Part shown: piece by piece, positions 1 to 49,068 of the stretch | Layout: every line of letters starts with the position of its first letter | How positions within the stretch are numbered: the first letter of the stretch is position 1 | Assembly (NCBI GenBank): GCA_015039465.1 | Contig: MU130011.1 | Location: 257,652 to 306,719 of the forward strand | Length of the DNA stretch: 49,068 nucleotides | Direction: 5' to 3' | DNA from: Phlegmacium glaucopus | Taxonomy: Eukaryota; Basidiomycota; Agaricomycetes; Agaricales; Cortinariaceae | Notes under the pieces: generated by a model | Told to the model about the DNA's origin: nothing | Database searches by the model: none | What the model saw: the letters and a program-made list of their open reading frames with translations, nothing else | Made by a program: the position numbers and the translations under genes

Positions 1-770
1 GGTCAGAACCAATTCAAAATATTGTTGGCCTGCTTAGTTGGCCCAAAAATCTTGTGGACAATCGGGTCAGAGAACCAAATCACTCACCAGAAAATATTCT
101 GGGCCTACCGGGTCGGAACATAATGGTTAGCTGGCAGTATAATATTCTGGGAAATTGGGTCAGAACTGAGAATTGGTAGCTAGAAAATGTTCTGGGCCTA
201 CCCAGTCAGAACCAATTCAAAATATTGTTGGCCTGCTTAGTCAGCCCAAAAATCTTGTTGACAATTGGGTCCAACCTGAAGTAAGTAATGTGGGCCTACC
301 AGGCCAGAACTGAATCATGGGCCTATCTGGTCACAACCGAGCGGTTAGCCGGCCGGAACTGAAAATCAGATCAGAACCAATCGGAACCTAATTGTTAGCT
401 GGGCAGAAACTGAATTGAATCTGTAGTTGGAAATATCCAAATATTGTCAGCCTGGGTCAGAACCGAGTCAGTAGCCAGCCAGAAAATGCTCTGGGCAGCC
501 TGGTCAGAACCGAATCTTTAGATAGGGAGAAGCCTGACAATATCCTGGGCACTCGGGTCAGCAGGAATATGTTGCCAGCCGTAAAACATTCGGCTCGGAA
601 TTGAATTGGTAGCCAGAAATATTGTGGACCTACCTAGTCAGAACTGATTCATTAATCACCCAATCTGGTCAAAATTAGCATCCATCAATAAACCAACCTT
701 AGGCTGCTGTGGATTGATTATCGATTGATCAGTCATCAATCTGTGGTTCAAATACTGGCCTCAGGGTTTT
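1..770. repeat. Degenerate subterminal/minisatellite repeat block (left)
   Basis: This stretch has no gene. It is made of diverged copies of a unit containing 'gggcctacc', 'ggtcagaac' and 'ggtagctagaaaat', often with 'aatattctggg'. The segment at 1-70 recurs almost perfectly at about 205-276. A smaller block of the same family lies at about 1,945-2,075. The same motifs occur in reverse-complement orientation at 18,990-19,330, on the far side of the KDZ and TET genes, which suggests subterminal inverted repeats of one large element. Unit boundaries are irregular, so copy number cannot be stated. Confidence 0.75.
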
Positions 771-1183
771 TGTTAGGGGACACCCGACTTTAACCCAAAC
801 CTCAACTCTAGAATCATACACCCCACCTTTCCGACGACCTCCGACCTTCCGTCCAACTCCGCTTCCGTCACCGGTTGACTCCGGAATCCCGTAGTTCCGC
901 TCCGACTCCGGTCCTCCGATTCACTCCGTCTTTTATTTCTATTTTTCATATCGCACCACTTCTTATTTAATTAATTAATTATTATCGTATCATTCCTTTA
1001 TTTATTTTATATCTCCGTTATGTCCATATTAGTACTTAAACACCCCCAGCCTAGCAGGGATCCCCATCCTTTCCTCTTTGGATCCCCTGCTAGGTAAGTC
1101 ACTTGTAGATATCTTTTCTGAAATATTATTAACTTTGGATCCCCTGCTAGCTTGACTAAGTCAGCGTTGCAGTTGCCCTAACA
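771..1183 (+). mobile_element. Solo LTR with 5-bp target duplication
   Basis: The 413-bp segment starts TGTTAGGG and ends CCCTAACA, a perfect 8-bp terminal inverted repeat with the TG...CA ends of an LTR. It is flanked on both sides by the 5-bp direct repeat 'gtttt' (766-770 and 1,184-1,188). It holds no coding sequence. Inside, 'ggatcccctgctag' occurs twice in direct orientation and once inverted (about 1,055-1,150). This is what remains after LTR-LTR recombination of a retrotransposon. It sits inside the left repeat block, so it inserted after that block formed. Strand is arbitrary because no internal region is left. Confidence 0.85.
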
Positions 1184-1445
1184 GTTTTGGCTTCTTGACT
1201 ACTCTCCTCATCCCTAACTGCTTCATTGTGTTGGAAGTACATACTAAGCTAATAACTGCCAACGAGCTCATGCTCTCTTTAGCCTGCCTGCAGATATTTG
1301 GGCAATCAGGTCAAAAGCGAAGAATCATTATTGATCCGGAAATTATTCTGGTCATTCAGGCTCCTCTGACCCGAACACCCAAGATGCATTCTGTGTGTCG
1401 GCCAAAGAAAGATCAAGAAGAGGTCTGTGCAACTCATAAACTGAT

Positions 1446-2208
1446 ATCACCATGTCTCTCTCTCTTAATCTTACCATACTTGGAAGGGAGGTTGCTTGGT
1501 GCAATGCTTGACGGCCGGTCGAAGTTGAAAAGGTTTGTCTGTTTGGTCAGAGAGCTCCTGGACCGAGTGTACCAGGGCTTCAAGGTTGAAATTCAACAAA
1601 AACGGTCACTGAAAAGGCCTGTATTAGTTATCCTATCCAGACAAACAGACAAACCTTTTCAACTTCGACCAGCCATCAAGCATTGCACCAAGCGACCTCC
1701 CTTCCGAGTATGGTAAGATTAAGAGAGAGATGGCGATATCGGTGTATGACCTCCTGTTTATCTTTGGTGGACACCCGGAATGCTTCTGGGATGTTTGGGT
1801 GACAGGCCAAAATGCAGCCCAATTGCTGCCTGGGTTTTGTGTGATCACTCAGAATTGTGGTGCTTGGTTCACCACCCGAATTAGCCAGGCTGGAAACCTT
1901 CCAGTCAGACACAACCAAATGACATATTTTAGGCCGACCTGAATTAAGAACTAAATCTGTAGGCTGAAAATATCATAGGGCCGGAACTGAATGGTTAGAC
2001 AGCCTGAAACTATTCTGGGCAATCGGGTCAGACCCGAACCAAGTCGGAACCAAATGAAAACATTGTAGGCTGGCAAATGGCTAGTTACCAGTGAACTACA
2101 GAGAGAACAACAAATCTTTTCGACCGGCAGTCAAGCATTCTTGACTGCCGGTCGACGTTTGTCAATGATAATTAATGAACACTGGCCTTTTAAGTGACCG
2201 TTTGTGAT
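1446..2208. repeat. Foldback region with interleaved inverted repeats
   Basis: Sequence at about 1,446-1,545 is nearly the reverse complement of about 1,638-1,737, giving arms of about 95 bp around a loop of about 90 bp. A second pair, about 1,588-1,632 and 2,168-2,208, is also inverted and contains 'aacggtcact' and 'aaaaggcc'. The pairs interleave rather than nest. ORFs on both strands here are consequences of the symmetry and are not called as genes. The preceding 1,189-1,445 shows nothing recognisable. This could be a decayed foldback element or inverted duplications of the surrounding repeat. Confidence 0.7.
2120..2155. repeat. Perfect 16-bp hairpin with 4-nt loop
   Basis: Arms at 2,120-2,135 and 2,140-2,155 are exact reverse complements (core 'cgaccggcagtcaag') around the loop 'catt'. 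It lies in the foldback region. A related 'gacggccggtcgaagttg' occurs at about 1,510. It could be a terminator-like or transposase-binding hairpin; nothing more can be said from sequence. Confidence 0.7.
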
Positions 2209-2402
2209 GAATTTTGATCTTCACTTGTTCCAGGAGCTCCAGATCTCTGACCTCCCATTTGGGCTTGTTTCTGTTGATGGGAAGCTTCGAGGTTCAATTT
2301 ACCTGACCCTGGTCAGCAATGGTACTTTGTTCACTGCCCGATCTATTCCAGGCCTCAATCGGCTTGTGATTGAAGAAAGTTTAATACAGATACACGAATT
2401 AT

Positions 2403-3359
2403 TTACTGGTCCCAGCTGATCAACCACCCTTGAATGTTACTCTGAATGCTCTCAAGGGTATAACCTGTAACGAACGCCTGGTCTTCAATAAATTCAATAC
2501 GGTCCAGATGATCCTCCGCAGCTTTGAGGGCAGCAGCATATCCGACACCGTATGGAATGCTGGAAGCATTGGGAGGCCGGATCTCCTCATGGGCATTTTG
2601 TAGTTCCGGAAAGGTTGGCTACAGAGCAACCGAATCAACCCAGAAAGTCTGGTGAAGCCTGAGAGATTTACATACCTTGAAATCGGTAGGATCCACCTCG
2701 CGGGTATCACCCAATCGGCGGAAGTTTTGTCCCTGCTCCTGCTTTTCTGCATGTGACCGGATTGGCCCTTTCTGTGGAGATGGCCTGGGTGGCACTCCTT
2801 TCTTTTGCCTCTTGCAAGGAGGTCTGCCATCAGTGGGAGATCTCCGTACACCCTTTTTCTTTGATTTGGATGCTTTTGGGAGAGCTTTGATTGCTGATTC
2901 AGGAAAGGGTGGAACTGTTGGGAATGCTGGCATTGAAATATTGTCATGGTCCAGATAGTCGGGGACTCCAAATGGGTCGGAGTCTGGCATTGGAAAGGAG
3001 GGAAAGGTTGAATTGGGGTCTGAGGCCAGCCCAGGGAAATTGGGGAGGGCCGCATCATCATCCAAATCAAGTTCCCAGAACATAGGACAGGGAGAGCTGG
3101 CAGAAGTGAGGATGGTAGATGATTCGGGGAAGGGTGGCATAGAGACTGAATTATGAATGGGAGAGATCGGAGGTGAATTGGGAAATGGGGGGACCTCAGG
3201 CGAATTGGCTGGTTTGGGCAGAGGACCGACAAGAGGTGAATCGGGAAATGGGGGGACATTTGCTGATTCGGGGAATGGAGGCAAGGCAGGCAAAATCGGG
3301 GGGGAATCCGGGAATGCTGGCATTCTTTCAGGGTCATCATGGCTTGTGAATGTGACCAT
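2403..3359 (-). CDS. Proline-rich PPFPxSP-repeat protein, function unknown
   Basis: Two exons, 3,359-2,676 and 2,618-2,403, are joined across a 57-bp intron (GTATGT...TGTAG), giving 299 residues and ending at a TAA. I chose the ATG at 3,359 because it opens the long proline-rich frame. The N-terminal half has at least eight degenerate copies of P-x-FP-(D/E/N)-S-P or PPFPES. A basic stretch follows (KASKSKKKGVRR, KRQKK; about residues 165-190), resembling a nuclear localisation signal. The second exon (about 72 codons) is not proline-rich and is compositionally ordinary. I recognise no domain. The gene is divergent from the coiled-coil/Cys gene at 3,682, with about 320 bp between them, and lies inside the putative KDZ composite element, so it is probably an accessory gene of that element. 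The frame contains no stops. Confidence 0.65.
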
Positions 3360-3681
3360 TTTTGGGGGATTGTTGGTTGTTTGGGGTCGGGAAGTATCTG
3401 TGAATGGACTGTCAGAGTTGGCCCAATTTTGTGAAGAAGGGAGAGAAGAAGATATTAAAACTTATGTCTCATGTGTGGTGCCATGGTGTAGTTGGGGATT
3501 GACTGGAATATGCTGAGATGACGGTTGGTGGATGGAAGCAAAAAATGTTGATCATGTTTGCCAAGTCACATGGTCATGATTTGCGCAATGTGTATGAAAG
3601 AAAGTTTATGCAACAGCTTCCTCTTTTTCATCTTCAACCACCATTCCCTCACTCCACTCCCAACATCGCTACATCACCCCA
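3360..3681. promoter_or_regulatory. Shared divergent intergenic region
   Basis: These 322 bp separate the start codons of the two divergent genes and must contain both promoters. No convincing TATA box is seen; a pyrimidine-rich tract lies just before the + strand start (about 3,620-3,660). Confidence 0.4.
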
Positions 3682-5272
3682 ATGCCTTCCAAGTCTGCTC
3701 AACCCTCCAAGGCCAAGATGGGTGCCGCTGAACAACAAAAATATAACACTGATGTGGTTGGCTGGGCAAAGAAGCTGTGGGGAGCAATGAAGGATGGGAG
3801 TTATGCCCCAGACCACCAAGACTTTTTCGATGAGTTCAACAGGCTTCATGACACGTCTGAAGGCAGCCAGAGCACAAAAACCACCATGCTGGACCATGTC
3901 GCCCCGATTTACGATCATGTCGCATCGCAGGGCTATCAGCCCGATACCCATTACCAGCCTCTCAAAGTCGCTGTGTCCAACTTCTGCACCAACAAACCTG
4001 TGACCAAATGGGTTGGCCCAGCCGATCAGTGGAGCCGGTCGCCTTCCCCTACCTTGAATTCCCCGAAGCCGATGCCAACACCCACCAACAAAGTTGGTAA
4101 ACAAACCATGCCGCGCCTGAAGCCACAAGAACTCATGGCCTGCATTGTTGCAAGCAATGCAGGACCATCAAAAAAGGGCAAGTCAAAGGCCCCGATCTCC
4201 GAAGAACTGCTCCTATTGGAGGACGACACATTTTTTGGAGAACCGGAAACCAAAGCCCCACTGCCGTCACGGGCTTCTAAGCCTCTCCCCCCAACCAATG
4301 GGATGGAGACAAATAGCAGCAAGTGCAAAATATGCAGCCAATGTGGCCATGGATGTCACATCAATCCAAGGGCCACCAACGCTCTTGCCGCCTGTTTTGA
4401 GTGCAACCACTGGAAACTGAAGTGCTCTCTTGCAGGACCCCGGGTCAAGAAGCAGGCTGAGCCTGCTCTGGACGCTACCACCTGTATCAAAAAGCGTGCT
4501 CAGCCTGCTTCCGATGGCCCGTCCCATGACAAAAAGCTTGCTGAGCTGGCTCATGATGACAATGATGACATGGAGATCAAAGTTCCAGTTGCCAAACCTC
4601 GGAAGACACAGAGGAAGGCCCTGACTCAGCCCTCTCCTGGCCAGCCTGGCCAATACAGTGGTCAGTTGTTTCAATCCTTTTTTTCTTCTCTTTTTCAATT
4701 GATAGACACTCTTTCTAGTGGTGTCCTTCCCTTCTGATATTCTCAAGAAGCTCAAAGATTATGAGTCGGCAACATGCTGGCAGGATGAGAAAATCGAAGA
4801 GTTATCTCAAACGGTGGCCTGACTCACCCAAGAGAACCGGACAACATGGGAATGGTTTGATACCTGGGTCAGGTTGCTCTGGGAGAATGTAAACAGGCAG
4901 GATGAGAAGATTGGGGCAGCTGTCAGGGCCATCTGGGAACAGGTGGAGGAAACATCCCGACACGTTGCGTTGTGTGAGGCTGGAGACAAACTGGATGCCT
5001 TGCTCAAGGTCCCAGTCGGGCTCCCATATGAAGAGTCCATCCCCAAACCCTCCACTCCGACTCCGACTCTGACTCCAGCCTCCCCGACTCCCCAGCCCAC
5101 AACATCAGCATTGCTTCCCCCACTGGAGCTCTCGACCCCAAGAGCCGACTCCACTCCCATCAACATGTTCCCGATGGATTCCGACATGGATGAATCTCCC
5201 AAGTCCAACAAGCGGTCAGCGTCTAGCGTCACTCCTGGTCAGAGCAAACATCGTAAACTTGGGGAGTCATAG
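3682..5272 (+). pseudogene. Coiled-coil/cysteine-cluster protein with one internal stop
   Basis: Exon 1 (3,682-4,660) and exon 2 (4,719-5,272) join in phase across a 58-bp GT...AG intron to make 511 codons. Residues about 210-255 carry a cysteine cluster (KCKICSQCGHGC ... ACFECNHWKLKCSL) that may bind zinc. Exon 2 contains helical sequence (WENVNRQDEKI, WEQVEETSRHVAL), then a Pro/Thr/Ser tail ending in a basic KRSASS...KHRK segment. One in-frame TGA at 4,820-4,822 interrupts the frame (context V-A-stop-L-T-Q-E-N); it is explained by a CGA arginine codon mutated at its CpG. The same architecture (coil, C-x2-C...C-x2-C-x5-C-S-L, coil) occurs in the broken gene at 39.7-40.4 kb, so this is a dispersed mobile-element gene family. 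Role unknown; DNA binding is a guess. It is convergent with the TET/JBP gene. Confidence 0.7.
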
Positions 5273-5727
5273 TCGGGTAGCGTTGTCAGCTGGCTGATTG
5301 TCCATTTGGGGGGCATTTTTTTTTTGGCACATATATATAGAGAACAACAACATCAATGCATCTGTTGCGGACAGGTCACCCGCATAAGTGGCCCAATAAT
5401 TATATTGTAAACATATCCCATCGGTCACCATATAGTGACCCAAATATATTTCTTGCAATAGTAGCCTGAGCACACAGGAAACTCGAATTCGGGTGGACCC
5501 AAGATTGAATTCAGAAAAATCCACTTTCTGGTAACTACCCTGGCCAGCGTGTTCACAAGAAAGTGTAATCAAGAAGGGCATACAATTTTTGAATTTGTGA
5601 TAAGAACAAGATGCTATATAAAAGAGGTATGAAGGTTCCGGTTCCGGTGGGCTAGTCATTGAAAAGGCTGGGCAAGAAGCTTTCGGTAGTTGGCTTCGTT
5701 GGACCAATCCCCGGTCGGGAGACCAAG

Positions 5728-6940
5728 TCAATTCATCACGTTGTCACGCATGTAGAAAGAAATCACTGCCCGATTGCCTTCACAAATCGCACCATGCCGG
5801 AAGATCTTTGACGACACCCCAACGATTGTCCCCGGGTTATATTTGAAAGTGTAACCGAAGGCAGGGACCTCATATCGACCATTATTATACTCACCCAATC
5901 CCAACATTAAGTCCATCCACTCAACCCATCCACCTGTATCACAGTGCAATGGTGTCACCCGATTGCTGATGACTGAGAGAGCGGAGAACGGCATTTGCCA
6001 AATTTCCAATACTTCACAAAGCCGGGTGGGGTTGTTGCACACCTGTGGGTCCAACTGTAAGGCCCGTAGTCCCTTCACTCCAATGTCAAAGAGTTCTGGT
6101 TGGACAATGCTGAGAATGCCTCCCATCAAGGCAAAAGGCCAATAGCTTTTCCTCAACCAGTTGCATGTAGGGTTGTCTTTGATAAGATCAACCGATACTT
6201 TCAGACGGTATTCCTCCGACTACTCTGTTGGTCAGTTTGATGAAGACTCAGCGGGTGCCGAAATACCTTGTGTCCCTGCTCAAACCAGGCAGGAGATATA
6301 TTCAGATTCCCAGCCTTCAAACTGCCTGCAACTGGTTGGTAATACTCTGGTGATGTTCGCCAATTACCCAATGGCTTGTTGTCGAACTTCAATGCTCCGG
6401 TCAACATGTTAAGGTCTCTAAACATTGACTCCTATCTTCATATTAAAGTCTGTTCATCATGAAAGTTGAATGTTCACTTGTACCTGACATTCCAGTTGTA
6501 AAATATTTGGCAAGTACCACAGCATCATCCGGCCATGACGATCGGTAATGGTGCATGGTGCGATCTGGAGATGATAATTTTTTTTCAATGGCTTGAATGA
6601 TCTTTGCAGCACTTCTTCATGATCAGTAGTGATCCCTGTGAATTTGACCCCAACATGATCAGCATATTGCCTAACATCCCAGTTGGTTGAAACTAATTGA
6701 AATGAATTAAAAGCATCAGAGTGAAATGTGAACGGATAAACCTTGGTTGTGGAAGGCACGCGCTAGGACATCCAACGCCAGATCGACGTCCAACACGAAT
6801 TCAACTGACCACCCATGTGGGTGTTGGATCTCCAGATCAGGCTGTTCCATCCCAAGGGTACTGAGCAATACACTTGGAAACTTCGTTTGCATATAGGTTG
6901 CTACCGTGCAGGTCTCTTGAAGCACTGGGACATGAGACAT
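5728..6940 (-). CDS. TET/JBP-family 2-oxoglutarate/Fe(II) dioxygenase (5-methylcytosine oxidase homologue)
   Basis: Four exons (6,940-6,742; 6,692-6,484; 6,431-6,267; 6,219-5,728) join in phase through GT-AG introns of about 47-52 bp into 354 residues with no internal stop. Fungal TET/JBP landmarks occur in order: 'APCTITDRHGR...WYLP' (about 110-130), 'GNWRTSPEY' and 'NISPAWFEQGH' (about 160-190), and the double-stranded beta-helix core. Visible ligands are H283 and D285 of the HxD motif (LHCDTGGW), the distal H333 (FRHGA) and the 2-oxoglutarate-binding arginine R341 (GNRAVISFY). These enzymes oxidise the methyl group of 5-methylcytosine in DNA, in the nucleus. Fungal TET/JBP genes are known to be amplified with KDZ transposons (Iyer and colleagues), which matches the KDZ gene 4 kb away. 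The intact frame among decayed neighbours suggests recent activity or selection. The exact start is less certain than the core. Confidence 0.88.
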
Positions 6941-8779
6941 GGTGGTAAGGGATTGAATGACAAATCATTTTTTCAACATAAATTTAAGGATCGCTTAAAT
7001 CCTCCTAATTTCCTAATTTTGGGCGATTAACCCAGACTTATTCCACATAAAAAGTCTACATTACATTGAGGTCTGCCAACAGACATTATTTATTAACCCA
7101 CACCGATCAGATAGGTGCTGATATTCCTAGTCATCACTGGCCGGTGACCAACTTGCAGCGATGACATCAATCGGCCTTCGCAGAAGCAGCCTGTGCCGAC
7201 TGTAGCAAGCCATCTAAGATCTTCATCACTTGCTGATGATTTGCCTATACAGCTGCACTGGAACATGATCGGCACCTAGGCCGGTACCAGCAGTGTTGGG
7301 TAACGGCCAGTCCCGATCGGCTCGAGAGTTCCACCAACGTTCAGATGTTTGGAGTTGGGTCGGGCCCGATTAGTCCAACAAGGAAAGTGGGGCTGAATGA
7401 AAATGGAAAGTGAAGGGAGGTGTGAGGAATGAGATTTGTGAATGAGGTGGAATGTAGATGTGCCGGAGTTGAGTCAGGACCAGGCTCGGGTTCAGGCCTG
7501 ATTGGGATTTGGGATGGGTATGAAATTGACTGCCCAGGCACTGACAGACACCAGCGAACAATTGGGTGGCGGGTGGTTCCTTGTGTGATTCTTTTCTGGT
7601 CCAGTGGTGATCCCATTCAGCAGTCTGACGAGCTGACCAGAGGAACCATCAAGGTTCAATAACATAGATTGGGTGGCTGGCTAATTGGGAGGATTGGGTG
7701 AATGGACAATATTTTGCAGGTAACCAGGTATTGTTGATCGGCATTTCTTTCACATGGCCGACCAGATGAACGGCCAAAGTTCTATAAAGGCCAAATCTAT
7801 ATATGCAAAAACACCCTCAACATCCACAAAACAGCTCCCTAGGACCCATCCACATACCCTCTCCCCCTCAGTCTCTAATCCACACATGTAAGGGTGTCTT
7901 CTGTCTACTAAAATCTACTTTGCAACCATGTTTCATCAGGAGGCTTCAACGCAAAATGAAAATTAGTGAAAAAAGAGTGTTTCAGAGGCCTCTCTCAAGT
8001 TCAACTGGCAAACTAAGTTGGCTTTCTTCATTTTTCATTCAAGATATTTTCCCTCTTCGTCTTGCATCTGCCAAAGTACATAAAATTCAAACCATCGATG
8101 CCTGGCATCTTGCCTGGGCCCAAAGGCCGGCAAAAAATGAAGATCTTCATGCTCACCATCATGTTCATTGTTGGTAAGTACATGGTTGGCGGGATTAGAA
8201 TAAAGGTCAATATGACCCTCCTTAGGGCTCATAACATGGGTGAGAGCCTTAGTATATATCTCCTTTATCACCTACTCCAATGTGGAGGCGCCAAGTACAC
8301 ACCAGCCATCACATTGTAGTCAGATAGGTTAATGGCCAGTGTAGTTTGAATTTTGTGAATTTAGATTGTATCAGAGTTCCTAACTGCGGGAATTTGAACA
8401 AGGTCACAGCCTGCATGTATGCTAAGGTTTTGGCCAAGTATCAGCCCGGTAGGGACTCTATTCACTGACCGATGCAGGACGCAAAGAATCTTGTACGCAC
8501 AGGCCAGGCGGTATCAACCCTTAAATGGCAAGCCTTTATCCTAAGTTAGCCCATTCTGATGCGCCATCATAAATCAGGTCAGCCAGAATACATAGATCAA
8601 TAGCATTCCTAGTTTTATAGACCCTAAATGGCCAGCCCTTTAACACAAGTTAGCCTATTTTGATGCGCCATCATAAGTCGGGCTGGCCCGATTATAGTTT
8701 TTTCACGTCCCTATTAATTTTTTTACTTGTTCCTGGACTTGGACTCGTTCTTCCCTCCCCCTCAACACTGACCACCGAA
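6941..8779. other. Gene-poor spacer within the composite element
   Basis: About 1.8 kb lies between the TET/JBP start and the next + strand gene. Short ORFs exist on both strands (for example 7,429-7,662 + and 8,035-8,271 -), but none has a recognisable motif or consistent exon structure. The minus-strand ORF ending near 8,035 reads acceptably (HEDLHFLPAFGPRQ, WFEFYVLWQM) but is stopped at both sides; it may be a relic exon. TA-rich 'ctatataaagg'-like sequence near 7,785-7,800 could be a promoter for something lost. Confidence 0.4.
8519..8690. repeat. Two direct repeats of about 65 bp
   Basis: Sequence at about 8,521-8,585 ('aaatggcaagcc', 'aagttagcccatt', 'gatgcgccatcataaa') recurs at about 8,628-8,690 with a few substitutions. 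It lies just upstream of the 8,780 gene and could be part of its promoter region; no function is evident. Confidence 0.7.
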
Positions 8780-10737
8780 ATGTCTGCCCCATCCATTCCC
8801 ATGTTACCCAGCACCAATTTGCCAGCTGATAATGTCCCACTCACATTTACCAAAGACGAGATGAAGATAACGAGGAAATGGCTAGAGTGGTTCAAGAAGC
8901 TGGAAAAGGGGACACAGCAACACAACATGTTAAGACATGATATCCTACCTCGACTCTCCACCCTAAATAAGCATCTCAAAAACGATCAATGGAAACGCTG
9001 AAAGTCGGTGAGTGGATAAAATTATAATATTGCATTATTACTTGGACTTAGTAAATGTACAGCAAGTGAAGCGTTGGTTTCAGAACCAGTCCCGCACATC
9101 AAGCGCTACCACTCGACTCTCTCTCAAAAAGAACATGTCGCTTAAACAAGTCACCTGCCATGTCTACAAGGCAGAAATTGCTTCCATTGCCGAAAGGAGA
9201 GCAAATGGGGCAAAACCAGGCTCCCAAGAATATTTTCCATTCTTCCAGGGGGCCATCACTGAGTTTATGGACGGACTGGATGAGGAAAGTCGGGCCCGGT
9301 TGGAGGATGAACGGGACAAATGGCTGAGTGGGGTTCACCCTCTTGAAGTTAAAAGAAAGGCGGCACAGGGAATGGGTCAGAGTTTCCTGGAAAAGTCGGC
9401 CCAGACTCAATACAATGAAAATGGGGATGCGAAGTGTGGTTTGGGAAATTCCACGAAAATAAAGCCGGTATGAAACTGTTTCAATTGTGAGTTGGACCAT
9501 ATTATATTATATTTGTCTGCCACTGATAAATTGTTGTGTAGCCATGACTACAACGAGAATCATGGCAAAATCAAGGTCCAGTCGTTTGAAGCAAAATACC
9601 CAGAGGCTGTAGAAGAGTTCAAAGCGGCATGGGTGGAATACATGGCGTATTGTTATGAGGTTGAGTCGGGTGAACAAGTGGAGTCAGTCGCACAGAGTCG
9701 GGCTACAACAGCCTTGATAGAACTTGAGCGGGACGTAAAAGGCTTTCCATTGCTACCCAACTCATGTGTAGGGGACACCTTGGCCTTTATAAAGAAGTTG
9801 ATACGAAGCTTCATCACAGCTCATTACCGTAAGTTGACCCGATATCCCCCTTGCTGATTTATTCTGACATTTTCCAGGTTTTGCATCCAGGCACAAACAA
9901 GATCGGGTCCCATGGAAACACATCAAGGAACACACAAGCAATTTCATTGACGATCAATATCTCCCTGAACCTCTTGATACTCTTCAAGCCATGATTGAAG
10001 ATCCCAGCGATATGAAGAAGGAGCGGATCACACAGCTTCTAGAACATTGGAGACGACCGGTTCCCGGTTCTGACCTCTTTAGGTTCAGCTACGTCTTGGT
10101 GAACAACAAGAGTAATGAAACTATGCCGGCGTTATATAAAATATCCCCGGCCCCTCAGAATAGGGAAGTCATCCCGACAGGTCCAATTGCAATTGATGAA
10201 GGACCATCATTGGACTGGGACACAGAATATAATGACCAGCCACTTCGGTTCACTCCCGGTCCTCATGATGATGAGAATATGGAACCGTCCAACGACCTGG
10301 ATCCCCAAGAGCTAGAGTCACTACCGCCGAATCCTGTCCTTGAGGCCCCACTCTTGACTCTTCTCAGAACAGAGAGCGTTCCCTCAAAGGCTCCAACTCC
10401 CATTATTGACCCACAATTGATCGGACTAGAGTACACGTCCCCACCGCAAAGTCCTGTGGAATCCACTCCACCAGATACTGTTGGTCAAATACCACCTGGG
10501 CCTGAACCCCGACCCCGACCCCGACCCCGACCACGCCCAAAAGGGAAGACCCCGCAGGAACCCACTGCAGCTACAATGGCTGCCACTGAGCCAGAACCGG
10601 AGTTGGGCCGCACGAAGCGCATTGCAAAGCGAAGGCTAGACCTTTACGAGGTGGAAGAAATGAAGGCTGCTGAACGTGCTGAAAAGAAGGCCCGGGACAA
10701 ACAAGAGACTCAGGCGAAGAGACAAAAGAGGAAGTGA
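8780..10737 (+). pseudogene. Accessory protein of unknown function (agaricomycete mobile-element family), broken
   Basis: Four exons can be followed: 8,780-9,007, 9,063 to about 9,470, 9,542-9,828 and 9,878-10,737. Clear introns are 9,008-9,062 and 9,829-9,877. The product has a tryptophan-rich N-terminus (EWFKKLEK...VKRWFQNQSR), an acidic middle, a segment with 'DRVPWKHIKEHTSNFID' and 'LLEHWRRP', a Pro-rich C-terminus with an (RP)5 run at about 10,505-10,545, and a basic coiled tail (AERAEKKARDKQE). I recognise this layout from hypothetical proteins common in agaricomycete genomes, but no catalytic domain is named. Damage: an in-frame TGA near 9,001 (again CGA to TGA context), a frameshift near 9,400 and a TAA shortly after it. 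It is convergent with the KDZ gene, with stop codons about 130 bp apart. Confidence 0.6.
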
Positions 10738-10842
10738 ATCAGTGCCCAGAGGAGCCAGTCCCAACTTAAATATCATGAGTGTCCCGGCCCATTGCCAACT
10801 TCACTATTTTGATCGGGCCAATCCCATTCTCACAGCCTACTT

Positions 10843-10900
10843 ATATACTAGGTGCATACTCTGAATCACATTATGTACTAGGTGCATACTCTGAATCATC
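10843..10900. repeat. 30-bp tandem duplication at the KDZ stop codon
   Basis: 'actaggtgcatactctgaatca' occurs at 10,847 and again at 10,877, a period of 30 bp. The KDZ frame (read on the minus strand) ends with a TAA between the two copies, so the duplication spans the 3' end of that gene. Confidence 0.8.
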
Positions 10901-13900
10901 AGAATATCCATTATATGACAGTGACTGTGGTGTGAATGACCCGTTAGTGCTAGGCCCAGAGTTCCTGCTGGGACCGGCAATTGGCTTCTCCTCTGTGTCC
11001 ATGTCACATCCATCAAAGGCTTCATATAGCAAGTTCTTCACGTCGGTCAGCGTCAGGGTGTCCAACTGGCTGTCGACCTGATACTTCCCTCAAAGCCTTG
11101 AGGTGTAAGATATGATGAGTTGCCGCAATCCTCTGTTCTTCCATGCTGATCATTAACAAACACATGGTCTGATTGGCCTTTACAACCTCCCCTAAAACAC
11201 TATGCAGTCTTTCCTTGCACACCGCCGATTTGCAGGTGTTCCGGGCGGTTGTGTCCAGAGGTGCAGTTCCAGCTCCAGGGGACGTGTGTTTATTCGGCCG
11301 AAGGGCACCATACTACCGATCGGACAATGTTAACAGAGTCCGGATCCACTGAAATAACTTACTTTGAAGATGTGCCATGAGAAGGCTTTCTCTCCGTCTA
11401 CTTGTACTTGTGGATGGCTCTGCCATTGGTCTTCCCTATTCCACCAATCATTGTAATACTCCTCGAAAACTTCAGTCGGGTCCTGGGGATCAGGTATATG
11501 TTCTATCTCCTGCCACATTGCCTTGGACAACGTAAATTCCGGGCCACCATTGGAGTGGATGGACTGTGACAGTCCCCGAAGGAAGTTGGGGATGTCGAGG
11601 AAAATATTGTAATAGGCCGCGTTATACCCGATGATGCCCATTGCAACATCCTACTTATAAATTAGTCTCACCTTTTTAAACTTTAACTTTGATGCACTTA
11701 CTAATTTGTTTTGCAAGCCCATCCACCACCACTGCACAGCTTCGGGCGGCGGTGCTGATATCGCCCATTTGCACAGAGCAGCCCGGAGCCTTGATGTCAT
11801 GTAGTTGAGCTGTGCCATCTCTTCATTGTCAGTTTTCCGTTGCTGGGACACTGGGAGATACTGGAACTTGTCAATGATTGTCGGTTTTTCACAGTCAGAC
11901 ATAGTGGTCATAGATCGTAAAAAAAAAGCGATCAATCGGATTTCAAATTCTGGATCGGAGTTACAATTGTGGGGAACCAAATACAGACGGATCAGAGTCA
12001 AAGTCGGCCCAGGTTTCCTTGAATACCCGCCTAGCTTGTTGGCCCATCTCTGACCACATTGCTTTTTGGCGTTCTGCATAAGCTTGATGTCCATCAGTCA
12101 ACTCGGGGTCGGACAATTGCCATGTGGTCCATTGGCTGTGCCGAAAAGTAAAATAGTTGGTAGCCCAATGCATTTCATTTCGAGTAAGAATTACTTCTTC
12201 CTGCCATCGGTGTAGTTGTGCCCTCACTCAAAGCCAATGGACCCGATAGACTGTTTTCATACTGAGTCGGGCACACAGAGAACACTGGAAACTCACATTC
12301 TGTCAGGTGGGTGTCAGTCGGCTCTACACCGTGGGTTGTCCATATCCAGGATAGTTGAGTTTGGCTGGACCCTGGAATATTGGGATTGGAAATAGCAGAG
12401 CTAACTTTGATGTCGTCGTAAGTAAGTTCCTTGTACACAGTCAGCTCGGCCGACTCCATGCCTAGGCTCAACATTGCATGTCGGGTCCGTCGGTAGAGTC
12501 TACATTGTAGAACCAAAGTCCTATGGACAGCTTGAATGGATGATCGGGTTTGGGCTCGACGGGCTTTATCATTTGCAGGCTGTAGAATTCTCTTGTACTT
12601 AAACGCTTCTTGACCAATTATGGTTCGTATTTCTGCAAGGCAATCGTTGGTGTGTCCCCTCCGTAGCTCAAGCTCCTTCTCCATGAACCGGGTGAGTAGC
12701 AGACGGTGAGGAGATTCTTGAGGGAGGGCGCGATGGAAAATAATTCCGGTCGGGCAGCATCAGCAGGTATTTCAGGAGGGTCAATCGGATCCCAATCCTC
12801 CTCAAAGTCGGTTTGGCCCAGCTCAATTAGTCGAACACATTCCATGAATGCCTCCCCAAGGTACTTCTGGGATTCTGTGTTAAACTTTGACATCGACTTG
12901 ACAAGATTGTCACGTTGTTTTCCCAATGATGAGATATTTTCTGCTGTTGGATGGTGCCTCATCCGGCTAAAAAATTGAACGATCTCCAACCTTCACCGAT
13001 CAGCAAGTGGGAGGATTCCAGGCAAGTTTGGATGGTCTTACTGTTGCTCCTCAAGCTTGAGACCGGCCATCAACCATGCAGTTTCCGCTGCAACCCCTCA
13101 CTCTTGCTTTTTCAACAAATCAAGTCTCTTCTCAGCCAAAGTCGGGACTGGCCATAAGGTAAGTCTCATAATATATCAATGGAGTGAACCGACCTTTTTT
13201 AATGTGAGGAGCCATTACATTCATCTCAGCTGGACACTTGGTGCGCAGGACTTCAGCCTCCGATATTTCCTTCTCCCATAGTGCCATCTGCTCAGCGGTC
13301 GGCACCGTTGATAAGTCCTGGAAGTATGCTGTGCTGTCCAGCTCATTTTTGATGGCCCGGTTATATTTGTTGATGATGGTTCGGGCTATTATAATTACAC
13401 AGTTTGAAATCTGCCAAGCCATAATGAAACAATTGACTCACTGATTGAAACAATTTTTTTCCAGTTGCTATCATTCATGTGATCATCCAGAACCTCCGAT
13501 CGGTGGGCAACTGATGCAGTTCGCATGCTTGGGGAAATGCTGTTTAAAGTACTCCACAATGTCTCCAGGATTTCCCCATCCACCATCCCTGCCCCTTTCA
13601 TGAAGCTAGTCGCGAACTGGAAGAAACAAGAATCTTGGTGGCCATGGACATGAATGGGGTGTCCTGGGGTGTCCTGGGATGTCCTGAGTAGTGATGTGAT
13701 ACTAACAAATTACCCAAGGCTACCTAGGGCCAAAATCATTTTTCCTGATGTCATTAACGAACGCACGGTCTGATTGGCCTTTACAACCTCCCCTAAAACA
13801 CTATGCAGTCTTTCCTTGCACACCACCGATTTGCAGGTGTTCCGGGCGGTTGTGTCCGGAGGTGCAGTTCCAGCTCCAGGGGACGTGTGTTTATTCAGCT

Positions 13901-16900
13901 GAAGGGCACCATACTACCAATCGGACAACATTAACAGAGTCCGGATCCACTGAAATAACTTACTTTGAAGATATGCCATGAGAAGGCTTTCTCTCCGTCT
14001 ACTCGTACTTGTGGATGGCTCTGCCATTGGTCTTCCCTATTCCACCAATCATTGTAATACTCCTCAAAAACTTCAGTCGGGTCCTGGGGATCAGGTATAT
14101 GTTCTATCTCCTGCCACATTGCCTTGGACAACGTAAATTCTGGGCCACCATTGGAGTGGATGGACTGTGACAGTCCCCGAAGGAAGTTGGGGATGTCAAG
14201 GAAAATATTGTAATAGGCCGCGTTATACCCGATGATGCCCATCACAACATCCTACTTATAAATTAGTCTCACCTTTTTAAACTTTAACTTTGATGCACTT
14301 ACTAATTCATTTTGCAAGCCCATCCACCACCACTGCACAGCTTCGGGCGGCAGTGCTGATATCGCCCATTTGCACAGAGCAGCCCGGAGCCTTGATGTCA
14401 TGTAGTTGAGCCGTGCCATCTCTTCATTGTCAGTTTTCCGTTGCTGGGACACTGGGAGATACTGGAACTTGTCAATGATTGTCGGTTTTTCACAGTCAGA
14501 CATAGTGGTCATAGATTGTAAAAAAAAAGCGATCAATCGGATTTCAAATTCTGGATCGGAGTTACAATTGTGGGGAACCAAATACAGACAGATCAGAGTC
14601 AAAGTCGGCCCAGGTTTCCTTGAATACCCACCTAGCTTGTTGGCCCATCTCTGACCACATTGCTTTTTGGCATTCTGCATAAGCTTGATGTCCATCAGTC
14701 AACTCGGGGTCGGACAATTGCCATGTGGTCCATTGGCTGTGCCGAAAAGTAAAATAGTTGGTAGCCCAATGCATTTCATTTCGAGTAAGAATTACTTCTT
14801 CCTGCCATCGGTGTAGTTGTGCCCTCACTCAAAGCCAATGGACCCGATAGACTGTTTTCATACTGAGTCGGGCACACAGAGAACACTGGAAACTCACATT
14901 CTGTCAGGTGGGTGTCAGTCGGCTCTACGCCGTGGGTTGTCCATATCCAGGATAGTTGAGTTCGGCTGGACCCTGGAATATTGGGATTGGAAATAGCAGA
15001 GCTAACTTTGATGTCATCGTAAGTAAGTTCCTTGTACACAGTCAGCTCGGCCGACTCCATGCCTAGGCTCAACATTGCATGTCGGGTCCGTCGGTAGAGT
15101 CTACATTGTAGAACCAAAGTCCTATGGACAGCTTGAATGGATGATCGGGCTCGGGTTCGACGGGCTTTATCATTTGCAGGCTGTAGAATTCTCTTGTACT
15201 TAAACGCTTCTTGACCGATTATGGTTCGTATTTCTGCAAGGCAATCGTTGGCGTGTCCCCTCCGTAGCTTGAGCTCCTTCTCCATGAACCGGGTGAGTAG
15301 CAGACGGTGAGGAGATTCTTGAGGGAGGGCTGAAGGAAGTGCAATGGAAAATAATTACGGTCGGGCAGCATCAGCAGGTATTTCAGGAGGGTCAATTGGA
15401 TCCCAATCCTCCTCAAAGTTGGTTTGGCCCAGCTCAATTAGTCGAACACATTCCACGAATGCCTCCCCAAGGTACTTCTGGGATTCTGTGTTAAACTTTG
15501 ACATCGACTTGACAAGATTGTCACGTTGTTTTCCCAACGATGAGATATTTTCTGCTGTGCCCCATCCGGCTAAAAAATTGAACAATCTCCAACCTTCACC
15601 GATCAGCAAGTGGGAGGATTCCAGGCAAGTTTGGATGGTCTTACTGTTGCTCCTCAAGCTTGAGACCGGCCATCAACCATGCAGTTTCCGCTGCAACCCC
15701 TCACTCTTGCTTTTTCAACAAATCAAGTCTCTTCTCAGCCAAAGTCGGGACTGGCCATAAGGTAAGTCTCATAATATATCAACAGAGTGAACCGACCTTT
15801 TTTAATGCGAGGAGCCATTACATTCATCTCAGCTGGACACTTGGTGCGCAGGACTTCAGCCTCCGATATTTCCTTCTCCCATAGTGCCATCTGCTCAGCG
15901 GTCGGCACCGTTGATAAGTCCTGGAAGTATGCCGTGCTGTCCAGCTCATTTTTGATGGCCCAGTTATATTTGTTGATGATGGTTCGGGCTATTATAATTA
16001 CACAGTTTGAAATCTGCCAAGCCATAATGAAACAATTGACTCACTGATTGAAACAATTTTTTTCCAGTTGCTATCATTCATGTGATCATCCAGAACCTCC
16101 GATCGGTGGGCAACTGATGCAGTTCGCATGCTTGGGGAAATGCTGTTTAAAGTACTCCACAATGTCTCCAGGATTTCCCCATCCACCATCCCTGCCCCTT
16201 TCATGAAGCTAGTCGCGAACTGGAAGAAACAAGAATCTTGGTGGCCATGGACATGAAACATCCCGATAGCCTTTTCAAGCTCGGCCGGGGGGAGGGAAAT
16301 ATAAGGGCTGGCAGCAAAACGTGATTCTATATGCTTGTAGTATTGACACACAATGTCGTAGATCTCCAACAGCTTGCAAACACTGACACAGTTAGTAGTT
16401 TGGTATGTTTCCGATAGGGAGTAGTCAATGCACTTCTGCTGTTCCCCCTTTGTAAAATTCACACAACTCGACGGTGCATAGCAACCATGCCGAGCACATG
16501 CATGCACTCTGATCCCGGTGATGTCTTTGATTCCCGATCCGGTGTTGGAGTCCAGAATGGCCTGAAAGCTACTTTCCAGCGATTCACAAGGATCTTTCTA
16601 GGAGATTAATTCAGAGTTGTGCCGGTCACCATTAACAAGAAAAACAACTTCTTTTGTCGCCTTGGCCTCTTTTATTTTTATGTGAGAAGCATAAGGTACT
16701 CTTGCTGTCATCATCCCTTCTCCATCAATTAACCAGACATCATCATGAGGTCGTGTTTGTTTGATGTGATTGGCTGTAAAGTTTCCATCGACCACAAAGC
16801 TTCGCATGGTTTCATGACTTGAATATTTCTTAAGCATTCAACAGGGAAGCAGAAATGGAACTCTTACGCGGTGTATCGTGTCATATGATCGGCTGGGAGG

Positions 16901-18207
16901 TTGACACCCGGTTGAGGACAAGCAGCACAAAAGAGAGCCATTGAACCTTTGCTGGGGGTCACCAACCGGTGGCCGATCCCGAACCACTTCCTCAGCTTGA
17001 GGTTCCTCCATTGTCGTGTTGCCCAACAAAATTCATTGTATCGGTTCGGCACTGAGTGAGGAAATGCAGGATTGGTCAATCTTCGTAGTTTCTGATAATA
17101 TTGATAGGCTGATGTCTTGCATTCAAGATTCGACAACCGGTAGTCATCCAGACAATGAAAGCTGAAAACAGTCTTGATCTTCTCGTAGCTTGCAGCCAGC
17201 ATCTGCAAATCTAACAAGTGTTCATCCGGTTTGCCAACTTGCTCAGCGTCATCTGGCCTGCCAGCTTCCTCTGCTTTTTCCAGACAAGCACACCAGATAG
17301 CAGGGAGTGAAATCAAGCCTGATGCATCAACGATAAGAATATGTTCAATGTCCAAGTCATCCATTGTGGGGGTTGGGGTCCTGAGCGGAACAGGGCCAGT
17401 TTGTAACATCGGGATATCGTGCCATTCAGGGTCCTCAGGATCATACTCTGCTTCGGTTGAGTCAGAGTCGGATGGGTTACTTTCATGTGGCTGCAGTTCG
17501 GGTGATCGCAGAGGAGGTTCTCAGTTGCTAAAGTATCCTCCCGATCCTTTCGGGCCTCAAGGTCCCGACATGCCTCAAGTAAGACCCCTTGAGAGGGGCA
17601 TTTCTCTCCCATATGGCCGACAGATAGCCTTACACCCACCTCCCATAAACCTGCATCTTGGAAAAACCACCCAGTCCATTTTTGTAATCGGTGATAGATA
17701 AGCTGTTTGTGAGTTATACGACAGCATTCCCGACAAAACATAGGCCGGCTCAGACAACACAAACATCGCCAACGGGCCAACTTTGTACAGCAGGTGCAGG
17801 TTTTCACATTGTTTGCTTCAGTGCGGAGCAAATGCTTCAGATAGGCTGATCTCTTTGGTAGCCATTGCCGCATATAATTGTTCTGACTCTATTCAAAAAT
17901 CAGCTCAGCACAGATTGGGTGCAGAATTTAATACATTGCCATATGATGCTCTTATGTCTTCATCAGTCGGCAAGGTGGCATCCAGGTACATTGAGTAATT
18001 GGTTTCCCCTAAGTCATTTTGTTCACCGTAGTGTCTGAGGGGCACAGATGGGGGTTCGGGGACAGGGAGTGGTTGCTTAGAGGGAGCGCTGTGGGAGGAA
18101 CATGGCATTTGCTTGTATGTCTTGCCAGTGTTGATTGTTCGTCCCCCGATCCTTCGATAAGATCCTTCCTGAAACTTGTCTGGCATTCTTTGCGCACGGG
18201 ACGACAT
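10871..18207 (-). CDS. KDZ transposase with CxC2 cysteine cluster; 3' half duplicated
   Basis: Read on the minus strand from an ATG at 18,207. Exon 1 ends near 17,942 and splices in phase over a 46-bp intron to the cysteine cluster (TCTCCTKLARWRCLCC...MFCRECCRITH), the CxC2-like domain of KDZ transposases. Then follow 'LSNLECKTSAYQYYQKLRRLTN', split here as LSNLECKTSAYQ and YYQKLRRLTN, 'RQWRNLKLRKW', 'FCAACPQPGVNLP' and 'VVDGNFTANH'. The catalytic core holds 'EIYDIVCQYYKH', 'HVHGHQDSCFFQ' and 'GEILETLWSTLNS'. The likely acidic residues are D of DGNF, D of YDIVCQ and E of the GE/LETLW motif. The C-terminus has 'WLRARAQLHRWQEEV' and 'EMHWATNYF'. The enzyme would cut and paste the element. From HVHGH onward the gene is present twice (16,257-13,746, then 13,654-11,147), followed by one unique tail. 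The first copy can still complete a KDZ protein. Exact splicing in the middle is uncertain. Confidence 0.85.
11147..13654 (-). repeat. Tandem duplication, distal copy of KDZ 3' half
   Basis: This 2.5-kb segment is about 97% identical (by eye) to 13,746-16,257, at an offset of about 2,601-2,603. It encodes HVHGHQDSC through the C-terminal KDZ region a second time. It lacks the upstream YDIVCQ and DGNF exons. It ends in the unique C-terminal tail (11,146-10,871) that presumably belonged to the original gene. Confidence 0.95.
13746..16257 (-). repeat. Tandem duplication, proximal copy of KDZ 3' half
   Basis: This copy is contiguous with the 5' half of the transposase. The junction with the distal copy, 13,655-13,745, contains short direct repeats of 'ggtgtcctgg' type. 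That spacer is not part of either copy. Most differences from the distal copy are transitions at CpG sites. Confidence 0.95.
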
Positions 18208-18989
18208 TAGAGGTTTGATAAAATTTATATAGCTGGGTCTTTATATACTACTGGCTATCCACCTCATTGCAAACACGTTGCCTGGCACGTTGCCTGGCAC
18301 GTTGCTAACTGAGTAATAAATGCCCATAGCACTAAACAGGCATAATATCTGTACCATGCCCAATTGTGGACCGGCCAGGTCACACCATGCGAACCGGGCC
18401 ACATGGACCCTGCTGTCAGCCTGACCCGATTGCCCATACTTGCAGACTGGCATGCCCGATTGTGGACTGGCCAGACACAACTGGCGTTGATCCTTCCGAA
18501 CAGGCCGTGGGAGAATCAGCTTATTTCATTATGTAATACTAATGAAAGTCTCCCTTACTGATCGGCAGTCACCCAGTCGTCATACACAATGGGCGCAATA
18601 GCAAAAGGCCAGCTAGTACAATACTGAGCAAATCACATGGCCCCCTGGAAGATCGGCACTTATGTTAGCCGATATTGGAAAACAATGGACGAGCGCGAGG
18701 TCGGTATAAGGTATTTGTTTTCACTCATACTTCTGTCTACAAGTTTCAAAACCTCCTTTTTTACAGACTGTACGTGTGCCGAAGAAGGTAAGTCGTTTAG
18801 GATATTAGGCCGATCGCAGAAACTGACTGTTCTCAAGCGAGTCATTGCACATATGGTCCAGATAGGGTGTTGTCGGACAGACCATCTGGCAGTTCCGCTC
18901 AGATGTGTTAGAAAACTTTAGCATTCGGACGTGTATATATTGTTTCTTTAGCTACATGTATTGCTCTGAAAAGTCAGGTGATGTTGCCA
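18208..18989. other. Region upstream of the KDZ gene
   Basis: This is the promoter side of the transposase. A 12-bp unit 'cacgttgcctgg' is repeated 2.7 times at 18,274-18,305. Near-copies of 'attgtggac(c/t)ggccag' occur at about 18,363 and 18,461. A TATA-like 'ttatatag' is on the minus strand near 18,225-18,245. The 94-codon ORF at 18,637-18,921 has no recognisable motif and is not called. Confidence 0.4.
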
Positions 18990-19522
18990 ATACACAGGTA
19001 GAACTGGCTGGAAATCGGGTGGTCACCCAACCAAGTATCTAGGGTGGTCAGTCACCCTGATTCATTTCCAACCCAAATATTTCCTACTGGCAATTGATTT
19101 GATGCTGACCCGGTAGGCCCAGAATGTTTCCAGATTATTTTTTCTAGCTACTGACCGAATATTTTCTAGCTACCGACCAATTTGATTCAGACCCAGGAGG
19201 CCCAAAGTATTTTCGGGCTAGCTACCAACTCGGTTGGGACTCAGTGCTGGCTGGGATATTTTCCAGCTGGCTACTAATTCTGACCCAGTCCAACATGTTT
19301 CTGACTGACTGGGTCATCATGCCAGTCCTGACCGGTTAGGTTGTCATCCCGATTACAGTTTCAGAACAGTCACCCGACTGTCCCTCCCTGGTGGGGCATC
19401 AGCTCACTGGTCTATGACCAACATATCCCAACCGTGAGCTTACTCCGCTGTTTGGACTACAACCGTACATAATGCGTTTTCGCCTTTCGGTCTTTGACCT
19501 GAGGAATGGGCTATCATATGTG
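18990..19522. repeat. Right-end repeat of the composite element, copy 1
   Basis: This stretch contains the left-block motifs in inverted orientation ('gacccggtaggccc', 'attttctagctac'). From about 19,030 to 19,522 it is about 95% identical to 26,410-26,905. Both copies end at 'ggaatgggctatcatatgtga', after which the sequences are unrelated, so 19,522 is probably a true element end or an insertion edge. It is non-coding. Confidence 0.75.
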
Positions 19523-22005
19523 ATCTGACAACTACACGATGCTTACCTATAACATACCAAACAATCCTTCTGCCCTCGTATGCACCTCCAATTTCCAACA
19601 TGAAGCTCATGCTGCTTTCTAATCGAATGGATCAATACTTGATACTGGAGCTAGCACTCATTTCTCTCCCGAAAAGTCCAAGTTCCTAAATTATCAAGAG
19701 ATCAATCCGGAACTGGTAAAAGCAGCCGATAGATGTACGTTCAAAGCCTTAGGGAAAGGAGACCTCCAAATAGAACTACCAAATGGAGATTCAAAACCCA
19801 CTCTCATTATGCTCAAAAATGTGTACTACTCACCAATGCTTGCTTTCACTCTCATATCTGTTGGAATCCTGGATCGAGCTGGCTATACCTTATATATTAA
19901 AACCGGTAAATGTGTAATCCAAAGCCCAAGAGGCAAAGCAATTGCCCAAATTCCACTCATACGAGGTTTATACCAAGTAAACCAACTGCTGAGGTTGATT
20001 AAATCACCCACTGCAAATGCTACAATCAAACCGATGTCAATTAGCAAGTTGCATAAGAAAATGGGTCACATAAATTGTGATGACTTATGCAAAATGGTTA
20101 GAAACGGAATGGTAACAGGAGTCGATATCAATCTCACTTCCAAACCCAAGTTTTGTGAACCCTGCATAAAAGCAAAAGCAACTCAGAAACCATTTCCTAA
20201 AAGAAGCAAAACCAAATATCAGCAATATGGTGATAAAGTGGTTGCTGATACCTGGGGTCCAGCTCCAGTAGAATTGCTTGGTTGAAATAAATACTACCAG
20301 CTATACCAGGACCTGTTGAGTCACGAGGAACGAGTCTACTTCTGTCAAGCAAAGTCAGAAGGGTTTGAAAACTACCAGAAGTATGAAGCTTGGGTAAAAG
20401 GCCAACATGGGACAACGATAAATATTTTTTGGATCTGATCGAGGTGGCGAATTCACTAGTAAAGTCTTCAATGAACACCTTAAAAAATCCAGAAAAGTTT
20501 GTCATCTCACTGTCCATGATTCTCCACCATCAAATGGATCAGCCGAACGAGCCAATCAAACACATGTCAAATGCGCGCTCGCAATGATAACAGCTTCCAA
20601 ACTCCCAAAAAACCTATGGGCCGAAGCTATATCACATAGCGTATGGATTCATAATTGTGTACCTACTCGATCTATAAATGAAAATCAAACCCCCTATGAG
20701 AAAGTGACCGGAAAGAAACCTGACCTTTCGCAATTGCACGATTGGGGGGCTACAGCTTGGGTGAAGAAACTAAATGTTTCTAAACTCAATTCTAAAGTTG
20801 AGAAGGGACATTTTGTGGGTTATGATGATGAATTGAAAGGTCTCAGGATTTACTGGCCTGAGAAAGGAAGGTTTCAATTGAGAGAGATGTTTATTTTAAC
20901 AAAAATGAAGTCTTACAATCAAGTGACGTCCAGGTTGAGGGGGAGTGGGATATATTCTCCAATTCAGGCGGTGCTAAAACACCTAACAACACTCTCAAAC
21001 CTCCTAAAATCACTCCCAATGAACCTAAAGTTCAAAATGAAACAAATCAACCCCAAGATCTCAACAATGAAGCTGAGAACTTACCATTTCCACCCAATGT
21101 TGAATCTCAAGTACCCAATCTACAACCAAACGAGTCTCAGTCTACATCCACAACTCGTCAAAAAGAGAGACAAAACTCACTTAAAGGCCTACAGCAATAT
21201 AATTCCAATGAATATGGTCGTGGAAAACGAACGTGAGAGAATGCAATAGTTAATCCTGATGTTCTAAATTCAGCATGGAGAAAGTGTTTTCACAGTTGAA
21301 ACAAGCGAAGACCTAGAGCCAGGGGGAGTGGAGTTGAATGTTTGTGAAACTGAGTGGTTTCACAAAGAATTGGAGACGGCAATGGTCGCTAATCAAGAGG
21401 ACAAACCCACCTTAAGAGAAGCACTTGGCGGTCATGAGAGAAAAGAATGGATGGATGCAATAGAAGCGGAACTTACCCAGATTGAAAAGTTACACACCTG
21501 GGACCTTATTGATACACAACATAGTACCAATGTGATACCATGCTGATACATTTTTCACTGTAAATGTGATGCCGATGGGAATATTGCTTGATATAAGGCT
21601 AGCTTAGTCACAAAAGGGTATAGACAGGAGTTTGGTGTCAATTACACTGAAACTTTCGCTCCCACAGTCCGCCCTGTAAGCCTATGCATCTTATTGTCTT
21701 TTGTTGCTCAAAAACATGCTTTTATTCATCAAATTGATGTCAAAAATGCCTATCTTAATGCCTACCTACAAGAGGATGAAGTGATTCACATGAATATCCC
21801 CCCTCTATATCATGAATTTCGCAATTTACCCAACAATTTGTGAAATACCAAGAATCTAGTATGTTGACTTTGTCGCCCACTCTATGGGACTAAACAAGGT
21901 GCTTGCGCTTGGTACCTTGAAGTTGTCGACACATTTACTGGACTTGGATTTACGGTTTCAAAGGCTGATGAAGCCGTATTCTACAAACTCGACAATGATA
22001 AGTAC
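19523..22005 (+). pseudogene. Copia (Ty1) retrotransposon: protease, integrase and first half of RT, decayed
   Basis: The order of domains is Copia: protease (SILDTGASTHFSPEKSK, about 19,630), GAG-pre-integrase zinc knuckle (LHKKMGHINCDD...FCEPCIKAKA, about 20,045-20,180), integrase core fragments (20,280-20,900), and reverse transcriptase (YKARLVTKGYRQEFGVNY; IHQIDVKNAYLNAYLQEDE, with the first catalytic Asp; 21,590-22,005). Gag and the 5' LTR are missing. Multiple stops and frameshifts interrupt it, including TGA at 20,282, 21,544 and 21,589. In the 21,540-21,600 stretch the expected arginines are repeatedly Cys or stop, as CpG decay would give. The normal reading stops exactly at 22,005, in the middle of RT (FYKLDNDKY); the rest is in the mirror block that follows. 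Confidence 0.85.
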
Positions 22006-22380
22006 TGTTAGGGAACGTAAGGACCCAGGAACCAAGTTGAATTCTAAGGTGGTTATCAAATATAACCACCTTACACCTATATACTACAAGTGTGTGAGCC
22101 AATATGACTATATATGGCTAGGGCATAATAGAAGGTAGGGTGCGTGTGATAAGTACAAGAATAGAAACTGACATCTCACGATGTCATTGGCGAAGTGTCA
22201 ACTACTACAACAATAAGAGGGAGTCTTTCTCTTCTTCATTATTCATATTATACTACTGACTTTCCTGAATGTGGAGTCACTATTATTTGTGACTCCACAG
22301 TGTATTTGCTCTCACTAGAAATTCATTTTTCTTTAATACATTACAATTCATTTACCTATTCATCACATTAATCAAGTTGT
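22006..22380. mobile_element. Mirror-image Copia 3' LTR
   Basis: Read backwards from 22,380, this begins TGTTGAACTAATTAC directly after the mirrored polypurine tract (22,381-22,389, gagggggag) and ends ...GGGATTGT at 22,006. The terminal CA would be supplied by 25,212-25,213 if the block were put back, making about 377 bp. Read forwards, the same DNA begins TGTTAGGG, which looks like an LTR start by chance. Confidence 0.7.
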
Positions 22381-23742
22381 GAGGGGGAGTTCTGTTTATA
22401 CCCCAATTGCTTCGGGTTCTTCCAGAGCTTTTCGTTGTTTAAACAAAGCGCGTTCACTAAATCACTTCTATAACCGTTAGTATAACCTTCATCCCGTCAT
22501 GAACTATTTTTATACCGACCTTCTCTGTCAAACTGTTTACTTTACTTTTACTCACAGCTATACAAACCACACTGGCACTTTACAAGTCAGAAACCTGTTT
22601 GTCTATCGTGGAACTAATAGTGTTTTCTCTCATCATCCATTTCATTTTTTCTTTTATAATCTTTTAAGTCTCTCTTTGAATACTTAGGTATTATACAGGA
22701 ACCTTCTTACTCATTCCCGTTGTATAAGTCGAAGCCACGACCTATTTCACTACTGTCCAACGAAAAATGTCGAGGTCCTCTGCTAAGGTTGCGGTTATTT
22801 CATATACTTTGGCCTATAACTCACAGCTACATCTACCCTCCGGGTCAGACGTAACCTTATCGGTCAATAGAACGACACTCATGACGGGTTATATTCAACA
22901 TCCAGAAATCTTGGATTATTTATGAACTTTTGTGCTTACTGTCGAAAATTCACTCAACATACCCCCCAAAGTTCTATGACTCTGTTCCAACTTTGTCGTT
23001 TACTATACAACCCTGCTCAGTAATGTCACTGCATGTATTCGCTCGACTAGTAAAGTGTCATGAAGTAGAAGAGTGATCCCCATTCCTCCCATCCGCTTTA
23101 CGGAGCACTCAGGCCACAATTCAGCTAAGACCCAAGGTTGCCACATTGACGTCATACGCTCAGAAGATTTGGTTTTGCTTGTTATTAAACAAGTTATATT
23201 CTGTTAACCCTATCTCTATAACATACTCAAAACTCTAGCGACTATACTAAATTTAGACGTATTCGTACCAAAAACGTTAAAAATAGATAATAAAGTCGTA
23301 TTTATAATTAATTACGTGGTTATTGACTAATTATGTTGACTATTATTTATTCCCTTAGTCTCAACAGATGGGATGTTGACGACTAATCTGGATAATGACA
23401 CACTGAATTTACGTATATCAATTATTCACACCAGTTATCTGATAGTAAACAATGTGATGTTTAACGTACAGACCTAATTTTGGTTATTTAGGTACTTATA
23501 GGAATATCTGAACCGTGTCCTTTTCAATTTATTTGTTATAACCCAATCGTTTACAGTACCCCACACTAAAACCTCGTTGTCTTATAATAATTATTTATAA
23601 GTCCCCTTCAACCACGGGATCGTTGTCACCTTCGTCTTATTGGTTCTATCACCTTGGTACACTAACACACCCTTAGTACTACTAATTCCTATCCCCCTCA
23701 CGACTTGTTAGTATTTCTAACAAAGGTCCGTGTTATCCTCCA

Positions 23743-24239
23743 GAAATGTGAGGGGGTGTAACAGACCGGCCTTAAGGCGACCTGACTGGCCTCAGGCCAC
23801 CTTCAGGCCGCCTGAGGTCGCCTGAGGTCTTTTCAGGCCAGTCTCAGGCCACTCTCAGGCCACCTTCAGGCCACCTTCATGTTTTATACGGACATAGGGG
23901 AGGATTGGGAGGATTGGATTCTTGCGCGATGGCGCGCCTGTCTTTTATAGGGGTAGGGATTTATAATTAGGATTCGGGATTCGGATTCGGGATTTAGATT
24001 TATATTGGGATTCGGATTGGAGATTTAGATTTATATTGGGATTTAAGGTAGTTTTCAGGCCGCCTACAGGCCACCTTCAGGCGGCCTGACACTGGTCTGT
24101 ATGTCAGGTCCGTAAAAAGATGAAAGTGGCCTGAGACTGGCCTGAGGCTGGTCTGAGAGTGGCCTGAGAGTGGCCTTAAAATGGTCTTAAAATCACCTCA
24201 GGCGGCCTGAAGGCGGCCTGTTGCACCCCCTGACATTTC
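23743..24239. mobile_element. MITE-like element rich in GGCCTGA/TCAGGCC repeats
   Basis: The 497-bp element has long terminal inverted repeats: the left starts GAAATGTGAGGGGGTGTAAC, and the right end complements it as GAAATGTCAGGGGGTGCAAC. Subterminal arrays of 'caggccacctt' (left) and 'gtggcctgaga' (right) are mutually inverted. The centre is AT-rich with 'attcgggat' and 'tttatattggga' direct repeats. No coding capacity. Because it lies in the mirror block, its true termini would be these read backwards (ACAGTCCCCC...). No clear target duplication was found. Confidence 0.75.
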
Positions 24240-24617
24240 ATGTGGTGTTATCCGTGTCAAGGGTGGTTCTCCCCACCTTTGATGGATTTTAATCCTTGTA
24301 CCCCGATTTTTATCTTGTTGGGGATACAAAGGTCCTTGTTACTCACGTGTACCACGGTCTTGGTTTCATTCCCATGGTCCTTGGTCATATAGATAAAAAC
24401 CTGTAATAGATAAAAATTTATAGAGTTTACATATTTTATGGAGGGTCCCAAACATTTATCAGTCTTTTAACCTAAGAAAGAAAGGGGGGGAGTAAACGTT
24501 GGATCATGTCGAGTGACAGAATCTGTAACTCGTTCTTGTGAACAGAAACTCATCACCTGTAACTTTTATTTAGTCAAAGAGTCTCAACAAACTGAACAAC
24601 GTTATTAACAACTTAAC

Positions 24618-24765
24618 AACATTTTCAACAACAACACAATTTCAGTATCGTCTTCGTTCTCCCGAAGAACACATACGTTAACACAATTTCAGTATCGTCT
24701 TCAAACTCAGAAGAACACATACGTTAACACAACTTCAACATTGTTTCAGAACCTGAAAACACATG
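24618..24765. repeat. 46-bp tandem repeat, about three copies
   Basis: 'gaagaacacatacgttaaca' followed by 'aatttcagtatcgtcttc' recurs with a period of about 46 bp at about 24,664 and 24,710, with a diverged third copy and a partial first one. It lies in the insertion within the mirror block and has no coding sense in either direction. Confidence 0.7.
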
Positions 24766-25211
24766 TGTTTAACATTTAGTTAGTCATTTCAGAATCCTTA
24801 AGAAACTGACTAACAACCACGTTCGGTATTTAACGTTTTGGTGAATTTTCAAACTAGTAGGAAGTTAACTAGGTTTAATAACAACAACAACACACATAAT
24901 CAACTTCACTTAAAGTTTCAGAACCTTTCCAATATGAAAGATCTTTTGGGTTGAACGTAATAATTCTAACATATTTCATAACTAACTCAATAACAAAACT
25001 CATCTCTAAAAATATTAGAACTTTTATGTGGAAAAGAGTTGTTGGAGACACGTCAATGTAGTAGCGCACACTAGAACTGAGGTTCGTTGGTCAATTACCC
25101 AGGTTCTAACCATTAGAGCTTAACAACTACTTAAACGACAAACTTTTTAAGTTGGCTAAACAGTCTTAGCCGTTACTATCACTTTAACAGTCAGTGTCGT
25201 CGTTGTTACTA

Positions 25212-26001
25212 CATGAACAATCCCCTGTGAGTAACACAGACGGGGATCAATGCGAATCGATGAGTATGGAAGTGAAAATGAGATGTTAACATAGTGAGTG
25301 GTGCAAGGGGTAGGATGGGAAATGCAAAAAAAAAAAAAAAAAAAAAAAAACTATGGACCAACAAGTCTTAGCTTCAGCTATCTATCTTGCCATACCTTGC
25401 TCCTGGATCGCACTCAGTCCCCTATCCTCACTCATCTACCTCTTATCTTATCATTCACTGCCAAAACCATCATTCACGTGGTACCTGAAGCCTTCCCACC
25501 CTCCTTATGACAATTTAGGAAGTCCAGGAGGATCTACACGACTAAGCAGGAATTGCAGATGAATCAGCAGCAGAGGATTATTCTCGCAGCATGTCAAGTG
25601 TTATCAAGGCTGCGCGACATGGGACCATGGGCAAGTAGTATTTTCTCGGGAACAAGGCTGCGCCTTTCAAGTGTTGACTCAGGACCTTTCACATTTTTGA
25701 CATGACCACACGCCTATGGAGTTGATATATTTTTGCTATTGGACTATGTACACTGCCTTCTCTTCTTTTCTCTCGCACTTTGACACTTTACAGATTTTTT
25801 TATTGTTCCTTCTTCTTTTCCATTGTTCTTTTCTTCTCGCAGCTGTCCTCTCTTCATCATTCTTCCTTTGACAGCGCGTACTTCTTTCTTTTTTTTTGTT
25901 TTACATAGCCTCATCCTTAGGGTATAAATACTGCTCTTTTGTACCAGGATAGGTAGTTCAGTTCAATTCATTCTTACCCCCCACATTCATCATCTCAGTG
26001 G
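25212..26001. other. Non-coding spacer with 25-A run
   Basis: This follows the mirror block. A run of 25 adenines occupies 25,326-25,350, possibly the tail of a retroposed sequence. No gene is recognised. Pyrimidine-rich sequence from about 25,740 to 26,000 may belong to the upstream part of the LTR that follows; its left boundary cannot be fixed. 'tataaata' at about 25,924 is a TATA-like box and would suit an LTR promoter. Confidence 0.45.
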
Positions 26002-26409
26002 AATTCCAGTGAATTCCTCCCTTAAGTTCGCTTTTCTTGCCCCTTACTGTCAATCTATCCCCTATCCCTCAACCGCTATAGTCTTACTGAAGACTCCCTC
26101 TTGCTCATCCTCATCCTCGTCTTATACCTCATTCATCTTCCAAGACCTTCATCCTCTTCCTTAACCCCTCTGAGTTCGCTTTTTCAGTCCTTAACTTTCC
26201 ACCCTCAGTTCGCTTTTTCAGTCCTTAACTGTCCACCCTCAGTCACCTTTCATATTCATCCTCATCCTCCTCTACTCTCTCTTAACCAAGTGTGCTTACT
26301 AGTCTCTGGTTATACCTTCCCTAAACGAACACAGGGGGATATTCTGACCTAAAGTCTGGTCCAGTTCCCTCTGGTTGGTGTTTTATAACAACACAAACAA
26401 CGATTTATA
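26002..26409 (+). mobile_element. Partial LTR, inverted copy of the one at the window's right end
   Basis: This sequence matches the reverse complement of 48,762-49,068, from 'aattccagtgaattcctccc' through to 'cgatttata'. The shared ends are very similar; the middle differs. Here 26,168-26,240 holds a 36-bp tandem duplication ('gagttcgctttttcagtcc') not present in the other copy. It is directly joined to the second right-end repeat, with no internal retrotransposon region, so it is probably a solo LTR inserted into or next to that repeat. Confidence 0.7.
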
Positions 26410-26905
26410 CCGACCGAGTATCTAGGGTGGTCGGTCACCCTGATTCATTTCCAACCCAAATATTTCCTACTGGCAATTAATTCAATGCCGACCTGGTAGG
26501 CCCAGAATGTTTCCAGATTATTTTTTCTAGCTACTGACCAAATATTTTCTAGCTACCAACCAATTTGATTCAGACCCAGGAGGCCCAAAGTATTTTCGGG
26601 CTAGCTACCGACTCGTTGGGACTCAGTGCTGGCTGGGATATTTTCCAGCTGGCTACTAATTCTGACCCGGTCCAACATGTTTCTGACTGACCGGGTCATC
26701 ATGCCAGTCCTGACCGGTTAGGTTGTCATCCCAATTACAGTTTCAGAACAGTCACCCGACTGTCCCTCCCTGGTGGGGCATCAGCTCACTGGTCTATGAC
26801 CAACATATCCCAACCGTGAGCTTACTCCGCTGTTCAGACTACAACCGTACATAATGTGTTTTCGCCTTTCGGTCTTTGACCTGAGGAATGGGCTATCATA
26901 TGTGA
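26410..26905. repeat. Right-end repeat of the composite element, copy 2
   Basis: About 495 bp, about 95% identical by eye to 19,030-19,522, in the same orientation and with the same terminal sequence 'gggctatcatatgtga'. Most differences from copy 1 are CpG transitions (for example 'tcccgatt' against 'tcccaatt', 'aatgcgtt' against 'aatgtgtt'). No KDZ gene is attached to this copy. Confidence 0.85.
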
Positions 26906-27000
26906 ATTTGCTGCCCAAACTTTCCCACTTTGCCCCTCAACTTCATCCTCCAACTTTACCCCTTTGCCTTGCGCCCTCCCATACAACCATGTGAACAAAA

Positions 27001-28679
27001 ATGGCAAAAGCCTCAACAGCCAAGAAAGCTCTCACGGCCATTGTACCAAAACTTACCAAGGCCGCCACCGGCACCCCTGTCGTCACCCAAAAGCCTCCAA
27101 ACATCGAGTGGGTCAAGCACCCCAAGTGGACTTGGTCCCTTGTCACCTACCTCACTGATCACCCAATTTTCCGTGCCAAACTCTTTTCAGATTCCACTGC
27201 TGATGCAGTGTGAGAAGGTTGCCCAAAAGCCCAAGCCAAAGAGGGAAAATCTTTCCAGTACGCAACGCTTGCCCAGCACATCTTTGAACATGATCCACTC
27301 CAGGCCGATGGATATAAAGTGAAGCCTGCAAGGTATCTCACCTCTGTTGAAACACGTCTTCGCAGGTGGGTTTTTTTTTAGTTCTCACACAATGAACTCT
27401 AAGTTCTGATGTGTTTTTCTTCATGTTTTTAGGCTGAAGGAGGAATATAAGAAACACCTTCAGACTCTGGGAGCCACTGGTGCCGGCCTGGCACCTGAGG
27501 ATGTGACTCCAGACAGTGAGATGGCAAATCTTGTTGGTAAGCCCTCTCTCAAGTCTCACTGCACCAGCACTTAAATATCTAACATAACAGCATCTATTGT
27601 TTCTGAATGGCCATGGTGGAAGGAGTTCCACTCATTCTGGAGGGAGTTACCAAACCACAACCCAATTGCTGTCACCACCTCCACCCCTGGGGTTGACCAC
27701 GCCGGCCAAGCGGCTGCTATGTTCAAATTTGCAGGACACGATGATGTTGAGGAGACACCAACAGCTGCAGATGGCATAGTTGGTGAGGAACACGGTGGTG
27801 ATAGTGAGAATGATGGTGAGGAGGATGGAGTAGAAGGGAAAGAACTTGACGAGTTATCTGTGGTTTGTTGGTTTGATTTTTTTGTTGTCTTTGGTCTGAT
27901 ACCATCATATTAAGCAGTCCTCTTCACCCCCTCTTCCTGTTTCCTTAGTGTTTGCCACATCAAAGCCAGCCCAAGTGAACATGTCCACCAGGGCATTGGT
28001 CATCAAGCCAGCTGGTCGTGATGCTGGACTGCTCAAGGGACAGGTCAACCGTAGCAAGGGTTTGGCTGCTGCTACCAGCAGCCAGACAACTTCTGGCAAG
28101 ACCATCAACCAGAAGACAGCTGTCGAGAAGTTCAACAACTACCGATCTATGGAAAGTGCCCGCCTTGAAGAAAGGCGCAAACACGAATACGACCTCAAAA
28201 TGGCTCAAGTTAGCAACAAGCGCCTCAAATATGAATTCAAGCTCAAAATTGCTGAAACGGAGCGCCACAATGCAGATGCAGAGCGTCAAGCGAGGCTCAA
28301 GGAGCTTGAGCTCCAAATTCAACTTGCTCAGCTTGCAAATCCAAATGTGCGTGTTGCTCAAGTCCCTTCCATCCAGACAACCATCTACAGCAACCCCGTT
28401 TTGACCCCTGTTCAGCCACGTCTACCCCTCTCTGCATATAACACTCCAACACCCATACCATCAACTACTGTCAATACCCCTGACTTTTCATCGGCAAAGT
28501 CTTCGGTCACACCTTTCGAGATACAAGCATCATTTTCATCACCTAGTTTTGGATCATTCGGTGCTGAGGCTGAAGGTACATCCATGTTAGAGGGTCTGTC
28601 AAGTGATGATTGGATGAAGAGTGGAAGCAACATCTTCACAAATGAGAACAATTTTGATGATATCTACGGTAGCCAGTAA
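27001..28679 (+). pseudogene. PIF/Harbinger Myb/SANT-like partner protein with one internal stop
   Basis: The N-terminal part has the trihelix/SANT-like pattern of Harbinger accessory proteins (WVKHPKWTWSLVTYLTDHP ... FEHDPLQADGYKVKPARY), then 'RRLKEEYKKHLQTLG' and 'EWPWWKEFHSFWRELP', an acidic linker (GEEHGGDSENDGEED), and a long basic coiled coil (ESARLEERRKHEYDLKMAQ ... ERQARLKELELQIQLA) before a Ser/Thr/Pro tail. Three or four short introns split it, at about 27,366, 27,538 and 27,862. In this family the protein helps the transposase bind the element ends and enter the nucleus. One in-frame TGA at about 27,210 breaks it (V-stop-E-G-C-P-K), again best read as CGA to TGA. The stop TAA at 28,677-28,679 directly abuts the stop of the opposite gene. 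Confidence 0.8.
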
Positions 28680-30228
28680 TTACATGGGCTCATTGTCTTC
28701 AAGGAAATCACAAAGGTCTTTCTTCAGCTTCTCCCTCATCCTCTGCCCTCGTGTTTCACGGACAACCTCAGCCGCCAAGTCATCATCAATGTTGTACAAA
28801 GGAGCGTCAGACCCAGCCTGCACAAGCTCTTGGACGAAAAGAGGATCTTCTTGTCCATGTTCAATGCAAAATATTAGTGTATGGATAATGATACAAGCCT
28901 TGATCCAGGCAATTGCACGCTCATGATCAATGGCATCATCAATTTGTTGACGAAGGCCACGTAACAAGCAAAATCATCCCTTTATGTATCCCATTGCATG
29001 CTCAGACTTTACACGTACCTATCAGAGATGTGAAATCAGAACAAGTTCAAGAGAAAAAAAAGAATTACATACCCGAGATAGATGATAATTGAACTTTTTG
29101 TTCTCTGGCCAAGTTGAAAGGGGTTTCTTGTATGGGGTGACACACCAAGAATCAAGTGCATATGCAGAGTCTGCCCATATCCATTCTCCAGGTTCAAACA
29201 GGTCACGACTACTCACATACATACGTGCAGACCGAAAGACTGTAGCATCATGTGCACTGCCACAGTGACCCACAACATAGTTGATAATATGTAGGTTTGG
29301 GAGGGTAATAAGCTGCCCAATTAATTAGCATCAATTGAGACTCAGAAATAGAAGAAGGACTTACTTGAACATTCAGTGAATAATTGCTTTTGCGATCAAA
29401 ATACGCCTCTCCATGGTGGCCAGGCTTTTCGGCAAGTGGGACAAGAGTACCATCAACCATGCAGAAACCATCCTGCCAGGCTGGGCAGGAATTTTCTTCA
29501 ACCCATTGCTTTGCCTCCTCTTTTTCCGTGGGTGGTGGCCAGCAGACAACACTATCATGTAATGCAAGGAAGGCAATGATCACCCGCTGTGTTGCCTTCA
29601 CAACAAGACCAACACTAACTCCAGCCCACTGTGCAATCGCCTCAACCAATGCTGCATTGCCATCATGCCCAAATCGGAAAAGCGCTATAGCCAGCTGGAT
29701 TTCGACAGGGTACTGTGGACAGTTGGAGTGGTTCTGGAAGATGGGGCGGTCCTGGATATATCTCACAAGCTCATCAAAAGTGGAAGGTAAGACACAAAGA
29801 TTGAGACAAAATCGTTTCCAATCATGGGCCTTGAAATCAACGAGGACGAGATACAGTTGGGAACATTTGGGGACTGGGTCACTAGTGTTGAGGACCCGAT
29901 TGGCAAGGATGAGCTCAAGAATGTGTCCATAGTCGTCCATGAGCTGACTGTATTGCCCCTCATCTGAATCCCCATCAGGCCCATCCAAAAATGGCATGTC
30001 CTTGTCAGAGCTGGAGCTGGAGGAGGAGCTGGAGGAGCTGGAGCTGGAACTTTTCGAACTCGAAGTGTCGGTATTTCCTTCATGGTTGGGTTCATCCTCA
30101 AGTGGGTTGTTGGCATCATTTTCTTCATCCATTAGAATATCTTCTTCATCCAAGGCCATAACATCATCATCACTCTCTAAATTGGAGAAATACTGGCACG
30201 TTTCCTCCTCTGGCAAGGAGGACAGCAC
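28680..30228 (-). pseudogene. PIF/Harbinger DDE transposase with one internal stop
   Basis: This is a DDE_Tnp_4-type transposase. After an acidic, serine-run N-terminus come 'FDELVRYIQDRPIF', 'IALFRFGHDGNA', 'GVSVGLVVKATQRVI', then the catalytic blocks: first Asp in 'CMVDGTLVPLAEKPG', second Asp in 'WIWADSAYALDS', and Glu in 'VKSEHAMGYIKG'. Introns lie at about 29,364-29,311 and 29,070-29,015. Directly after the catalytic Glu block the frame meets TGA (28,974-28,976), where the family normally has Arg (G-R-F), so this is another CGA to TGA change. The C-terminal 96 residues continue in frame to TAA. The initiation site is unclear: a frame break near 30,228 precedes the first internal ATG. Convergent, zero spacing from its partner gene. 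Confidence 0.85.
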
Positions 30229-30537
30229 GGATGAGAGCCTGTCGGTCAGAAATGGTTGGCATACTTGGTACAGAGTGTTGAAAATTTCTTACCCTTGTTA
30301 TTTTATTCCTCCACCAGCATTTTAGGTGATGAGATCGGTCACCAGTGAGGCCAAATGGAAGGGACAAGGCGGAAGGTACAAGCCTAAGGCAGAAGCAAGT
30401 GGAAGTTTCAGATATGGGGTGATTTGGGTGAAGGATGAGTCGACGACACAAGGCAGGGGAAGAAAAACAGAGATCATAATTTCGGTGTATCTATCACAGG
30501 AAGGTAACAACTAAGTTGGTGAAGGAGTTGAGAGGAT

Positions 30538-30653
30538 GGGTGTTTCATGGTAAGAGGCCCAACTTAGCTCCACAACTTTGCTAAAGTTGGGCCCAAAGTT
30601 GATCGCCAAGTTGGGCCAAAGTTGGGCCAAAGTTGGGCTACCATGAAACGCCC
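30538..30653. mobile_element. 116-bp palindromic terminal repeat or MITE
   Basis: It begins GGGTGTTTCATGGTA and ends TACCATGAAACGCCC, with inner 'gcccaact'/'agttgggc' repeats. The GGG(T/C)GTTT start resembles PIF/Harbinger termini, and it lies just beyond the transposase start, so it may include the right end of that element. The left end was not found: 26,906-26,960 has only weak 'gcccaaactttccc' similarity. No clear target duplication. Confidence 0.6.
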
Positions 30654-31748
30654 TATTGGTGACAGGTCACACCTGATTTTTTCTGACCCTGGATTTAATT
30701 TTTTCTTGATTTATGGTGATTTTGGAGACTTGTCAGATAAATTAAAAAATCATGTGGATGACGAATTGATTGAATTGGTACAGTAATGTTTATTTCAAGG
30801 GTGCGTGAGAATCTGAATCCCGGACCTTAGGTTGGCTAAAAAGATTTTGGAACCCCCTAGAATAGGCCAAACAAAATAATACAATTTTAAGATAATTTTG
30901 CACATCAGCAAGGCTGCCAGATGTTCAGAACAGCAGTAGACTCATAGAATGCAAGAAAATGTTGTTTAAATATTTATTTTCAATATTTATAAGCAAATTT
31001 TATGAGCAAACTCAATTGGTATTTTTTTTATGATTGGCACACTGATTTAGATTCAAACCATTATATTATCACCTTCATATCATTGGAAATAGCAGAAACT
31101 GGGTATGTATACTATGTGAAAGGGCTGGGAAAAAATGATGTCATATTTCCATTCATGGACATGTGCCTGATTACGTAGGTAGGTAGTCCAGCCTTAAGCA
31201 TCCTTAAAAAAAATTCGATCCCTCCTTATTTTTTTTGGACCCACCCTTGGTTTATTTGTTACCAACTTCAAGATTTGAATTATCAGGCCACAATGGTAAC
31301 GTGATACTAAAACAGCATCAAGGCCCAGGTCTAAGGCCACAAAGTTGCCATCTAATTATGTAGCAACTGAAGTATGTATACACATATGAATACAGTAGAT
31401 GGGACTATCAAATATCCCGTCCAATGTCCAAGATGGTCCGAGTGTTCACACTACAAAGTACGTATAGCTATGTAGAATTAAAGTGCAGAGTCCGAGACCT
31501 CGCGAGTCGAAAGTTGCAACCGTATGTTTTATGCAAAGTGTGCAAAAAGTAGTCCGAGATATGCAAAGAGTCCAGAGAAACGAGTGAATGGAGTGTAGTA
31601 AGTAGTCCATATATAATGCCGAAGCTTACTCATAGCAAATAATGACAGCAAAAAAAAACTAGAAATGAATGTAATGCTAGAAAGATGAAAAGATTAGTCC
31701 ATAAAATGAGTGGGACCCATTGGTCCAGGATTATCCTGAGGACCAATT
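30654..31748. other. AT-rich intergenic region, nothing recognised
   Basis: About 1.1 kb separate the Harbinger element from the 3' end of the transcription factor gene. It has only short ORFs, poly-A/T tracts and no recognisable repeats or RNA genes. It appears to be the edge between mobile DNA and host sequence. Confidence 0.5.
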
Positions 31749-33962
31749 TTAGGTTAAACGCTTCTGAATCTTGGCAACCGCAGGTGCTGGACGTCAGGGG
31801 TAAACGTGAGTTGTTCGGGGATTAATTAAACACATTTGCGTACCGACGAGTGGAAAGTGACCACCAAGCCTGGTCATCGCATACAGAAGAATAGCAAGAT
31901 CGTTACGCAATTCGGTGTGATCTGCCAGCGGCCACGAAACTCGGAGAGCGTCCGAGTCCCTGATGAGAATATCTGCAACAGACCACCAACATGGCTGCGT
32001 AAAGGTAAATCAATATGTGCGTGAGAATAGAGTATATTCTTACCCCGATGATGGGTTCAAGGAAGGCAAAGTCACCATCAGAAATATGCTTTACAACAGA
32101 TATGCATGCTCGTGAAGCTTGTGAGCACTTTTCAAAGGACACTGCGTCACCCAATGCAAACGTGCGGTGAAGATGAATCATAGCGGTATGGGCGAGGCTA
32201 TAGACAATAATCAAGCCATGTTTTTCGTCCGGTAAAAGCGCGTCCAGTTGAGTGATAGGAATCAAAGTCGAGAGGAAGAGGGTAATAGTGTGCTCAAGAG
32301 TCTGAATCTCATCACTTAGCTGGGAGGATTTCGTACCTGCGAACCCTTGAGTATCTAGTTTGCATGAGGGTGAAAGAAATTTACAGTTCGCAGAGAGGTG
32401 ATCGGCATGTGCGAAAAGGGCCGAGGCTTTCACGCGAAGTGCTGCAATCGAAAAACTAGCAGGAGAGACTGATCCGGAAAGGAATGCACGAATAGTTGGT
32501 AATGGCGCAGCTGTGTCAATGTGACCCTGTACTCACGTGTTGTAAATACAAGATGTTGAAAGGTAGAAAATTGTAAACTGACATTCTCATAATAGTCAAC
32601 ATCTTGCGGCCAAGGACAACATATGGAATGGCGAGAATCGAGTTTGTCTGGAATGATGCACGGCTTGCGAAGCACAACTGACCAGCATCGATCAAGGTTG
32701 TATACTTGCCAGAAAGCCAATATTTTCTCTCCTTCGCGGGTGTCACTTTTTGGAGGTTTAAGGTCGGATTCCACGGCGTCGACTGTCCAATTCCGAGTAT
32801 TGGAATAGGTTATTCCACCAAGATCGGTTTGTACGGCCAAAGCGGCCGCAGCACTGGCATGGTAACTGCCTTCTAGAAGACGCCCGTTGGCTAGGAAATA
32901 CATCGAAATCAGGCAGGATGCTTGAACAACATCAATGACCTTGTTGGGCGACTGAAGACCGTGTGGGAGGGCCTCTAACGAGCGTTGGAGATAGTGCTCC
33001 TCATGCTGGCATAAAGGCTCAGGTCGCGAAATAAAGCACGCCCATAAATATATCGCGTTCATAAGGACAGGGTGCCTTTGTTCGGACGACGGTAGGCTGA
33101 GGCTTTCTCGAAGACGACCCATGTGGATTCCCAGACCGCATTGATGGCTATGGGGAGCGAAGATGTCCAATCTAGGTGGGAATCAGTGCATCAATAATAA
33201 GCCTCGGTAGACGTCAGAAAACAAGGAAAGAAGTACAGCATTTGTGCAAGCTCCATTGGTTGTTGAATGCGTGTTCGATGGCCATTGAAGAAAGTCTCAG
33301 GAATAAAGGGTGTCGATGAAGGAGAGGGTAGGCCCTTCGTGCGAAACAAGATAAGTTCAGGCAATGTAATGAGGTTTGACGAGAAAGGCCTACCTGTATC
33401 TGGGACCATGACCCTGGTGGTGGCGACGAATCTATATGATAATGAGCTCGTTTGGAGTCAATAAATTGCCACCACGAACCTGAAGGAAAAGGAGAATGAG
33501 ACGCTGAAAGATGTGAGCTTTCAGGAGACCCGAGAGATGAGGATGAAGAATTAGAGCGCGAATGAAGGTTGGGGTCATATAATGTGACAGAAGTCGACAC
33601 ATATTCTGGATCTTCTAGCTCCCGGATCCTATGTTCGAGTTTGACAATGGTCTCGCGAAGGATTTGAGTGCGAGTCTTGCCCTTTCCATCATCATACTCA
33701 CACCCCTCGGCTTTCTTAGCCCTCGTGCACTGCTGGCAAGCGGGCTTGACACCGTCACACCTCTAATTATACATAGGCAAGAGATAAATGGGGAGAAATC
33801 CAGAGAACTGCGTTTTTATTACCATCTTTCGTTTCCTGGCCGAAAGGTGAGTTGAACCGATTGATGAAAGGAAAACGGTATTAATACTTGCCTGCATCGT
33901 AAGCAAGCCTTTCCCCTTTGCAAAGTGCCTTGTGACCCAGGCTCTTGAGGTTGGTTGGTCAT
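31749..33962 (-). CDS. Zn(II)2Cys6 fungal transcription factor with fungal-specific TF domain
   Basis: The start is the ATG at 33,962. Exon 1 (33,962-33,892), a 13-nt exon 2 (33,835-33,823) and exon 3 from 33,762 join in phase to give the zinc cluster CLRCRKRKMRC...CQQCTRAKKAEGC, with all six cysteines, then a dimerisation coil (ILRETIVKLEHRIRELE). Intron 1 has a GC-AG donor (GCAAGT). Later exons encode the fungal-specific transcription factor region: 'LDIFAPHSHQCGLGIHMGRL', 'EGSYHASAAAALAVQTDLGG', 'FWQVYNLDRCWSVVLRKP'. C-terminal exons splice through 'PIIGPCWWSVADILIRDSD' to 'AVAKIQKRLT' and a TAA at 31,751-31,749. It should bind DNA as a dimer in the nucleus; target pathway unknown. No damage seen, and the spacing and exon quality suggest a working host gene. 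Confidence 0.85.
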
Positions 33963-34298
33963 TAAAAAAATATGGAAATTATATGATACAGGTAGAGCGA
34001 TTATGGGTGCTCTGGTATAGACCGTAGAGAAATAAAATGCCGGGGGAACGGGAAAAACCCAAACTAGAGAGGGAGAGAAAAGAGGCGACTATGCATATGA
34101 AAGAAGGAGAGAGAGTGTGGAAAAGACAGATTGCAGACATGATAATAATAAAAGTTGCGATTGTACTAGGGTCGCGCACAGCCCCTTCAGTAAGGGTCCG
34201 TATACTCAGGATCGGTCACACATGACCGATGATAGCAAACTCTTCCACGGCCAATCATGCCCTGCCTGAGAATATTGAAAGATTACACTTGACTTGGC
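33963..34298. other. Intergenic region between the two host genes
   Basis: 336 bp between the start of the transcription factor and the stop of the Afi1/SPA gene. Purine-rich with 'gagagagagtgtgg' sequence; it must hold the transcription factor promoter. No other feature is visible. Confidence 0.4.
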
Positions 34299-37200
34299 TC
34301 AAGTAACGGAGACGATTGAGTTAGAATGTACACGAGAATTCAAAGAGTGGTCTGTAAAATGTTGGTGTCGATGATATTGATTTTGTTCTAGGGATTTCAT
34401 TTCTTTCGCATGAGCTTGGCGCACATAGGCATAGCGCTGAAAGTGATTGAGTGCTTGAAGGAACAAAATGCCCACCTAAATTTATGTCGTCAGTCGTAAC
34501 AATCAAAAGAAGGCGTTGATATAGATCGTCCAACTCACTGGAAATGCGCGCAGTTGGTTGAACAGATTTACCGTGTAATTCCGTACAGCTTCCTTCTTAT
34601 GAAACAGCGAAAACCCTAGGTACAACAGGCCTCCACCATGAGGCAGTGACGCGAGGAGCTACAGAAGAACGGAGTCAGAATTTATGATTCTTTAGACTGG
34701 AAACGGGTTTGGATCACATTACTTACTTCAACGACCTGATCGTACGTCTTAACACCTTCGGCCAGGCTCTTCGTGATGGCCAATGCCTCTGCGTCTAGCA
34801 TATTTTTCGCATACCGAAGCCGGAACAATTGGTGCAGAACGTCAAAGCCTTTGATTGCACTGCTTGTCTTATATTTGGCATAATCCTGCATATTTGATAA
34901 GGTTGAATGTAGCATCTATTAGTATAGGACTGAGAAAACCATCACATACCATGACCAAATAATGATAACTATTGGTTTTCCGCCAAGCCTCAATACGGTG
35001 AGCATTGGCGACTAGCTCTTTCCAGCCGTTCGCTTCGTCGCTGAAAGCAATCCCGCTTCCGAGCTTCGGAGGTCGACCAGCGGTTTCTGTAAAGGGCGCG
35101 CTTGGATACCCAAACATAGTATTACCAGTGATTTCCTCCTCGTAACGCGATGCAAGCCGAACGAAACGAGTAACATATTCAGTGAATCGCATACGAACAA
35201 GTGTCTCGCCAAAATGGTCCTCAATCGCTGCACGAATCTATTAAAGATTCAGAAAAACAACATAGGTACAGAGTTTGGCCTTACATCTTCGATGAACACT
35301 TTGTCGGCGTTATTATCTTTTCCCGATTCTGCTTTAGAACCTTCTTTAGCAATACGAACGAGTTCATCTTCACTTGTTGTAGATGATTCGGCTTTCAAGG
35401 TTCCTGATCTTGTAAGAAGATGTCCGCCCAAGCCGATAGTTGCCGTCGCAGGATACGTTATATGAATGTCTTTCGCAACAGTCACACTACCGTTGCTAAT
35501 GTCCAAAAGTAAATCCCATGCTCTTGATGCCTCAAAAATGGGATTCGTCACTCCAGCTATGTAGGCGGGACTAATGCAAGAAATGTTAACTTTTTGGACA
35601 CAAAAAAAGGATAAAAGACATACACAGCTTCCCACTCATCTCTATTGTTCAGATTCGCATAGGGGAAAGCGCGCTCAATAAAACCTCTTAGCACAGCACC
35701 ACATCCGGACCCCAAAGCACATGCCGAGAGGACGAAGCTTGAAACCTCTCCAGCAGGCCGTTTATGACCTAGAAAAATGATACGTTTCCCAGTTACTAGT
35801 GCATTGAACAACACAATTATCGGATGCGTTTGAGGCCCATTGGTGTGCAAATGTGGGTGTACAGGTCCGGTGAGAAGTTGGTGCGATGAAAATACCTTGA
35901 TCAGAGTGATGAGGGAATACTGGAGAATCCTTGTTAATGAAGGGAAGCAAAAGTAGGCATCGAAAATGATGACACACATCGCCAACTTCTTCGGGGAAAG
36001 TTGATAATGGCATTTTGATTGGAAGTTGATGATCCTTATATGCGACTGTGGTATGATAAAAGTGGGTGTCTTTAACTACTCCATGTCGCAGCAGAGGGTC
36101 GAAAAATGCTTGTGGATTTAGAGGGCGATAGGTTTGTTCCTTGCCGCCTTGGACGTGGGACGACGACGACGAGGCGTCAATGGATTTCCGGTTTCTGGAC
36201 GAGCCTACCAAGGTACCACCCCCTATCAAAGAGACAACACTGGCAGCATCTCCTCCTTTTTCTTTCGGAATAATATCCAATGCACTCTCGTCGCCAACCC
36301 ACACTGCACTTCCGCCAAGGGAAAAAGATACATCCGAGGGAGAATGTTGAGCATAAGCCAGAGGTGAAGTTGGCGGCGCACTTTCTAGTTCCATGCGGTC
36401 TTTACCACGTTGATTGTCTTTTCTGATGCTCCTGCTCTCTTCTTGAAGCCTTTCCTTATCTCGGTTCCTTGACATAATACCCTCTTCAAAACTGGAATAG
36501 GAGTCGTTTGAGTTTGTTGATTTGTGAAGGACAGATCTTGAACCGATAGCAGTTGGGGTGTGGCCCCAAGCTTGCTGGGAAACGAGATGAGAAAACTTCT
36601 CTGCAAAAATATCTTTGCGTTCGGATGAGCGCATAACTAGTTTTTCGTGACGCGTCAAGACAGGCGCTCCAGAAAGGTCCATTGAGTTGACGGCGTCAAA
36701 GAGTCGCGCCAGACAGTCTTGGGATGGATCAGCAAAATAATCATCAAGAGCCATGAGAAGGAAAGGCTTTTGAGGCTAGTGAGATCTAGGTTAAGTTAAG
36801 ACAAGGTATAATGAGCGCAGACCTTGAAAATCTGAATGAAGGAATGACGCGTGCAAATGGCAAGTGCAAGAACCTGCGCCCCTCTGAGAAAAAGGAGGTA
36901 AGAAAATCTGTGGCTTGAATATAGATAAATAAAAGGAACCTGTCCAAAGATTTGTCGTGTTTTGTCCTAACCAAGTTCAAGACACACAATAGCTCTGGGC
37001 GATGAGTACGGAGACGGTCATTGTTCTCACCCGGAAGAGGTACGGGAGTGGCTTCAGGAGTATCAAGGGCAAGGACTGGGGATATGGTGTTGAAAGGCGT
37101 CTGATTTAGAAAGAATATAGTCCAGTCGTCCAGTTGTGTTTCTGCCCCATCAGGTAGCATGGACATAGCAAGGACACTAAAAGTGTGTTGATTCAATATA

Positions 37201-37324
37201 AATGGCATAAAAGATGGTTTGCTTGCCTTTCATCCACACCCAGAGGTTGAGGAAATTGATATTTGAGTTGAGCACCCTCCTGAATATGGAACTCTGCCAG
37301 GAGGACAAATGAGCAATGATTCAT
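34299..37324 (-). CDS. Afi1/SPA (DENN-like) cell-polarity protein, MesA/AFI1-like
   Basis: The ATG at 37,324 opens 'MNHCSFVLLAEFHIQEGAQL', the Afi1 docking-domain signature. A GC-AG intron then leads to 'SVLAMSMLPDGAETQLDDWT' and 'IFFLNQTPF'. Next come 'PELLCVLNLVRTKHDKSLDR', 'MALDDYFADPSQDC', a low-complexity Ser/acidic linker, and the SPA (stabilization of polarity axis) region: 'SLITLIKVFS', 'PIIVLFNALVTGKRIIFLGH', 'VLSACALGSGCGAVLRGFIE', 'RAFPYANL', 'YIAGVTNPIFE', 'WDLLLDISNGSV'. The C-terminus has 'FTEYVTRFVRLASRYEEE' and 'LHQLFRLRYAKNMLDAEA', with the stop TGA at 34,301-34,299. About ten short introns. Afi1 proteins act with the Arf3 GTPase in polarised growth at the cell cortex; this role is inferred from the family. 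No stops or frameshifts were seen. Some exon edges are approximate. Confidence 0.85.
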
Positions 37325-37545
37325 TAGAGATAGCACCGGAGGCAACCGTATTACAGGACAGTTCAAGGTCAACTGCCTTTAAGGATTTAAGCTTAAGGCT
37401 TATTTTGGGAAATATATATATATATAATATAATCTTATTTATTAAAAAAGAAATAGGTATTTCGGACATATTACATAATCAGTTGCGACAACTTCAGCTG
37501 GCGTTCACCCGCACACAGCATCCGTGTATTATATAATTATAAATG
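37325..37545. promoter_or_regulatory. Upstream region of the Afi1/SPA gene
   Basis: AT-rich, with 'atatatatatataatata' at about 37,411-37,430, a plausible TATA-like/poly(dA-dT) promoter element about 90-100 bp upstream of the start codon. Contains no ORF of interest. Confidence 0.35.
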
Positions 37546-37622
37546 ATGGCACGGTGGCCTAGGGGTACCATCGTCTGTGCTTAGCCTCGCGCTGGGCAAG
37601 GGTTCGAAACCTGCTGTCGCCA
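37546..37622 (+). ncRNA. tRNA-like Pol III head, probably of a SINE
   Basis: An A box (tggcctagggg, 37,555-37,565) and a B box (ggttcgaaacc, 37,601-37,611) are correctly ordered and spaced for an internal RNA polymerase III promoter, and the segment ends 'gtcgcca'. The T-arm can pair with one mismatch, but the two acceptor arms do not match (ggcacgg against tgtcgcc), so this is not a good tRNA gene. A tRNA-derived SINE is the best reading; the sequence to about 37,935 could be its body. Confidence 0.55.
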
Positions 37623-38640
37623 CTTACAGACTACATGTTGACACTGTGAGATTCCACTCCTGCCAAATCCTGGGTTCAGTTCGGACCGCTTATTCACAAT
37701 GACCTCAGTCTCACGTGTCGAGGGTGGCACTATATTACTGTCATCGCCTTGCTTTAAGGGGAGCTGTCGCTTTGTCAGCGTTGGAACCCTGAAGTGTACC
37801 CACCGGCAGCTCATTGGAAGGTTACCCCGTGGCATCCCGGGTGGCCGCACATGAGAAGACCAATCGGCCAAGCTGTCAGTGCGTGGCACGGCTCCTGATT
37901 CATCACCACTTTGTCCCCTGCATTCAACACCCTTCTAATATCACAAGATCACGATACGATTTGTCATACGCCTCCCAATATTAATCCGGAAGAAACGTCA
38001 AGAAGTACCAACAATCCCGTGGGAAAAAACTCGACAAGGTAGTCACGAGTCACTAGAAGAAAAAGAAGGCGCACAAGAAAGGAAGGATCAGTGGAAACAT
38101 TGGGAGAAAAGGACAAAAGGTAGTGGGTTAAATACAGAGATTTGGCTACGATATTACCTATAATTACCATAAAAAGTCCGGGGTGTCAACATACATGGGA
38201 ACTACTCTTAGTACAATAGAAACCGGCATACAACATACTTCGGTATTAGATACCCTTATGGGGAGCCGACCCGGGGAAGGAAACAGAGGGAACTTGGGGC
38301 TATGTTGGCACATCGATAGGTAGCTTAGGATTCCCTACATGACTATGTAACACGTCGAAAAGGGAATTAAATCTGCGTGACAAAAAAAATAAAAAAATAA
38401 AAAAAATAAAAAAAATAAATTATAAATATTACATAATTGATGTGAACGAAGAGGGACTGGAACAAACGGGCGCCATTTTGGGTGGAGGTGTGACAGCCTG
38501 CCAAACATGTGAATGGACTTAGTGAGATTTCAATGATTTCAACTCTTTCATGATCAACATCGTCATCACTCTGTCCCTCACTCGCAAGTCACTTATAATC
38601 CAATTTACAAAACACCTTCCAATCTTTATCTATCTAGCAT
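37623..38640. other. Non-coding region with probable SINE body and A-rich tract
   Basis: Contains the possible SINE body (to about 37,935) and an A-rich microsatellite of A6-8T units at 38,382-38,420. The A-rich tract could be the tail of a longer retroposon starting at the tRNA-like head, but no target duplication was identified. No gene seen. Confidence 0.4.
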
Positions 38641-39021
38641 CTATGTTAAAACAGCAAACATCATCTCTCTAGGGTTAAGGGGGCTCGAAGAATCATTGGA
38701 ATAACCTGGTACTTTGAAGGTAAATTGCATCTCCTCAGGAATATCATGCACTAATTCCACTTGCTTCCTTTTCTTTGCAGGTTTTTCTGTTCTCTCTTGA
38801 CCGTCATGTCCTCTCTTTGACGTGTGAGGTTTTGCTGGGAGGGGTACAAGTGGTGGAATGTTCATATCTCTCATTGTGGCATATAGCTTGTCCCCATAAG
38901 TTTTCTCCCATCCCCACTGTCCACCCAAAATCACTGACAATTTCTCCTGTGTAGGTACTGGTCCAATGCTTGCAAGAAGATCAATAAGAGGATTCAATAA
39001 GAGGGCGTCTGCACTAAACAA
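38641..39021 (-). pseudogene. Orphan C-terminal gene fragment, function unknown
   Basis: A clean 126-codon frame (SADALLLNPLIDLLASIGPV ... GGQWGWEKTYGDKLYATM ... SKRGHDGQERTEKPAKKRKQ). It has a hydrophobic/aromatic first half and a basic, nuclear-localisation-like second half. Its apparent start is almost at the edge of the LTR at 39,023, so upstream exons were probably cut off by that insertion. It resembles C-terminal tails of mobile helicase-type proteins only vaguely, and I do not assign it. Confidence 0.4.
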
Positions 39022-39022
39022 T

Positions 39023-39593
39023 TGTTAAGTTTAGACAAAGGGATAACATCAGAGTAACTCCGGAACAGAACCAGAACAAGTAACGGAAAGGACTTTGGCC
39101 TCAGCATATGTGCTGTGCTGCCCAGCTCCTATAGTGTCCTGATTTCGGAACCGGAAGAGAACAGAATAAGACAGAAGACCTCAGTGACTTAGAGGATGAA
39201 CAAGAGGAGGAAACTAAGTTGATATTGGAAACTAAGGAAAACATACAAGCTTTGAGTACTTAAATAATAAAAGGAATAGCAACCGAAATATAAAGGATAA
39301 ATATAAAGTGCTGCATTCTGCTCCTGGAAGGTCCTGCATTCTTGGGTGAATAATCCATAGCGGGTGTGCTGACTGATAGTGGGAAAGTGATGACAAAGAA
39401 ATAGTGGTTGTGGCGAAGATGTGGTATTGGGTTTGGAGTAATGTTGGAAGAGCCGGAATGATACGGAGAAGTCTCGGAGTTGGACGTAGGAGGAGTAGAT
39501 CCGGAAACAAGGGAAAGTACTGGAACGGAGTATGGACTACCGGAGACAACTCTGACGGAGCTGGACCGGAGTAACATATAACAGAATGTAACA
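39023..39593 (+). mobile_element. LTR candidate upstream of the coiled-coil/Cys gene
   Basis: Starts TGTTAAGTTTAGAC and ends CAGAATGTAACA: TG...CA ends with the inverted TGTTA/TAACA. Its interior is rich in 'ccgga' motifs and contains TATA-like sequence. The ORF starts 120 bp after its end, as a leader would. No matching second LTR or target duplication was found in the window, so the call rests on the termini. Confidence 0.45.
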
Positions 39594-39712
39594 GTACCTC
39601 CCTGTCAAGGCCGAGACCCTTGAGGCCATGTGCTGGTCTGTGCGCGATCAATGTGTTATAAATAGTGTCAGACGTTGGATCCATCTCTTCAACTCGGACT
39701 ACCACCACCACC

Positions 39713-40401
39713 ATGCCCAATACCTCAAATAACAATGCAGGGTCTTCCTGTCCCACAGCCTCTAACTTAGCAAAGTTGGAAGAAGCGCGGGCTCATATGC
39801 AGAAACAGCAGGAGGAGGAGGAGAAGTGTATGGAGGTAGAGATTGAGGCAGCATGGAAGGAAGACAAAGAGGAGGAGAAACGGAGAGCGGAAGTGGAGAG
39901 GAAGAGGGTGGAAGCGGAGAAGAAAAGCAGAGAGGAGCAGCAGCAGAAACTGCTGGAGATGCAGCGGATTCGACAGGTGGAGGAGCAGAGGAGGAAAGAA
40001 GTGGAGGTAATCGACTTAGATGATGAAGAGGTAGAAGAAGAACAGGAAGACAATGGAATGGAGCTGGGGCCCAGTGTCCCAAAAAAAGAAAACTAAACAA
40101 AAAAGTAAGTGAATTTCGGTAAAAAAGGAAAACGTAACACTAAAATGAATTATAGGGGCAAGTAACTCCAACCATGAAGGAAAACCGGCTGGCCTGTGGC
40201 CAATGTATGGGCACAGGTACTATGTGCCACAGAAAGACGTGTGGGCCCAGGTGCTGGAGGTGCTACCAGCTGAAGAAGGGTTGTAGCCTAGTCGGAGGAA
40301 AAAAAGAGGACAGTGACGGTTGACATGCTGGCGGAGAAGGTCGGAAATAAAGAAAAAGGCAAAGCAAAAGAAAAGGAGATGGATGGGATGGAAAGGTTTA
40401 C
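39713..40401 (+). pseudogene. Coiled-coil/cysteine-cluster gene, 5' part (broken by inversion)
   Basis: Exon 1 from the ATG at 39,713 encodes a strongly charged coiled coil (EEARAHMQKQQEEEEK ... KKSREEQQQKLLEMQR) with an acidic end (DLDDEEVEEEQEDNG). After a short intron (about 40,110-40,154), exon 2 encodes the cluster ACGQCMGTGTMC ... CGPRCWRCYQLKKGCSL. Two A-runs (about 40,080 and 40,300) each carry a one-base frameshift. After the second the frame continues '[20 protein letters not shown]', then stops making sense at 40,401, where Gypsy RT begins. Its natural C-terminus is at 43,517-43,169 on the minus strand. It is the same family as the gene at 3,682-5,272. Function unknown. Confidence 0.7.
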
Positions 40402-43002
40402 CAATGCCCCTGGCGGTTTCCAAAGGTTCCTTAACACTATTTTTGCTGACCTTTTAGATGTCTTTGTAATCATCTACTTGGATGACATCCTCATTTTCTC
40501 CATCAACGAAAAAGATCACATCAAACATGTCTCTGAAGTCCTCTAACAGCTTTGAGATAATAATCTCTTTGCTAATGGTAAGAAATGTGTTTTCCACTCC
40601 AATTCCGTCGAGTACCTGGGTCACATGATTGGTCCTGATGGCCTTTCAATGGATCCGGCAAAAGTCCAAGTCATTCAAGACTGGCCGGAACCTCAGAAAG
40701 TCAAAGATGTCCAGTCCTTCCTTGGTTTTGCTAATTTTTACAGGTGTTTCATCCACAACTATTCTGATATTGTTGTTCCATTGACTCATCTTACCCAGAG
40801 AGATATTCTGTGGGTTTTTGATGACAGTTGCCACCTTGCTTTTAAGACTCTCAAGGAGGAACAACTTTCTGCTTCTCTCCGAGCTACTTCATGACTTCCC
40901 ACTGTACTCCATGGTATCTTTACCATGGATGTCGAAGAGCTCAACAAGGGGATCCTTTCTGCTCTTTCCACGGATCCCCTTGCACAGTCCTACTTATCAG
41001 ATATCAATAATCCAAAGTATGTTAGATGGTCAAAGGACACTTCCGGATTCGTCCAGATTGATCAACAGATCTACGTTCCAGATTCCAGAGATCTTCATCT
41101 CTGTGTCCTTTGTTATTATCATGACCATCCTGTCTCTGGACATTTTGGTGTCAACAGGACTCTTGCGGTTATCCGTCGAGAGTACACTTGGCCCAGTGTT
41201 CGTGTTTTTGTCACTGACTATTGTAGGACTTGCACCACCTGTTCTCGGTCCAAAGCCAAACATCAGAAACCATATGGCCTACTCCGACAACTCCCTGTTC
41301 TATCCTGTCCCTGGGACTCCATCTCCATGGATTTCATTGAACACCTTCCGGACTCCGAAGGTTTCACTGTGGTCTTAGTCATAGTAGACCATTTCACGAA
41401 ACAATCCATTTTCATCCCCCACATACGACACCATCACTTCTTCTGCTCAACTTGCTGAACTATTTGTCATCCACGTGTTTTCCAAGCATGGTGTTCCACC
41501 CCATGTAACTTCCAATCGTGTAGGGTTACCAAAGTTCAGTTCAGTTCAGTTCTTCACCTCCTCAGCCTGAACTGAACTGAACTGTTTGCATATATGGTCC
41601 TGAACTGAACTGAACCATTTAAGAACTGGTTTGAACTGAACTGAACTGAAGAACCATTATAAAATCTGAAATTTTACCTTTTTCTGAAAATTTGTTGTAC
41701 AAAGACCTTCCTTAGCCCTTAGCCACTTGATTTCCACTCATATATGATCTCAGAACTCCTTTAGAACACATAAAACCATTGATTTATATTTATTTTCCTA
41801 AATAGGCAGTACTAATCTATGCTGACATAATAACATCACATACCAAGTCTGGCCATTACCTCCATTATTTCATGCTAAAAAACCATTCCAATGTTCATAA
41901 ATTACTGAAGAATCACTTTCCAGAAAATGTTAAGTCAAAAGAAGAGAATTGCCTGGCCTTCTAGGATGGTTCAGCAGTTCAGTTCAGTTCGAACTGCATG
42001 AACCATAAATCTCTAAATGCCTGAACCTGAACTGAACTGAACTGATAATTCAGTTCAGTTCAGTTCAGTTTAGGTTCATGAGTCAGTTCTGAACTGAACT
42101 TTGGTAACCCTACAATCGCAGTTCCAAGTTTGTATCTCACTTCTTCAGATCCCTCAGAAAAGCCCTTGACATGAAGTGGCACTTCACCTCCAGATACCAC
42201 CTGGAAGGTGATGGACAAACGGAACGCATCAACCAGACCTTGGAACAATACATCTGCATCTACTGCAATTATTAGCAAGATAACTGGAGTTCACTTCTCC
42301 TGTTAGCAGAATTCTCCTACAACAATACTCTGAGTGCCACTACCGGTGTATCTCCGTTCTTCGCCAACAAAGGTTACAATCCAGCTATCACTATCCATCT
42401 GGAGTATGACCTCGTATCCTCCCATGCTCACAGGTACATTATGGACCTTAACAAACTCCACAAGGAACTCTGAAAAGCTATCCTTACTTCCCAGGAACAA
42501 TACCAATGTTCTGTGGACAAGCGTCGGATTCCTCCTCTGGACTTCAAGGTTGGAGATTGAGCCTTTGTCAAAGCACAATTCTTCCATACAACCAGACCTT
42601 CAAAGAAGCTATCTTGGTCCATATGAGATTATTGCTCAGGCAGGTCCTTTGTCCTGGACCCTTTGTCTTCCCGACAACATGCGTGCTGTCCATCCCGTTT
42701 TCCATGTTTCTATGCTAGAGCCCTCAGTTCCGAACATTATTCCAGATCGTACTCAACCTCCACCTCCTCCGGTTGTCATTGACGGAGAACAGGAGTTTGA
42801 GGTTTCCGAGATTTTGGACTCTAAATTGGACAACAGACGGCGTGTATGCAAGCTCCTGTACCTAGTCAAGTGGTCTGGCTATGAAGGTACCAATGAAGAA
42901 ACTTCCTGGTTACCAGCTAATGAATTAGGACATGTGTCTGAACTTGTTGCTGATTTCCACAAGAGCTATCTGGCTAAGCCCAGACCTCTTCCACTCTCTT
43001 GA
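40402..43002 (+). pseudogene. Gypsy chromovirus pol: RT C-terminal half, integrase, chromodomain (decayed)
   Basis: Reading starts in mid-RT ([10 protein letters not shown], with the catalytic 'YLDDILIF'), then the RT thumb/connection (HMIGPDGLSMDPAKV, FLGFANFYRCFI). Most of RNase H is deleted near 40,890. Integrase follows: the H-H-C-C zinc binder (HPVSGHFGVNRTL...CRTCTTC) and the core with Asp in 'SMDFIEHLP' and Glu in 'TERINQTLEQYI'. The second core Asp is replaced by Asn (VTSNR). The end is a chromodomain (EFEVSEILDSKLDNRR, LLYLVKWSGYEG, TSWLPANEL) with stop at 43,002. Chromodomains direct integration to marked chromatin. Several stops and frameshifts are present, and a MITE interrupts integrase. 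The N-terminal RT half is at 43,518-43,822 on the other strand. Confidence 0.85.
41519..42114. mobile_element. MITE with TTCAGTTCAG subterminal arrays inside Gypsy integrase
   Basis: 596 bp with termini TGTAGGGTTACCAAAGTTCA and its near-perfect complement at the right end. It is flanked by the 4-bp direct repeat 'atcg' (or 5-bp 'aatcg', ambiguous by one base). Multiple 'gttcagttcag' and 'gaactgaactgaa' units crowd both ends. No coding sequence; the centre is AT-rich. Removing it restores a continuous integrase reading. Confidence 0.85.
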
Positions 43003-43168
43003 TTCCTTTTCAATCCCTTTCCTTGTTTTTTCTGTTCCTTTCCATATCTTTTCCATTCTTTTCCTTTCTGTTATCTTACTGTTCTGTTCACACAAAACAA
43101 AGTCAAGAAACAATATTTTTATAAACACAAAACAAAAAGAAACAACAAGAAAAAATACAATTCATATT
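43003..43168. other. Short spacer, AC- and T-rich
   Basis: Lies between the chromodomain stop and the stop of the minus-strand coiled-coil fragment. Contains 'tttccattcttttcctttc' pyrimidine tracts and an 'acaaaacaaaaag' purine run. Nothing coding is visible. Confidence 0.4.
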
Positions 43169-43517
43169 CTATCTACTCTTTTTTTTTTCTACTCCTTCCA
43201 TCCCATCCTTCTCCGCTCCTTCTTCCTTTTCTCTTTCCGTTATTTCTGTTCTGTCCTCAATTCTTTTTTCCCATCCTCCTTCCAACTCCGACCCACTTTC
43301 CAACTCCTCGTCTTCCCCCTCGTCTTCCGTCTCCTCCATCCCGACTCCCCTGTTCACCCTGACCTTCCTTTTCTCTTCCTCACTCCGTCTCACCCTTTCT
43401 TCATTCTGTCTCTCCTTCTCCAGTTCCCGCCTCATCCGCACCTCCATTCCCAACCTGATCCCCTCCTGCATCTCTCCCAACTTCCTTAATATCTCTCCTA
43501 TCATTTCCAGCCCCTCT
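43169..43517 (-). pseudogene. Coiled-coil/cysteine-cluster gene, displaced C-terminal part
   Basis: On the minus strand this reads 'EGLEMIGEILRKLGEMQEGI ... RRELEKERQNEERVRRSEEE' and an acidic/basic coiled tail ending 'VEKKKSR' and a stop. It has no start codon of its own in this frame other than in the abutting Gypsy RT sequence. Inverting 40,402-43,517 joins it in frame to the 5' part at 40,401 (MERFT then EGLEM). Confidence 0.6.
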
Positions 43518-43822
43518 GTAAGTCTGAAAGGCATGACAAGCTATTTAAAGGAGCCATAGCGGGTACGGAAAGCAGTCTTCCACTCGTCTCCGGCAGCAAT
43601 CCGGACGAGATGGTAGGCATGCTTTAAGTCAATCTTAGTAAAAATCCTGGAATTGTGTGGAGCATCAAGTAAATTGGAAACAAGAGGTAAAGGATACTTG
43701 TCTTTCCGAGTGATGGCATTGAGTTTTCGGAAGTCAACACAAAGCCGTAATGACCTGTCCTTCTTCTTGATAAACAGGACAGGTGTTCCAAAAGGAGACT
43801 TTGGAGGCTGAATGAAACCCAT
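43518..43822 (-). pseudogene. Gypsy reverse transcriptase, N-terminal half (displaced)
   Basis: Minus strand: '[20 protein letters not shown]', '[15 protein letters not shown]', '[15 protein letters not shown]' (first catalytic Asp), '[11 protein letters not shown]', an in-frame stop, then 'LVMPFRLT' ending at about 43,518. This is the part that should precede '[10 protein letters not shown]' at 40,402 on the other strand. The upstream end is cut by the Copia LTR at 43,822. Confidence 0.85.
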
Positions 43823-44138
43823 GTTTAGGTGCTCGTTGTTCGAATCTAAAGTGATAGTCTCAGTATTAGCATCAAAGAGATGATGAACAACTAATGTTAT
43901 TGTGTACCTAAAGCGATAGTCTAGGTAACAGTGACAAGAGATGAGTTGTAGTTTACAATATGATAGAAGGATAACCTTACCTCAGTGTTAGTGTCAAGGA
44001 GACGATGAACAACTGAGGGTAAGATAAATCATGAAGGTGGTTTTTATATATGGAATCTGAGGTGTCTACACAAACAAATAAGAAAAGGGTGGCGTGAGGC
44101 GTGACATGAAGGATCATGTGATGAGACAAATGTCAACA
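43822..44138 (-). mobile_element. Copia 3' LTR
   Basis: On the minus strand it runs from TGTTGACATTTG (44,138) to CACCTAAACA (43,822), 317 bp with TG...CA ends. It follows the polypurine tract 'tgaggggggc' (44,139-44,148) at the end of the Copia RT-RNase H frame. It contains two diverged copies of an 'agttgttcatc(g/a)tctc' segment. It inserted into Gypsy RT, cutting that gene's 5' side. Confidence 0.8.
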
Positions 44139-44145
44139 GCCCCCC

Positions 44146-45684
44146 TCAACGAGCTGAGAGCCTGAGGCGGGTGATGTGAGATTGAAAGGTAACGTGAGCA
44201 AGGGGCTTTGTAAAAATATCTGCTGTGTTTTTGGTTCTGGGAATGTGATTGATGATGAAGGATTTTGATTCAATGTGCGAGCAAATGAAGTGATAATGAA
44301 TGTCGATGTGCTTAGCTTTACCGTGGTTGGAATTGTTGACAGACAAGCACTTGGCGCCATTGTTGTCTGTGCAAATAACAAGAGGACTTGGGCAGTCAAT
44401 TTGAAATTGGTTGAGAGACTGACGCAGCCATACCCCTTCCTGAATGGCATGAGTGAGGGCAACATACTCGGCCTCGGTTGTAGACAGGGCGATGCAATTT
44501 TGCTTCTTGGTGGACCAACTAATGGGGCCACCGCCCATTGACCAGAGAAAGCCCGATATGGAGGTGCGGTCCCTTTTATCACCAGCCCAGTCTGCGTCCG
44601 ATAAGCCAGAAAGTGGGAGACTAAGACTGTCACCACCATAGTGAAGGTGATACATTCGAGTTCCTTTAAGGTAGCAAAGGACTTGTTTGGCTGTAGCAAA
44701 ATGGCGGGGCTTGGGAGAAGAGCAATGCTGAGAGAGTAAGAGAACAGCAAAGGAAATGTCTGGGCGAGAGCAAATTTGGAGAAATAACAAGGAGCCAACC
44801 AGATGTTGAAAGGACTTTGTGAGATTTACAATGGAGGGATGAGTATCCTCAGGAAGCCCAAAAGGGTGGTCATGTTCAAGGGGGGTTTTAATAGGATTAC
44901 AATTGGTGAGGTCATATTCAGCAAGGAGAGTGTCGGTGAACATTTCCTGATGAATCCAGAGCTCCCGAGTCTCCAGTCGACGTTCAAATTGGTTGCTGAG
45001 AAAACAGCGAAGAGGACTGAGATCTTTGATCCCAAAGGCCTTTTTGATCTCACTTTTTATGAAGTCCAAAAACAACATGGAGGTGCAGCCTGATAGACCA
45101 TCATCGACATGCATTGCTAGAAGGCAATGTACATCTTCTCCCCCCCATGACCGTTTGTAAACGAAGACAGTGTGATCAAACTCGGAACGTAGAAAGCCAA
45201 GACTCTCAAGAACTTTCCAAAGGAGATTGTACCAGATCAAACTGGCTTGTTTCAGACTGTATAGCAATTTCAGTAGACGCCAGATGCCGCGTAGTCCAGA
45301 AGGAGAAGCGTACCCAGGAGGATACCGCATATAGATGGTTTGAGTGAGGTCTCCCCAGAGAAAAGCACGAGTCGTGTCAAAGCACTCTAGGTGCCAGCTG
45401 TTGAGAGCAGCATGCACCGCGATGAAGCGAATCTCACAGATTTCACAACAGGGGGCAAAGGTCGCATCGTAGTCGATGAAGAGGATTTGGGAGAACCCTT
45501 GAGCGACTAGACGTGCTTTGTGAACAGGTGGGCCACCATCGGGATTGAGTTTGAACTTGAAGACCCATTGGTTACCAATGGCTCTCCTTCTCTCTGGCAA
45601 CAATTCTTCAACATAGACACGCATCAGTAAATTTGGGGTCCGCTTACCGGCACTGGACAGCACTGGGCAGCGCCATAGTGCCAT
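44146..45684 (-). CDS. Copia reverse transcriptase-RNase H, uninterrupted frame
   Basis: A 512-codon frame without stops. RT blocks: 'GNQWVFKFKLNPDGG', 'HKARLVAQGFSQI', 'LECFDTTRAFLWGDL' (the catalytic Asp, with T-T replacing the usual V-K), 'LLYSLKQASLIWY' (usual R/A-W-Y pattern), and 'AMHVDDGLSG' (the VDD active site). RNase H: 'SDADWAGDKRDRTSISG', 'ISWSTKKQNCIALSTTEAE', 'CTDNNGAKCL', 'KHIDIHYHF', ending 'NTADIFTKPLAHVTF'. The first 20 or so codons (to about 45,625) come from inserted DNA, not Copia. It lies 5' of the LTR at 43,822. Compared with the other mobile genes here, this one is remarkably undamaged, so it is recent. It is separated from its protease-integrase part by about 1.2 kb of insertions. 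Confidence 0.88.
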   Translation of the reverse strand: MALWRCPVLSSAGKRTPNLLMRVYVEELLPERRRAIGNQWVFKFKLNPDGGPPVHKARLVAQGFSQILFIDYDATFAPCCEICEIRFIAVHAALNSWHLECFDTTRAFLWGDLTQTIYMRYPPGYASPSGLRGIWRLLKLLYSLKQASLIWYNLLWKVLESLGFLRSEFDHTVFVYKRSWGGEDVHCLLAMHVDDGLSGCTSMLFLDFIKSEIKKAFGIKDLSPLRCFLSNQFERRLETRELWIHQEMFTDTLLAEYDLTNCNPIKTPLEHDHPFGLPEDTHPSIVNLTKSFQHLVGSLLFLQICSRPDISFAVLLLSQHCSSPKPRHFATAKQVLCYLKGTRMYHLHYGGDSLSLPLSGLSDADWAGDKRDRTSISGFLWSMGGGPISWSTKKQNCIALSTTEAEYVALTHAIQEGVWLRQSLNQFQIDCPSPLVICTDNNGAKCLSVNNSNHGKAKHIDIHYHFICSHIESKSFIINHIPRTKNTADIFTKPLAHVTFQSHITRLRLSAR

Positions 45685-45689
45685 AGTAT

Positions 45690-46365
45690 AAAGGGTCCTT
45701 TATTTACAGTGCTGTCAAGCATCACAGTCACACTATGGAATGATATATATTTACTATACAGTACTATACATTACTATACAGTGCTATATAGGGTAGGGTT
45801 AATATTACTATTATTACAATATACTTTGGTCAATCTGAGGCTAGAAAGCTATGTTCACGCAAGGATAAGGAAATTTAATATGTATAAATCATATTCAACT
45901 ATCTACACAGAGTCTGAGTCATATGTACTACTCTAACTATCAATAGTAGGTTCATCATCTGCTGTTGTGTGTCGAAAACAGGCAGAGGTGGTTGGAGTGT
46001 TGAAACAGCCTGAAACGAGCCCCCCACATCCCATTTGGATGGGGAGGAGGGGCTGGGTAGTTGAGGTTGTCGAAACTGTAGCTAAAAGTAGAAAATTGTT
46101 AGTTTTAAAAAAAGCAGTAAGAAATTTGAAGAACTCACCTCAGCCACCAGTGCTCAGCGCTCATTGTTGTTTCGTACCTCCTGGGGCTAAGAAGCAGGTA
46201 TACGATGTGTTGTTTGTGTTGCTGACAGTCATGGTAACGTGCCGAAAACGGGTGGATATCAAATGTACCGAAGCGAACCTATTTCGATGGGAGGAGTTGA
46301 GAAGTGATGAAGGTGTTGTAGCTACTAGCTAAGAGTGAGTATCTAGCATCGTCAGTGGTAGAACC
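45690..46365. mobile_element. Unidentified insertion inside Copia
   Basis: About 0.7 kb between the Copia RT frame and the palindromic MITE. It includes repeats of 'actatacagt' at 45,752-45,790 and no credible gene; the ORF at 45,967-46,332 has no motif. Its left edge near 45,640 carries 'ggcactggacagcactgggc', resembling the CACTGCTGGCACTGGG terminus of the neighbouring MITE, so related elements may be nested here. Confidence 0.45.
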
Positions 46366-46368
46366 TAA

Positions 46369-46806
46369 CACTGCTGGCACTGGGTGGTGTTTCCCTTAGA
46401 AAAACTTATTTTTAGACATGTTTTGTCATTTCCAAATAATTTTTCTCACAAAAACATAAAAAGTATTTCTGAAGGAAAAATTCTAAAAATACATCAGGTG
46501 TTTCTCATGTGTTTTCCAAAGATAAATCTTATGTTTTTTAAAAGGTTTCCTTTCAGAAACAGCAGAGAAACACTTATTTCACCAATCACTGAGTGGAATA
46601 GGTGTTTCCCTGCTGTTTCTGAAAGGAAAACCTTTAAAAAAACATAATATATCTTTGGGAAACACATGAGAAACACCTGATGTATTTTAAGAATTTTTTC
46701 CTTCAGAAATACTTTTTGTGTTTTTATAGGGGAAATTATTTGGAAATGACAAAACATGTCTAAAAATAAGTTTTTCTAAGGGAAACACCACCCAGTGCCA
46801 GCAGTG
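46369..46806. mobile_element. Full-length palindromic MITE with 3-bp TAA target duplication
   Basis: 438 bp that are nearly a perfect inverted repeat over their whole length, centred near 46,588. Termini are CACTGCTGGCACTGGGTGG and its complement, flanked by TAA on both sides (46,366-46,368 and 46,807-46,809). A 3-bp TAA/TTA duplication fits PIF/Harbinger-type Tourist MITEs; the CACTG terminus with a 3-bp duplication also fits CACTA elements. Transcripts would fold into a hairpin of about 200 bp. Confidence 0.9.
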
Positions 46807-46822
46807 TAAGCAGTATTATTAA

Positions 46823-48754
46823 TTAGTTAAAAAACAAAAAAAAGGAATGAAACAGGCTCAACATGCAACACCAGAGTGTACATGGCAGTGGTATCCGCAT
46901 TTGGATGTGCCATGGCCTCGCGATGATTTGCAGGGGAATTGTTAGGTCATAGCCAGGATTGTGGGGATTCCTAGCAATGTCGCTGCATAGGGAAAGAAGT
47001 GCAAGTTTGATGCTTGCATCCATGTCACGCTGAAGGTAACTCTGGACATCAAGAGAGGCAGCAAGAGACGTGAAATTGCCAGTTTCATCAAACAAGTCAG
47101 GTAGATCACAGCAAAGATACAAGAAGTCATCCGCTGCATCGTCGCTATGATCGTCAATTGTTAATGCATCTTCCCTATCAGCTATCATGGAAACTTGTTC
47201 TTTTGAACAACATTCAAGTGCCGCCCTCTGCTCTTCCCACCTCTCCTTGTTTGCTCTGATCCTCTCCAAGTGCTCTTTTTCTGACTGAATAGATTCAGTG
47301 TATGCACGACCTTTGGTAGTAGACGGTCGGTTGCTACGAAGGGTGATAGTGGACCTGGTGGAACATTCGGTCGGGACAGGAGGTGAATCTACAATCACAT
47401 CAGATGCAAGAGTGTTGGAGGGGGTGTCGTTGACAGTAGCTGGAGGAAGCAACGACCCAGACAAAGGAGGATCTTGAGAGGTGGGAGAACTGAGTACAGA
47501 AGGAGGGAAAGGCGGTGAAGAATAGTCAACAGGAGCGGAAGAGATTTCATGTATGGCATGATACGGAATATTCTCATCAAAAATGACGGATCCAGAGTCA
47601 AAGAATTGATGGGTGGCAAGCGAACGCACACAATATCCCCTTCCCGATGGAGGATATCCCATAAAGAGACATTCTACGGATTTGACTCCCAGTTTCGTTT
47701 GGAGTTTAATGGGAACGTGTGCGAAGCATCTAACTCCCAAGACTTGTAGATGCGAGACATCAGGTTTGTGATTTCAAAAGACTTCAAAAGGAGTGACATT
47801 TTTTGGGAGAGTCGATGTAATGCTGAGATTGTACAGGTATGTTGCAGTGAGTGCCGCTTCACCCTAGTATGTAAGTGGCAATTGAGCAGCAGTGAGCATA
47901 GCAAGCATCCTTCCTTGGATGGTTCAAAATACTCGTTCCATTTTGCCATTTTTCCAATGCTTGTAACAAGGCATGACGTCACGCTCAATGCCATCCTTTT
48001 CCAAAGCCTGAACAAACTCATTGCTCCCAAGTTCGCCTCCACCATCAATTCTCAGCTTGATAACTTTTTCTCTGGTCTTCCGTTCCCAGTTAGCCTTTGT
48101 GATACACCATGCTTGATAAGCCTGGTCCTTCCTCGATAAGCAATGGATCTTTAGAGCATCGGAGAAGTCGTCAAGGAAACCGACAAAGTACAATTTCCCG
48201 TGAGGTGTGGAGACTGGAAAGGGACCACAGAGGTCACAGAAGATGAGTTCGAGAAGCTTTGTTGACTTTGGAGTATTTGATGATGGATTTGGGGCTTGAG
48301 AATGTTTGCCGATGATGCAAGGCTCGCATTTAGATAACTTGTCACCAGGAGGGAACATGACGCCTTTTACTGAATGAAGTAAGTTCTTTGTTGTGTTTTC
48401 ACCAATATGTCCCATTTGATGATGCCACAGATCCATTGACTCAGCAACTTTACTGAAGAAGGCAGTCTCAGGAGGATGAATCCCAGGGGCAGGGATGAAT
48501 TCGACATTCACAAAGAAGAGTTTATTTTGTTGAGTTCCTTCATATATCTCTTCTCTCAAACCATCCTTCAACTTTCTAGTTATTATGAACTTTCCATCTT
48601 CGAATATACATCCCACTTTGCTCCCACTTGTTGTCATTCGACCAACCGATAGAAGATTAACACATGCATCAGGCGCGTGAAGACAGTCACGAAGTTTGAC
48701 GACTGCCATCTTTCCTCTCAAAGTGAATCGGACAAGACAGTCACCACTAGCCAT
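46823..48754 (-). pseudogene. Copia protease remnant and integrase, decayed
   Basis: Minus strand: protease C-terminal end (LRDCLHAPDACVNLLSVGRM), pre-integrase zinc finger (LWHHQMGHIGENTTKNLLHS ... KCEPCIIGKHSQ), integrase core (LELIFCDLCGPFPVSTPHG with the catalytic Asp, LRIDGGGELGSNEF with the second, GKMERVF at the third region), then 'VRCFAHVPIKLQTKLGVKS', 'FMGYPPSGRGY' and a long acidic linker. A TGA at about 47,925 sits where Arg is expected (F-R-T-I-Q), and frameshifts follow to about 47,740. Gag and the protease active site are absent, replaced by an LTR of a different family. It belongs with the RT at 44.1-45.7 kb. Confidence 0.85.
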
Positions 48755-48761
48755 GGTTCGC

Positions 48762-49068
48762 TATAAATCGTTGTTGTTGTTGTATATAAACACCAACCAG
48801 AGAGCAGTGGACCAGACCTTAGGTCAAGAGACTCCCTGTCGTTCGTTTAGGGAAGGTATAACCTTGACTTTTAACACACAGAGGTAAGAGGAAAGAATAG
48901 AGAAGAGAAGGAGGAGGATGAAGGGCTTGGAAGATGAATGAGGTATAAGACGAGGATGAGGATGAGCAAGAGAGAGTCTTCAGTAAGACTATAGCGGTTG
49001 AGGGATAGGGGATAGATTGACAGTAAGGGGCAAGAAAAGCGAACTTAAGGGAGGAATTCACTGGAATT
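48762..49068 (-). mobile_element. Partial LTR of a different family, running off the window
   Basis: Reverse complement of 26,002-26,409 at both ends, with a divergent middle. It differs from the LTR at 43,822-44,138, so it is not the partner of the adjoining Copia. It abuts the truncated protease, suggesting an independent insertion or recombination that removed the Copia 5' end. Its outer end is beyond 49,068. Confidence 0.7.

Follow-up and report, generated by a model that had tools for sequence, protein, structure and literature searches.

In the genome assembly GCA_015039465.1 of Phlegmacium (Cortinarius) glaucopus, an agaric of the Cortinariaceae, a window of 49,068 nucleotides (the whole stretch that was analysed, positions 257,652 to 306,719 of contig MU130011.1; coordinates below are those of the window) contains a block of about 3,100 nt at 22226-25325 (ends ±1) which is reversed but not complemented. 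This block is almost certainly an assembly error (at a probability of about 96%), namely a contig-end extension by long reads into a gap, an extension that gap-patching software likely inserted in reversed form. A preliminary description of the window had offered an assembly or handling error as the first of three options, and this option is borne out by the end of the block at exactly 25 consecutive A, by an un-mirrored copy on contig C51 and by nine other blocks of the same kind.

Translation of the window in twelve frames (as written, reverse complement, reversed and complement) located the peptides IIVAAV (at 25211), FEITNLGPINWLLG (at 25121), IVSWSCKKQP (at 22785), TLSSTEAEYVAL (at 22749) and NIFTKSLARNKFVAF (at 22473) in the reversed string only. 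The longest open frame in reversed orientation, of 247 aa, matched 283 proteins with a best E value of 4.2e-111 and 72% identity, and many of these proteins carry RVT_2; Pfam assigned no family to the 247-aa piece itself. When 120 listed Copia proteins of the 283 were compared with the block by tblastn, none matched it as written on either strand, and all 120 matched it reversed, the latter by construction, as the reversed reading had found them; 30 of the 120 also matched the forward part of the gene at 19600-22005. Both the reversal without complementing and the statement that the reverse complement yields nothing, as given in the preliminary description, were thereby confirmed. Copia matches for the plain or reverse-complemented sequence, or their absence for the reversed string, had been named there as evidence to the contrary, and the outcome was the opposite in both respects. 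The block resembles a biological inversion in that its order is flipped in place, but a real inversion is a reverse complement, whereas the block is reversed only, and its plain and reverse-complement readings are those without Copia protein matches. A mirror repeat of the H-DNA type needs two mirror-symmetric arms, and comparison of the reversed window with the window itself gave no match at E 1e-3, and thus no second arm within the window. The probability of an ordinary inversion, a mirror repeat or a chance misreading is therefore negligible.

The orientation was also scored by composition, free of homology, using a 5-mer Markov score in segments of 400 nt. Normal segments of the window scored +13 to +14 per 400 nt, with 3-5% of them below zero. 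Over 22001-25400, 12 of 16 segments were negative, scoring as reversed, and the four non-negative ones include those in insert Z described below. Two further negative segments were observed outside the block, at 21801-22200 (-6.4) and 26001-26400 (-2.4).

The mirrored sequence belongs to a decayed Copia (Ty1/Copia-type) polyprotein gene, the forward part of which lies in normal orientation on the plus strand at 19524-22005. The Copia Pol domains follow in order, with Pol_BBD, gag_pre-integrs and SH3_retrovirus detected by Pfam in the forward part and the continuation in the reversed block reflected by the 283 protein matches. There, the reverse transcriptase end is read from 25211 down to 25062 (25062-25211) and the RNase H and C-terminal part from 23240 down to 22226 (22226-23240), the latter assigned from motifs as well as DNA and protein matches. 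Five other Copia copies of the assembly (L030-L034), taken as longer stretches around five of ten places matching a probe from the forward part, matched the forward part as written with 83-89% identity for L030-L033 and 73% for L034. The same copies matched the window only when reversed from 25211 to 25062 (90-93% for L030-L033, 75% for L034) and from 23240 to 22226 (87-89% and 74%, respectively). The reversed Copia coding sequence proposed earlier thus stands for the reverse transcriptase end, the RNase H and the C-terminal motifs, but it is broken by an inserted repeat at 23241-25061 and by at least one in-frame stop, and the LTR also proposed for the reversed reading had to be dropped. Direct repeats of 497 bp at 19027-19523 and 26410-26905 (96% alike) are LTR-like in look. 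As three other copies share sequence continuing upstream of that point, these repeats are not the LTR of the Copia family between them; no other flanking LTR pair was found, the compared Copia copies being too short upstream to show one. In common with Ty1/Copia, the window element has gag_pre-integrase and SH3-like domains forward and the reverse transcriptase end and RNase H reversed, but it differs in being decayed, carrying nested inserts, having no identified LTR and being half mirrored in the record. A second Copia element lies in pieces on the minus strand at 44149-48760, with matches to RVT_2, SH3-like and gag_pre-integrase domains and an integrase match just below the cut-off. Further features of the window are a 2.5-kb direct repeat (11150-13654 and 13751-16257, 97.4% identical, 96 nt apart), about 450 bp at 46365-46810 matching their own reverse complement at 91%, and a fungal-specific transcription factor domain on the minus strand at 32433-33182 (E 9.9e-12); scanning of the window against Rfam and for tRNA genes gave nothing. 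The ORF at 3598-4734 has its six best protein matches in P. glaucopus (the first with 95% identity over 87%), and no identical annotated protein was among the matches.

The inserted repeat at 23241-25061, referred to as Y (about 1.3 kb, with a 5-bp duplication TAGCG), is itself mirrored and holds insert Z at 23739-24244, mirrored as well. We also considered that only the Copia parts are mirrored and the repeats inside the block are normal. With the reversed Y1 probe, the best 40 of 232 candidates all showed 99-100% identity, and Y as written was present partly or wholly at 17 other places among the best 40 of 294 candidates. The reversed repeats are the common form and the as-written copies the minority, and this possibility was rejected.

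A second inserted element, X (about 330 bp), allowed the seams to be placed. Three intact copies of X (L055-L057) agree with the as-written window as far as 22225/22226, and their next bases match the reversed sequence from 25325/25324 down to 25217/25216 (about 93%), so that both parts fit within 1 base. The first ~220 nt of X accordingly stand in normal orientation on the plus strand at 22006-22225, and the remaining ~109 nt are mirrored at 25217-25325. Among the best 40 of 294 candidates, 20 copies of the X part as written were found at 91-95%; the reversed form of the first ~220 nt gave 1 match at 78%. From the three X copies, the true seams are 22225/22226 and 25325/25326 (±1), which replaces the earlier placement at 22005/22006 and 25211/25212. 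The gene does continue from 22005 to 25211 as had been observed, but this join is not a seam but the insertion point of X. The element sits between two copies of AAGTAC, the left one on the plus strand at 22000-22005 and the right one at 25212-25217 in the reversed block, and for this reason the gene seemed to stop at 22005 and to resume at 25211 without a lost codon. The left seam cuts the inserted element X, so the reversal took place after the insertions in the block.

At its far end the block meets a run of exactly 25 A on the plus strand (25326-25350), followed at 25351-26162 by normal plus-strand sequence with which the next assembled piece begins, within a repeat W that is cut at this point. 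The copies of W mostly showed 95-98% identity among the best 40 of 813 candidates, and the five copies examined continue to the left of 25351 with other sequence that is common to them. The assembly contains 157 exact 25-A runs on its written strand, compared with 1 on the other. For exact 24-A runs the counts are 0 and 1, and for exact 26-A runs 72 and 1, the 26-A runs being expected when a neighbouring base is A. Since real poly-A tracts would occupy both strands, this one-strand bias suggests that the 25-A runs, including that of the window, are gap placeholders.

Using one normal Y copy as a yardstick, we tested 21 loci for further mirrored blocks and found that Y consists of a normal part and a mirrored part at ten of them, which correspond to eight distinct places (C21, C226, C144, C171, C47, C148, C186 and C241) due to overlapping views (L019/L026 and L022/L025). 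Fitted together at these places, the two parts of Y either lack 0 to 10 bases or share up to 4. A ninth other block, on C198 (L011/L024), was mapped through L061; mapping was confined to Y places with a seam within the fetched stretch. Together with that of the window, these ten blocks range from about 0.9 to 3.1 kb, one side of each is continuous with normal sequence, and all ten score reversed by composition. Their far ends fall on a run of N in seven cases, on exactly 25 A in two (the window and C148) and on 15 A in one (C241). The 15 A in the last case, at L037 2574-2588, are an ending other than 25 A or N. Although N could in principle also mark masked stretches, the N runs were taken as assembly gaps, since the blocks end exactly where these runs begin or stop. 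The best reading is that mirrored blocks are a recurring defect of this assembly and not biology. Exact in-place reversals ending at gaps would likewise result if a scaffolder had placed whole contigs reversed and uncomplemented, with no gap-filling step. A misplaced contig, however, should show a gap or placeholder at both sides, whereas all ten blocks run without a gap into normal sequence on one side, with the seam inside a repeat unit, and we regard such misplacement as very unlikely. Even less probable is a deliberate edit or simulated decoy introduced after assembly, the former having been another option of the preliminary description: a reversal exact to the base would be expected from a script, but blocks on many contigs touch N or 25-A runs, and following gaps would be pointless for an editor. 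An edit of this single window would moreover leave the blocks on the other contigs unexplained.

Sites chosen independently of their content were also inspected, namely ten of the first 25-A sites, one per contig (L061-L070), with the site of the window and C22 excluded. Four of the 20 flanks (800 nt each) scored reversed by composition, compared to 1 of 95 normal windows: the right flanks of L062 and L063 and the left flanks of L068 and L069. Independent support was obtained for three of these four, with ankyrin repeats in L062, W in mirrored form in L068 and a self-match, likewise mirrored, in L069; a Pfam search with one reversed frame of L069 gave nothing above the cut-off. In L062 (C5:281900-285900), the ankyrin repeats at 1974-2699 are beside the 25-A run and were detected on the bare complement (Pfam E 9.5e-48), and the plain reading of this block gave nothing above the Pfam cut-off. 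Mirrored patches are therefore not confined to transposons. The right flank of L066 showed mirrored matches near the 25-A run although its 800-nt score was positive. From this sample, not every patch is mirrored. The last ~900 nt of L070 (C24:47000-51000) also score reversed, not touching the 25-A run of that locus, and another gap past the fetched end may be their source.

Most of the block is present a second time and in normal orientation at a contig end (L071, C51:1-4500). Between C51:1-2268 and the reversed window from 24493 down to 22226 there are 9 mismatches and no gaps (99.6%), the insertion of Y with Z being included. The match to the block ends at window position 22226, in agreement with the left seam, and C51 runs past this seam along Copia to C51 position 2374, in line with L030, L032, L033 and L034. 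Of the nine mismatches, two lie no more than 9 bases from the far end of the patch. The remaining seven are all transitions, as would fit a second allele or copy. C51 likely represents this very locus or its other allele, right way round, and suggests a possibly wrong join between the patch and the sequence to the right of 25350. Finally, the block could be real DNA made by a process that produces reversed, uncomplemented copies, for which its orientation and a divergence from other copies similar to that of the forward part may be quoted. To our knowledge, no polymerase or ligase makes such DNA. Given that the reversal postdates nested insertions and ends at a placeholder, and that most of the sequence exists in normal form on C51, we consider real DNA vanishingly improbable.

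An erroneous gap patch would explain the observed arrangement, in which normal sequence extends to about 22225 within X, followed by about 3,100 nt of its continuation in reversed form, 25 A and normal sequence from 25351 onwards. The patch would have been built from long reads extending the contig end into the gap, and its mirrored form may be due to a slip in strand handling, either complementing without reversal or reversal without complementing. PBJelly or a similar gap extender would be a plausible tool, and the join across the placeholder would then reflect an 'overfilled' gap and possibly a wrong scaffold join. In the accessible part of its description (PMC3504050), PBJelly treats 25 or more N as a gap, reads extend contig flanks into the gap with the leftover gap remaining, and overfilled gaps occur and were partly traced to scaffolding errors. 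Contig-end extension, leftover gap and the figure of 25 bases are thus common to PBJelly and the block of the window, but the placeholder here consists of 25 A instead of N and the extension is reversed and uncomplemented, neither of which is described in that part of PMC3504050. According to the accessible part of the methods of a study including C. glaucopus (PMC7550596), hybrid assemblies of the JGI came from ALLPATHS-LG, with PBJelly used to patch them with PacBio reads; hybrids are spoken of there generally, without naming which genomes. The matches listed in a literature search included no report on 25-base fillers or on assembly blocks that are reversed and uncomplemented.

As ordinary similarity searches miss mirrored sequence, genes and transposons in such blocks would be silently absent, and false gene models are possible on the nonsense of mirrored blocks. 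When the mirrored ankyrin block was searched against proteins in its plain reading, no match emerged among 7,992 candidates scored, which is uninformative with regard to false gene models. Other assemblies could be screened by combining a k-mer reversal score with a search for exact 25-A runs confined to one strand. We tentatively suggest, at slightly less than even odds, that mirror patches invisible to BLAST, host genes included, have entered published hybrid assemblies, the present one included, through a strand slip in a gap-patching step of wide use, with lowered gene counts and distorted transposon counts in comparative studies. The P. glaucopus assembly is likely used in comparative studies of mycorrhizal fungi, and LTR insertions in C. 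glaucopus have been dated, according to the accessible part of PMC7550596. Further backwards stretches in this assembly would distort its gene and transposon counts.
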